Shown piece by piece: positions 1-64,000 of a stretch of DNA of 64,000 bases; position 1 is the first letter of the stretch, and every line of letters begins with the position of its first letter. Source of the DNA: Entophlyctis helioformis (Eukaryota > Chytridiomycota > Chytridiomycetes > Chytridiales > Chytriomycetaceae); the NCBI GenBank assembly GCA_025526915.1, contig JAHLKH010000100.1, forward strand, positions 32,135 through 96,134, in the 5' to 3' direction. Below the pieces are notes generated by a model that made no database searches, was not told the DNA's origin, and was given only the letters and a program-made list of their open reading frames with translations. Made by a program: the position numbers and the translations under genes.

Positions 1-1054
1 CAACTCTGTCGCTGTTGCTGTCGGTGTTGTGGCCGAGGGCAGATGCGCCGGCTTGGTAAGAGTGTCGAGCGGCTCGGCCAGCGACGACGCAGCGAGGGGA
101 TCCAAGGCCGGCGACGCTGGCGCAGATCCTGCTGCGGTCGCTGCCGACGACGGTGCACCCGACACGGCCCGCTCAAACGCCGGCGGCTGCTTGGCATCGG
201 CCGGGTCGCCGGCGACGTCCATGTGCGAGTCGGTCTCTGCATCGGTGTAGGTGTGCAGCCCGTGCACAGCGGCGATCAGCGAGCCTTCCGCAGCGGGGGC
301 AGCCGCCGGCCATGGCCGCACGGGTGCAGCGGGGGCCAGCGAGCCGAGAGAGGGCGGGACGGGCGATGAAGACGAAGATGACGAGGCGGTTGATGGGGCG
401 AGCGAGGCCGGCAGGAGCAGCGGCTGCGTGGACGACGGCGATGGCTGGAGAGATTGATCCGCCGGGAGCGAGGGCGATGCGGGCGGGAGGGCCTTGTGCT
501 TGTGGTCGCTGTGGTCGCTGTGGTTGTGGTTGTGGTTGTGGGCATCGACGCTGTGGGCGGCGGCTGGTTGTATCGGGAGCGATGCGGGCGACGGAGCAGA
601 CGCAGACGCAGACGCAGATGCAGACGCAGATGCAGGGGCGGGCGGGCGCAGCGGGCGGGCAGCGATCGACGGCGGGTGCAGGGACATGGGAGCGGGCTGA
701 GCCTGTGGTGCCTGTGCCTGTGCAAGTGGTGCCTGTTGAAGTGGTGCCTGTGGAGCCTGTGGAGGTGCAAGCGACGACGCCGATGGAGCCGATGGAGCCA
801 ACGGCCGGCTTTGAACGGCGAGTGCAGGGGAAAGCGCAGCGGGCAGCGACGACGCGCATGGAGGTGCGAGCGGTGCGAGCGGTGCCTGCGGAGGTGCGGG
901 TGCCTGTGCGAGTGGTGGCAGGAGCGATCGGCTGGACGGGCAAGGGGCCGGAGGGGCCGGAGGGGCGAGGGGCGGGGCCGGCATGCGGGCCTTGTGCTGG
1001 TCAAGGTGCTGCTGCTGCTGCTGGTGCTGCGATGTCGGAGGCTGCTGTGCGTGC

Positions 1055-1089
<35 letters not shown>

Positions 1090-1656
1090 TCCCGAGGGGC
1101 CGGCCGTGACGGGCTCGGCAGACAGCGGCGTTGGGTTGCGCAGCCGCCGCTGGCCGTGCGGGTGGGTCGTGTGGTGGTTCATGTGGCCGTGGCCGTGCAG
1201 CGACAGCAGATGCGATGGGGGCGAGGCCGGGCACGACGTCGCGGGCGAGACTGACGGCGTCGGGTACAGCTTGAGGCCGGGGCCGCCCGGGGCTGCGGGC
1301 TGGTTGTGCTGCTGCTGCTGGTTGTTGTTGTGGACGTGGACGTGGACGTGGACGTGGTTGGAGGGGGCGATCGCAGCAGTGGCCGGCCCGCTGCCACTCG
1401 GCGAGGGGCCGGGCAGATGCAGATGCAAGGCCGCTGTTGTTGTGGTCGTTGTTGTTGGCGTGGCGGTTGTTGCTGCTGTTGCTGCAGTGGATGCACGATC
1501 GGCGACAGCGCCAACGGCAGCGTCAACGTCAACGTCAACGTCCATGTCGGACGGGCCTGCGATCGAGGGCGTGGCGGTTGCAGGCATCTGCTGCTGGATC
1601 TGCTGCTGGATCTGCTGCTGCTGCTGCTGGGAAGCGGGGCCGTCGTGGCTGGCCAT
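1..1656 (-). CDS. Low-complexity Pro/Ala/Ser/Gln/His-rich protein, N-terminal part (runs off left edge)
   Basis: The minus-strand frame starting at the ATG at 1656 is open to the window edge, about 550 codons without a stop. The N-terminus begins MASHDGPASQ and continues into Gln-Ile-Gln runs, alternating Asp-Val and His-Val tracts, poly-Gln, a Ser run (near 1049-1092, encoded by CGA/TCG-type triplets) and long Ala/Pro-rich stretches. No folded domain is visible in this part. Such composition is common in the disordered regions of fungal transcription or RNA-binding regulators, but the function cannot be assigned because the C-terminus is missing. Triplet repeats that stay in frame over the whole length support real coding. 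Introns cannot be excluded. Confidence 0.55.
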
Positions 1657-2820
1657 GTCGGTGATGCTGGTGCGTGGTGCAGGCGGGATGGCATGGCAGG
1701 CGGAGGATTCCCACACGAGAGATCAGGCACGATGGCATGGCAGGATGGACGGCATTAGCAACCAGCCGGTGCGCAGACGGGGCAGCAGAGGGCAGATGGC
1801 AGATGGCAGATGGCTCAGGGCTCAGGGCAGTGGGCGATCGCAGCAGCGCAGCCGCTGCTCGTCGTCACCGCCGGAGCGGCAGCCCTGAGTCACGGACGCC
1901 TGTGCTTGGCGTGCGTGCGTGCTGGCCCGTTGGCTGGCCCGTTGGCTGGCTGCCCAGCGAGATCGGCTGGGGTGGCCGCCAAGTCGCCGTACAGGCCCGT
2001 ACGATCACAGCAGCACAGTCGAGCAGCCAGCCAGCCAGGCAGCCAGACACACACAGACACACGCAGGCACACACAAGGCACGCAGCCCCGTCAACGTCAC
2101 GATCGCATCATGGCCGTGAACGAGCCGTGAACGAGCCCGGGTCCCTTCACTTGGGCGGATGATGCAGCAGCACAGCGCTGGCTGATCCGGCCCCCCCACG
2201 GAACGGCCCAGGCGGAACAGATCACAGGCAGGCAGGCAGACGGGCAGACGGGCAGACAGACTGCCAGACAGGCTGCAAAGGATCGGCGGCACTCACCTGG
2301 AGCGGCACTGGCGGATGGGGCTGGTTGTTGCGCAGACTTGAACCTCGTGTGCTGGGGCTGCCCGATCACGGAAAGAGAAGCGAAGCGAAGCCGCACGCCG
2401 CACGCCGCCGCAAAAACAAGCAGGCAGGCGAGGCGAGCAGACGATAAGCAAGCGAGCGAGCGAAGCAAGACAGCCGTCGTGTGAGGTGTGTGTGAGGTGT
2501 GTGTGCGTATGCGTCTTTGCATGCGTGTGGCACAAGGGGGTGGTGGGATCGAGGCTGCGAGGCCAGTGGCACGGCTGCACGGCCGCTCGAATGCTCGAAT
2601 GCTCGAATGCTCGAATGCATCCAGGCCGTGCTGCCCACGACAGGCGGAGAGGCGGATGGAAAGGCGACCACGACCACGACGATGCAGGCGCACGCACGAC
2701 CATGCACGTACCTGCAGACGGGACGGGCAGAGGTCGAATGGATGCTGGAATGCGGACGGACAGATGGGCGGGCGATTGCAGTCGGTTGCGTTGGATGGAG
2801 CAGAGGCACCGACGAGGCGT

Positions 2821-2857
<37 letters not shown>

Positions 2858-3016
2858 TGCAGATTCCAAGAGCAATGCCGGTGCGAGTCGCGGTGTGGAG
2901 CAGGCACGGGCGAGTGGTGGTTGTGTGGTGGTTGTGTGGTTGTTGGGTTTCGGTGTCAGTGGGTGCAGGTGTTGGCAGCAACAGGCGCCAAGTCTGTTCT
3001 GCTCTGTTCTGGCTTG

Positions 3017-3047
<31 letters not shown>

Positions 3048-4012
3048 TCGGAGGCGGAGCTTCGTGTGCTGCAGACGCGCCGCGCCAGATCTGGCGAAGC
3101 CTGCGTCGCAGCCAAGTCACGCTGCGCAGCGCAACGGGTGGCGGGGGCAGCGGGGGCAGCGGGGGCAGCGGGGAACGAGGGCGGATGACGGCGGGAGTGC
3201 GGGCGGAGGAATGGATGCTGTGCAGAGGGCCATGGGCTTCATGGGGCTTGTCCGTCGGGCGACTGATGGATGGCGCAGCCCATGGCGCTCATCCAACAAG
3301 CCTCGACTACTCGCCGAGGACAGCTGCCCATGAACGGCCATGCAGATCATGCAACAACAAACCACAGCAACAGGCAGGCATGCAGACAGACAGACAGCCT
3401 GCCAGCCAGACAAACAGATGCGGGCAATCAACCCGGCACACTGATCCACACAACCGCCAGCCAATCGCACCGGCACGAGCATGCGACACAGCCCTCGAGA
3501 CAGGCACACGATGATTGCAGCACACGCAGTCAAGGGGGCCGGCTTACTTTGTCGTTGACGCTCGCTTGCAGATACACGCTGTTTGTGTTGACGGACACGA
3601 CGCAAGATGAGCAAGGGAACGGCAGGGAAGATAAGGTTGCCGCGTTGGATGCGCAAACGCTGGCGCCGCGCCATTTCCGACCAGCGCATGAATGTTCGAG
3701 AAGACCAGACACGAGGGGGTGCGGCGAGCGTGGCGTGATTCATGCGATTCACCGCATCCCCTCGCGCCGTCCATCTGTGCCCCTCCTGAGGCTTTGGGTC
3801 GCGTTGTGTCGGCTGCCCTTGCTGAGCATCCCGTGTGTGCGTCATGGGCTTGCAGGGTGGCGGCGTGTGCGTGTGCGTGTGTATTGGTGCAGATCTGCGA
3901 TGCTGCCGAGTCTGCCACACACTGCCTGCCCTTCGACTTGAACGCTGCGCGTCCATCGTGCTTTCTCGTCCGAGCGGGCACACGGAAGATCGCAAACGGT
4001 TCTTGGACAGCC
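1657..4012. other. Intergenic, simple-sequence-rich region
   Basis: No convincing gene is visible. It holds several short tandem repeats: CAGG/CAGAC-type repeats at about 2025-2280, a 9-base unit ending in CGAAT at about 2586-2620, GGCT repeats at 2820-2853 and 3013-3047, and a G-rich CAGCGGGGG repeat at 3135-3173. Long open frames here are low-complexity on both strands and look like by-products of the repeats. The right end should contain the SPC24 promoter and the left end the promoter of the minus-strand gene. Confidence 0.6.
2818..2853. repeat. GGCT tetranucleotide microsatellite
   Basis: About nine copies of a GGCT unit, followed by a second similar array at about 3013-3047. Both lie in non-coding DNA upstream of SPC24. 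Confidence 0.8.
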
Positions 4013-5005
4013 ATGGCCGCACAGTCCGCACACGCAGCACACACAGCAAACGCAGCAGGAGCTGCACCGGACGGCGACGCTGGCCAGCAGCCGACACAGC
4101 CGCAGCAGACGCACGAGCAGGACAGCGCAGGCTCCGGTGCGCCAGACGCCTGGTCCATCGACGAGGTCAGGGCGATTGCGCGGGACATGCTCAGCAAGCT
4201 GCAGTCGGGCGAGCACGAGGCTGCACTGCGCAGGCTGCGGCAGACGCTGGCCGACACCGCTGCCGCCCGCCAGCGGGCCGTCGCCGATGCCCAAGACGCT
4301 CTCAAGAGTAAGCTAGAAGTGCCGCTGCCGTCTGCCGCTCTGTCCAGCCGCACTCAGTCACTCACTCGTCCCGCCCCCCTGCAGTTCTTGGCAGACAGGT
4401 GCAAGTCGCCCGTGAGGACGCCGGCCAGGCCGACAAGAACCTTGATACGTCGCGGCACACGGAAACCATGCTGCAGCTCGACCGCACCAAGTACGCCACG
4501 GCCCGTGCGGTCTCAGACCTCCAGTCATCTCTCGAGGCCGCCGAGACCAAGCTCAAGGCGCTTGAAACCGAGATCGACGCCGTCAAGGCCGCTGAAGCAA
4601 GCGCCAAGGAACAGGAGATGGATGTGCCCATGTGCGTTGTTGGGTGACGCCCTCGCGTTGGATCGTGGGTGGCATGCGGCTGCACTCGCTGACATGCAAT
4701 CTGCGGCACATGCACACGCACAGGATGAGGCTGGCGCTGTACCTGGGCATTGGCGTCGAGTTCTTCAAGGACGAGGCCACGGGCGAGTATAACCAGATCC
4801 TTGCCAGTGAGTTTGATGGAGCGAGGCGTCTGGCTCTGTCTGGCGCGTCCTGGATCCACTGACCCGTCTGTTCTTTTGCATTCGCATGCGAGTAGAGAGC
4901 CCCGCGCGCAATGACATGGAGCTGATTGATATCGAGAAGCAGTACTCGCAGTTCTACTATACGAATCTCTGCTGGGATCTGTGCGATGATCTTGTATTGG
5001 TCTAG
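4013..5005 (+). CDS. SPC24: Kinetochore protein Spc24 (NDC80 complex)
   Basis: Four exons: 4013-4307, 4385-4631, 4724-4806 and about 4896-5005. They join in phase to 244 residues. The N-terminus is Ala/Gln-rich and disordered. The middle, from about residue 45, is a long charged coiled coil rich in Ala, Glu, Arg and Leu. The C-terminus forms the compact Spc24 head, with LALYLGIGVEFF and, near the end, QYSQFYYTNLCWDL. This matches the conserved end of the family, in which a short globular fold packs on Spc25 and links the NDC80 complex to the inner kinetochore. Length and coiled-coil-then-head order fit fungal Spc24. The last intron has two possible acceptors 3 nt apart (exon start 4893 or 4896), which changes only one residue. 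The first ATG was chosen because the frame upstream looks non-coding. Confidence 0.82.
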
Positions 5006-5456
5006 GATTCCTGGATCCGTGGCTGGCTGCGTTGGTTGTGCTTAGTGGTCGAGTGGAATACAGTCTTGCTTCTGTTCTTGAGTTGTCCAGGGCAGCTGTC
5101 CCACAGGCACCTCGTTGCGCATCTCGCGTCCCAACAGCAGCAGGCTGTCCATGCCGATCTCGCTGCGGTCCTGGAGTGCCACGAGAGAGTCGCCGGGATG
5201 GCACGTCCACACCCGCCATGGCATTGGCTCGCAGACAACAAATCTCGCAGGATCCCTTCTGCTCTGTAGCGCGCTGCATGTGTGACCAGAGAGCACGCTC
5301 GAGTTGGCAGCCAGACAGCGAGCGCGCTGTGCAGCGCAACGGGACAGAGAGAGCGGGGCGATGCAAAACGAGAGGCAGCCAGCAGCGGCCTCCACTCGAG
5401 GCATGCACTGGCTGGCCACAAGGAGCAAAAAGGAGCAAAAATGTCGAGCGGAGTGG
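5006..5456. other. Intergenic spacer SPC24 to tRNA-Leu
   Basis: About 450 bases with no supported gene. Open frames on both strands are short and unlike any family I recognise. It presumably holds the SPC24 3' end and tRNA flanking DNA. Confidence 0.5.
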
Positions 5457-5540
5457 TGCATGCGGTGGGGTTCGAACCCACGCAGGCTTTCGCCTATAAC
5501 GTCTTAAGCGTCACGCCTTAGACCACTCGGCCACACATGC
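5457..5540 (-). tRNA. tRNA-Leu (anticodon UAA)
   Basis: The reverse strand folds into a class II tRNA of 84 nt including the discriminator A. The acceptor stem is GCATGTG paired with CGCATGC (one G-T pair). The D arm contains GGCCGAGTGG. The anticodon stem is TGACG/CGTTA with loop CTTAAGA, giving anticodon TAA. There is a long variable arm (TAGGC, GAAA loop, GCCT), and the T arm GTGGG-TTCGAAC-CCCAC is perfect. There is no intron. The long variable arm and UAA anticodon fix it as leucine. It lies between SPC24 and SNX41. Confidence 0.95.
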
Positions 5541-5776
5541 GCAAAACCTCCAGTCGAAATTCCCGCACATTGTCTGTTTGAACGCTACCTCTGCAAACAG
5601 CCTCAGCGTGAGACACGTGAGACATGAGACATCTGCGACGAGCAGCACAGCTGGTGGTGGTTGTGCAAGAGCAGCCCAAGACTGCGAGGCAAAGAGGGAC
5701 GTGAGACAGACGTGAGACAGATGCGCCAGTGACGATCCACAGTGCCACCGGCAGATCTTCGCCTTGAACTCGCACG

Positions 5777-8122
5777 ATGGATCCCCTGTCGGCATCCGCC
5801 TATGGTGGCGGCCACAGCAGCCACGACGCAGCAGCAGGAACAGGAACAGGCGCAGGCGCCCACGACCACGAGCACGGCGGCGACCCGTGGGGCTCCAGCA
5901 GCTACGCCTCGGGGGCAGGCGGCGGCGGGTCCAGCTCAAGCAGCAGCGATGTGGACGACCACCCGCTGGCTTCCGGCGGCCATGGCCAGCTCGGCGCGAC
6001 GGCCGCGGGCGGTGGCAGCGGTGGCAGCGGCGTAGGCATGTTTGGGCTTGCAGGCCACGGCCAGCAGCCTGGACTGCACCCTGGACAGCCTCCAGCGCAG
6101 GGGCAGGCGCAGGCGCAGGGGCAGGCACACGCACCGGCCCTTGGACAGCCGCAGCACGAGTCGACGGTCACGTCGGCCGTGTTCTCGTTAGGCAGCTATC
6201 CTGACGCCGAGCAGCAGCTGGCCTCCCGCCCGCCCCGCGAAAAGGTACGTGCTGTGTGCCTGCCTGCTGCCTGCTGCCTGCTGCCCGCTGTGTGTGTGTA
6301 TGTGTGTGTGTGTGTGCATGGCTCTGCGTATGCCTGCCTGCCGCCCAGCTGCACAGCTGCTCAACCCTGGCGGATGCAGACACGCTCGCATGCTTTCCAC
6401 TTGCTCGCGCTGTGCAACCTCGGCTGCTTGGCTGACACGACCGCCTGCCCGACCGCCTGCCCGCCCTCCAACAGACCAACTTCTGCTGCGAGCTCGACAA
6501 GGTCTTTGCGAGCGTCTCGAGCCATGCGTTTGTGCCGCCGATCCGCGCAGACATTGACATGCGCGACCAGGCCAAGCCGGCCATCACCATCGCCGATGCC
6601 ACCAAGGCGCACGACATGTCCGGCAGCACGTACATTGCGTATGCGATCCGCACCGATCTCCCGCAGCAGGCCGTCGAGCTCGAAGCCAAGCACCGGTACT
6701 CGGAGTTTGAGGCTCTGCGCAAGCTGCTGACCAAGGCGTATCCGACGGTCGTTGTGCCGCCCATTCCCGAAAAACACTCGGTCGCTGCCTATGCCGCCAA
6801 GCCCGGCAAGGCCAAGGAAGATCCACGCATCATTCTGCACCGCAAGCGCATGCTGCAGACGTTTTTGAACCGTGTCGCTGCGCACCCGGTGCTGAGGTCG
6901 GCACACATCTTTCATCGCTTTGTCAAGGGCGATGCGCCGTGGAGCGAGATCCTGAGCTCGTCTGGCCTGTCGCACTTGCTCAAGCGCAGCGACACGATTG
7001 TCAAGGTCAGCGACAAGAGCGTGCTCAAGAAGCCAGGTGGGTGTGATGGGCGGCGCCAGTGCATTGCAGATGGGGCATGTAGGATGCCGATGCTAATGGC
7101 CGTGACCATGACGTGGCCTGACAGATGCCCACTTTATTGCTGCCGAGGACTATACTGCGCGGTTCATGGCGCAGATGCTCTACATTGAACGCATCTACAA
7201 GCGCATTGCGAGCCACTACTCGGAAATGGCATCAACATACACGGATCTGGGCGGCAGCTACAACGGCTGGTCGCTCACCGAAACGACGCTCTCCGAGGCC
7301 ATCGAGCAGACGGGACAGGCGATCGACTCGACAGTGACAGCGACCAACACGCTGCACGCACAGCTCGAGGAGCGCTTTGGCGAGTCGCTGCACGAGTATG
7401 CGCAGTTTGGCAAGGCGATTGACAAGCTGCTGCGATGGCGCCACAAGAAACATGCCGAGTTTGAAGCCATCTCCGAAACGCTGATCCAGAAGCAGGCACT
7501 GCTGCAGAAGCTTGAGCAGACCGAGCATGAGTCGCAGCGGCTGGCGGCAGCGCTCAACTCGGAGGGCATTCCTAGTGCCAGCCAGCCGTACGCTTATGCA
7601 GGCACTGGAGCCGCCGCAAGCAGCGGCGCATTGGCTGGATCTGACGGTACTGGAATAGGCGGCAGCGGGGCAGCGGGCGAGGCGTTTGGGCAGGGGATCA
7701 ACTCGCCACCAGGTGCGACATCTCCACCATCCACGCAGCCCCCACAGGGCCAGGCCTATCCATCCGCCAGCGCCAAACTGCCATATGCCAACCCGCCGAT
7801 CCCAGCCTCGAGGCCCGTTGGAATCTTTGCGACGCTCAACTCGCTCATGGACAACGACCCCGAGCTCACGCGCCGCAACAACATCTCCAAGACCAAAGAA
7901 GCGATTGTGACGCTCGAGGACCAGCGCGAGACGACCCGGCAAGAGCTGCTTGCGGCCAATGCCGAGATCCAGCGCGACCTCGACCGGTTCCAGCGACAAA
8001 AGATTGCCGACCTGCGAGACATGCTCGTGGGATACTCGCTCGCGCAGCGCGAGTACCACCGCAAGGCGCTAGCGGCGTGGCAGATTGCACGCAGCGCAAT
8101 CGACCGCATTCCTGCCGCCTGA
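5777..8122 (+). CDS. SNX41/ATG20: PX-BAR sorting nexin, Snx41/Atg20 family
   Basis: Three exons, 5777-6244, 6475-7036 and 7125-8122, join in phase to 675 residues. Residues 1-156 are Gly/Ser/Gln-rich and disordered. A PX domain follows at about 185-300, with the lipid-binding signature around HRYSEFEALRKLL and the Pro-rich PPIPEKHS loop, then RKRMLQTFLNRVAAHPVL. A long helical BAR region spans roughly 350-675. It is interrupted by a Gly/Ser/Pro-rich insert near residues 500-570, a hallmark of the Snx41/Atg20 branch. The family binds PI3P on endosomes and acts with Snx4/Atg24 in endosome recycling and selective autophagy. The 7037-7124 intron has a clear TGCTAAT branch site. Distinguishing Snx41 from Atg20 needs a phylogeny. 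Confidence 0.88.
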
Positions 8123-8200
8123 TCCATCCATCCATCCATTCAACCATCCATCGATTCAACCATCCATCCATCCAGCCTTCCATTTGCTTGCTTGCTTGCT
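8123..8200. repeat. ATCC/CATT tetranucleotide repeat downstream of SNX41
   Basis: A run of imperfect ATCC units starts right after the stop codon of the sorting nexin gene. It lies in its probable 3' UTR or intergenic DNA. Confidence 0.8.
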
Positions 8201-8369
8201 CTGTTCGTCTTGTTGCCCCCCTGTGTCTGCAGCCTGTCTGCGATTGCATCAGCAAATGAACGCTGCCTTGCTACGATTGCTGCCCATGGACAGCTGGGCC
8301 ACAGGATTGTGGCGCGCTCTGTGACTCGCCCGGTTGTGTGGCGCGTCGTCCGATTGAAGCAAGGCCGCC

Positions 8370-9278
8370 ATGGATGAATGTCCCTTCAACGGCTCGAGCC
8401 CCTCTTGTTTGCCGACTCGCACTTGCCCCCAGTGTACAGAAGCCAGCACAAACAGACGCATGTCGCACACAGCAGCAGCAGCAGCAAGGGCAGCAGCCGA
8501 CTCGAGCGACGACTACGACTTTTGCACAGCATCGTCGCCCGTGCGGCCGCCGCTCGACCTCGACAGCTTGCTGTCCGTGTGGGAAGCGCAAGGTGCGTCG
8601 CTTGCCGTGTCGGGCTGTGCTCGCTCCCCTCGTGCTGCCCCGTGTGCACAGACGCAGCAACGATGACCAGCCTGGTGCATACGGTGGCACCGCTGCTCTG
8701 ATCAGTTGGTGCTGCTCCGGCTACCATTGCTGCCATCGCTGCTATCGCTGCTGCGTCTGTGCCGACGTTGGCATGCCATCCACCTGCCAACACACTGACA
8801 TGAACATCCTGCATTGTTCTTTAGCCGACACGCTCACCCACCAGGACGTTGCCCAGTTTCGCATGGACAACCGCAAACGCAATCTCCGAGCCATCGAGTC
8901 GCCCCGCGTGCAGTCGCCTGCCCTTGGCCCGGCTGTGGCAATCGCTGCGCTCGGCACCACATTTGCAGCATCGCACATGCCGCCCCTCTCATTGACGTCG
9001 GCGTCCAAGGCTGGCATCTCCATGCCAAACGGGCATCAACTCGCTTCATCCATGATGTTCGGCAGAGGATCGCCGACTTTGGCTCGGCCATCCAAACGAC
9101 TTGCTCTTGGCGCGCTCGCATCTCCACCCTACTGGACCCAGTCGGCATCCCATTCGCCGTCTCATCATGCGCAGACTGGCGGCCATGTCCAAAGCTACCA
9201 CGAGGGCATCATGGGCAGTGATGATGTGGACGCCAGTATGGACGACATTATCTGTGCACCGGCCGTGGCCCCCAACGT

Positions 9279-9310
<32 letters not shown>

Positions 9311-9678
9311 TGTACCATATGAGCAACCCCCAACAGCAACACTTGTATCAAAGTCAGCATCAGCACTCATACAACAACCAAAACAGCCACAATCACAACA
9401 GCCATAATACGGCATCGATGTCCATGTCTGTGCAACACCCGCCCACATTGCTCTATGCATCGACCTCCATGGCCGGCCACCACCCAGCAACCATTGCCAC
9501 ATCGGCCGTGTACTTGGCGGGCGGTCTCATGCAGACCATGGAGTATCTGCCTCCGACGCCGCTGTCGTCTCAGCCGCCACCGCCACTGCCCATGCCAGAT
9601 GCCATCATGTCTGTAAAGTCGTACTGGGCAAACGAATCTGTACACGTGTATGACCACGACCTGCGCATGTTACCGTGA
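8370..9678 (+). CDS. Hypothetical Ser/Gln/His-rich protein
   Basis: Two exons, 8370-8592 and 8825-9678, join in phase to 358 residues. The donor is AAG-GTGCGT and the acceptor TTCTTTAG. The N-terminus has two CxxC-like cysteine pairs (CLPTRTCPQC) and an acidic Asp-Tyr patch. A short charged segment follows (LTHQDVAQFRMDNRKRN), then a long low-complexity tail with a 9-Ser run, poly-Gln, Asn/His runs and Pro-rich stretches. I do not recognise a family. The composition resembles disordered transcriptional regulators, but that is only an inference. An in-frame ATG at 8460 is an alternative start and would remove the cysteine-bearing segment. Confidence 0.55.
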
Positions 9679-9786
9679 CCGCCAAATGCGAATCTCGAAT
9701 GAATTATTGCGTTTTTTTTTGTTGGCGAGCTTGCCTTGGCCGTTCAAACAACGCAAGGTCGTGCTTGCTGCCCCGCCTCTGGCCGA

Positions 9787-9832
9787 CAGACAGACAGACA
9801 GACAGACAGGCGGACAGACAGACAGAAGACTG
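9787..9832. repeat. CAGA tetranucleotide repeat in UTP16-like 5' region
   Basis: GACA/CAGA units repeat immediately upstream of the next gene, with a one-base interruption. It probably lies in the promoter or 5' UTR. Confidence 0.8.
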
Positions 9833-9872
9833 ACGATGATCCATGCACGACAGGCAGACAGGCACCCACACA

Positions 9873-11228
9873 ATGGCGCGGCAAACAAGAAGCAGCACCA
9901 AGGCGGCTGCAGAGGCGGCTGCTCAGGCATCGACGGCCGTTGCAACGGCAGCACCGACCATTGCAGCCAAGGCGTCCAAAAAGTCTGCTGCTGGCAAGGC
10001 GGCCAAGACGGCCAAGACGGCCAAGGCGACGTCGCCCGTCCCCGAGACGGTCCCAGCCGACACAGCCGACGCTGCAGATACCGACGATGCTGCAGATGCC
10101 AACGACGCTGCCACAGAACAAGAGACGGCACCGGAGCCCAAGGTGGCCAAAAAGTACCTCAAGCACCGCAAGTTTGACGACGACGATGAGGAGGACGAGG
10201 ATGAGGACGAGGATGCTGGCATGGCAGATGCAACTGGTGCTGCACAAGACAACGAAGAAGAAGAGGATGAGGACGACGATGAGGACGACGAGGCTGCGCC
10301 TGAAGCCATCTCGACCCGTGATACCAAGGCGGTGGCGATCGAGTCTCAGCGTACCCGCGCCGACCGCGAGAAGCGGTAAGACGGATCGTGTCGATACCAT
10401 GTGGTCGATCTCCTTACCAGCTGGCTGACACGCATGCGGTATGGGATGCCCACGACCACCACCCACGACCACCACCTACCAGTGAGCGGGAGTCGCTCAA
10501 GGAAAAGAGACGGAAACGTGACGAGGCTGGCAAGCAGCAGCAGCAGCAACGCCGCGCCAAGATCGCCGAGAAGGCGCGTCTCATGCCTGTCGAGGTCCTC
10601 GAGGCTGCGTCCAAGGCGTACGTTGTCTCTCCATCTGTCTGCACTGATTGTGGCGGCCGCTCTGGCTCGGGACTTACTCGTTTGCTCGTGTTTGATACTG
10701 CGGCGTGTGTGTGTGGGGATGGCAGCAAGGAAGAGGCTGATCGGCTCAAGGAGGCCAAGGCAAAGGCGCAGGTCAAGAACGTGCATCTGCGTGCAAAGTC
10801 CGAGGCGAGCAAGGCCAAGAAAAAGTCTGCGTTTGGACCCGAGGGCGGTGTGCGCGTTGGGTGCGTTTCTCTGTCTGATGCGGTCGGCATTGCTGGGCTT
10901 GGCACAACGCACACGATCGTTGCTGACGACACGTGTGGTGTAGAAAAAAGATGCTTGTGGTGCCGCTCAACAAAAAGGCGACGGGCGGTCCGGGCGGCAA
11001 GATCGACCCTGCTGTTCTGGCGTTCAAGGAGAGCCAGCTGTTCCGCGCCAAGACCAAGCGCATTTCTGGTAGGGTTTTTGCCACGCCCGTGTCGCTTGTT
11101 CAGCTGATGCTCGGGGGGCGATGAACGTCATAACCAACACTGTGCTTGGCTGGACAGCTGTCACGGCCATGTCGTCTGCACGATCGAGCCGGAACAACGG
11201 CACGCCTGCACCCTTCTTTGCCAAGTAA
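9873..11228 (+). CDS. Probable U3 snoRNA-associated protein Utp16/Bud21-like
   Basis: Five exons, 9873-10375, 10483-10617, 10726-10860, 10944-11068 and 11158-11228, join exactly in phase to 322 residues. The N-terminal third is Ala/Lys/Thr-rich with two long acidic runs (Asp/Glu, about residues 100-155), typical of nucleolar proteins. The rest is a highly charged helical region (ERESLKEKRRKRDE, then MPVEVLEAASKA) and a basic tail with AFKESQLFRAKTKRIS and the end RNNGTPAPFFAK. This layout matches the U3_snoRNA_assoc family, nucleolar components of the SSU processome acting in 18S rRNA maturation. The match rests on composition and short motifs, so another nucleolar coiled-coil protein is possible. 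AATAAA follows at about 11268. Confidence 0.5.
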
Positions 11229-11576
11229 GGGATCACGGCACGGGACAGCTCATCCGGCGATCCAGCCAATAAAGCCATGTTTGGTATTTATCCCACCCGC
11301 GACAGGAAATGACGCACATGGCTGCGCGTCTCTTTATTGCTCTCCCGGCTTCCTCGGACAGCCAATGCGTCGACCATCCTTCCATCCATCCATCCATTCA
11401 TCGATCCGGATCCATCTGCCCGTCCAACGGCCAGCCCACGAGCCAACAATTAGAGCCATTTCAGACGCGCAAGGACAGCAACAAACAGTCTCGTAGTCGG
11501 CCGACGAGCAGTAAAACCGCCACACACTGCAGCCAGCGGCCAAAAACGGTTCCGATCCCGACACCACACGCCGCCA
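11229..11576. promoter_or_regulatory. Convergent 3' region with poly(A) signals for both neighbours
   Basis: The Utp16-like gene and RPB4 converge here. AATAAA occurs on the plus strand at about 11268-11273, 40 nt after the Utp16-like stop. On the minus strand it is at about 11333-11338, some 240 nt after the RPB4 stop. A short ATCC repeat lies at about 11378-11400. No gene is visible. Confidence 0.55.
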
Positions 11577-12427
11577 TCAGCCCTGGTACTTGCGCAGGTT
11601 CTGCAGATCGTTGAGCAGGTTCTGCAGCTCGTCATCCGTCCGGACCTCGCGCGCCAGACTGCCCACCACAGCGCGCATGTCAGCCATCAACAACAGTCCA
11701 ACACGGACACGCGATCGCCGGGGCTGGCTGGCGCGAAGTCAGCACGCACCTTGGAATAAGGATCTTGGCTTCTTCGGCAGTCTCGCAGCACAGGTTGGCG
11801 AGCTGCGCCATCTCAAACTGGTGGAACTGCTCGTCGGGGAACAACCTGGACAGGCAGATCGATCAATCCATCGGCCGGTCAATCCATCGGCCGGTCAGTC
11901 CAGTCAGTCAGTCCGGTCAGTCGAACCAGTAGAGTCCAGACGCCAAGAGACTCACGATCGGATCTCCTTGACCGTCTGCTTGTTGGTGAACCGAGAAAAC
12001 TGCTGGCAGTAGTCAATCGTCTTTTGCATGACGCTGCCGTCGCCCACACCCCGCCACACGAGTTGAAGCGTCAGTCTGTGCCAGGTCTGCCCCTCGTCTC
12101 CAGCAGGCGGGGGCATCGGACTCACTCGGAGATGCTGCCGTCGCCCGACTCTTTGCGCTTGCGGTCCTTGGCGACTTCGAGCAGCACTCGCACCTCTGAG
12201 ATGAGCAGGCACTGGACATCCTGGAACTCTGTGGGCGATGCCGTTCAAGTTGTGTCGTCAGCGTCGTCGTCGGCGTCGTTGTCAAAGTCGTCGTCGTCAG
12301 AGTCGTCTTGGCTGGCATGCCCAGTTGTGGTGAGACAGCCAACCGAGCGGCACTTGCCTGTGCCAAACTTGACCTGGTTGGCGTCCTCCTCTTCCAGCGC
12401 CTGCCTCCTTCGTCGTGTGGTTGCCAT
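11577..12427 (-). CDS. RPB4: RNA polymerase II subunit Rpb4
   Basis: Five exons on the minus strand, 12358-12427, 12126-12228, 11956-12033, 11750-11845 and 11577-11658, join in phase to 142 residues. The Rpb4 core is clear: EFQDVQCLLISEVRVLLE, the helix QKTIDYCQQFSRF, MAQLANLCCETAEEAK, then LIPSLAREVRTDDELQ and the C-terminal LNDLQNLRKYQG. These match the conserved Rpb4 fold, which with Rpb7 forms the polymerase stalk used in initiation, mRNA export and decay. Length is typical for fungal or animal Rpb4. The first intron appears to use a GC donor (CAG-GCAAGT). The gene shares a divergent promoter with the decayed region that starts at 12664. Confidence 0.9.
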
Positions 12428-12529
12428 GGCTCTCTGGCTGTCTGTCTGTCGGTCCGTCTGTCTGTCGGTCGGTCGCTGGGTGCTGCCTGTGGCCTCACGT
12501 CCTCAACGAGATTGCAACAGCTCAAGGCC

Positions 12530-12650
12530 CGGTTCTCATACCATTACCCCTGGTGGAATCGCTCTGATTGGTTGTTCTTGGTGGAATCGCTCTGATTGGT
12601 CGATCCTGGTGGAGTCGCTGTGATTGGTCGATCTAGAGAGCCCTTGCGCG
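12530..12650. promoter_or_regulatory. Tandem 28-nt repeats carrying CCAAT boxes upstream of RPB4
   Basis: Three copies of a 28-nt unit (GGTGGAATCGCTCTGATTGG and variants) start near 12551, 12579 and 12608. Each contains ATTGG, the reverse of the CCAAT box bound by the HAP/NF-Y complex. They sit 120-220 nt upstream of the RPB4 start and face the start of the region at 12664, so they could act on both. Regulation is inferred from motif and position only. Confidence 0.5.
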
Positions 12651-12663
12651 GTGCTGACACTGC

Positions 12664-14661
12664 ATGATGCGAGCACAGCAACAGCGTGCCATGCCAGATC
12701 CAGACGCTGCTGCACTTGCCGCCCAACTGCACACAAGCAACAACGAGCCAAACAACAACGACGGCAACGCAGGCGACAGCACGGATATGGGACAACACTC
12801 GCTTGCTGGACGAGTCCTTTCAGGGGGACGGCGAGGCTCACTGCTCAAGGTGGCATGCAGCAGGCCGTCGAGCAGGCCATCCAGCAGAGCAGCGTGGTCG
12901 AGGCCGTCTGAGAGGCGTGCCCAACAAGGCGGGCGGACAGAAGGCAGGCTGCAGACAGGCAAGCGGGTGCGTTGACTCGCTGTCTGTCCAGGCATGCTCC
13001 ATTGCCCATCGACGACGACGGCACAGCAGTCTGACGGCCGTGTCTGTGTGGTCTTGGCACTGACTGCGTGCTTGTCTGATGGCTCCAAACAGCAACAAGA
13101 GACGTTGGCAAGACGGCCGTGGGCAGGGCGATCTGGTTGTTGTTCAAGAGGACAGCGAGAGCGTTGGCATCGCAGGACCAAGCTGCCTGGTGCATTCCGA
13201 CTGCGACATGGGATACAGCAGCCGCAGATGAGCAGCCACTGAGACGTGCTCAATGGATCGATCCTTGGAGTTGGCTGCAGGAACTGCTTGCTGGACAGCT
13301 GGATTGGCATGCCGACTTGGATGCCAAACTCGACAGTGGCAGCACACTCGATGAGCAGCACACTCGACGACACTGATCCAGACGAGATTGGTGAGGAGGA
13401 CGCGAGTGCTGGCAGGCGTGTCTGGCCACATTGCACTTGGTGCGATGGCATCTTGGATGCGATCCACTGAGCAGCAACTGGAGTGGCCAGACAGACAGAC
13501 CAAGCACTCTCGATTCATTCAACAACCACAACGACGATGATGGCGACGGTCCTGACGATCCCAGTCTTGCATGCACTGTGTTTGTTGACAAGGACGATCC
13601 AGAGCAGAGGGGCGATGCAGGCAGTGCGCCAACGGCCAACCTGTCCATGGACCAGCTGGCCAGTCAGGCAACACCAACTGCATCGCACTGGGTCACAATG
13701 AAGATGCATATCAGGGCGATTGTTGGATGCAATGGGACATTGACTGAGAAGACGACACTCGGAGAGAGACTCGCTGCAATGCGGCTCATGACACGCAGAG
13801 TGATGCTGCACGGTGCATGTCAAGCTGCGCACTGAGTGGCATCACATCAATGACTGTGCCAGCAACACACGACCGCATCTTGAACGCCTGGCTGTTGGCT
13901 GTGCTTGCTATTCCCTCTATGGCTGTTGGACAGTGGGCGGCGAGTGCCAGGCTGCTCGCTCTCTATCCACTCACTCTCTGTCTGTGTCGGCAATGAAAGT
14001 TCAACTCCGCCAGACGCTCCGATTCTTTTCTCGTAAACGCAGATACAGACGCAGCAGCATGACGGTCGCCGGCTTGTTGAGGGTGCTCAAGCTAGGCAGG
14101 GCTGTATGTGTCTACAGTGCTGCCTGGACCCTGTGCCAGGTCTTGCAGGCTATGCTGCAACCGCTGCTGCCACAACAGCCGCCACTGCAACAGCCGCCGC
14201 CGCAACAGCAGACTGCAACAGCCGCAACAGCAACAGCCGCAACAACAACAGCCGCAACAGCAACAGCCGCAACCACCCAGTTCAGCGGGATGCTGCACGT
14301 TGACGTGCTAAGCGTCTTCTTCTCGCAGCTAGTCGCCACAGCCGCCATCAGCATGCCCGACTCCATTGACAGCTGGAAGGACATCGTCCAGCCAGCTTTT
14401 CAGCTGTTCATGGCGTCGGTCGGCGACGGCCACACCATCAAATTCCATGTGGATGGTCGCCGCGGAGACGCGGGAATCAAGATTGTGCACTACAGCCGCG
14501 CTCACAACATGCTGCATGCGGCGGTCAAGGTCCTGCGGTATGCGTTCCGCCGCCAAGAGTATCAGCAGACGGGATCACTTTCAAAGTAAGTTTGCTACTC
14601 TCTACTGTGTGGCTGCCATGCTGACTATCTTCTGCTGCTTGCCATCAGGGACGAGATGTAT
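12664..14661 (+). pseudogene. Decayed or frameshifted gene of unknown function, cut by an LTR
   Basis: Coding-like pieces occur in different frames: an Asn/Asp-rich start (12664), a Trp/Leu-rich piece (about 13119-13376), an acidic piece (13480-13680) and a longer Ala/Thr/Gln-rich frame (13813-14585). The best-preserved end segment (14290-14585) includes SWKDIVQPAFQLFMAS and KVLRYAFRRQEYQQ. It is followed by a good intron (14586-14648) and only 13 nt of the next exon before an LTR begins at 14662. I do not recognise a family. It looks like a gene whose 3' part was lost at a retroelement insertion, with several frameshifts upstream. Assembly errors may add to the damage. Confidence 0.35.
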
Positions 14662-14788
14662 TGTAACGGATGCTCGGTCGCGGTCACGTGATCCACGTGA
14701 TCCACGTGACCGGACAGACATTGTCGGGCCGCACTGGCCGCTCTGGTTTCCCCCGTTCTTGCAGTCGTCTGCCCGCCGTTCCCCTGCG
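14662..14788 (+). mobile_element. Truncated LTR, chromovirus LTR family 1
   Basis: It starts TGTAACGGATGCTCGG and matches the first half of the LTRs at 18791, 20439 and 21625, including three CACGTG palindromes spaced 9 nt apart. It is cut off where a second LTR (family 2) starts at 14789. Confidence 0.75.
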
Positions 14789-15107
14789 TGTAACGGATGC
14801 CGCCGCAGTCCCGTGGTCACGTGACCTGCTGGCGTTGATCTGGACGCGCCTTGCCCGGACTTGGCTTGGCCCTGTTGTTGTAGTCGTATCCAAGCCGTAA
14901 GCCTGTATACTCACTGCCCCTCTGCCACCAGGTCTGTGCCTGTGTCTTAATGAAGTCGTATCCAAGCCGTAAGCCTGTATACTCACTGCCCCTCTGCCAC
15001 CAGGTCTGTGCCTGTGTCTTAATGAAGTCGTATCCAAGCCGTAAGCCTGTATACTCACTGCCCCTCTGCCACCAGACGGCCAGCCGCTCTCGACTAGGAC
15101 AGTTACA
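14789..15107 (+). mobile_element. LTR, family 2, with three 72-bp internal repeats
   Basis: It begins TGTAAC and ends GTTACA, a perfect 6-bp terminal inverted pair. It contains three copies of a 72-bp unit starting at 14883, 14955 and 15027. It probably served as the 5' LTR of the gag-pol remnant that follows. Its internal repeat is related in layout to the 75-bp repeat of family 1 LTRs. Confidence 0.7.
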
Positions 15108-15167
15108 ACAACAACCAACGCCACCGACGCCGCCAGCCGCCGTTACCTGCGGCGTCGAATTCTTTCT

Positions 15168-17108
15168 GTGCCCATGGGCCTGTCTCGCACACCCACCCCT
15201 GGCGCCGGCCCTGCCAGCACTGCGGCCGACGCCGACCCGGATGCCAACAGTGCCTTGTATGTCTCGCCAGCACCTCATTCACCGACGAGCCGTCACGCCT
15301 CCTGCAGGGGTTTACAGGTAACTCTACCATCTGGGCTGATAGCCGCACGCGTGATTCTGGGCTTGGCTCCATGGCCAGCGGCATGTCTGCATCCCGCCTC
15401 CCTCAGGCTGGCTCTCGTGGCCGCCAGGGTGCTCCATCGGGCAATGCAACCTCTGCAGTGGCCTCCAGCACGCCCGCGTTTCGCCACTCCTCTGCCGCGC
15501 CTCTGGACGGCAGGGGTGCTCTGTTGGGCAGCGCGGGCGGCTCGCACGCCTTTCCTGTCCACTCTGTTGGCACCGCGTCCGCTTCTGTGCACCAGCCGCA
15601 GGATTCAGCCAGCGAGGACGTCTGGATCACACTGGACGACCACGCCACGTCGCTGTCGCGGTTCAGGACTCCATTGAGGACCTGCAATCCCGTCTGCAGG
15701 ACACCCACAAGCTGCTGGCCCAGCAGGCGGATTCCTTCTCCACGTCCGCCGCGTCCAATGAGGAGCGTCTGGCCGCTCTGTTCAAGTCCGTGTCTGACAA
15801 CACGACAGGCCGTGCGAAACCTGCAGACGCAGGCCACCAAGACCGTGGAATCGATGATCGCCCTTAGCAAGCAAGTTGCCTTGGCCCAGCAGTCTGCAGA
15901 CAAGGCGGTCGCTGCCACGGCTGCCTTGCAGGCGTCGCGTTGGCCCTCGCGATTGGGTCCTCGGTGGACGCACGCCTGCCAGCAGCCGCGGACGCCCGTG
16001 CACCAAACCTCGCCAAGGTTTTCACAGACTGCTTGGGTGCCAAGCAGGTACCATTCAGCGGATTTGTGATGACCAAAGGCCCGGCTCCCTCAGTCGACTG
16101 GAACGCCACTCACAAGAACCTCAAGCCATTTGTCATTGCAGTCGGCGGAGCATACAAGGAAGCCTGCACCACGGCCGGCGTCGACGCGATCCCGCTAGGC
16201 GCCATCTTCTCGCTACTGCTGCCTTACTTCTCTGGCCGCGCACTCGAGTTTGTCACCGCATGGCACGAGTCGCACTCTGCCGACGATGATCTGTTCACGT
16301 TCCCTCAGTTCCTCGCCGACCTCCAATCGCTCCACCGCAACCCAGAGCGGATTCGCAACCAAGCCGAAGGGAAGCTGGCGAGCCAGTTCAAGCCGACGCT
16401 GTGCCATGGCCGCGCCCCGCAGGATTGGATTCTGGAGGCCGAACCGCTGTTCAGCGACGCGGATACACGGACGACCGGAAGCTCAGATTCCTCCGTGCCC
16501 GCATCAAGGATCTGCCCCCAGGGAAGTTCAAGACGTATGCCGCCCTCCGCGACGCGTTCTTTGAGGATCACTCAGAGGCAGCCGAGCACGCCCTGGAGAC
16601 TGCCGCCGCCACCGCTCTGGCAGATGCCCACAAGGCCCTCGAGGCCCAGTCAAAGCCCAGCTCTGGCAAGACAGCTGCCGCGTCGCCCGCTCTTGGAGCT
16701 CCTCATCGCCCAAGGCTGCCACCCCCGCGCCTTTGGGCAGCAGCAGTGCGTCTGAGACGCGTAAGGCCGCCTCGCCTGCAGTGCCGGCCGACCGCCCGAG
16801 TCAGGACCGCGGTGGCCGATCGTCTGGTCACCGCCCGCCCCACTCTAAGGTCGGGCGCATCGCGGCAAAGGCCAAGGCACCGGGTACGTTCGCTCGCCCC
16901 CTCTGGCTCCTCCTGCTCCTGCGGCTAAGCACGCTTCGGCGGCTAAGCCTGCGGCCGGCGTAAGCCCAATGCTGACACCGAATCTCCATCGGTCCCTGCC
17001 CGTGACGACGGCGCACCAGCAATGGCTCCGGCTCGCAGTCGCTCGAAACCGTCTCGTCGTTCTCAGACGACGGGACGCAGTACAGCGACGCAGACGAAGA
17101 AGAGTGAC
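15168..17108 (+). pseudogene. Ty3/gypsy gag remnant
   Basis: Plus-strand frames pass through a Ser/Ala-rich N-terminus (ATG at 15371), then a coiled-coil piece (about 15660-15930, with Leu/Gln heptads). A capsid-like section follows at 15940-16480, with FPQFLADLQSLHRNPERIRN and the helix-rich segment before it. This resembles Ty3-type capsid of retrotransposon gag. The frame changes at least three times (near 15655, 15790 and 16475), so it cannot make a full gag as read. The Lys/Ser/Pro-rich tail up to 17108 has no clear zinc knuckle. Confidence 0.6.
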
Positions 17109-17163
17109 CATTGGTGGCTGTTGCGAATAAAAAGATGCCCTCTGGGCTCCCCGTTCGTCCTGC

Positions 17164-18790
17164 TTGCCCTGTTATGCCGCCGTCGCGGCTGAAGGAGGGG
17201 CACCTTGCCCCGTGACTCCGATCACCAAGCACCGGTGCACCTTCCCGGTGTTCCTGGACAATCGCAGCGCCAGTGTCCTGGTGGACACTGGCAGCAGCGC
17301 GAATCTGGTTGCTCGCCGTTGGTTGGATGCCAACGGCCTGCTCGCTGCTGCCCGGCCGTTCACCCGGCAGGCGGTGACTCTCGAGTTTGCCAACGGCAAC
17401 TTGCAGAGACTAGATTCGGAGGTCTACCTCACGCTGGCCGACAGATCAATGCGGTCAGCCAGGTGCGGTTCCTTGTCTACGATGGTGTGGATGATGTCAT
17501 CCTGGGCATGCCATGGCTGCGCACCACCGCGAAGGCGTCGTTCAACTTCCGTCGCGGCGTTTTCCGCTTCTCAACCGAGTCGCGCCCCGATGTGCACCAC
17601 ATCTGGCAGCACGAAGACGCTCCGCCGTCTGCTGCCCCCACAACCGGCCGCACTCTGACATCGTGGTTACCATGTCGGACATCCTCGCCCATCCGGACGA
17701 GTACGCGGAGCTGGTCTATGTGGATGACCTGCCTGAGGACCGTGAGGCAGCTGCTGATGCGCGCCTTCGCGTCGCGGCGCAAACGGCCTACCCCGGACGA
17801 GCTGAAGGAGAAGTACCCCTACCTTCCAGTCTGCCCGGACGAGGAGACGCAGAAGGCATTCATCGAGTACTACGAGGTCTGCTGCCCGCCGCAAGGCCGT
17901 GCGCACGACTCGGAGTTCGAGATCGCGATCCCTTTCATTAAGGATGCGCAGCTGCCGCCGCGTCGTGGCCTCAAGAAACTGAACCAGGATGCATCCGTAG
18001 CGCTCAAGAAGCAGCTGGACGAGTGGTACACCAAAGGTTACATCCGCCGCTCGTCATCGCCTTTGGGCGCCGGCACGCTCTTTGTCCGCAAGAAGGATGG
18101 TTCGCTGCGGTTGGTCATTGACTACGCGGCTTGAACAACATCTCGGTGAAGTTCCACAGTGCGATCCCGGAGATTGAGACCCTCCGCGATAACTTGGCAA
18201 ACAAACCCTTCCGCTCGATGCTTGACATTCGCGAGGGCTTCCTTAACATTCGTGTTAAGGCGGAGGACCAGTGGAAAACTGCGTTCTCCACCCAGTTTGG
18301 TCACTTTGAGTTCACGGTCATGCCTTTTGGGCTGACCAATGCTCTGGCTGTGTTTACACAGGCCATCCAGTCGACGCTCAATGAGCTGCTGGGCACGTGC
18401 GTCTCGGTGTACATGGATGACATCTACATCTACAGCGCGACGTACAAGGAGCATATCAAACACCTATGCACTGTTCTCAAGCTGCTACTGAAGGCTCAAT
18501 TGTACATTAAGCCGTCCAAGTGCATGATCCTGCAGCAGGACATTGAGTTCTGTGGTCACGTGCTCTCGCCCACTGGTTATTCCATTGCGCCAAAGCACTT
18601 GCAGGACATGGCAGCAGCGCCACACATCTCAAACACAACCACTCTGGCAACTTGGCTAGGTAAGCTTGTGTGGCTGAAGTCATTCATTGGTGGGCCGAAC
18701 CCTGCAAAGGCGTACGCCACCATGTGTCTGCCACTATACAAGCTGCTAGCCAAGAATGCCAAGTGGGAGTGGGGCCCTGCCCAAAAGCAG
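17164..18790 (+). pseudogene. Ty3/gypsy pol remnant: protease and reverse transcriptase
   Basis: An aspartic protease with the active-site VDTGSSANLV motif is followed by VILGMPWL. The reverse transcriptase has its N-terminal part (LPPRRGLKKLN; SPLGAGTLFVRKKDGSLRLV), the palm VMPFGLTNA and the catalytic YMDDIYIYS. A one-base deletion near 18125 breaks the frame just after VIDY. Another frame change lies in the protease (about 17435). Reverse transcriptase ends abruptly at 18790, where an LTR begins, so the connection, RNase H and integrase are missing. This is a dead copy. Confidence 0.85.
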
Positions 18791-19058
18791 TGTAACGGAT
18801 GCTCGGTCGCGGTCACGTGATCCACGTGATCCACGTGACCCACGTGACCGGACAGACATTGTCGGGCCGCACCGGCCGCTCTGGTTTCCCCCGTTCTTGC
18901 AGTCGTCTGCCCGCCGTTCCCCTGCGTGCATACTCACTGCCCCGAGACCAGGTCTGTGCTGCCTCCCAATGAAGTAGTCGTCTGCCCGCCGTTCCCCTGC
19001 GTGCATACTCACTGCCCCGAGACCAGCCGGCAAGTCCGTCTGGCGGCCCAGTACTACA
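18791..19058 (+). mobile_element. LTR A, family 1
   Basis: TGTAACGG...TACTACA, 268 bp. It carries four CACGTG palindromes near its 5' end (the other copies have three) and two copies of a 75-bp unit starting near 18902 and 18977. It interrupts the reverse transcriptase gene. Confidence 0.8.
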
Positions 19059-20438
19059 GCAAGAACCCAACTTTTTTTTTGGTCGGGGCAGCATTGGTGA
19101 GCTTGGCTGGACATCCTCGCCGCCTCTGCTGCCTCGGCTGGAACCAGGGCCTGCTGGCGGTCGGCAGTCTTGCCACCCAGGCCCTGCGGAGTTGCGCCTC
19201 GAGTCTCGCACACTGGACGTCTTTGTCTCAACGCTCCTGTGCTCTCGCGGCATCCGCTTGTCAACACTTGCCGCTGTGCACCAGCGCACTTTTTTTTTTC
19301 ATGCGTCTTGGTCTGCAGCTGGCAGTGGGCTGTGTCGTCATCCACCCACCGGCTCTGGCATCCGATGCCTCTTTACAGCCGCCTCACACTCGCCTTCCGT
19401 TGCATGGTTCAATATCTGCCGGCATCAGCTCGCTCGCCAGCATCAGCTCCACCTGCTTGTCGCCGCATCTGCTTCTGGACATTGTCTCCAGGCATGCTCT
19501 GTGCCTCCTGTGAGAGGAGTTGGGGCGGGATCCACAGCCGATCACCACTTACACCCTCAACTGCACCGCTGCAACTTTCGTCAGCCGCCACAACCACGCC
19601 GATCAGTCCTGACCACATCTGGATCAGCACGTCAGTATCGGCATTCGCTTCAGCACGGCACGGCCTGCATCTGCCACAGCTGCATTGTCCGCCATATCAA
19701 CCACCACTGGATCGGCTTGTGCCTCGCTGCTTCTGCAGCACGATGTTCTCGTCGACGGGCGCGTTCATCACCTCGGCCTTGGCAGCATCAGCCGCCTCAG
19801 CCACCCAGCCGCCATTGGTCTCGCATCAGCATCCATCGGCCACAGCCTGCAGACACCGGCCCCAGCACGTTGCACATCTGTAGCTCAGCATCAGCTCCTG
19901 GACCGGGTATCCAGGCCATGCTCGGTGCCTCTTGCGAGAGGAGTCTGGGGTGGGATCCCTTTTGGATCGCCACTTGAACCCACACTGCGTCCCTGACCAG
20001 CCATCAGCCGCCACCCTACACCGTACGGCTCTGACCACATTCGGATCAGCTTACACCAACACGGCCACGCACGTCAGCTCGGTCACCACCGGCACGATCT
20101 CGCAGCTGCTTTTGCCTTTTCATCCTGATCGCCACACCATCCGGCTTGTCCACCTGTTCATGTGTCTGTTGACCATGTTCACCCTCTCGGCCCCGATCTG
20201 TCTACCTCTCCATCTCTTCCCCTTCCATCCAATCCATCTCTCCATCTCTGCCCCTTCCATCCACTCCATCTCTCTCTCTCTCTCCTTGTTGCTCTGTGCG
20301 CATGGTTCCCCGTCCTGTGTCCTTCGCGTCCATTGTTGCCCACACCTCTGCCTCTCGTGTGTGCAACGCCCATGCATCCTCTTAGTCGCTGTTCATCCAC
20401 TCTTCTTTCTTATGAGTGGCTGTCTACGCTGGGGGGAG
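19059..20438 (+). mobile_element. Degenerate internal region between two LTRs
   Basis: There is no recognisable gag or pol protein. Two related segments (about 19490-19535 and 19915-19960) share GAGAGGAGT...GGGATCC. The last 150 bp match the 3' end of the next element (shared CATCCTCTTAGTCGCTG and the GGGGGGAG polypurine tract at 20431). It looks like a non-autonomous or deleted element using the same LTR family. Confidence 0.55.
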
Positions 20439-20697
20439 TGTAACGGATACTCGGTCGCGGTCACGTGATCCACGTGATCCACGTGACCGGACAGACATTG
20501 TCGGGCCGCACCGGCCGCTCTGGTTTCCCCCGTTCTTGCAGTCGTCTGCCCGCCGTTCCCCTGCGTGCATACTCACTGCCCCGAGACCAGGTCTGTGCTG
20601 CCTCCCAATGAAGTAGTCGTCTGCCCGCCGTTCCCCTGCGTGCATACTCACTGCCCCGAGACCAGCCGGCAAGTCCGTCTGGAGGCCCAGTGCTACA
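20439..20697 (+). mobile_element. LTR B, family 1
   Basis: TGTAACGG...TGCTACA, 259 bp. It has three CACGTG palindromes and a 75-bp direct repeat. It is directly preceded by a GGGGGGAG polypurine tract, as expected for a 3' LTR, and directly followed by integrase coding sequence. Confidence 0.8.
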
Positions 20698-21624
20698 GTG
20701 CTCCTCAACGCTGAGGGCATCTCCTGGCCAGCGGACTCGCACTGCCCGCCGCTCACGGCCGCCAAGTGGCTCGGCCCCTTTGCCATCACCAGCCTGGACT
20801 CTGGTGAATCTGGCCTCAACTACACGCTCGCGCTGCCTGCCTCGCTGCACCGCATCCACAACGTGTTCCATGCCGACCGGATCTGCCCGTATGTCGACCC
20901 CCTGTCTGCACCCACCGGCCGCAAGGATGTGCCCTCAAGGCCTGACCCCGAGTACCATGCCGACGACGGCACGTCGGACAACTACGAGGTCGAGCGGATT
21001 GTCGACTCGCGCACTTATCGTGGCAAGATCGAGTATCTGGTCAAGTGGGTTGGCTATCCAGCCAATGACAACACATGGGTCCCAGCCGCCGACATGCGCA
21101 AGGCCCAGGACCTCGTCAAGGCGTTCCATGCTCGGCCGACCAAGGCACCTAAGGGCAAGGCGTCCAAACCGGCTCAGCCCACGCACGCGGCTCCTGCACC
21201 GGCTGCCCCTGCCCCCGCCACGGCGCCTGCCCCCACGCAGCCCAAGGCATCCAAGTCCTCTCGCCGCAAGCGCACTGCGCCTGCTCCTGCACCAGTGGCT
21301 TCTGCTCCAGCTGCAGCCACGCCTGCGGCACCTGCTCCGGCTGACAAGCCGATCGCACCTGCTGCACCCGCATCTCCCTCTCTCTCTCCATTGTTCCCTC
21401 CTCTCCCTCCTCCCTCTTCTCCTTCTTCCTTCTCTCTCTCTTCTCTTCCCCCTCTCAACCATCCTGCCCCACCTTGCCGCTCTGAGCGCACAGTTCCCCG
21501 TCCTGTGTCCTTCGGTCCATTGTTGCCCACACCTCTGCTTCTGTGTGTGCAACGCCCATGCATCCTCTTAGTCGCTGTTCATCCACTCTTCTTTCTTATG
21601 AGTGGCTGTCTACGCTGGGGGGAG
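20698..21624 (+). pseudogene. Chromovirus integrase C-terminus with chromodomain
   Basis: An open frame from 20698 encodes the GPF/GPY-type end of a Ty3 integrase (KWLGPFAITSLDSGESGLNY; LHRIHNVFHADRICPY). A textbook chromodomain follows (YEVERIVDSRTYRGKIEYLV; GYPANDNTWVPA), then a Pro/Ala-rich tail. Chromodomains direct integration to marked chromatin and define chromoviruses. Everything upstream of the integrase end is missing, replaced by LTR B. A polypurine tract (21617-21624) precedes the next LTR. Confidence 0.85.
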
Positions 21625-21884
21625 TGTAACGGATGCTCGGTCGTGGTCACGTGATCCACGTGATCCACGTGACCGGACAGACATTGTCGGGCCGCACCGG
21701 CCGCTCTGGTTTCCCCCGTTCTTGCAGTCGTCTGCCCGCCGTTCCCCTGCGTGCATACTCACTGCCCCGAGACCAGGTCTGTGCTACCTCCCAATGAAGT
21801 AGTCGTCTTCCCGCCGTTCCCCTGCATGCATACTCACTGCCCCTGCAACCAGCCGGCAAGCCCGCCTGGAGGACAAGTGTCACA
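21625..21884 (+). mobile_element. LTR C, family 1
   Basis: TGTAACGG...TGTCACA, 260 bp, with three CACGTG palindromes and a diverged 75-bp direct repeat. It ends the LTR cluster. The next 215 bases up to the stop of the minus-strand LRR gene show no feature. Confidence 0.75.
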
Positions 21885-22098
21885 CATGGATACGGGCCGT
21901 TGGCATCTTGTGGTTGATGCAAGCATGCCACACACCAGGCAGACAGCTAATCTTGTGCCATTGACTGTGGCAATGGCAATGCTGCTGGCAAACAGATGAT
22001 TATAGGCTTGCCAGTGATGAGCCTCACAAAGGTAGAGTCTATTGAAAGGCTGATTTGATTGATTGCAAAGAATTGCTGCTTCATCATTCACCAGAGTG

Positions 22099-25000
22099 TC
22101 ACTCATCACTTTCCATATGATGATGGAAACTCATCAAGTTTGAAGGGATACTTGTAAAGTTTTGCCAGTCCATAGCACTGATTATACCATGTTAGAATGT
22201 GTTGGGGTAAATGTAGAGCAAGGGATATACTTACAATTCAGTCAGATTGACAAGTTTGCCCAACTCAGCTGGGATGCTGCCAGATAACTGGTTGTTGGAC
22301 ATGTTCCTACCAGACTCAAGTCAGTCCAACTGCAAACAGGCACACAAGTCAATGTTATGCTTACAGCTCAGTCAAATTGACCAGATTTCCCATCTCAGCT
22401 GGGATGTTGCCTTCCAGTTGGTTTTCACAAAGATCCCTGTTATCATCAGGTAAGTTCATCTGCAAACAAACATATGAGAGAGTGAAATGCTTACAGTCCA
22501 GTCAGATTGATCAGATTGCCTAGTTCAGTTGGAATAATGCCTTTCAGTTTGTTGTGGTCAAGATCCCTGCAATCATTATGTAAGTTCATCTGCAAAGGGG
22601 CATATGTATAATACAGTACTCACAGCCTTGTCAGATTGACTAGGTTGCCCAGCTCAGTTGGGATGCTGCCTTCCAGATGGTTTTCACAAAGATTCCTGCA
22701 GTCATCAAGTCAGTCCATCTGCCAGTAAACACAAGTCAATGTAATGCTTACAGCTCAGTCAGATTGACAAGATTGCCCAGCTCAGTTGGGATGCTTCCTG
22801 ACAGCTGGTTGTTGAACAGATACCTGCAATCATTGAGTCAGTCCATCTGCAAACAGACATGAGACAATGCAATGCTTACAGCTCAATCAGATCAGCCAGC
22901 TTGCCCAGCTCTGTTGGAATGTTGCCTGTCAGCTGATTATTGTCAAGATCCCTAAAGTCATCAAGTCAGTCCTTCTGTAAACAGGCACATGAGACATGCC
23001 AATTCTTACAGCTCAATCAGATTGGCCAGTGTGCCCAACACAGGTGGGATGTTTCCTGACAGCTGGTTTTCAGAAAGGTACCTACAACCATCAATTCAGT
23101 CCATCTGCATTCAGACACACAAGACATTACAATGCTTACAATTCAGTCAGATTGACCAGATTGCCCAGTTCAGCTGGGATGTTTCCTGATAGCTGGTTTT
23201 GGTGAAGATACCTGCCATAATCAAGTCAGTCCATCTGCATTCAGACACAAGGGACATTACAATACTTACAGCCTTGTCAGATTGACCAGATTGCCCAGCT
23301 CAGCTGGGATGTTTCCTGAAAGACAGTTCTGGTAAAGATACCTGCAATGATCAAGTCAGTCCATCTGCCAGGAGGCATATGAGACCATGTAATGCTTACA
23401 GCTCAATCAGATCAGCCAGTCTGCCCAGCTCAGTTGGGATGCTTCCTGACAGCTGGTTTTCAGAAAGATCCCTATAATCATCACATCAGTCCATCTGCAA
23501 ACAGACACATATGACAGTGCAATGCTTACAGCTTTGTAAGATTGATCAGATTGCCCAGTTCAGTTGGGATGCCTCCTGACAGCTGGTTGTTGGAAAGGCC
23601 ACTGCAGTCATCAAGTCAGTTCAGCTGCTAGCATACACTTGAGGTGAATCAATGCTTACAGCTCAGTCAGATTGACCAGATTGCCAAGTTCAGATGGGAT
23701 GCTTCCTGACAGCTGGTTTTCAGAAAGATACCTGCAATAATCAAGTCAGTCCATCTGCAAACAGACACATGGGACATTACAATGCTTACAGCCATGTAAG
23801 ATTGACTAGATTTCCCAACTCAGTTGGGATGTTTCCTGATAGCTGGTTCTGGTAAAGATACCTACAGCCATCACATCAGTCCATCTGCAAACATTCACAC
23901 AAGCCAATGAAATACTTACAGCCTTGTCACTTTGATCAGATTGCCAAGCTCAGTTGGAATGTTGCCTGTCAGCTGGTTGTTGTCAAGATTCCTGCAACCA
24001 TCTAGTCAGTCCATCTGCAAACAGACACATATGACAGTGCAATGCTTACAGCCCAGTCAGATTGACTAGGTTGCCCAGTTCAGTTGGAATAATGCCTGTC
24101 AGCTGGTTGTTGTCAAGATATCTACAATCATCAAGTCAGTCTATTGCATCAAGGCACATTAGTTAGTAGCATACTTACAGCTCAGCCAGATTGACCAGTC
24201 TGCCCAGCTCAGCTGGGATGCTTCCTGACAGCTGGTTTTCAGAAAGATACCTGCAATCATCACATCAGTCCATCTGCAAACAGACGCACATCTCAATGCA
24301 ATGCTTACAGATCAGTCAGATTGACCAGATTGCCAAGTGCACTTGGAATGTTGCCTGATAGCTGGTTTTGGTACAGAAACCTACAGCCATCAAGTCAGTC
24401 CATCTGCAAAAAACATATGAGACAATGCAATTCATACAGGTTTGTCAGATTGACAAGATTGCCCAGCTCAGCTGGGATGCTTCCTGAAAGCTGGTTGCCA
24501 AACAGATACCTGCAATTATCATATCAGTCCATCTGCAAGCAGAGACATGAGACACTACAATACATACAGCTGTGTCAGATTGGCCAGGTTACCCAGTTCA
24601 GCAGGGATGCTTCCAGACAGCTGATTATTGTCAAGATCCCTACAACCATCAAGTCAGTTCATCTGTAAAGGGGCATACGAACAATACAATACTTACAGCC
24701 TTGTCAGATTGACCAGATTGCCCAGCTCAGTTGGAACACTCTGTGACAATTGGTTTTCAGAAAGATACCTGCAGTCACAAAGTCAGCTCTTCTGCAAGCA
24801 GGCACATGAGACATTACCATGCTTACAGCTGAGTCAAATTGGTCAGTTTGCCAAGCTCAGTTGGGATGTTTCCTGACAGCTGGTTTGCTGAAAGATCACT
24901 GCAATCATCAAGTCAGCTCATCTGCAAACAGACACATATGACAGTGCAATGCTTACAGCTCAGTCAGATTGATCAGATCGCCCAGTTCAGTTGGGATGTT

Positions 25001-28000
25001 GCCTTCCAGGTTGTTGTTGGACAGATCTCTGCAACCATCAAGTCAGTTCATCTGCAAACAGACAAATGAGACAATACAATGCTTACAACTTAGTCAAACT
25101 ATTCAGCTTGTAAATGCAACCAGGCACCTCCTTCAGCTCATTTTCTGAAAGGTCCCTGTTTTCCATCATGTCAAGCATCAGAACCACCCCCATGTTACAA
25201 TAGTCACAACCAACTCACAGAATCTCCAAGTTGGCCAGATTGCCAACCGTTTCAGGAAGCACTCCAAGTTCACAATTTGTGATACTCCTACAAGTCACTG
25301 TCTGTCAGCTGCCACAATCATCTGCAGTAAATGAAAGTCAACATACAGCTCTGCCAGACTGATCATCTTGCCAATGACAGAGATGTCATTGATTGCCTTG
25401 CCTCCAACCAGCCTGTCCAATAAAGGTCAGCCATGTTCAATCAAGGCAGAGCAGCACAATCCTTACAGCTTTGTCAGATTGGTTAGATTGGCAATGGTGC
25501 TGGAAGCTCTGAGATCTGGTTGTTGCACCATTGCTTTGAGGGTGTGAGTGGTTGCCAGTTCAAGCCAGACAAGGCATGGTACTCACAGTGTTCTGAGTTG
25601 AGTGAGTTTGCCAATGGATGCTGGCAACTGTGTGATCTGGTTATCAGCAATGTCACTTTGGATTGCACTCAATGTCAGTCACTCTCACCACAGCAGCCAC
25701 GTGGCACTCAAACTCACAGCTCATCAAGATGCTCCAACTTGAAGATAAAGTATGGCACAGATCCTTGCAGGTTGTTTTGTCCAAGCCGCCTGTTGCTCAA
25801 TGTCAGCCAGAGTGCCACATCCAGCAAGCCATATGAAGGCATGCTCACAGTGATGTCAACTTGGTCAGCTGGCAGATGCCTGGTGGGATTTCACCATCAA
25901 GCTCATTCTGGTCAAGCCACAACTCCTTGAGCATTGTCAGGCGACCAATGTCCTTGGGAATGATGCCAGACAGACTGCAACCAGTCAACCGCCTGTTTGC
26001 TCATAGCAATGTTTGGTGCATCAGTTACTTCTCAACCAGCATGCAGACAGCAATACTTACAGGGCAGTCAAGTTGTGCTGCTCATCCCACTCCATCTGCC
26101 ACTTTGGAGTGATGCGTTTGGCAGAATCGTCATAGAGGTTCATCAACTCGCCTGTTGGATGCTCAGAGTTGACTGTAATATCGCTGTCCTTGGCCCACTC
26201 TGGGAAGATGGCACACAGGATTTCGAGATCAGATGCATCATCCTCCACCTTGACAGTACCACCTGTCATTTGAACACAAAGAAGTGAGCAGACAGCTGGT
26301 AGATGAACAGAGCACAAACAATGACACACCATCAACCAGCCTGGTTGCCATGGTCAAGTCCTTGACAATTGTGGAAAAGTCAGGGCGATCATCAGGGTCA
26401 TGTTCACAGCAGGTCTTGAGAGTGTCCTGCAGATCCTGCCACACATCGCCGTTGATGTTGTTTGATGGCTGGAGTTGGTCGGCAGCCTGTGCCAAGACAT
26501 CCTGAGCAAGGACGCCAAATGCATAGACATCAACAGGTGGTTTTGGCTTCTGCTGTCCACCCGTCTTGCCTTGTCCAGCGCCTCTTGTTTTGGCTTCAGG
26601 CGCCATGTACTTGGCATGGCTGGTGCTGTGGGTGGATGCTGCCAAGGCGCGAATAGACTGCATGCCGACACTGATCTTGACCTTGCTGCCCTTGGAGTCT
26701 GTCATCAAGTTGTCTGTGTGAGTGCCCGCCTGTTGGCATCAGCAGCAACAACAAGACAGTCGACTGACCGAGATGGATGCGGCTCATGGACAGACTGCCA
26801 TGGACGACTGGTCCATCAGGTGCAAACACGTGCAGGTACTTGAGGCCGCGCGCAATACGAGCCAGAATCTGCAGGCGCTCTTGTACGCTCAGATCAGGGT
26901 GGACAGCCAAGTACGACTTGAGATCGTAGTCCATGTACGGCATGGCAATGAATGGCTTCTGGCCTTCCTTGCCCTTGAGACAGATGCCTGTAATGGGAAG
27001 CAGGTTGGCGTGACTGAGCTTGAACCACTGGCGTGCCTCATTCTCGATACTGGTGCACACAGCCTCGTCCAGGCTGTGCTTGAACTCCTTGACAATGATC
27101 TCGCTGCCATCCATCTTGGCCTTGTACACCGTGAATGTGCCCTTGGAGTCTTCAGGGACGGCGGAGATGAGAAAGTCGTCGTGGCGAAGGTGGAGAGCAC
27201 GTGGACGGACGTATCTGTGCAGTATCGCGTGTCAGTGGATGGACATGGTGCCGCGGTGGCAGCCCATGGCAGCAACACGCACTGCAGGATCCTGTCTGTC
27301 TTGGTGTCGATCAGGTTGAGTTTCTTGGCCGTGTGCATGAGCATGACAGCAGAGTCCACTTGCATGGCGAGCGAGATCAGCTGGTGGGTGGAGAGTGTCA
27401 GTCAACCAAGTGCACAGATCCATGAGAGCAAAGCGATCGTCACGCACCTCCTTGATCTTGGCAAGACGTTTCTTGTATCCAGCCATCTGGGCTTCAACCT
27501 CTGCCTTCTTGGCACCAATGACAATCTTGTACCAGCTACCGGTCGTGCTGGTGCCAGCCTGATGGACTTCTGAACCTCCTTGAGCAGATCCACAAGCTCG
27601 GCGCACTTGCCGCGCACATCGGCAGAGAACCACTGGTTGGCCATCGGTGCAAGGATCGTCTTGAGTTCCTTGAGGTCGGCCAGGAAGCTCTTCAGACCGC
27701 CAATGCTGTCCACGCCGTCCTTGATGTTGCTGAGGATGTTGTCGATGATGCCAATGGCGACGGCAATGCCTGGGATCGGCACAAAGTGTGATGCGGCCTT
27801 GGCAGCAGAGATGACGGTCGAGGCGACTTCCAGACCGTTGGTGGCGAGGAAGCGTGTCACAGCCTTGACGCTGCTGCCGCCGGTCTTCTTGGGAGCCTTG
27901 CGGATCATGTCGACAAACTCGACGACGGACGACGACAGCGTGGCGATGTTGGAGACGGTGGCCGTGTCAAAGTCGATCTCGTCCTCGCCAACTTCCTTGA

Positions 28001-28706
28001 GGAACGAGTTGCAGGCGGTCGTGAGCACATCATGGCCCTCGAGTGCCGATCCGAGGAACCCTTGAGCTTGTCGAACGCCGCATCTGCCGTGGCTGACTTG
28101 GCAGCCTGGGCCTGCGAGTCGTCTTCAACGACGGCGGCAGCAGAACGGGTTTCCTCGACAACCTGGCTCTGCAGCTCAAACAGCCTGCCGGCAATGCCGT
28201 TGATGGCGTCGACCAGATCGTCAGGCTTGGATGGATCGGCAGTCCTGATACGAGCCACCTCTTCTTCGAGCATCGCCACGAGCTCAGAGCGGAACGGTGT
28301 GTGTCAGTCAACAGCAGTGGCGGCGGCGGAAGCAAGGGCAGTGGCAGCAGCAGCAGCAGTGTGTGCACGGCCACACCTTGTTGGAGTCGCCTGCAGCTAC
28401 AACGGCACTGCTGATTGGCACACCTCTTGGAGCAGCGGATCGCTGCTCGTCATCCTCGACGGCCGAGACAGAGGGGAAGGCACTCTTGGTAGGAGCCGTT
28501 GGTGGGCCGATGTCAGGCTCGCTGCCGCAGGCGAGGCGGTCGTACCACTTGCTCAGCTTGCTCTTGCTGCTGCTGGCGGTCACACTTGGAGCGGCGATGG
28601 GACGAGGCGGCGTCGTGATGGCGGCCACACTTGGAGCAGTGCTGGGACGAGGCGACGCTGGTGGCGTCGGTCCGTCCGGCGGGCTGTTGTTGGGGCTGAC
28701 GGTCAT
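22099..28706 (-). CDS. MLKL/HeLo-like domain, pseudokinase and leucine-rich repeat protein (36 exons)
   Basis: The start ATG is at 28706. Large exons are 28377-28706, 27448-28282, 27283-27380, 26769-27214, 26330-26713, 26061-26262 and 25849-25992. Then come 28 exons of 66-72 nt down to 22235 and a last exon at 22099-22177, giving about 1505 residues. Residues 1-110 are Pro/Ser-rich. Residues about 115-425 are helical, with FVPIPGIAVAIGIIDNIL and amphipathic Leu-rich helices, like MLKL_NTD/HeLo-type executioner domains (inference). The kinase-like domain spans about 430-690: it keeps a VAIK-type lysine (IIVKEF), an alpha-C glutamate, YMAPEA and DVYAFGVLAQ. HRD is replaced by HGS and no DFG is seen, so it is a predicted pseudokinase. 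About 30 LRRs of the plant-like LSGxIPxELGxL type follow. No signal peptide or clear membrane span is seen. One-base losses near 28053, 27568 and 25490-25533 break the frame and may be assembly errors. Confidence 0.72.
22235..25992 (-). repeat. Tandem array of LRR exon + intron units (about 130 bp each)
   Basis: Twenty-eight single-LRR exons, plus one 144-nt exon carrying two LRRs (25849-25992). The 22 distal exons are all exactly 72 nt (for example 22235-22306, 22365-22436, 23140-23211, 24957-25028). The proximal ones are 66-72 nt. Every intron is phase 2, splitting the final Leu codon as CT|G, with donors GTAAGT/GTGAGT and acceptors CAG. Introns are mostly 47-60 nt and similar to each other (shared words such as GATGGACTGACTTGA), so exon and intron were duplicated together. 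Base composition is visibly more AT-rich than the flanks. Confidence 0.85.
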
Positions 28707-28919
28707 GGTTGTCCTTGGTTCTATCTCTTGGTCTCTTGGTGAAGGCTTGCTCCAGTGCACCGTCAGCAACCTGCAGACGCCAGATGCCACACAGCTCGGC
28801 CGCTCACCAGGCGTTTGGTTGTTGTCTTCAAAGGCAACTCAGTCCGCCGTGTCCAAGCCAGTGGTCATCGGCAACACATGCCGCATCACAAGTCGGATGG
28901 TCCCATGTTGCTGATGGGG

Positions 28920-29974
28920 CTGTGTGGCTGTCTGCCGCGAGCGTTGGTGGACAGCCACTGCCAGATGCCCTTCTGGCTGGCAAGTGGGCAGGCAGATCGG
29001 CACTGCAAGTGTTTTGTCAGCCGCCTGCGTCAGATCTGCTCATGGCGAGGATGCTCATGCAGCCAGCTGGCAATGTGGTCGTCGCCCTTCTTCCTCGCCC
29101 ACGAAGCTGCTCTGTCAGCATCGCCTTCACGAGGTTGAGATGCTGGAACTCGACGACCGGCGAGATGGCCATGCTTGGCAGCATTCGCCATCGCCTGCCA
29201 AGCGCAGCCTTCCGTTCTGTGCCGATGCAGCCACACGATCACATCCAGATGCCCACAGGCAGCAGCATGGTCCATGGCCGTGTGGTGCAGGCAGCGCTTC
29301 CTGCCTCGTGCAGCATCTGGACAATGGCAAGATGGCCGCTGCAAGCCGCCTTGTCCATTGCTGCATAGCCATCAACAGTGTCGTACTGCTCAAGGTCGAC
29401 GCCGTGCTCCTTGACAAGGTGGCACAGCAGGCCGGTGTAACCATGAGCAATAGCCATCCAGCCAAGAGCAATCGCATGCTGAAAGTCGGGCAGATCCCAC
29501 CAGCCGTTGCACATGGGCACATGGAGGAGGCAGCCGTCCATGGGCAGCGGCCGAGAAGAGGTTGATGCTCTCAAGGAACTCGTGCTGGTGGCTGTCCTGC
29601 TCTGGCAACCGTGCTCGCAGACGGTGGGACATGGAGCGTGTCTTGACGAGCAGCAAGCCGCCGTGGCTGTCAGAACCGAGCCATGCGTCTGGCAGCAGCA
29701 GCAGGTCGCCTTGCCAGTCGAGTGTGATGGCGTCTCGCCACAGCACACGGACGACGTCGTCGAGCAGGCGGCTGTCGCTGTCGAGCATGCCATTGACAAA
29801 CAGAGCAAAGGTGTCTGCTGCCGTGAGAGTCGCCGACTGGGCATCTGCAGGCATGCTGGTCCAGAGACTGCTGCCAGACAGGTGTGGCTCGCTGTCCGTG
29901 CTGCTGTCCTTGCTGCTGCTGGCAGACATCGCGGTTGATGTGCTGTTGGGCAAGATGGACGCGGTGGCTGGCAC
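28920..29974 (-). pseudogene. Broken F-box/ankyrin-type protein, paralogue of the gene at 36169
   Basis: The frame from 29974 aligns with the intact gene at 36169-37947. ITLDWQGDLLLLPDAWLGSD corresponds to IDLDWPGDFGSLPSHSLDV, and further on CNGWWDLPDFQHAIALGWMA to RNGWFDMLDWSFPVALGWYA. Ankyrin repeats follow (AMDKAACSGHLAIVQMLHEA, AMDHAAACGHLDVIVWLH). The frame changes near 29560, 29280 and 29165, and only about three repeats remain against twelve in the intact copy. The start region abuts an integrase fragment at about 30009. Frameshifts may be mutations or assembly indels, but the shortened repeat region supports a dying copy. Confidence 0.6.
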
Positions 29975-30008
29975 GCGACGTTGAGCCAGATCCAGGCGTT
30001 GGTGGTGC

Positions 30009-30720
30009 GGCTCGCCTCATGCTGGCCACCAGGGCCGCGAACGAACACACGGCCGTCTGCGGATGCACTACTACTGGCCGGACATGGCTGCGTCGGTCGG
30101 CCGCTTTGTGGGCTCGTGCGACGCCTGCCAGCGGTTCAACTCGTCGACGCAGGCGCCTGCCGGTCTGCTGCACCCGCTGCCCATCCCTGCCGACCGCTTC
30201 CAGTCTGTGGCCTGCGACGTTGCGTTCATGCCCATGTCGGACGAGGGCAACGACGCTCTGTTTGTGGTTGTGGATCGCCTGACAAAGCTTGTCAAGTGCG
30301 TGCCAACGCGACGCGATGCGACTGCCGAGGATCTTGCCGCTCTGTTCCTCAACCGATGGGTGCTTGCTGGCCACGGCCTGCCGTCGTCTATCGTGTCGGA
30401 CCGCGACGCTCGCTTCCTGTCTGCCTTCTGGACGGCGCTCTGTGCGGCGCTGGACATTGAGCAGGTCATGGCAACGGCCCGCCACCAGGAGACCGACGGC
30501 CAGTCCGAACGCACCATCCGCACGCTCAAGGACCTGCTGTCCAAGTATGCCAACCACCGCGGCAGCAACTGGGAGCACATGCTCGATGCGGCTGTCCATG
30601 CCCTCAACTCTGCTCCAAGTGCATCGACTGGCTATGCTCCGTACTTTCTCGCCTTTGGCCTTGAGCCTCGCACGCTGCCACATGAGCCTGCAGCATTGTC
30701 GCCACCTGCTTTTCGAAGCA
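30009..30720 (+). mobile_element. Chromovirus integrase fragment, near-identical to 42166-42838
   Basis: It encodes HYYWPDM, the CDACQRF half of the zinc-binding HHCC module and the DDE core (first Asp in ACDVAF, second in SDRDARF, Glu in GQSERTIRTLKDLL). The frame runs on cleanly through YFLAFGLEPRTLPHEP, then homology ends near 30700. It is truncated at both ends and has no LTR beside it. Compared with the copy near 42.2 kb it lacks two one-base deletions, so it is the better-preserved reading frame. Confidence 0.85.
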
Positions 30721-31306
30721 CCATCTGTCAGGTACTACTCGTGCATGCATCTATATTATGCCAATGAACATCGTGTATACAAAGCACCGTTTGTCGGACT
30801 GTTGCCGAGTGGACGATGCGGCTGCTTCGAGCAGATGTATGCGAGTGGATCGTGTCTTGCCAAGGGGAATGCGAACGGGTTCTTTCTTGCATCATGTGCA
30901 ACGCAACGCAACACATGTGTTTTTGAGCCGTAGTTTGCCAGTGGCTCTGAGCGTGTGGGGGTGCATGTCGGATGCACGGCTGGACGCACACTCCGACGCA
31001 CACTCCGACCGGGGCAGAGGGGGCGAGCCGTTGATGCACGCGCCACCGACCCGACCCGACCCGTCACAGGGGGCCGCCAAGCAGCAATGGCGGTGGCGTT
31101 TCAAATTGTCTGTTTCAGTCCGTGCACCGTCGTGGCCATTGTCGGCGCTTTGCCCAGCGAGCAACTGCCGCAAGTGCATCCACGGCCGACACTCACCTGC
31201 GCACTCGCATAGCTCCACTTGCACGCACGCACACGCACACGCCGCACACGCCGCACACGTCGCACACCACGCACACCCATACACTTAGACGACCCGCCAG
31301 CCCGCC
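30721..31306. other. Intergenic, upstream region of SH3 gene 1
   Basis: No gene is supported. The last 100 bases before the ATG are ACGC/CACA-rich (about 31218-31275), a common feature upstream of genes in this window. Confidence 0.5.
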
Positions 31307-31652
31307 ATGACCTGCACCGCCGTGAACAGCACCAGCCCACGCAAGCACAGCAGCAGCAACGCACGCACAGCGGCACCCACCACATCGACGATTGCACCTG
31401 CAGCAGCAGCCACGACCACCACCACGACCACCACGACCACCACGGCGGCTCTGCTGGTGCTCGGCCTTGCCGCCAGCCTCGGCGTGCAGGGCGTGCAGGC
31501 CCAGGCGGCACCGGCGCCGGCGTGCCTGTCGCTGGCCACGTCCCGCTCGTGCCCCGAGTTTGCAGGTCAGTGCTGTGTGTGTCTATTGTCTGTCTGTGTG
31601 TGTGTCTGTCAGTGCTGTGTCTGTCTATTGTCTGTCTGTCTGTCTGTCTGTG

Positions 31653-31684
<32 letters not shown>

Positions 31685-33331
31685 CCCTGTCGTTTGCCCC
31701 CACGCAGCGCCCGCAGCACCCGCAGCACCCGCAAGCACCCGCAGCCCCGAGCACCCGCAGCGCCGCTTTCTGCCTTTGAGCCGTTCAATGCGGCGTTCTT
31801 GGCTGGCTGGCCAATCAGCGGCGTCGCCCGCCAAGCCCCAATGCCGCGTGCTGTGTGCTGCTCGTGTGTGCTCGAGTGTGCTGCTCGAGTGTGCTCGTAT
31901 GCGATCCCCCTGTCTCACGCCCCTACGTCCATCTGTCTCACGCCTGTCTCACGCTTCCTCACACAACCCTAAACCCTAAACCCTAAACCCTCCCCACACC
32001 TACGTCCTGTGTCTCGCACGCCAGCCTTCTCCATCGCCCCCGACCGCAACCTGTTCACGACCGTCGCCGCCTTTGACACGTACGTCGCCACCACGTCCGG
32101 CTCCAACCCGCTGTTCCTCAACTTCTTCCGCACGCAGTACTCGTGCCCCGCCTGGGACGGCGCCGGCCTCCGCTACGCCCAGTCCTTTGTCTGCGGCTCC
32201 GTCATCGACCGCTCCACCGCAGAGTTTGGCTGCAACGCCCGCGTGCCTGCCGGCCCCACCGCCCGCCCCCTGTGCCGCGCCACCGCCGCACAGACCCTCG
32301 ACTCGTACGCCGCCATCTTTGCAAACACCACCGCCTGCCCCCCGAACCCGGCCCGTGCCCTGCCCGCCTCGTACCGCGTCTACCTGAACCGTCTGCCCGC
32401 CACGCCCCCGGCCTCGGGCTGCGTGTCTGGCACCGTCAAGGACATTTCCTACTGTGGTGAGTCTCTCTTGTGTGTGGCGCGCGTCCATCTCGCCCTCCTT
32501 TTCTGACGCCTCTCGTGCATCCCGCAGGCTTTGACACTGCCCGCGAAGTCACCGCGTTCTGCGCCATCGCCGCAAACACCGCCTCGGCCTGCTGCGCTGC
32601 CGCCCAGGCCGCCGGCCACATTATCGCTGCCACGGCCACCACCGTGGCACCGGCCCCGTCCTTGACCCTCGACCCGGCCCCCGTCGACAACAGCGCTTCC
32701 GGCTCAAACAGCCTCGGCGCGTCGCCCCTGGCCACCCAGTCGGCCGCCGCCAACAGTGCCAACGCGTCCCAAGAGTCCACAACCACGAGCCTGCGCCCCA
32801 TCCTCATCGGCGGCATCGTCGCCGGTGCCGGCATCCTCGTAGCCGCCCTGTTTGCTGCCTTCTTCTTCAGACGCCGTCGCAGCAACGCCAAGGCCGGTGG
32901 CGCTGTCGCCGGCGCGTCGTCCAAGGCGCAGCAGGAGAACATCCAGGTCGCCGAGACCATGGAGGTCATTTACGACTACACTCCCAACCTCTTTGACGAG
33001 ATTGAGCTGCGTAAGTCGGCTGCCCATCCATGTCGCCCATCCGTCTTGCCCAAAACTAACGCATCGCTCTGGCTGGCTTCCACTCCCAACAGACGTCGGC
33101 GACCATGTCATTCTCAAGGTGTCGTTCGACGACGGCTGGGCGTACGGCTTCAACATGGTCACCAAGCAGGAGGGCAGCTTCCCGCTCGCCTGTGTTGCTC
33201 CCATCTCGGAGGGCAACGGCAACGGCAACCGTCGCGGCGAGCCCCAGGACATGATGTCGCGCGACTCTCTGCCTGCCAACTACCGCCAGCGCGCGTCGTC
33301 GCTCTACATCCCCAACCCCAACGAGCGCTAA
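31307..33331 (+). CDS. Single-pass membrane protein with cytoplasmic SH3 domain, copy 1
   Basis: Four exons, 31307-31565, 32025-32456, 32528-33010 and 33093-33331, join in phase to 470 residues. The N-terminus is Ser/Thr-rich with an 11-Thr run, then a hydrophobic segment (AALLVLGLAASLGVQGVQAQ) that could be a late signal peptide. A Cys-containing ectodomain follows (CLSLATSRSCPEF; FRTQYSCPAWDGAGLRYAQ; CAIAANTASACC). A Thr/Ser-rich stalk, one membrane span (ILIGGIVAGAGILVAALFAA) and the stop-transfer RRRR come next. An SH3 domain then covers about residues 370-430 (MEVIYDYTPNLFDEIELHVG; DDGWAYGFN; EGSFPLACV). SH3 ectodomain receptors of this shape occur in chytrids and other fungi, but the ligand is unknown. 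It resembles Sho1/Fus1 only in having membrane plus SH3. Intron 1 holds telomere-like repeats. Confidence 0.82.
31596..31684. repeat. GTCT and CTGC microsatellites in intron 1 of SH3 gene 1
   Basis: A GTCTGTCTGT run at about 31630-31652 and a CCTG run at about 31654-31684, following a TGTGTCT-rich stretch. Confidence 0.75.
31965..31991. repeat. Interstitial telomere-like repeat (CCCTAAA)n
   Basis: Three full CCCTAAA units plus partial ones, inside intron 1 of SH3 gene 1. The unit corresponds to TTTAGGG on the other strand. Confidence 0.9.
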
Positions 33332-33643
33332 TCATGTGCATTCGGGCGAGCTCCCCCTCTTCCTTTTTTGGTGTCTTTGCATCCTTTCTTCCCATGTCTC
33401 TCTCAATGTATTTCTCGTTTCAACTAGACGTGCCGATCCGTTGTCCTTGAGCGATGCTGGGCAGTGGCCAGCCTGATTGCAGGCGACCAGATGGCAGGCA
33501 GTCGACCAGCCCTGTGCACGCCAGATCGCCTGTCGTTTCGAGAGCAAGAAAATTCACAAGTGCAATTTTTAGGCCATTTGGGCATCCTCAATTCGGCCCA
33601 TTTTGGCGGAATTTGCCTTTACACCCGCAGCAGACCAACGCAG
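33332..33643. other. Spacer between the two SH3 genes
   Basis: 312 bases. The first part has T-rich runs, fitting the 3' end of copy 1. The rest should hold the promoter of copy 2. No gene is seen. Confidence 0.5.
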
Positions 33644-35557
33644 ATGAACAACGTTGCAGCAGCACTCGTCCTGGCGCTGTCGCTCGTGCATGTCGGCGTC
33701 GACGCACAGGCACGGCCCCCGCCTACACGGTCTCCCACCCCGCCGCCGCCGCCGCCCCCGCCCGCTGCGCCTGCCGCCAACTGCTTCCTCCTCACAGCAT
33801 CGACATCCTGTCCAGAGTTTGCAGGCAAGTCCAAGGGCTGTTGGTGCACCGAGCAGTGCACGGCAACCGACAGCTGGATGGATGGCGGCGGGATGTCGCA
33901 GAAGCTGCACGGCCTCGCCTCTGGCCTGCAGGCGAGAGTCTGCTTGCCTGCTAGCCTGTCGCAGTGCCCGTCTGTCTGAGCCTGCCCGCCGGCCGGCTGC
34001 TGGCGCCGCCATCCGTGTGCGTGCCTGCACCAGCGCTGAGCCCGCACCGAGTGCCTCTGTGCGCGGGATGCGGGGCGTTGCCGCACACACGTCGCCGTGC
34101 ATCCGCATCCAAGCGTTTTTGCGCCGCTTGCTTTCTCGGCCTGCGCGCAGACACAAAAAGAGTCATCTGTGTGCTTGGCTGCCGTCCGTGTGCACAGCTA
34201 ACGCTCTTGTCACGCACACACGTACGGACCACCGCACACGCACGCACACACGTACGGACCACCACACCACCCACACAGCCTACCGCGTCGCCCCGCAGGC
34301 CAACTTCCGCAACCTCACCGAGTTTGACGCATTCGTAGCAGCCAACGATCCCACTGCACCGCCGTTTGTGCCCTTTTTCCGCCAGCAGTACTCGTGCCCG
34401 ACATGGGACGGCACGGGCCTACGCTACTCCAAGACGTTTACGTGCGGGCTGCTCGTGTCGGCAGCGACGCCCGCCTGCAACCCGGGCGTCGACGTCAAGC
34501 AAGTGTGCATGCTCTCGGCGCGCTTCACGGTCCAGTCGTACAATGCCATCTTCAACAACACGGCGTTTTGCCCCGCTGGCACGCCGCGCGCGCTGCAGGC
34601 ACCGTTCACAGCGTATGCGTCGAGCCTGACGCGCAACGACCCGACGACCAACTGCGTCATTGCGCTCAAGAGCGAGCTGCCCATGTGCGGCTGGTCGTCC
34701 AAGGGCGAGGTGTACAACTACTGCACAGGACCCGGCAGCAACGACCCGTGCTGTGTCGAGGCCAAGCTGGCTGGCAACATTGTCAACCCGGCCTTGACCG
34801 AGACCACCACGACTGCCATTGTGGACCCGGCGACCACCACGCTGAGCGACATGGCAGCCACATCGACGGCACAGGCCGCAGGGACAGCGCCAGCGATCCC
34901 GCTGATCGCGGGCATGCAGCCGGTGCAGCTCGGTGCCATGATCGCCGTCGCGGGTGTCGTGCTGTCGCTCGTCGTCGGCGCCGTGTTCACCGTCGTGCGG
35001 GCACGGTCGGCCAAGGCGGACAACGACGACCGCAACGGCGAGCTCGGCGGCCGCTACTTTTCTGGGCCAGATGGGTTCCAGAACAAGGGCGGTCGCGGCC
35101 CGCCGCCGCCCATGGATGGACCGCGTGGACGTGGACCTGCGCCGATGCCGAAGCCGCCACCACCACAGCCGGCTGCTGTTGCTGCCAAAGGCAGGCCGCC
35201 CATGGGTGGCGGCGGCGACCGCGGCGACCGCGGCGGACCCAAGGGCGAGACGATGGAGGTCGCGTACGAGTACATTCCGCACCTAGACGACGAGATTGAG
35301 CTCCGTAAGTTTGCTCTGACCTGATATGCTTGGTTGCGTGTGCATGCTCCATAAAGACTCTCCCCGCAGGTGGCTGACTCGCGCCATCTCGGGCGGTGAA
35401 CGCGTGTAGGTCCGGGCGATCGCGTGCTGGTCAAGGCCAAGTTCGATGACGGGTGGGCGACGGGTGTCAATCTGGACTCGCGGGAAGAGGGCAGCTTCCC
35501 GATGGACTGCCTTGTTCCCGTGCGATCGGGTGGCGGCGGTGGCGGTCCTCGCGGCGG

Positions 35558-35588
<31 letters not shown>

Positions 35589-35928
35589 TGGCAACGGCAA
35601 TGGCAACGGCGGTGGTGGCGCACCGGCGGCAGAGGCACCCAAGACGATGTGGGAGTGGGCAACGTCTGCAATCGGCGGCGGCAGCGGCGGTGCACCTGCT
35701 GCATCACAGCCTGCACCTCCGGCCGCCGAGCCGCCGCGCAACAAGTACGGATGGGCGACGAACGGATCGCCCCAGCAGCAACAGCAGCAGCCGCCCCAAC
35801 AACGCGGCCAGCCGTACCAGGGCGGCTATAGCGGCAACGGTGGCAACGGCGGCAATGGCGGGTACCGCGGCAATGCCCGCCACCGTGCGTCGTCGCTCTA
35901 TTATTCCCGCGACGGAGGCCGCTACTGA
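33644..35928 (+). CDS. Single-pass membrane protein with cytoplasmic SH3 domain, copy 2
   Basis: Three exons, 33644-33824, 34279-35304 and 35410-35928. It starts with a clean signal peptide (MNNVAAALVLALSLVHVGVD), then a poly-Pro tract. The Cys ectodomain is paralogous to copy 1 (FFRQQYSCPTWDGTGLRYSK). A membrane span lies near residues 275-300 (GAMIAVAGVVLSLVVGAVF), followed by a Gly/Pro-rich linker. The SH3 domain comes next (MEVAYEYIPHLDDEIELRPG; DDGWATGVN; EGSFPMDCLV). A Gly/Asn/Gln-rich tail ends RASSLYYSRDGGRY, matching the end of copy 1. Copy 1 has an extra intron in the ectodomain. The first intron uses a GC donor (GCAAGT) where copy 1 has GTCAGT. A one-base frame change in the Gly-rich stretch near 35530-35560 is needed to reach the conserved end and could be an assembly error. 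Confidence 0.78.
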
Positions 35929-35993
35929 TTGCAGCCGCCTGCTCTTGCTGTCGCACCCTCTCCATCGCACACCATAAACACAATACACACACA

Positions 35994-36037
35994 CCATACA
36001 CACACACACACACACCATACACACACACCATACACAC
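35994..36037. repeat. CA dinucleotide repeat
   Basis: ACACAC runs with CCATAC interruptions between SH3 copy 2 and the F-box/ankyrin gene. Confidence 0.75.
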
Positions 36038-36168
36038 ATGCCCGCCTTGGACCTGCGCCTCCGACTCCTTACATTATGCTTTTTACGCCTCCAGCGCGTC
36101 ACGAGTCGTGCCATCGCCCGCTTTGATGTCCCCGCCTTCATCCGCTCGCCAACAACGCCAACATCGCC

Positions 36169-37947
36169 ATGGGCAACATCGAGCCGGACCTCTTCTGCGC
36201 AGACGTGGGCGACGACGTGGGCGACGCCGCCGCGGCCTCAGCGACGCCTGCGGGCACCGGCGTTGGCGGACACGCCCTGCCGCACGGCCGCAGCCGCTGG
36301 GACGCTCTGCCGCTCGAGCTGCGGCACCTCATCTTGTCGTTTGCGTCGCCACTCACCCGCTTCATCAACGGCGCGCTGGCCCCGCACGCCCGTCGCTCGT
36401 CTGCCTTGTCGCTCGCCTCTTCCTCCTCTTCCTCTTCCTCGTCGTCGTCCTCCTCGTCCTCCTCGTCGTCGCCCGCCCTCCCGCCCGCCCTCCTGGCGGC
36501 CATCTGGACCGAGGCCATCGACCTCGACTGGCCCGGCGATTTCGGCTCGCTGCCATCGCACTCGCTCGACGTCGCCATCCTCGTGCGTGTGACGTCTCGC
36601 CAGCTGTATGCCCGCCTCGCCGCCCGCTTCCCGGACCACTGCGACCCGGTCACGGCAACGCAGTGGCTCAAGGCACTCAACAAGTACTCGGTGGACCACG
36701 CCGTGCCGTACCACGGGATCGCCGTCGAGCACCAGCTGACGCATATCCCCATGCGCAACGGGTGGTTCGATATGCTCGACTGGAGCTTCCCCGTCGCGCT
36801 CGGCTGGTACGCTATCAAGTTTGGCCATGCGGACCTGCTGGCCGAGGTTGCCCGCCGTGGAGACGCCGATCTCTCGCAGTACGGCCGTGTGGTGTCGTAC
36901 TGGCACGAGCTGGACTTTAAGGCCATGGACGTGGCAGCCGCTGGCGGGCATCTTGCTGTCGTCAGAATGCTGCACGATGCAGGAAACACGGCCTGCTCGG
37001 CGGCGGCCATGGACGGCGCGGCCGCTGGCGGCCACCTGGATGTCGTCCAGTGGCTGCACGCGAGTCGCAGCGAGGGCTGCACGCCCCAGGCCATGGACCG
37101 CGCAGCCGCTGGCGGGTATCTGGACGTGCTCAAGTTTCTGCACGCGGAGCGCGCCGAAGGGTGCACCGTCGACGCGATGAACGAGGCCGCGCGCGGCGGG
37201 CACCTTGATGTGCTCAAGTGGCTGCATGCCAACCGAACCGAAGGATGCACGACCGCTGCCATGGACGGCGCCGCGCTCAACGGCCACCTCGGTGTGCTCG
37301 CGTGGCTCCACGCCAATCGAACGGAAGGATGCACGACAGCGGCCATGGACGACGCAGCACGGTGCGGCCATCTGCACGTTCTCAAGTGGCTCCATGCGCA
37401 TCGACGTGAACGGTGCACGGCGGCCGCCATGGATGCGGCGGCACGCAACGGCCGGCTTGACATTGTGCAGTGGCTGCACGAGACGGTCGAGGGTGCTGCG
37501 TGCACCACGGCGGCCATGGACAGCGCCGCCATGAACGGGCATCTGGATGTTGTCGCGTGGCTGCACACGCGGCGGACCGAGGGGTGCACACCAAAGGCGA
37601 TGAACCAGGCCGCACGGCATGGGCATCTGGCCGTCCTTCAGTACCTGCACGAGCACCGGAGGGAGGGGTGCACGACCGACGCGCTGGACCAGGCGGCGCT
37701 GGCCGGACATCTCCATGTCGTGCAGTGGCTGTGCGAGTACCGCTCCGAGGGCTTCTCGGAGACGACGGTGCCTGGCGCTGCCATGTGCGGACACCTGGAT
37801 GTCGTTGCCTACCTGCATGCGCGGTCGGCCACGGGCTTCTCTGCTTGGGTCGTGCAGTGGGCCGCACGCAACGGCCATTGGGGCATCGTGCGCATCCTTA
37901 CAAGCCGCATCTCGACCGCCACTGAGTTGCCTGCACAGTCTTTATGA
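36169..37947 (+). CDS. F-box-like protein with twelve ankyrin-type repeats
   Basis: One intronless frame of 592 residues. Near residue 45 there is an F-box-like segment (WDALPLELRHLILSFASPL), interrupted by an 18-Ser run. A conserved region shared with the broken copy at 28920-29974 follows (IDLDWPGDFGSLPSHSLDV; RNGWFDMLDWSFPVALGWYA). From about residue 250 to 580 come twelve regular repeats of 26-27 residues with the pattern AMDxAAxxGHLxVVxWLHxxRxEGCT. This is the short ankyrin form expanded in chytrids, oomycetes and giant viruses. Family members are thought to be SCF adaptors or scaffolds, but the target is unknown. AATAAA overlaps the stop codon (37947-37952). Confidence 0.85.
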   Translation: MGNIEPDLFCADVGDDVGDAAAASATPAGTGVGGHALPHGRSRWDALPLELRHLILSFASPLTRFINGALAPHARRSSALSLASSSSSSSSSSSSSSSSSSPALPPALLAAIWTEAIDLDWPGDFGSLPSHSLDVAILVRVTSRQLYARLAARFPDHCDPVTATQWLKALNKYSVDHAVPYHGIAVEHQLTHIPMRNGWFDMLDWSFPVALGWYAIKFGHADLLAEVARRGDADLSQYGRVVSYWHELDFKAMDVAAAGGHLAVVRMLHDAGNTACSAAAMDGAAAGGHLDVVQWLHASRSEGCTPQAMDRAAAGGYLDVLKFLHAERAEGCTVDAMNEAARGGHLDVLKWLHANRTEGCTTAAMDGAALNGHLGVLAWLHANRTEGCTTAAMDDAARCGHLHVLKWLHAHRRERCTAAAMDAAARNGRLDIVQWLHETVEGAACTTAAMDSAAMNGHLDVVAWLHTRRTEGCTPKAMNQAARHGHLAVLQYLHEHRREGCTTDALDQAALAGHLHVVQWLCEYRSEGFSETTVPGAAMCGHLDVVAYLHARSATGFSAWVVQWAARNGHWGIVRILTSRISTATELPAQSL

Positions 37948-38133
37948 ATAAATACGGTTGTACCGTGATCTGCCGTTCTGCACTCACACTCTACCGGGCT
38001 CGGTTGCCTTTCCATGCCTGCATGCTGCCGTCGCTGGTCGCTCTGCGCTGTCTGTTGGCGAGTCTCTGCAGTCTGGACGCGGCGGAAAGCGATAACGTGG
38101 CCATTTGGCCAGAGAGTCACCAACACAACAAGC

Positions 38134-38683
38134 ATGTCATCGCTGTATGTGCGTCCAGACTGGCGAACAACGAATGCATGGTCGCCAGCATACACACTGG
38201 GCATCGGCATCGTCGGATCGCTGTACCTGCTGTTCTTCATTGGCACGGTCATGATCTACGCCAGACGCTCCACATACTACTCTGTTGAGATCACATCAGT
38301 GCGGCTCACGCTCATCGCAGCAGGCGGCGGTCTCATGGTGCTCGTGTTTCAGATCTACTGTAAGCAGCGGTCGCCTGCGATGCAGTGCGGTTGTGCAGTG
38401 GACAAGAGAGAGAGAGAGACTGACATGCACGCGGAAAGACACCGCGAGCAAGTGCGTGCTCTGTGACGTGGACCTGTGGGCGCTCAGCATCGGCTTCACC
38501 ATCCTGCTGCTTGCTCTGCGCGCCAAGATCGCCCGGCTGACCAAAGCAGCAGACGAGGAGGGTCTCACGGAAGCGTTTCGTCGCAACATGCGCAGCACTT
38601 GCCCCAGCAATGCCGTCAGTCAAGCGCCAGGCGGCGGCGACAACCAGAAAGAGTCGGACAAGAAGGATGTCGATGCAACGTGA
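38134..38683 (+). CDS. Membrane protein with three predicted spans: possible N-terminal half of an RGS receptor
   Basis: Two exons, 38134-38359 and 38439-38683, join in phase to 156 residues. There are three hydrophobic spans (SLYLLFFIGTVMIYA; LTLIAAGGGLMVLVFQIYY; LWALSIGFTILLLALRAKIA), then a charged tail with a stop at 38683. Spans 1-3 and the Cys-Asp-Leu-Trp motif before span 3 resemble the first half of fungal seven-span RGS proteins. The C-terminal spans and RGS domain of such a protein lie 6.7 kb downstream on the same strand (45.4-46.3 kb). Either this is a complete small membrane protein or a gene truncated by the material that now follows. The acceptor of the intron (GCGGAAAG) is the only one that keeps the frame, so this model is moderately secure. 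Confidence 0.5.
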
Positions 38684-39064
38684 TAAGATGCGACGTCATT
38701 TGCTTAAACGGCCATACCCGCCGCGTTTGTGCGCCTCGCAGCATGACGACACGTTTATACTGTACCAGACGCGGGAGTATGCATCACACGCCTTGACGGA
38801 CGTCCGGGAGAAGACGTCCTGCTGCTGAATACATTGGATCCAAGTGAGACCCGTGCCCTGTCCAAGCACTCTGTTCAGCCGGCAATCGCTGGCTTGCTCA
38901 GCGCTGTGACTCACTCACCCCCTGATCGCCATCAATGCGTCATCTCCGCTTCTGATCCACTTGGATGAGCCTCAACAAGGTGCTTGGCCGTCTCGACCAA
39001 ATCGCTCAAATAGCCACCGCTGCCGGCCCCTTCTCTCAGCACATCCAGTCCATCCAGTCGATCC
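38684..39064. other. Spacer upstream of the LRR receptor gene
   Basis: 381 bases with no supported gene. A short frame from 38965 ends at 39156 in a frame different from the LRR gene and is not used. Confidence 0.45.
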
Positions 39065-41065
39065 ATGAGTGCACCGGCAGACTGCGCTGTTCTCGCCCAG
39101 GCGTTCCCATTCCGATTCAATACGACCGCCAGCTGCTGCACTCTGCAAGCCGTTGATAGCAAGGTTGAGTGCACCAGCGGCAGAGTCACCAGCCTGTGAG
39201 TCGCCGTCGCCTGTCTCCTGGGCCTGCATCTGCGCCTCCTCGCTGACCACCACTTGAACCCCACCTGCTGAAGCTATCTGAGGGGTGTCAATCCAGCCGG
39301 TCAGCTGCCACAGTCGCTCGGGTCGCTCACCGAGCTTGTCTCGCTGTGAGTTGCACCTGCCCATCTCTGCTGCTGTTGCACTCCACTGACGCATTGCCGC
39401 TTGCAGTGACATTAACAACAGCGGTCTGTCGGGTACGATCCCGGCAAGCTTTGGCAATCTTACCAAGCTGGAGAGGCTGGCCCTCTACAACAACAAGCTG
39501 TCGGGTCCGGTGCCCCCAAGCTTTGGGAACCTCACCAGGCTGGTCAAGTTGGACCTCCATAGCAATACTCTGTCGGGTCCTGTGCCTGCCATCTTTGGCA
39601 ACATGGCCTCTCTTGAATCCCTGTAAGTTGTGCCTGTGAACTGGCCGCATTTGCAACCAGTCAGATCTGCCGCTGACACGCACTATGGCGATGAGCAGGG
39701 ATCTTGCTGACAATGCACTCTCTGGCTCGCTCGATGTCCTCAAGCCCTTGACCAACTTGATCTACCTGTGAGTCCATCCACGCAGATGTCTGGACAATCT
39801 TCTTGCTGACCATCCAAACAGGTACTTGGCCATGAACCAGTTTGCCTCGGATCTGTCGGCACTACCTGCTCTCCCAAAGCTGACAAACCTGTAAGTTGGG
39901 TGCATGCCACCGCCACGACTGCGCGTTGGTTGAAGCTAACAGCGGCATGCTTGTCTGTGCAGCTACATTGTCAAAAATAACTTCACTGGCACGCTTGACG
40001 GCCTGGTCAACTGCACAAACCTGACCATGGTGTAAGCCAACGGATGCATCTTGGATCCATTGGCTGCATCGCTTGCATCACAGACTGACATGCATGGCAC
40101 TGTCTACCAAGTAATGCCTCGTTAAACCGCATCTCAGGCAACATTCCGGAATCCATTGGTCGCTTGGCAAACCTCAGCATTCTGTAAATGCACACCATTG
40201 CCATCGCATGCGGATAGTACAATGCTGCATGACTGACGTGCTTGAATGCAGAGATCTGAGATATAATCAGCTGACCGGCCCAATCCCCGACTCTATCAGC
40301 CAGTTGCCTCTTTACACCCTGTAAGCCGCTGTATCAGTATCATGCTGCACTCACGACATCGCATCCGCCTGCCATTCTAACCACAATAATCGCGGAATGT
40401 AGCTATTTGGGCCACAACCAGCTGACTGGCCCAATCCCGGCATCCTTCAGAAACCTGTCCATTATCAACCGTTTGTAAGTCATCAACTTGAACGTCAACC
40501 CTGTGATGTTCGCATACCGTGCACCAACCATGCTCGCTGGATGAATGCACAGGTCACTCGAGAACAACCAGCTCTCAGGAAACGTGTCAGCAGCTTTGGA
40601 TGGCAAGAGCTTTTATGAATTGTAAGTCGCCGTCCCACTCTCAGCTTCATGGCAAGCGCCTCAATGCTGACTCGCATCCTCACGGCAGGTACCTCAACAA
40701 CAATCCAAAGCTTGAAGGCAGGGTAAACCTCAACATGCGAGCTGGTAGCATTGACGAATGCGACACTCGCAACACAAGCATCACGTTTACAAATGAGAAA
40801 GTTGCCAGCCAGTGCATGAAAGGTACGCCACTTTATACTCTCCATTGCACATCTGCTGCTATGTCATCATCACTCATACGTCCTTTCAGTTCCAATGCCA
40901 GAATCACCAAAGCCATTGGGAACAGAGTCCATCATCTCGATTGTGCTCGGCTGTGTGATTGTCCTTGCAGCCATTGCCAAGGTTGTCACGATCTATCGCA
41001 ACAGGGCCAGAAAGGCCGCCATGGCCGCTGCTCAGTCTGATCCCATTGCCATGACACCATTGTAA
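39065..41065 (+). CDS. Leucine-rich repeat membrane receptor-like protein (12 exons)
   Basis: Exons 39065-39195, 39274-39345, 39407-39622, 39699-39767, 39822-39890, 39963-40031, 40112-40183, 40252-40320, 40403-40474, 40553-40621, 40689-40822 and 40890-41065 join in phase to 405 residues. An LRRNT-like cap (DCAVLAQAFPFRFNTT, CCTLQAV, ECTSGRVTSL) precedes about 12 plant-type LRRs (LYNNKLSGPVPPSFGNL and the like). A Cys-containing C-cap, one membrane span (IISIVLGCVIVLAAIAKVV) and a short basic tail without a kinase follow. LRR exons are 69 or 72 nt, or 216 nt for three repeats, all phase 2. A classic signal peptide is not obvious from the chosen ATG, so an upstream exon may be missing. The role is probably cell-surface recognition. 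Confidence 0.8.
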
Positions 41066-41119
41066 AACGGAGCCAACACTGCTTGCGAATGTATCCAAAT
41101 GACTATCCTACATCCATTC

Positions 41120-41500
41120 CACATCTACCAGAATGTATCCTTGCTTGGAACCTCCATGCTGATCAGCTTGATGACATTTGAGTGGCCAATAGGCACACGC
41201 CAGTCTGTGAGAGCGCAAGTGTCCTCTATCAACTCGGGATGGTTGTAGCATCCAAGGACGCACAGACCTGACCATCCTGTTGACATCCTCAGAAGAGGAT
41301 TGCGTGACATTCTCCATCCACATAGCAATGCCATACTGCTGGGCATTGATCACATCCATCAGACCCTGCTCCTTGGCCTTGACTTTGGAGTGATTGCACA
41401 GATGCTGGATGGCATGGAGTGCACAATGGTCAAGAAGCAGCTCAAGGACAGTGCATCGCATCGTGTCAGACCAGACGTGTTCGTGCAGGAACTGGATCAT
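41120..41500 (-). pseudogene. Possible ankyrin-type gene fragment, 5'-truncated by a retroelement
   Basis: The minus strand reads AMIQFLHEHVWSDT, then LLLDHCALHAIQHLCNH and a further Asn/Gln-rich piece, with a frame change near 41290 before the end at about 41127. The FLHEH-type wording recalls the local ankyrin family but is weak. Its upstream side merges into the RNase H sequence at about 41500. Confidence 0.25.
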
Positions 41501-43620
41501 GGCTGTGTGGACGCATCCGAGTTTGCCATTGGTGGCTGGATTGGCCAAAAGCATGTCGATGCGGACGGCACGGTCAAGATCCATCCGGTCTCGTTCTACT
41601 CGCGCAAGCTCAACGATGCGGAACGCAACTACCCGACCCACGAGCGCGAGATGCTGTCGATCGTGGACACCTGCGACAAGTACAGGCACTACCTGCTCAG
41701 CGTGCATTTCACCATCCACACCGACCATGCATCGCTGCGCTGGATCTCGACGCAGCCCAAGCTGTCGTACCGCCAGGCTCGCTGGATCATGGAGCTGCAA
41801 GAGTTTGATGCTGTGGTCCAGTACATCCAGGGCGGTGAGAACCACCTGGCTGACATGCTGTCGCGCCATGTGACTGTTGCCCCGCACTGTGCCCGCTGCC
41901 GTGCAAAGGTTGAAGTGGATGCCTTGACCACCGCAACACCCGACATTGCCGACCGCGTTCGCCCGCTGCTTGCTGCCGATCCGTTCCTGCTGGACGTCGC
42001 TCGCTGGAAGGCCGATCCTGCTGATGCTGCTCTGCACGAGCGTCAGTTGGCCGCCAAGCTCGAGCTGGTCGACGGCCTGTGGTTCTACGAGGGTCGCATG
42101 TACATCCCAGAGGGTCAAGTGCGCACCGACCTGCTCACCTCGTACCACGAGCCGCCTCATGCCGGCCACCAGGGACAAGCCCGCACTGTTCGCCGTCTGC
42201 GGCGCACTACTACTGGCCGGACATGGCTGCGTCGGTCGGCCGCTTTGTGGGCTCGTGCGACGCCTGCCAGCGGTTCAACTCGTCGACGCAGGCGCCTGCC
42301 GGTCTGCTGCACCCGCTGCCCATCCCTGCCGACCGCTTCCAGTCTGTGGCCTGCGACGTTGCGTTCATGCCCATGTCGGACGAGGGCAACGACGCTCTGT
42401 TTGTGGTTGTGGATCGCCTGACAAAGCTTGTCAAGTGCGTGCCAACGCGACGCGATGCGACTGCCGAGGATCTTGCCGCGCTGTTCCTCAACCGATGGGT
42501 GCTTGCTGGCCACGGCCTGCCGTCGTCTATCGTCTCGGACCGCGACGCTCGCTTCCTGTCTGCCTTCTGGACGGCGCTCTGTGCGGCGCTGGACATTGAG
42601 CAGGTCATGGCAACGGCCCGCCACCAGGAGACCGACGGCCAGTCCGAACGCACCATCCGCACGCTCAAGGACCTGCTGTCCAAGTACGCCAACCACCGCG
42701 GCAGCAACTGGGAGCACATGCTCGATGCGGCTGTCCATGCCCTCAACTCTGCTCCAAGTGCATCGACTGGCTATGCTCCGTACTTCTCGCCTTTGGCCTT
42801 GAGCCTCGCACGCTGCCACACGAACCTGCAGCATCATCGCCGCCTGCTGTCCGCGACCTGCTCGCCGCCATTGACAAGGCTCGCGTGGATGCCACAGCCA
42901 ACCTGACCAAGGCTCAAGAACGACAGAAGCGCAACGCCGACCGCCACCGTCGGGATGCTCCTGCCTACGCTGTTGGTGACATGGCCATGTTGCAAGCTGC
43001 TGGCATCACATGGTCCACCGACACACATCGCCCTAATGCGTTCCTGCCCAACTGGCTGGGTCCATTCCCGATCACAGAGGTCAACGCAGCACTGGATGGT
43101 CTCAACTGCAAGCTGGCTCTGCATCCGACCATGCATCGTCTGCATCCGTGGTTCCACGTCCGTCTGCTGAAGCCGTACCGCGATCCGGCCGCCGCTTTCC
43201 CAGGCCGGCCACTGCCTGCTCAGCCGCCTGCAGTCGCCTTTGCTGATGACCCTGCAGCAGCTGAATGGGAGATTGACGCGATTGTTGGACACAAGGTCGC
43301 TCGCAACGACCGCCGCTCCTTTGTGGTCTCATACCTCGGCTACGGCCCGCAACACAACGAGTACCGCTCCGAGGCTGAGTTGCGCGAGACTGCACCTGAT
43401 CTGCTGGACCAGTACCTTTCTGCTTTATTGGATGCCCGCCCACCCACGCCTCAACCGACTCGCCGCGTGCCTGTTCCGGTGGATCGCAACGCCTCTGTTC
43501 CCCTGCGTCGTAGCAATCGTGTTGCAGGCGTACAGCTTGGCAATGCTCATGCTGCCTCTCTCTCTTGTGCCGAGGAACCGCCACATGGGGATCCCTCGTC
43601 AACGGGGGCTGTAAGGAGTG
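41500..43620 (+). mobile_element. Chromovirus pol fragment: RNase H, integrase, chromodomain
   Basis: RNase H starts at ASEFAIGGWIGQ, with FYSRKLNDAERNYPTHEREM and HTDHASLRWI. Integrase has the HHCC module, the DDE core and a GPF/GPY end (NWLGPFPITEVN). A chromodomain-like end follows (WEIDAIVGHKVARNDRRSFV; EYRSEAELRETAPDLLDQYL). One-base losses near 42205 and 42783 break the frame. Both positions are intact in the fragment at 30009-30720. Reverse transcriptase, gag and LTRs are not found nearby, so this is a truncated copy. Its right end near 43620 is set only by loss of similarity. Confidence 0.85.
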
Positions 43621-44272
43621 GCAGCAACTGTCGCCGCGCATTTCGCCGCCTAGCAAGCCATGCAGTGGTCTACACACTTTACATTAGGCTTTCCAGTATC
43701 GAGCGTCACAGTCTGGCAGCTCCATCTTGGCTGATGTCCATGCGAGGCTGGATGACCATGATCAATAAACGGCGCACGACGCAGCTTGTTCAGAATGCAA
43801 CGATAACAGACAGTTTGAATGGTACAGGAGCGGCCGGTTATCTGTAGTCTATGTGGCCGGATATGCAGCGACTGCGTTGGTGGTCGCTGATGTTCTTGAC
43901 GCGGCTGGCTGTCTCAACGATACCGGCGTTGTTGATGCTGATGGACAGTGCTCGCTGTGAGTACAGACTTTGTGTCGCCAGCAGTTGGTGCACAAGCGAG
44001 TTGGGCGGATCTTCTCCCCGGCATTGCCACGTTGCAAGCCGCGGGCGGCATTGATGGCCGGCTAGATGGCCGGCTCTGCAATGCTTATCGCCAGCCTCCG
44101 ACGCTGTGAGCGTGGATGGATACGGGAGAAGATGCTGAGGCGATCTGCACCTGCTCGGCCGCAACACCACACACCTACCTCTGCCTGCAGCATAAAAAGC
44201 GCGCTCCTCCCCCCGAAGCACACGAGCACACAAGCACACAAGCACACAAGAAAGCACTCTGCATCCAAAAAC
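43621..44272. other. Spacer between chromovirus fragment and alcohol dehydrogenase gene
   Basis: No complete gene. A short plus-strand coding-like piece (about 43850-43959, ending at a GTGAGT donor in phase 2) could be an exon remnant but has no partner. AAGCACAC repeats lie at about 44226-44250 just before the next ATG. Confidence 0.4.
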
Positions 44273-45295
44273 ATGAAGGCCGTCATCGTGTCCAAGCCCA
44301 AGGGCCCATTCGAGCTTGTCGAGCGGCCCATCCCCGTGCCCGGCCCAGGCCAGGTGGTGCTCAAGACCAAGGCGTGTGGCATCTGCCATGGCGACAAGAT
44401 CATCAAGGACGGCGAGTGGCCGCTCCCGTACCCGCGTGTCCCCGGCCATGAGGTCATTGGAACCGTCCACGCGGCTGCCGCCGATGTGCGCGCACCCCTC
44501 AACGTTGTGGGCAAGCTCTTTGGCGTGGGTTGGTTCGGCGGCAACTGCGGCACCTGCCCAGCCTGCGCACGCGGCGACCTCGGCCAGTGCGAGCTGCACA
44601 TCATGACGGGCATCAACCACGACGGCGGGCTCGCCGAGTACCTCGTCGTGCGCGCATCTGCCCTCGTTGAGATCCCCGACGGCATGGATGCTGCCGAAAC
44701 GGCGCCGCTGCTGTGTGCAGGGCTGACCGTCTTTGGCTCCCTACGCGAGAGCGGCGTCGCGCCAGGTGCCTTTGTCGGCGTCCAGGGAATGGGCGGTCTG
44801 GGCTCCCTCGGCATCTCACTCGCCCGCAGCATGGGTCTGCGCGTCGTGGCCATCTCGACGTCAGCCAGCAAGCGCGACCTGTGCATGTCCCTTGGCGCTG
44901 AGGCCTTTGTTGACACGTCGGCCGGCGATACCGTGGCCACCAAGATCAGCGACGCAACGGGCGGCCACGGGCTTGATGTGCTGCTCGCCACGGCCCCTTC
45001 CGCCGCTGCTGCCGAGGCGCTCCTGCCCGCCTTGGCCTTTCGTGGCACCGTCGCTGTCGTGGCCGCCCTCGACCGCCCGCTCTCGATCAACTCTGGCCTC
45101 CTACTCATGAAGAACCTCCGCGTCATTGGCCACACGGCTGGTGCGGCCGCCCAGAACAAGGAATGCGTCGCTTTTGCAAAGGCCTTTGGCATCAAGCCCC
45201 TCGTTGAGCGATTCCCTCTCAATCGCGTTGAAGAGGCGTATGACCGCATGGTCACGAGCAAGGCCCGCTTCCGCTCCGTGATTGTGTTTGAGTGA
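44273..45295 (+). CDS. Zinc-dependent alcohol dehydrogenase (MDR family)
   Basis: An intronless frame of 340 residues, the usual length for the family. The catalytic zinc site includes CGICHGD and PGHEVIG. The structural zinc lobe has four Cys in GGNCGTCPACARGDLGQC. The NAD(P)-binding Rossmann fold has VQGMGGLGSLGISLARSMGL. The sequence is close in style to bacterial AdhP/YahK-like enzymes that interconvert primary alcohols and aldehydes. The ATG at 44273 fits the conserved start MKAVIVSKPKGP. The gene is whole while its neighbours are broken or foreign. Lack of introns in an intron-rich region may reflect acquisition from bacteria, which only a phylogeny could show. Confidence 0.9.
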   Translation: MKAVIVSKPKGPFELVERPIPVPGPGQVVLKTKACGICHGDKIIKDGEWPLPYPRVPGHEVIGTVHAAAADVRAPLNVVGKLFGVGWFGGNCGTCPACARGDLGQCELHIMTGINHDGGLAEYLVVRASALVEIPDGMDAAETAPLLCAGLTVFGSLRESGVAPGAFVGVQGMGGLGSLGISLARSMGLRVVAISTSASKRDLCMSLGAEAFVDTSAGDTVATKISDATGGHGLDVLLATAPSAAAAEALLPALAFRGTVAVVAALDRPLSINSGLLLMKNLRVIGHTAGAAAQNKECVAFAKAFGIKPLVERFPLNRVEEAYDRMVTSKARFRSVIVFE

Positions 45296-45437
45296 GATGT
45301 ACTGCGTGCCAATGTGCCGCTACCCCTGGATGTATGCTTGAAGCACCGAATGAAAAGTGGTTTCAGCGAACCTCGGTAGCTTGGGCATGCAGCAGCGCAT
45401 TTTCCATGTGGGAACCATGGCAGGACACGGGACAGTG

Positions 45438-46440
45438 CCGCTGTGAGTGCTCGTCGGGTCCTTCCTTTACGTGCTCGTGCCGATCTCATTGTGGCGTGTC
45501 AAGCAGCTGCCCAACGACTATGAAGTGCTGCCCATGCTGTACCCGATTGCTCTTGGCGGTATCCCTGTCTTTACAGTGTTCCTCGTATGGACCTACATGC
45601 CAGGCAATGTGCGCGAAGTATGTCTCTCTCTCCTCATCACCAGCATCCTGCATTGGCGGGCATCTTCACTGACACATACACAGGCATCATTCCCAGCAGG
45701 TCTCTGGCTGATTGGCATTCAAGTCATCACACACACTGCCACCATCCTCTACCCGCTGTACACGACGCTCAGAGACGAAGCCTTCCTCTCGACCGCCGTG
45801 TCAAGCTCAAAGGACCATTTCGAGCGTGCCATGACAACACCTGCCCTATTCAAGAAGATGCAAGAGCAGGCGGCATCCGACTACGAGATCAAGAACACTT
45901 TGTTCGAGCTCGAGATGCGCGAGCTGAGCATGTGGGTCAAGGGTCTTGATCGCGCAGCCATGGTGCCAACAGAGGTCGAGCATCTGTATCAGAGCATTTT
46001 CAATCGATACCTGCGGTCCAGTGCGCGCATGGAGGTCAGCATCTTCCCACTGCCCAATCTGTGGCTGACTGACACTGACACTGACACGATGCTGCACACA
46101 GCTCAACATCCCTCAAAAGATCAGGGCCAATGTGCGCAAGCTGTTTGACTCCAAAGCCGTCACGATCGGCGTGTTTGATGATACCCGCAAGCATGTGCTT
46201 GAGATGCTGTTCCTCAACACGTCCCTGAAGCTGCTGAAGCGCGTCCGCGAAGGGAGACGTCAAGCTCGGACAAGGCGACAAGCTGCTGCCAGTGATTGCA
46301 CAGATGCTGCACAAGAGCGTTCTTGGCGGTGCAGTGGCTGGATTCACTCGGGCGTTCATTGGATGGCTGCTACTCACAGGGCTGGTCTGCTGTGCAAGGC
46401 AACGGTGCTTGTGTCCCTCGTGCCGGCGCCACCATTATCG
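45438..46440 (+). CDS. RGS domain membrane protein, C-terminal half
   Basis: Exons about 45438-45617, 45684-46034 and 46102 onwards join in phase. They encode hydrophobic spans (LVGSFLYVLVPISLW; MLYPIALGGIPVFTVFLVW; GLWLIGIQVITHTATILYPL), then an RGS-like domain (ALFKKMQEQAASDYEIKNTL; YQSIFNRYLRS; VFDDTRKHVLEMLFLNTSLK). RGS domains speed GTP hydrolysis by G-alpha subunits. The start is missing: reading back from 45447 an in-frame TGA occurs at once (or a donor site). The N-terminal spans of such a protein are found at 38134-38683. The frame changes near 46247, after which another hydrophobic segment appears (VLGGAVAGFTRAFIGWLLL). The end of the gene is unclear. Confidence 0.55.
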
Positions 46441-49388
46441 AGTTGTGCAGATCGTGCTGAACGTGTTCAACCCAAAGCGCTCTTTCCAAGCGTTCCACAA
46501 CGACAAGAATATCTGGCGGCACAAGCGCCACCAACTCAGACACCCTCGTCGTGCCTTCGTCGTGCCCTCGCCCCGGCCGCTGCTCTGGCTGCTCCGGTCT
46601 CTCTCTCTCACGCACTCGCAGCGGCCCAACAAGCTTCCAGACGCCAGCCGCCAGATGCCAGACGCGAGACGCCAGACGCCAGACGCCAGACGCCAGCCGC
46701 CAGACGCCGGCCAGCCGGCCCAAGTGGGTCGAGCCAACGGCGGAGGTTGCTGCTCCGTTCCGCCAGCCTCTGTTGCGAGCTTGAACCAGGGGGTAAGGAG
46801 ACTCTGAATGCCTGCAAGCGAGTGCTGACCTGCCCATCCACCATTGCCTTTTGTCCGCGTCTCGGTCGTGACCCGGCCCGCACCGACCGCCCACAGCCAG
46901 CGCGACAAGCTCCGCAGTGTCGTCGTTGTCGCTCGCTCGCTCGCTCGCAATTGCGGCGAATCACCGGGCGGGAATCATGTCTGGCTTCGCCCGACCCTTG
47001 CAGGCAGGCTGGCCGTCGGTCTGCCTCTCCAACCCGCCGACGGGTCCACGGCTGTCTGCTCGGCTGTGTGCCCACGACGGTCGTGTCGACGGGTACCTCC
47101 CCAGTCCAGACCTCCACAGACCAGACACGGCTGCGCGGTATTCAATACCACCCACGCTACCACCGTTGGTCTCTGCTCGGCCGGCCGGTAAAAGTGCTGC
47201 TTCCTGTTGGCCGCAGTGTCCCAAAGAGCATCCCGCCGCTAACGCCGACCCCGACACGGCCATTGCCGCCTGTGCCGATGCAGATGCCGAGTTGCCAACG
47301 CGCTGGGTCGCTTCACCCATTCAGATGAGCGCGAGACGCTCCAGTCTGTCTTGCGGTCGAGGCTGCTGCGGTGGTTCAAGCGAGACCACATCAGCTGGGA
47401 AAGGCCAAGAAAGTGGCCAATCGCCCAACCAGCCGCGCGAAGCAGTCCGAGCAGGCACAGCCACAAAGCTGCAGGGCTTGCGGTCATTCCTACTCCACTC
47501 ATCTCCACTCTCTCCACTCTCTCCACTCTCCACCTCTGCGTTCGCCGTACTATCCAACATTTATCCATAATATTTCGCCGTGCAACGCCATGACGCTCAA
47601 ACAGTGACTGGATCTGTGAACGGCCAGTTGCTGTCTGCGCATCATGGCGATGCCGATTCCTCCGCGTCTCCCCAATTGCCTCGGCTTTGCTGGCTCGCTG
47701 TCTCTGCATGCACGCTCACTCGCATGTACTCGAGACGAACGCAGCCATGCGGACCAGAGCCGCCGATCTGCATCCCAATTCATTTTTGTTCCACGCGGGC
47801 TTGCAAAGCAGACGTGGATAAGGACCGGCTGCTCCTTTGCATCACCGCAGTGGCGAGACTATTGTTTGCAGATCTGCATCTCTCCACCGTGCTCTTTCCA
47901 CCGTGCTCTCCTCACCACACTCTTTCCACCGCGCTCTCTCGATGCGCTCTCTCCCCACTGCCCTCTCTCCACCGCGTCGTCATCCTAACAGCTGGATGTT
48001 TCCACGACAGGGATCTGCATTCGGCCACAACCGTCCCCCACAAACAGCTGCTTTCCACCAGCTGCTCTCCACAATCTCCGATCACGATGCGCATGGTTGC
48101 TTGCAGGCGTGGGAGTGTGGGCCGATTTGACGCGAGCCTCCTGCCATTGCCGAGCATTTCATCTGCAATCCACGCGCGGACGTCACGTCACGTCCAGCCA
48201 CACCACGGCCACACGCGCCTCTCAACGCCCTGCTCTCCCTGCCCTCCACGGCCGCCAGACCCACGCCACCGGAATCGACAACTCCTGACGCAGCAAATCG
48301 GAGTTGGCCATGAGCAGCACGACAGCCAACTCCGCCTGCTGCCTATCCATGCGTCGCTTAGTCGGCCCCACCAATGCTCTCGACACAGCGGCCTGTGCGA
48401 GACGGGCATGCGAAAGCGCTTGGATATTGGCAACTGCCAGTTGACAGGCAGTGTGGCCGACGTATAAGCACCACGGCAGAGAAGCAACTGCTTCGAGAGC
48501 CGACCTGCACGAGCAGAATACTCGCCGTGGCGCTGGGTCGAGACGCCACAGACCCACAGATACGCCAGAAGTCGCCGACGCCCGATGCGCACATCCACCA
48601 GCCAGCAACACGAGCGACACGAGCAACAACGGCGAGCGGGACGGGCCGCAGTCTACACAGGCCGACTGCCGCTTCTGTCCTGACGGCCATGGCCAAGATG
48701 GACACGACAGACGGCCGCTGCATGCGTACCGACTCGCCCCACCAATGCTGCGCTGCTCCTGCGCTGCTCCTGCCCAAGCAGAACTCCGCCGTTGCTTCTG
48801 GAAATACTGTTCTCACGCCCTCACGCCCTCACGCCCTCACGCATTCACGCCCTCACGCATTCACGCACCAACGCATTCAGCAGCGCTCTCTGGTCGAGCT
48901 GTTTGGCTGCTCTCACGGCCTGCATCTGCAGCAGCAGCAGCAGTAGCAGCAGCGTCTTGCGGCGGTGCTGCTCCAGTATGCGCTGCCAGTCGCACGCATA
49001 TCTGCCTGCGTGACCGTGAGCAGCTCCAAAAGCACGGACCCGGCCTGCCTGCCCCCAATTCTTGGCACGGCAGCAGCAGCAGCCAATACAGCGAGCCAGA
49101 ATATTGGCAAGACGACGGAATTGGAAAACACCTCTCGAGACGCCCGTCAACAGCGCACGCGCCAAACAGCACGGCCCAGACCCAGATGCTCAGAGGGGGA
49201 TGCCATATCTACCGTGTCTATCGCCTGGCGTCGATCTAGACTTGTGGTCTCTGCATTTCCCGCATCAAGCGAGTAGAGAGCGTGCAGGGCCTGTCAGCCA
49301 GCTCTCCGACGCGCCAGACGCATCTCAGACGCGTGCCTGCTGCAGCCAACGCGACTGATCTTGCCAAGATCACAGCGACACAAGCAGC
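46441..49388. other. Long region without a convincing gene
   Basis: Only low-complexity open frames are seen. Notable items are an 8-11-bp CCAGACG minisatellite (46636-46712), a CTCCAC/CTCTCCAC run (47490-47530; 47880-47970) and a CACGCCCTCACG minisatellite (48813-48872). A short plus-strand stretch near 47330-47480 reads LRSRLLRWFKRDHISWE and then, in another frame, CRAC. This faintly recalls the start of the transglutaminase core of peptide:N-glycanase, but it is too short and broken to call. Confidence 0.5.
48813..48872. repeat. CACGCCCTCACG minisatellite
   Basis: Consecutive copies of a 9-10 base unit (CTCACGCC/CTCACGCAT) in non-coding DNA. Confidence 0.8.
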
Positions 49389-50450
49389 ATGAGCACACTT
49401 GGCAGCACGCCTGCACAGAAAGCAACCACACACAGCAGCAGCCACGCCCTGCTTGCTGCTCGCCAGGCGGCTCCTCGAGCGTTGTCTGTGCCTGCAGTCT
49501 TCCAGCGGGCAGTGACAGACTCGCTTGCTGTGCTCGCCGCCATGACGCTCTCGCAGATGCTGCCCGCCCAGACCGACTGCGTCAACTCGCTCGCCTGGTC
49601 CGAGGACGGCAACCTGCTGCTGGCTGGCTGGCTGGCTCTGACGACCTGCATCTCGCCATCTTGCGCTGCGTCCCTGGCAGCAGCAACCCTGCCTTCAACC
49701 CGCCGCCATCGACACACTCGCCACATGGCGCGTCACCGTCAAGACCGCTTGCGTCGAGCAGCCTGCGGCAGCACTCTCCCGCCACAGACCACTCGCTGCC
49801 CGTCCAGGCTCGTGTCCAGCTTACCCACCAGCCACAGTGCCAGCATCTTCTCGGCCTTGTTCATGCCGTCGACCGCCAACTCGGTCATCGCTTCAGCAGC
49901 AGGTACGGCCGTGTCTGCATCTTTGACATGCACAGGTCTCTTGGATCTGCCAGCCCCAAGCCCCGCTCGACACTCGCCTGCTTCACCGATCGTGCCAAAC
50001 GTCTCGCACTTGAGCCATGCAACCCGCATCTACAATAGGCATGCTCCGAAGACGGCACCGTGCATCAGTACGACCTGCGTCAGCGGCATGACTGCACTCG
50101 CGACGGATCACCCACACCGTTTATCCGGCTTGGACAGTCGCTCAACTGCGTCACCATGAGACAGGCGTTTCCTGCGCACATTGCTGTTGCGGGCGATCAT
50201 CCAGACGCTGTGCTGTTTGATCGGCGGTTTGTGGCCAGGGTTATTGCACGGTTCAGGCCCAGCGATCCGAGCATCACTGACACTGGCCATGTCACGAGTC
50301 TGGCTTTCAGTCGCGATGGGACGGAGCTGGCTGGCAGCTGGTCCAACTCGATCGTGTATATTCCCACAAACAGCAGACAGATCGCTACGACCAGCATCAG
50401 CGCAGCAGCAGTGACCATGCCGCCATCAACCCTCGACCCCGACGACGAGC
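49389..50450 (+). pseudogene. WD40 protein resembling DCAF6/DCAF8 (frameshifted)
   Basis: Plus-strand pieces in several frames match the order of DDB1-CUL4-associated WD40 proteins: TDCVNSLAWSEDGNLLLAGS then DDLHLAIL (about 49570-49660), HSASIFSALFMPSTANSVIA (about 49830-49890), CSEDGTVHQYDLRQRHDC (50044-50097), LNCVTMRQAFPAHIAVAGDH, then VTSLAFSRDGTELAGSWSNS (about 50290-50350). The family presents substrates to CRL4 ubiquitin ligases. At least three frame changes are needed and not all fit introns. Either the locus is a pseudogene or it carries assembly indels plus unresolved introns. Confidence 0.45.
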
Positions 50451-50639
50451 CGTGCATGGTGTGTGAGGAGGCTCGATGCAGGCGGTGTGTGTGTATGTCT
50501 CTGTCCCTGTCTTTGCATGTGTCCATGCTCGCCCATCGCGTGCCACCACACAGACGCTCAAGGCATTCGCATCATGCCGTCACAGACTGCTCATCACAGA
50601 CACCTCCAGCACCCGCCCGTCCATCCTGCTCGGCCAGTT

Positions 50640-51142
50640 GGGCATTCCGCGCTTCACAGACACCACCAGCACTCTCCCGCATACGCCATTGGCATCCACG
50701 CCACGCCTGTGTCGGCCATCCTCAGCCGGCATGCCCTCGTCAGCATCCACGAGTCGCACACCGCCTTGCGGCAGTCCGCCACCTTGTGCCGAGCGGCGTC
50801 TCGTCTGCACCCGTCGTCGATGAGTCCGGGTCGGTTGTGGCCGCCATCTCGGCCAAGAACCTGCGCAGTCTTGGCATGTCGCTCGAGGTCAGCGAGTCCA
50901 CGACGCTCAAGGGCATCCTGGCCGATCTGTCGCGTCCTGTGCTCGAGTTTCTCAAGACGACGCAGTCCAAGGGACTCACACCCGCGACGGTGACCAAGGA
51001 CACGTGCGTGCTGGATCCAGTGCGTGCCATGGTCGATGGACACCACCACCACATGTGGATCGTGGACGGCGGCCGACTTACTGGCGTTGTGTCGCAGTCG
51101 GATGTCATTGGCGATTGCATCAACGGCCTGCCGGCTGCATAG
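50640..51142 (+). CDS. CBS-domain protein, C-terminal part
   Basis: ALVSIHESHTALRQ leads, after a one-base frame change near 50765, into VSSAPVVDESGSVVAAISAK. It continues with DLSRPVLEFLKTTQ, DTCVLDPVRAMVDGHHHHMW and LTGVVSQSDVIGDCI, ending at 51142. This is a pair of CBS motifs as in AMPK-gamma/Sds23-type proteins, which bind adenine nucleotides. It shares a frame with the end of the WD40 region upstream, but the DNA between (50450-50640) looks like intron or spacer. Whether it is a separate gene or one fused to the WD40 part cannot be decided here. Confidence 0.5.
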
Positions 51143-51728
51143 ACTGCGGCTTCGTCATGTGCCGACACCTGATGGCAGTCTGATCGCAGTGTTGTGACAT
51201 CCAATGCACCAATACAGTCCATCCAGCCGAGTGAATGGTTTCGCATATCCTGAAGCCGCGATGGGCAATCCTAGTACTAAACACTGTTCATTGGTAAAGA
51301 AAGAGAGAGCTCAACGAGCCGATCGTCCAACACACACTCCCGCCAGTCACCAGCCAAAGCATGGCAGCCAGCCAGTGCTGGGTCATTCAACTGGGCACCC
51401 ATCACTCGGCAGCGAGCCTGCCAAGCAGTGCAATCACATCGTCGTGATGCCACCACCCTGCCCTCAACTACGCATCCACTACATCGCCCTGTGTGCAGCC
51501 ACTCCACGACCCCAGCGTGTCCGTTTCTTGTCGCCAGGTCCATGTTACATGCTGAGCGTGCTGATGCCGTTGCCTCTTTATGACCCACCTCGGCAATTGC
51601 TGCAGCGGCGTCCAATGATAATCGGGCAAAGCGCCACGCCGTCAGCGACGCATGGCGAAGGACGAAAGCACAAGCCTCGTTCAACCACGACGCCGCCTGC
51701 TTGCGATCTTGCCCCATACGACGTCAAC
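51143..51728. other. Upstream region of the NRPS gene
   Basis: 586 bases with no recognisable protein. It should contain the NRPS promoter. No clear TATA or other site is evident. Confidence 0.4.
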
Positions 51729-53062
51729 ATGAACGCTTCTCTTGCCAACGACGACGTCAGCATGAACGATACTCTTACCAACAACGGCCTCAGCACGAGC
51801 GGCATTCTCGCCACCCGCGACCCCAACGCCGTCGCGGTTGTCTGCAAGGCCAGCGGCGACAGCCTCACGTTCGGCCAGCTCGAGGCTTGTGCCCGTGCTT
51901 TGGCTCCTTTGCTTGACCCGAATGCAGCGGATGCATCGGATGCACCGGCTGCCCTTGCCCAGGATCCTCGCCGCCTTCCTCTGGCCATCTGCGCCGACGG
52001 CTCGACCGCCATGGCCGTCGCGGCGCTCGCCGCTGTGCGTGCCAAGTGCACCGTTGTTCCTCTGCCGCCTGCTGGTCTGTACCTGCTGCGGCCGAATCTG
52101 GCGCATTCGCTCTTGGCCCCGCTGAGACCCACCGGCTTGTCCGTGACGGCCTCGCCGGCACTCGGGCCAACGACACCAACGCCGTGCCAGCCAGCCTGAC
52201 CAACAGCGACTCGCTGTCTGGCGTCGAGTGCGTCGCAGCTGATCCCCACTCGGCCCCCGCTGATGCTGCCATGGTGTGTGCCGGCTGTCTTGCCCGAATC
52301 TGTGCACCACCACATTGACATGACCGCATCCAAGCACGTCGGCGAGTTTGATGAGCTCGCGTTCAGCCACAACGAGCTGCTCAACGCCGTGTCTGAGCGA
52401 CTCCAGGCAGCCACGGCCGTGCATGCCAGCGGCAATGCTGCCTTTGATGCCATCGTCGACTGTCTCGCCACGCTCGCCTCTGGTCGCACTTTCGAGGCCG
52501 TCGAGCCGGCCGATGCCGATGCTGCTGTTCCGCCAGGCCTGCCGATCTGGCGCACGCTCTTTGAAGTCGGCAAGCCTGCCCCCATCACGACGGGTACGTT
52601 GGCTCGCTCTCCCATGTCGATTGTATGACTGGATGCGTTCGGATGTACGACGGATCTGACTCGACCTGCCATGGCAGTTCACCAAGCTGCTGGTCATGAC
52701 GTGAACAACGCTTGTGCCGACGAGCCTGCTCGCGTTCCTGCTGTCCAAGCTGCCGAAGCCACGCCTGATGCCATGCTCAAGAACGGTGGTGTTGGTAATG
52801 GTATGGATGTGGGAGCGGATGAGAAGGTGGAAAAGAGCATTGGCAACGGCGTGGCTGCTGGCGGCTTGGACAGCGACAGGAACGATGAGCTCTTCGTCAA
52901 CAACGCCATCACGGCTGATGCCAAGAACGGTGAACTCGTGGACGCCAACCAAGTGACCATGCCAGCCCTTGACGACAGGATGGCGACCAACGTCCCATCG
53001 GTTACCGCTGCTGTTGCTGCCATGCCTGCTATCGAGTCTGGCTCGCAGACATCGCAGAGCAC
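51729..53062 (+). CDS. NRPS N-terminal region: degenerate adenylation-like segment
   Basis: It starts at ATG 51729. After a Ser/Asn leader, LTFGQLEACARALAPLL and AVAALAAVRAKCTVVPL match the N-terminal core motifs of adenylation domains. The frame then changes near 52100 and again near 52270. A further piece (LAFSHNELLNAVSERLQAAT) resembles the part after the P-loop. No complete A3 motif is visible, so this is probably an inactive or damaged adenylation domain. A linker exon beginning at 52671 ends at a phase-2 donor at 53062 and splices to 53124. The exact exon chain between 52590 and 52671 is uncertain. Confidence 0.5.
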
Positions 53063-53123
53063 GTAAGTTCACTGATGGATTGGATGCAAGGATGGATGCG
53101 GCTGGCTGACTCTGTCGAAACAG

Positions 53124-56100
53124 CATCGAAGCTGCGAAGAACGATGCAAAGAGGTTCTGGCGCGAGTACCTTGCCGGTGTCGCACCAGCCGAGCCACTGT
53201 CGCTCGGCAAGTGGGACTCTGACGCCATCTCCGAGGACAAGCCGCTGTCACTCGAGTGCAGTCTGCCGATGCCGCAACTCCAAGCGGTGTGCAAGGCGGC
53301 CGGCGTCACGGTCGCCGTGTTCCTCAAGGCAGCATGGGCCATGACGCTGCGCAAGTACACGCGATCCAGCGACATCGTGTTTGGCCAGGTGCTGTCTGGC
53401 CGTGAGATCCCCGTTGCTGGTGCCGATCGGTGAGTCGCATGCTGTTGTTGCTGCTTGTGGGTTGTGTGTGTATGGCTGTTGACTGACACTCGCACATGCA
53501 TCCTTGACTGCAGCATTGTTGGAGCCATGATCAACACCGTGCCGTGCAGAGTGCGCATCGAGTCGGACACCGCCGATGCATCCGATGTACTGAGTGCCGT
53601 GCAGTCTGACCACGGACAGATGCTGCCACACTCGCACACGGGTCTGATCGACGTGCACAAGTGGAGTGGCCTCGCATCGGACGCCAAGCTGTTCCAGACA
53701 CTGTTTGTGTTTGAGAACCTGCCAGAGGACGGCCGACTGTCTGGCGATGCTGGCTCCAAGCTGCCGTTCAGCCAAGCTGAATCGCAAGGATCGTCGCGGT
53801 CTTTGGCGTACACGTTCGAGCTGATCATGTTCCCAAGTGCAACTGGCATCAGCCTGACGGCACTGTACAATTTTGAACAGCTGTCGCACACGCAGGCGTC
53901 GTCGATCCTGGCCGAGTTTGACTTTACGGTCGGCCAGCTTGCATCTGCAGTCGCATCCAAGTCGTCGATCAAGCCGCTGTGGGATCTGTCGCCTGCTCAG
54001 ATGCAGCTGCTCGACGCACACAGCTTCGGACCACTCGTGGATCTGCCATACGAGGCAGTGCACCACGGCTTCGAGGCACGCGCAGTGGAGCATCCCGACT
54101 GGACGGCCGTCGAGTACGGCGACGACTCGGTCACGTATGGCGAACTGGACAAGTGCGGCACTCTGCTTGCCAACCAGATCGTCGCACTTGGCGGCATTGG
54201 CGTTGGCTCGCGTGTCGCAGTGATCATGCAGCGATGCCTCGAGTTCCCGCTTGCACTGCTCGCTGTGCTCAAGACTGGCGCGACGATTGTGCCGCTCGAC
54301 TCCAAGTTCCCAGCCGAGCGCATCCGGTTCATTCTCGCTGATGCCGGCGTGACGGTTGTGCTGTCGACTGAGTCTGAACAAGAGCGCATCGACCAGCTGC
54401 AGCTGCCATCCACCCTGCGAGTTGTGATGGTGTTGGCCGATGCTCTCCAGACAGCTGCATCAAACAAGGCCGTTGTCGCATTCCAGGCATCGGCGGACAA
54501 GCAGCACGCCGCATCTCGATCGGATGTGTTCATGATCGTGTACACGTCAGGCTCGACGGGCAACCCCAAGGGAGTGCCAGTGGCACACGCCGGTGCCGTC
54601 AACATCGTCAGCAACTGCAACCAGCGATTCGGATGCATGCCAGGCATGCGAATGGCGCAGTTCATGGCAGTCGGATTCGACGGCTGCCAGTGCGAGATCT
54701 GGACAGCACTCTGTAATAGTGGCACTCTTGTGCTTCGCGAGGAAGACGCCTTTCCACCATTGCGAAGGTCGACGCCATCATCATCACACCAACCGGTCTA
54801 TCGCAGCTTGGCGATCCGTCCAACTTCCCTGGTCTTATGGAGTAACTGTAGTTGGTGAGGCGTGTCCCAAGGAGCTCAAGGATCTGTGGGCGTCCAACGT
54901 AACGTTCACGAACGAATACGGACCAACGGAGATCTCGATCATGTCGCACGCTGCCAAGCTCGCTGTTGGCGATGACATCACAATCGGATCTGCCATCAAA
55001 ACGCCTCGTGCTACATCCTGGACGAGCAGCAGCGTCGCGTGCCTGCTGGCGTGATGGGCGAGATGTTCATTGGCGGCATTGGCGTGTCGCCTGGATACAT
55101 CAACCTTCCCGAGATGACGGCCGACAAGTTCCTGACCGATCCGTTTGCGAGCAGCGAGTTTGCAGCCAAGTGTGGCAGTCGCATGTTCAAGACAGGCGAT
55201 CTCGGACGCATGCTTCCCGACGGCCGCTTCGAGATCATTGGACGCCGCGACGACCAGGTCAAGCTCAAGGGATACCGCATTGAGCTGGACGAGGTTGCAG
55301 CCGCACTGATGAAGCACCCGCGTGTGACGGCGCCGCAGCGATTGTCAAGGACAAGACGCACCTAGTTGGCTTCGTGACACCGGCCGACATTGACGCCGAC
55401 GAGCTGCGCGATGTGGTGTCGGAGCACTTGCCAGCGTACATGGTGCCGGCCGTGTTTGTGGGACTGGACGCCATGCCGACCAACGCCAACGGCAAGACGG
55501 ACAAGAAGGCACTCGCCGCCATGGACGTTGTGATTGCTGTCGAGAGCCTGACGAGCGATGCCGAGATGCGCATGGCAGCCGTGTGGGCCGATGTGCTTGG
55601 CGTGCCGGTCGACTCGATTGGCCGCAACACGTCGTTCTTTGCACTTGGTGGCGACTCGATCTCGGCCATTCGTCTGGTTGCCAAGGCCAAGACTGCCGGC
55701 TTCGCCATCACCACAACCCTGATCTTCAAGTCGCCACGGCTGTCGTCGCTCGCTGCCGCCGCCAAGGTCGTTGCCACTGTCGATGCCGCACAGCTGTTTG
55801 CGCCAGTCTCTGGCCCTGTGCCGTTGACGCCCATCCAGCACAAGTTCTTCAACCACTCGTGGCTGGACATCAACCACTTCAACCAAGGCTTTGTTGTCAG
55901 GCCGCGCGATGCTCTCGACGCTGCGTCTCTGTGCTCGGCCATCGCTGCACTTGCCACGCACCACGACGTGTTCCGCACACGATACACGCGCACTGTGGAT
56001 GCTGTATCTGGCGCCATCGCTTGGTCGCAGCACATCCTGGCACCTGACGCCATTCCCGCCGTCAATGTGCCGTTTGTGCCGCTTGCATCTGTCGACGACC

Positions 56101-57250
56101 TCGAGGCCGCCGTGCGCAGCGTGCAGCAGTCGCTGTCCATCACCGACGGCCCTGTCTTTGCAGCATCGCTGTTTGGTCTTCCCGACGGCACGCAGCGTCT
56201 GCTGTTCACGGCACACCATCTGGTCGTGGATCTCGTGTCGTGGCGCATCCTGCTGGACGACTTGCAGACGCTGCTGACTGGCGGCTCGCTGCCGCCCAAG
56301 ACGCTCTCGTTCAAGGCGTGGTCGGAGCAGCAGACCGAGTTTGCGGCCCAGCTGAATGCTGCCAGCATTGCCAAGTGGGACGCATTCATGGGCCACGACG
56401 ACGGCTTTGGTCAGCAGCCCGATGTGGCGTCTGCCGATGGTGCTCTCGTGGCATCCACGGTGCACAGCAGTCGCGGTGTCGTGGATGCATCGGTCACCAG
56501 CCAGCTGGATGCCGCCAACATGCCGTATGGCACCAACATCCAGGACATTGTCCTTGCTGCGCTCACATTCGCACTGGCTGATGTGCGGTCGTCGGCAGAC
56601 AGCAACGGCAGCCACCAGCTGTGCATCGATCTCGAGGGCCACGGACGCGAGCCGTGGACTGACGGTCTCGACGTCACCAACACGGTCGGCTGGTTCACGA
56701 CGGTCTACCCAGCCATGTTCACGGCGTCTCGCGAGTCGCACATTGGCGACGTGCTGCGGCAGGTCAAGCACAAGCTGCGCAGTGTGCCGCACAAGGGACT
56801 GTCGTATGGCGCCATCAAGCACCTTGCGCCATCCAGCGACGCCACGGCAACCGTCCAGTCGCATGTTGGCCACCGCGTGTCGTTCAACTACTTCGGTCGT
56901 TTCCAGTCTCTCGAGGGCGACGATGCGTTCTTTGCCATGGACACGACACTCAATCAGGATTGGTCCGCCAACCCAGACGACAAGCTGTTCCACCCCGTGG
57001 GCATGAACTGTTTCCACGAAGGATCACAGCTTGTACTGGCTGTGACATCTGAAGAGTTCATGATGACGGCAGAGATGCTCGAGTTGTGGATGTCGCAGTG
57101 GTCAGTGTGGATGCAGCGCATTGTTGCACACTGCACAGACGCTGCGACGATCGGCGGCCGTGTGCTTGCCGACGTGCCGCTGCTGCCGTCTGAGGCTGCG
57201 CTTGCCGAGGCAGAGTCTGAGTCGCACACGGTGCTTGGACTGCGGCCGGT
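53124..57250 (+). CDS. NRPS module 1: partial C, then A, T and E domains
   Basis: Exons 53124-53429 and 53514 onwards. The condensation domain has only its C-terminal half (RFWREYLAG; VFLKAAWAMTLRKYT; GAMINTVPCRV). No HHxxxDG is found upstream. Adenylation spans about 54060-55500, with YTSGSTGNPKGVPVAH, NEYGPTE, TGDLGRMLPDG and NANGKTDKKAL. The carrier domain has LGGDSIS (about 55645). Epimerization spans about 55800-57180, with HHLVVD, EGHGRE, NTVGWFTTVYP and SFNYFGRF. This module would load and epimerize one amino acid. One-base frame changes occur near 54760, 54840, 55003 and 55335. By-eye specificity residues are D-G-C-T-T-V-E-I-M-K, uncertain because of the frame breaks. Confidence 0.8.
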
Positions 57251-60200
57251 TGATGTGGACGACATGTACCCGGTCACGCCGCTGCAGCTTGGATTCCTGT
57301 CTGCATGATGCGCGACCCGAGCGAGTACGTGGTGCAGACAGTGCTGGACATCCGCGGCGATCTTGATGTTGCGACGCTGCAGAAGGCATTTGGCGCTGTT
57401 GCAGAACAGTATGCGATCATGCGCACGGCGTTTGTGTCGACCAGCGGCGGCCTGATCCAGGTTGTTGCCAAGGCGGACCACAGCGAGTGGACACGCAGTG
57501 CAGACACGTGGCCGGTCGACACGCAGTCGCTTGATGCCATGACAGACGCGTTCCTTGCATCCGACCGCCAACGCGGCTTCAGCATGGCAAGCAAGTCGTT
57601 CCAGCGATTCCACAGCGTTGCTCTCGAAGGTAAGAGACAGCCGATGACTCCATGATTGTGTGGCTTGTACTTACTGCCATTGACACACATCCACCGCACT
57701 CGACATGTCAGATGGCCGTGTCCGCCTGTTCTGGACGCAGCACCACTCTGTCACAGATGGTTGGTCGTCACCTATCATCGAAAGCAACCTGATTCGAGCA
57801 TGTGTCAGCCAACCGGTGGTCGCCGAGGGAGCCTCGTTCCGTGACTATGTCGAGTGGCAGATCGGCCAGTCTCCCGACGCCAGCCAGGCGTTCTGGGCCG
57901 AGTCGCTGTCGCTGGTCGCCAATACGTCCAAGCTGTCGCTTCCAAAACCCGATGCCGACGCACTCCTTGGTCCCAAGTACAAGCGCTTCGAGGAGATTGT
58001 GACGCTTGCACGGCTCAACGAGGTGTGCAAGACGCAGGGCATCACAGTGTCGACACTGCTGCGTGCCGCCTGGGCCATGACACTGCGACACTACACACGC
58101 AGCGAGCATGTCGTGTTTGGCTCAGTTGTGTCTGGACGTGACGGCGGCATCGACGGCCTGGACCAATCGGTCGGTGTGCTCATCAACACGATCCCCGTGC
58201 CGGCTCACTTGACGGACGACATGACGGCGTCGCAGCTGCTTGCATCGATGCAGTCCTTCTCGGCGGATGCAATGCCGCACTCGCACAGCTCGCTTGTGGA
58301 CGTGCAGCGATGGTCAGGCGTGCCAACGACGGACAAGCTGTTTGACACGATCATGGTGTTTGAGAACTATCCGACGAGTGACGTTGACGGTGTCGAGCTG
58401 CCGTTCAGTCTTGACATGGTCGATGCTCAGGAGTTTGTCGATTCACTCTTGTCGGTAGGCGTTGGACAACAGGGCAACAAGCTCAACGTGTCATTCACGT
58501 TCGAGGCACACAACGTCCACGAGTCTGTCGTACGGTCGATGATCGACAAGTTTGCGACTGTCCTTGTCCAGCTCGCAGGCGAATCAGCGATCGACGGCAA
58601 GGTGACGGTTGCTGAGCTTGACCAGCTTACAATCGCACAATCGCAAGCACTCGTCAGGTTTGCACACGGACCGACCATGCCGCACAAGTACGATCTTGTC
58701 CACAACGCGTTCGAGGCGTGCGCTGCTCTCAACGCCGATGCTGTTGCCCTGGATGACGGCACCTCGACCGTCACATACGCACAGCTGGATGCACGCGCCA
58801 ACCAGGTCGCTCATCTGCTGCAGTCGCACGACGCCACTCGCGAGACGTCTGTTGCGCTCATTGTGACGCGATCGATCGAGTTTGTCGTTGGACTGCTCGG
58901 CGTGCTCAAGTCTGGTGCTGCATTCGTCCCCATCGAGGCATCCACGCCAGCCGACCGCATCAGCTACATGCTCGAGTCGTGCAATGTGGGCCATGTGCTC
59001 ACGACGGCAGCTGCAGCACACGCCGTGCCATCGACGTACAGCGGACTGGTGTTCCAGCTGGATGCTCTTTCTGCGGATCTGCCGACCACCAAGGCAGCCG
59101 AAATTGCGACGGCCGATGCACTCGCATACACCATCTTCACATCAGGCACGACCGGACTGCCCAAGGGAGTGCTGATCGAGCATGGCGGCATCTACGAGCG
59201 CATTGTCCACCATCCACTTTTCAGTCATCTGGCACCAGGCATCAACATGTCGCAGACATTCACTATCAGTGTGGATTCGGCATTGCACGACATTCTTTCG
59301 GCGCTTACGACCGGAGCGACTCTGCTCTTGTTCTCCAAGGAGTCTATCCTGGACATGATTGCCAAGGCCAACGTACTGTCGATCTCACCAAGCGGTCTGC
59401 AGCATATCCATCCGCGCGACTATCCGAACCTGCAAGTGGTCTTCCTCGTTTCGGAAGCATTGCCACAGTCACAGGTAGATCTGTGGGCGGAACACGTCAA
59501 GCTGTACTCGGACTATGGCGCAACCGAGACGACTATTCTCGCAACAGCGACATCGCAGCTGCTGCCAGGATCGCATGTGACGCTCGGCAAGCCGCTTGCC
59601 AACACGCGCATCTACGTGCTTGACGACCAGCTGCACACTGTCCCTGTCGGCGTCAAGGGCCGTCTGTTTATTGGCGGTGTTGGCATTGCGCGCGGATACC
59701 TGAACCGTCCCGACTTGACAGCCGAGAAGTTTGTGGCGGACATCAGCCAGCCGGACACACGCATGTACGACACGGGCGATATCGGACGATGGAACGCCGA
59801 CGGCCAGATCGAGTATCTCGGCCGCAGCGACGATCAAGTCAAGGTCAAGGGATACCGCATTGAGCTTGAGGAGGTGTCCAAGGTGCTGCAGCAGTGTGCA
59901 GGGGTCGACGGTGTTGTGACGATGGTGCGCGACGGAGCGATTGTTGCGTTTGTGACACCGACGAGCGTTGCTGTTGAGGCAGTGCTTGAGCACGCACATG
60001 GAAAGCTGCCGCAGTACATGGTGCCGTCCGCGATTGTGCTGTTGGAAACGATTCCGATGAATGTCAACGGCAAGGTGAGCAGGCGATGAATGCGGGCATT
60101 TGAGCGATGGTGAAGAGGATGATGACGCTGACATATGCGATTGATGATGGCGGTTTGGGGTGAATGGCAGGCGGACAAGAAGGCACTCGCCACCATGGAC

Positions 60201-61905
60201 GTTGTGATTGCTGTCGAGAGCCTGTCGAGCGATGCCGAGATGCGCATGGCAGCCGTGTGGGCCGATGTGCTTGGTGTGCCGGTCGACTCGATTGGCCGCA
60301 ACACGTCGTTCTTTGCACTTGGTGGCGACTCGATCTCGGCCATTCGTCTGGTTGCCAAGGCCAAGACTGCCGGGTTCGCCATCACCACAACCCTGATCTT
60401 CAAGTCGCCACGGCTGTCGTCGCTCGCTGCCGCCGCCAAGGTCGTTGCCACCGTCGATGACGCACAGCTGTTTGCGCCAGTCTCTGGCCCTGTGCCGTTG
60501 ACGCCCATCCAGCACAAGTTCTTCAACCACTCGTGGCTGGACATCAACCACTTCAACCAAGGCTTTGTTGTCAGGCCGCGCGATGCTCTCGACGCTGCGT
60601 CTCTGTGCTCGGCCATCGCTGCACTTGCCACGCACCACGACGTGTTCCGCACACGATACACGCGCACTGTGGATGCTGTATCTGGCACCATCACTTGGTC
60701 GCAGCACATCCTGGCACCTGACGCCATTCCCGCCGTCAATGTGCCGTTTGTGCCGCTTGCATCTGTCGACGACCTCGAGGCCGCCGTGCGCAGCGTGCAG
60801 CAGTCGCTGTCCATCACCGACGGCCCTGTCTTTGCAGCATCGCTGTTTGGTCTTCCCGACGGCACGCAGCGTCTGCTGTTCACGGCACACCATCTGGTCG
60901 TGGATCTCGTGTCGTGGCGCATCCTGCTGGACGACTTGCAGACGCTGCTGACTGGCGGCTCGCTGCCGCCCAAGACGCTCTCGTTCAAGGCGTGGTCGGA
61001 GCAGCAGACCGAGTTTGCGGCCCAGCTGAATGCTGCCAGCATTGCCAAGTGGGACGCATTCATGGGCCACGACGACGGCTTTGGTCAGCAGCCCGATGTG
61101 GCGTCTGCCGATGGTGCTCTCGTGGCATCCACGGTGCACAGCAGTCGCGGTGTCGTGGATGCATCGGTCACCAGCCAGCTGGATGCCGCCAACATGCCGT
61201 ATGGCACCAACATCCAGGACATTGTCCTTGCTGCGCTCACATTCGCACTGGCTGATGTGCGGTCGTCGGCAGACAGCAACGGCAGCCACCAGCTGTGCAT
61301 CGATCTCGAGGGCCACGGACGCGAGCCGTGGACTGACGGTCTCGACGTCACCAACACGGTCGGCTGGTTCACGACGGTCTACCCAGCCATGTTCACGGCG
61401 TCTCGCGAGTCGCACATTGGCGACGTGCTGCGGCAGGTCAAGCACAAGCTGCGCAGTGTGCCGCACAAGGGACTGTCGTATGGCGCCATCAAGCACCTTG
61501 CGCCATCCAGCGACGCCACGGCAACCGTCCAGTCGCATGCTGGCCACCGCGTGTCGTTCAACTACTTCGGTCGTTTCCAGTCTCTCGAGGGCGACGATGC
61601 GTTCTTTGCCATGGACACGACACTCAATCAGGATTGGTCCGCCAACCCAGACGACAAGCTGCTCCACCCCGTGGGCATGAACTGTTTCCACGAAGGATCA
61701 CAGCTTGTACTGGATGTGACATCTGAAGAGTTCATGATGACGGCAGAGATGCTCGAGTTGTGGATGTCGCAGTGGTCAGTGTGGATGCAGCGCATTGTTG
61801 CACACTGCACAGACTCTGCGACGATCGGCGGCCGTGTGCTTGCCGACGTGCCGCTGCTGCCGTCTGAGGCTGCGCTTGCCGAGGCAGAGTCTGAGTCGCA
61901 CACGG
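57251..61905 (+). CDS. NRPS module 2: C, A, T and E domains
   Basis: Condensation spans about 57251-58650 (HHSVTDGWS active site; SGRDGGIDG; LINTIPVPAH). It is split by an intron at 57630-57711 (phase 1). Adenylation at about 58690-60070 is in one clean frame (FTSGTTGLPKGVLIEHG; SDYGATETT; YDTGDIGRWNADGQIEYLGR; NVNGKVSR). An intron at 60075-60170 separates it from the carrier domain (LGGDSIS, about 60320), and epimerization follows at about 60470-61860. A base is missing at about 57306 relative to the duplicate at 61980, breaking the join from module 1. Condensation after an epimerization domain should be of the D-Cys-L (DCL) acceptor type. By-eye specificity residues are D-S-H-S-F-V-D-I-L-K. 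Confidence 0.85.
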
Positions 61906-63305
61906 TGCTTGGACTGCGGCCGGTTGATGTGGACGACATGTACCCGGTCACGCCGCTGCAGCTTGGATTCCTGTCTGCGATGATGCGCGACCCGAGCGAG
62001 TACGTGGTGCAGACAGTGCTGGACATCCGCGGCGATCTTGATGTTGCGACGCTGCAGAAGGCATTTGGCGCTGTTGCAGAACAGTATGCGATCATGCGCA
62101 CGGCGTTTGTGTCGACCAGCGGCGGCCTGATCCAGGTTGTTGCCAAGGCGGACCACAGCGAGTGGACACGCAGTGCAGACACGTGGCCGGTCGACACGCA
62201 GTCGCTTGATGCCATGACAGACGCGTTCCTTGCATCCGACCGCCAGCGCGGCTTCAGCATGGCAAGCAAGTCGTTCCAGCGATTCCACAGCGTTGCTCTC
62301 GAAGGTGAGAGACAACACCGATGACTCCATGTATTGTGTGGCTTGTACTTACTGCCATTGACACACATCCACCGCACTCGACATGTCAGATGGCCGTGTC
62401 CGCCTGTTCTGGACGCAGCACCACTCTGTCACAGATGGTTGGTCGTCACCTATCATCGAAAGCAACCTGATTCGAGCATGTGTCAGCCAACCGGTGGTCG
62501 CCGAGGGAGCCTCGTTCCGTGACTATGTCGAGTGGCAGATCGGCCAGTCTCCCGACGCCAGCCAGGCGTTCTGGGCCGAGTCGCTGTCGCTGGTCGCCAA
62601 TACGTCCAAGCTGTCGCTTCCAAAACCCGATGCCGACCGCACTCCTTGGTCCCAAGTACAAGCGCTTCGAGGAGATTGTGACGCTTGCACGGCTCAACGA
62701 GGTGTGCAAGACGCAGGGCATCACAGTGTCGACACTGCTGCGTGCCGCCTGGGCCATGACACTGCGACACTACACACGCAGCGAGCATGTCGTGTTTGGC
62801 TCAGTTGTGTCTGGACATGACGGCGGCATTGACGGCCTGGACCAGACAGTCGGTGTGCTCATCAACACGATCCCCGTGCCGGCTCACTTGACGGACGACA
62901 TGACGGCGTCGCAGCTGCTTGCATCGATGCAGTCCTTCTCGGCGGATGCAATGCCGCACTCGCACAGCTCGCTTGTGGACGTGCAGCGCTGGTCAGACGT
63001 GCCAACGACGGACAAGCTGTTTGACACGATCATGGTGTTTGAGAACTATCCGACGGGCGACGTTGACGGTGTACAGCTGCCGTTCAGTCTCGACATGGTC
63101 GATGCTCAGGAGTTTGCCGATTCACTCGTATCCGTGGCAGTTGGACAACAGGGCAACAAGCTCAACGTGTCATGCACGTTCGAGGCACACAACGTCCACG
63201 AGTCTGTCGTGCGGTCGATGATCGACAAGTTTGCGACTGTCCTTGTCCAGCTCGCAGGCGAATCAGCGATCGACGGCAAGGTGACGGTTGCTGAGCTTGA
63301 CCAGC
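60171..63305 (+). repeat. Second copy of a recent 3.1-kb NRPS duplication (first copy 55497-58628)
   Basis: The two blocks are offset by 4674 bp and differ at only scattered bases. They span carrier, epimerization and condensation domains, including the intron. Identity begins exactly at the acceptor of the 60075-60170 intron and ends where the following adenylation domains diverge (58628 versus 63305). Confidence 0.9.
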
Positions 63306-64000
63306 TTACAGTTGAACAGCAGCTGTTGTTCGACACGCACAGCTTCGGACCACTTGTGGATCTGCCATACGAGGCAGTGCACCACGGCTTCGAGGCACGC
63401 GCAGTGGAGCATCCCGACTGGACGGCCGTCGAGTACGGCGACGACTCGATCACGTATGGCGCGATGGACAAGTACGGCACTCTGCTTGCCAACCAGATCG
63501 TCGCACTTGGCGGCATTGGCGTTGGCTCGCGCGTCGCAGTGATCATGCAGCGATGCCTCGAGTTCCCGCTTGCACTGCTCGCTGTGCTCAAGACTGGCGC
63601 GACGATTGTGCCGCTCGACTCCAAGTTCCCAGCCGAGCGCATCCGGTTCATTCTCGCCGATGCCGGCGTGACGGTTGTGCTGTCGACTGAGTCTGAACAA
63701 GAGCGCATCGACCAGCTGCAGCTGCCATCCACCGTGCGAGTTGTGATGGTGTCGGCCGATGCTCTCCAGACAGCCGCATCAACCAAGGCCGTTGTCGCAT
63801 TCCAGGCATCGGCGGACAAGCAGCACGCCGCATCTCGATCGGATGTGTTTCATGATCGTGTAACACGTCAGGCTCGACGGGCAACCCCAAGGGCGTCCAG
63901 TGCCCATGCTGGTGCCGTCAATATCGTCAGCAACTGCAACCAGCGATTCGGATGCACGCCAGGCATGCGAATGGCGCAGTTTCATGGCAGTTCGGATTCG
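61906..64000 (+). CDS. NRPS module 3: C domain and start of A domain (runs off right edge)
   Basis: Condensation spans about 61925-63310, nearly identical to that of module 2, with the same HHSVTDGWS motif and an intron at 62305-62389. Relative to module 2 one extra C near 62636 breaks the frame. The adenylation start (63340-64000) is nearly identical to that of module 1, not module 2 (VDLPYEAVHHGFEARAVEHP-type opening, PLDSKFPAERIRF). In the last 160 bases at least four single-base differences from module 1 (near 63850, 63862, 63895 and 63980) destroy the frame, which looks like poor sequence at a contig end. Confidence 0.8.

Follow-up and report, generated by a model that had tools for sequence, protein, structure and literature searches.

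In the chytrid Entophlyctis helioformis, a single gene encodes a helical N-terminal domain, a kinase-like domain that has lost the catalytic Asp and DFG and an array of 30 leucine-rich repeats (LRRs). The gene belongs to a family that has expanded in this genome, whose LRRs vary most strongly on the concave face and which has relatives with intact kinase motifs. The best explanation, which we put forward tentatively as a quite possible one, is that the family consists of intracellular LRR receptors with an MLKL-like pseudokinase switch and a helical effector, which have expanded in two related chytrids. The caution results from the Pfam family MLKL_N, which misses both the window copy and the intact family member P0016.

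Structure and state of the gene

The stretch of DNA that was analysed, here called the window, comprises 64,000 nt of the E. helioformis contig JAHLKH010000100.1 (assembly GCA_025526915.1, positions 32,135-96,134); the genome amounts to 29.57 Mb in 482 contigs. E. helioformis is placed in the Chytridiales by the NCBI taxonomy and in the Rhizophydiales in the accessible text of PMC10470594. The gene is organised as follows:

22231..28706, minus strand: whole gene, from ATG to TAA; order confirmed by the intact paralogue L034/P0016
28377..28706, minus strand: exon 1, Pro/Ser/Thr-rich N-terminus of about 110 aa; donor GTGTGG, the same in L034
27448..28285, minus strand: exon 2, bulk of the helical MLKL_N-like domain; paralogues are open through it in a single frame
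27283..27380, minus strand: exon 3, final helix of this domain (LISLAMQVDSAVMLM); same exon in L034
26769..27214, minus strand: exon 4, pseudokinase N-lobe through the catalytic loop, with Lys and alpha-C Glu retained and HGS in place of HRD
26330..26713, minus strand: exon 5, pseudokinase C-lobe, in which APE is retained and DFG is missing
26061..26262, minus strand: exon 6, FPEW linker preceding the LRRs
22231..25992, minus strand: 30 LRRs in 29 exons, counted on the spliced translation

The placement of the exon 2 acceptor is putative and unclear, and the LRR exon acceptors at 25655 and 25533 were placed by eye. An earlier note on this DNA had read a helical domain, a kinase-like domain and LRRs, in this order, on the minus strand, which was borne out by translation and by the intact paralogues. 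It had also taken them for one fungal protein; indeed, the parts are not separate genes, as paralogue L034, when spliced, yields the N-terminal part of the NCBI protein P0016. Among 16 related proteins scanned, 14 matched a kinase family and 13 an LRR family. The LRRs, estimated at about 30, number exactly that: the first exon after the linker encodes two repeats and each of the other 28 encodes one. Most LRR exons are 72 nt long and are separated by phase-2 introns of 53-68 nt, which gives rise at the DNA level to a tandem array between 22230 and 25096 (a 130-bp unit in 22 copies, 74% matches). At the terminus of the array, the would-be donor reads TTG-TAA. By eye, no signal peptide was seen in exon 1. 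No clear transmembrane segment was found in eight sequences (top 19-residue hydropathy 1.3-1.9), and the family protein is therefore likely intracellular.

Compared with the intact paralogues, the window copy carries four single-base frame changes, which the earlier note had not mentioned: one near 28058, one near 27558 and two within the LRR exon 25533-25467. Several further copies are also broken or cut, and two lie close to TTAGGG tracts: the gene on C29, with a tract some 12 kb away where the contig ends (among 100 of 168 matches listed), and the copy on C286, about 9 kb from another. It is thus a serious possibility that the window copy, as one of a repetitive and telomere-proximal family, is decaying and has no function, irrespective of what the family does. 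Similar breaks, however, occur in HSP70 genes of the assembly. HSP70 matches at C41:2293-3914 and C64:66232-68014 abut in differing frames without room for an intron, which is a sign of single-base errors in the E. helioformis assembly, and the frame breaks in the window may therefore be assembly errors as well. A CCT gene on contig C150 may carry a similar frame shift. In addition, the dN/dS of the window copy is like that of the others (0.45 versus 0.47 for the helical domain and 0.41 versus 0.39 for the kinase exon, with unequal sets of loci for the two domains), which also speaks against decay. The window copy may be a relic, or it may look broken through assembly errors.

A multicopy family in two chytrids

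Searching the E. helioformis genome with the main helical piece gave 25 matches at 20 loci, including the window locus, and the kinase exon is present at 16 of these. The members on C318 (L045) and C27 (L046) are kinase-less: the linker and LRRs follow 92 and 68 nt past the last helical exon, with no kinase match in between. The copy on C286 has no kinase match, and the one on C111 is truncated by the contig end. At 18 of the 19 other loci, the helical match lies no more than 20 kb from a contig end, a figure to be read with the shortness of the contigs and the possibility that LRR arrays themselves break assemblies. Three protein searches returned only proteins of E. helioformis and Polyrhizophydium stewartii (13, 16 and 4 rows); these searches were word-based, and in two of them scoring was confined to the 7999 or 8000 candidates with the most words in common, so that more distant relatives may be missed. 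Some of the rows from P. stewartii represent different models of a single gene. Homologues with the same domain order were found in intact annotated E. helioformis paralogues, for example P0016, and in P. stewartii, which thus has the family too. On the same nine loci, mean dS was 0.19 for the helical domain, 0.59 for the kinase exon and 0.71 for the linker (medians 0.18, 0.54 and 0.32), as if parts had been exchanged between copies; the median dN/dS values were 0.46, 0.37 and 0.20, respectively.

Upstream of the gene, at about 29200-30000 on the minus strand, lies a peptide stretch that appears ankyrin-like by eye, and a Pfam search of positions 29239-30135 gave no match. The stretch recurs on C111 (L052:367-448) beside another copy, and the duplicated segment may therefore exceed the gene. 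Retroelement pieces, namely chromodomain and integrase (H2C2, rve) ORFs, flank the gene at 20617-21654 and 29985-30767, both on the plus strand. Further along the plus strand, positions 53434-64000, perhaps from 51198, encode a multi-module non-ribosomal peptide synthetase with Condensation, AMP-binding and PP-binding domains in successive ORFs, which runs off the window; to our knowledge, such an enzyme is unusual for a chytrid.

The pseudokinase

Judged by its motifs, the domain following the helical domain is a TKL-type pseudokinase. The window copy matches PF07714 at 3e-21. As described earlier, it keeps the Lys (IVKEF), the alpha-C Glu (IENEA) and the APE motif (MAPEA); it has HGS in place of HRD and, in the DFG region, the Asp-free sequence KISVGM. 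The same losses are found throughout the family: the catalytic Asp is kept at none of 16 loci (the loop is HGS at 15 and HCS at one) and DFG at none of the 15 loci with the next exon, and the catalytic loop in P. stewartii is HGS, HGA or HGN. An alignment of 11 members shows an invariant beta-3 Lys, an alpha-C Glu in ten (replaced by Asp in P0008) and a Gly-rich loop with a single Gly left.

A profile of the N-terminus and the kinase matched 603 sequences of solved structures at E <=1e-4, and the best 60 of these 603 all match in the kinase part. Among the matches listed, SymRK scored 59.7 bits, MET 58.6, animal MLKL 57.7 and IRAK3 55.0, which puts animal MLKL fifth among the best 60 of 603, 2 bits under the top. 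In the structural comparison, animal MLKL accounts for 4 of the 50 rows listed and is tied with others. When the kinase of one member was searched against the PDB, the top match was 6lba (2.6e-7; 'Protein kinase family protein', 572 aa), which we take to be Arabidopsis MLKL.

The helical N-terminal domain

The identity of the helical domain, proposed earlier to be of the MLKL or HeLo type, is supported in part. Pfam MLKL_N (PF22215, cut-off 27 bits) matches some members, in every case below the cut-off: three of six N-termini (best 4.8e-5), four of seven shorter pieces (P0009, P0014, P0010 and P0006; 6.9e-5 to 2.4e-3) and, with E values up to 1 admitted, seven of 16 whole proteins (best 2.8e-4). 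The four shorter-piece matches cover the same part of the profile, from 37-46 to 125-126 of 142, and wherever MLKL_N matches a member, it ranks first among the Pfam families. With six reversed N-termini, neither MLKL_N nor any family below 0.024 was obtained. No MLKL_N match was obtained for the shorter pieces of P0016, P0005 and P0015 or for the window copy, and HeLo, HELL and RPW8 are absent among the Pfam families listed for the window copy and the N-termini, a search by which HeLo may be missed. AlphaFold models from 16 and 20 sequences (pLDDT 57.1 and 62.7, pTM 0.31 and 0.43) both show helices in this part; they are of low confidence and too weak to exclude an MLKL or HeLo fold. The structural matches of the domain are generic helical bundles of a common kind. 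The helical domain thus appears MLKL_N-like, and an MLKL identity is supported, not proven.

The sub-threshold MLKL_N evidence, the generic bundles among the structural rows and a kinase that is no more similar to MLKL than to SymRK or MET would also suit a TKL-LRR family that serves in signalling or as a scaffold and has nothing to do with cell death; the helical domain would then be an independently derived module for oligomerisation or adaptor functions, and the pseudokinase would serve as a platform for docking. This explanation seems rather unlikely to us, as MLKL_N is the leading Pfam family in the matching members and is not found in the reversed controls, and as the concave LRR variability described below, together with the expansion in copy number, fits recognition better than housekeeping signalling.

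Relatives with active kinases

The pseudokinase exon also finds C153, C36, C223, C2, C64 and C56 at 28-37% identity. The three of these that were read, L001, L002 and L003 (C153, C223 and C36), all have VAVK or VAIK, HGDLKANN and an intact DFGL. Their kinases are followed by an FPEW, FPDW or FPGW linker and their N-termini are helical-looking; on C153 and C56, LRR-like matches were obtained downstream of the kinase. In an unrooted FastTree phylogeny of 17 sequences, the 11 pseudokinases stand apart from the rest with a support of 1.000. Their common order and linker point to a single superfamily that comprises an active and a dead branch. At the N-termini, MLKL_N matched C153 only at 0.04-0.055 and C223 not at all, and profile comparison of the window family with the N-termini of the active relatives gave nothing above the reversed control. 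A 1335-aa ORF on C111 (20315-24322, plus strand; L055:2316-6323) possibly represents the same plan with a WD40 sensor: it combines a weak MLKL_N-like match (E 0.033) with PF07714 (3.5e-30) and WD40 repeats (6.2e-49), and its kinase motifs read HGN and DMG by eye.

Variation in the LRR array

Variability was determined for 115 repeats of 72 nt from 12 genes. Positions 22, 0, 2 and 3 of the LRR unit, which lie around the concave strand, reach 3.57, 2.66, 3.12 and 2.73 bits, the framework Leu, Asn, Gly, Ile and Pro positions 0-0.78 bits, and positions 9 and 12, off the strand, 2.51 and 2.57 bits; variation is strongest on the concave face. Substitutions were counted in 105 units, with L048 omitted as near-identical to L034, for pairs with introns 60-95% alike. 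Here, pN was 0.55 at concave, 0.29-0.33 at other exposed and 0.035-0.045 at framework codons, and pS was 0.56-0.58 at concave codons, 0.32-0.34 in the framework and 0.37-0.39 overall. Concave pN therefore exceeds framework and overall pS, not concave pS (the pairs are non-independent and no formal selection test was made), and pN/pS at concave codons is about 0.8-1, not above 1. That the variability stems from repeat shuffling and gene conversion instead of selection for recognition, to which exon-intron units 67% alike on average and up to 88%, the dS inequality between domains as a sign of exchange between copies and the concave pN/pS near 1 would all be congenial, is improbable, since shuffling alone would not focus change at concave codons, and in the 23 pairs of units with introns 95-100% alike pN is still 0.27 at concave versus 0.015 at framework codons.

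Proposed mode of action

In the receptor model favoured here, the LRR array would bind a varying cue, as the variability of its concave face suggests. The pseudokinase may act as a non-catalytic switch, as in MLKL, a role suggested by the uniform loss of the catalytic Asp and DFG while the fold is kept. The helical domain, putatively a distant MLKL_N-type bundle, would then be freed, oligomerise and act, perhaps at membranes, to kill or arrest the cell. The active TKL relatives, which have this linker in common with the family, are candidates for triggers or for receptors acting in parallel and could provide a counterpart of the RIPK3-MLKL pair. The architecture, the catalytic loss, the expansion, the concave variability and the active relatives are directly observed; sensing, switching and killing we infer. 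A more far-reaching version appears doubtful at present: it holds that the family is an immune-type receptor system with an MLKL-like pseudokinase in the place of a NOD, a helical executioner and a diversifying LRR sensor, encoded at about 20 loci partly near telomeres and triggered by the active-kinase relatives. If true, it would represent both LRR-based recognition in fungi and a necroptosis-like receptor that is complete in itself.

Comparison with known systems

The earlier note knew of no description of this architecture in chytrid-like fungi, and in the literature searched, which was mainly open-access, a helical domain, a pseudokinase and LRRs in this order in one chytrid protein were likewise not found. 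If the inference holds, the family can be likened to MLKL- or NLR-type receptors. Like animal MLKL, which is activated by RIPK3 (PMC12881547), its members have an N-terminal helical domain followed by a pseudokinase, they show weak Pfam MLKL_N matches, and MLKL is among the closest solved kinases in the matches listed; in contrast to MLKL, which has no sensor repeats, the window copy has 30 C-terminal LRRs. The proteins cannot yet be assigned as MLKL. Plant MLKLs and wheat Pm13 combine an MLKL_NTD-type domain, to which the helical domain of the family may correspond, with a kinase, and 6lba tops the PDB search mentioned above. Both pseudokinases (AtMLKL) and active kinases (Pm13) exist among them (PMC10951266), which resembles the two branches in E. 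helioformis; however, the accessible part of that article describes no LRR array for them. MLKL-family proteins with Sel1 repeats are present in Glomeromycotina, and according to the accessible text of PMC8778642 the MLKL family was reported only there. Like the chytrid family, these proteins carry repeats and come from early-diverging fungi, but the repeats are Sel1 and not LRR.

Some HELL domains are combined with a kinase or pseudokinase domain in the same protein, and among fungal NLRs there are 'all-in-one' proteins with an N-terminal HeLo or HELL domain (PMC12881547). Fungal NLRs are described as carrying ANK, TPR or WD40 repeats instead of LRRs (PMC9815663, PMC10197012). The chytrid family differs from these proteins in having neither a NOD nor a HeLo or HELL Pfam match and, on this domain evidence, is not an NLR: NB-ARC and NACHT are not among the best 25 of 28 families in 16 members. 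In a six-frame search of the E. helioformis genome that ignored introns, NB-ARC gave no match and NACHT a single one (C17:90946-91446, 4.5e-7, in a 1043-aa open frame), on a contig without a family member. LRR receptor-like kinases, in which an LRR ectodomain precedes a transmembrane helix and the kinase, are also different, as the LRRs of the family are C-terminal to the kinase and no clear transmembrane segment was seen in the eight sequences. Soanes and Talbot (2010, PMC2939053) described four Batrachochytrium genes with both LRR and kinase domains and no transmembrane region; neither a helical domain nor a pseudokinase status is mentioned for them in the accessible text.

The same survey of 101 species reports, in its accessible part, that LRR pattern-recognition receptors are absent from fungi, which makes the chytrid family of high interest. 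If its members sense invaders via their LRRs and act via the MLKL-like domain, fungi would possess an LRR recognition system that they devised themselves. It would couple a necroptosis-type executioner directly to the sensor, and the sequence of steps in the evolution of MLKL would become testable. With pseudokinases and active-kinase relatives in one genome, a RIPK3-MLKL-like pair can be tested directly.
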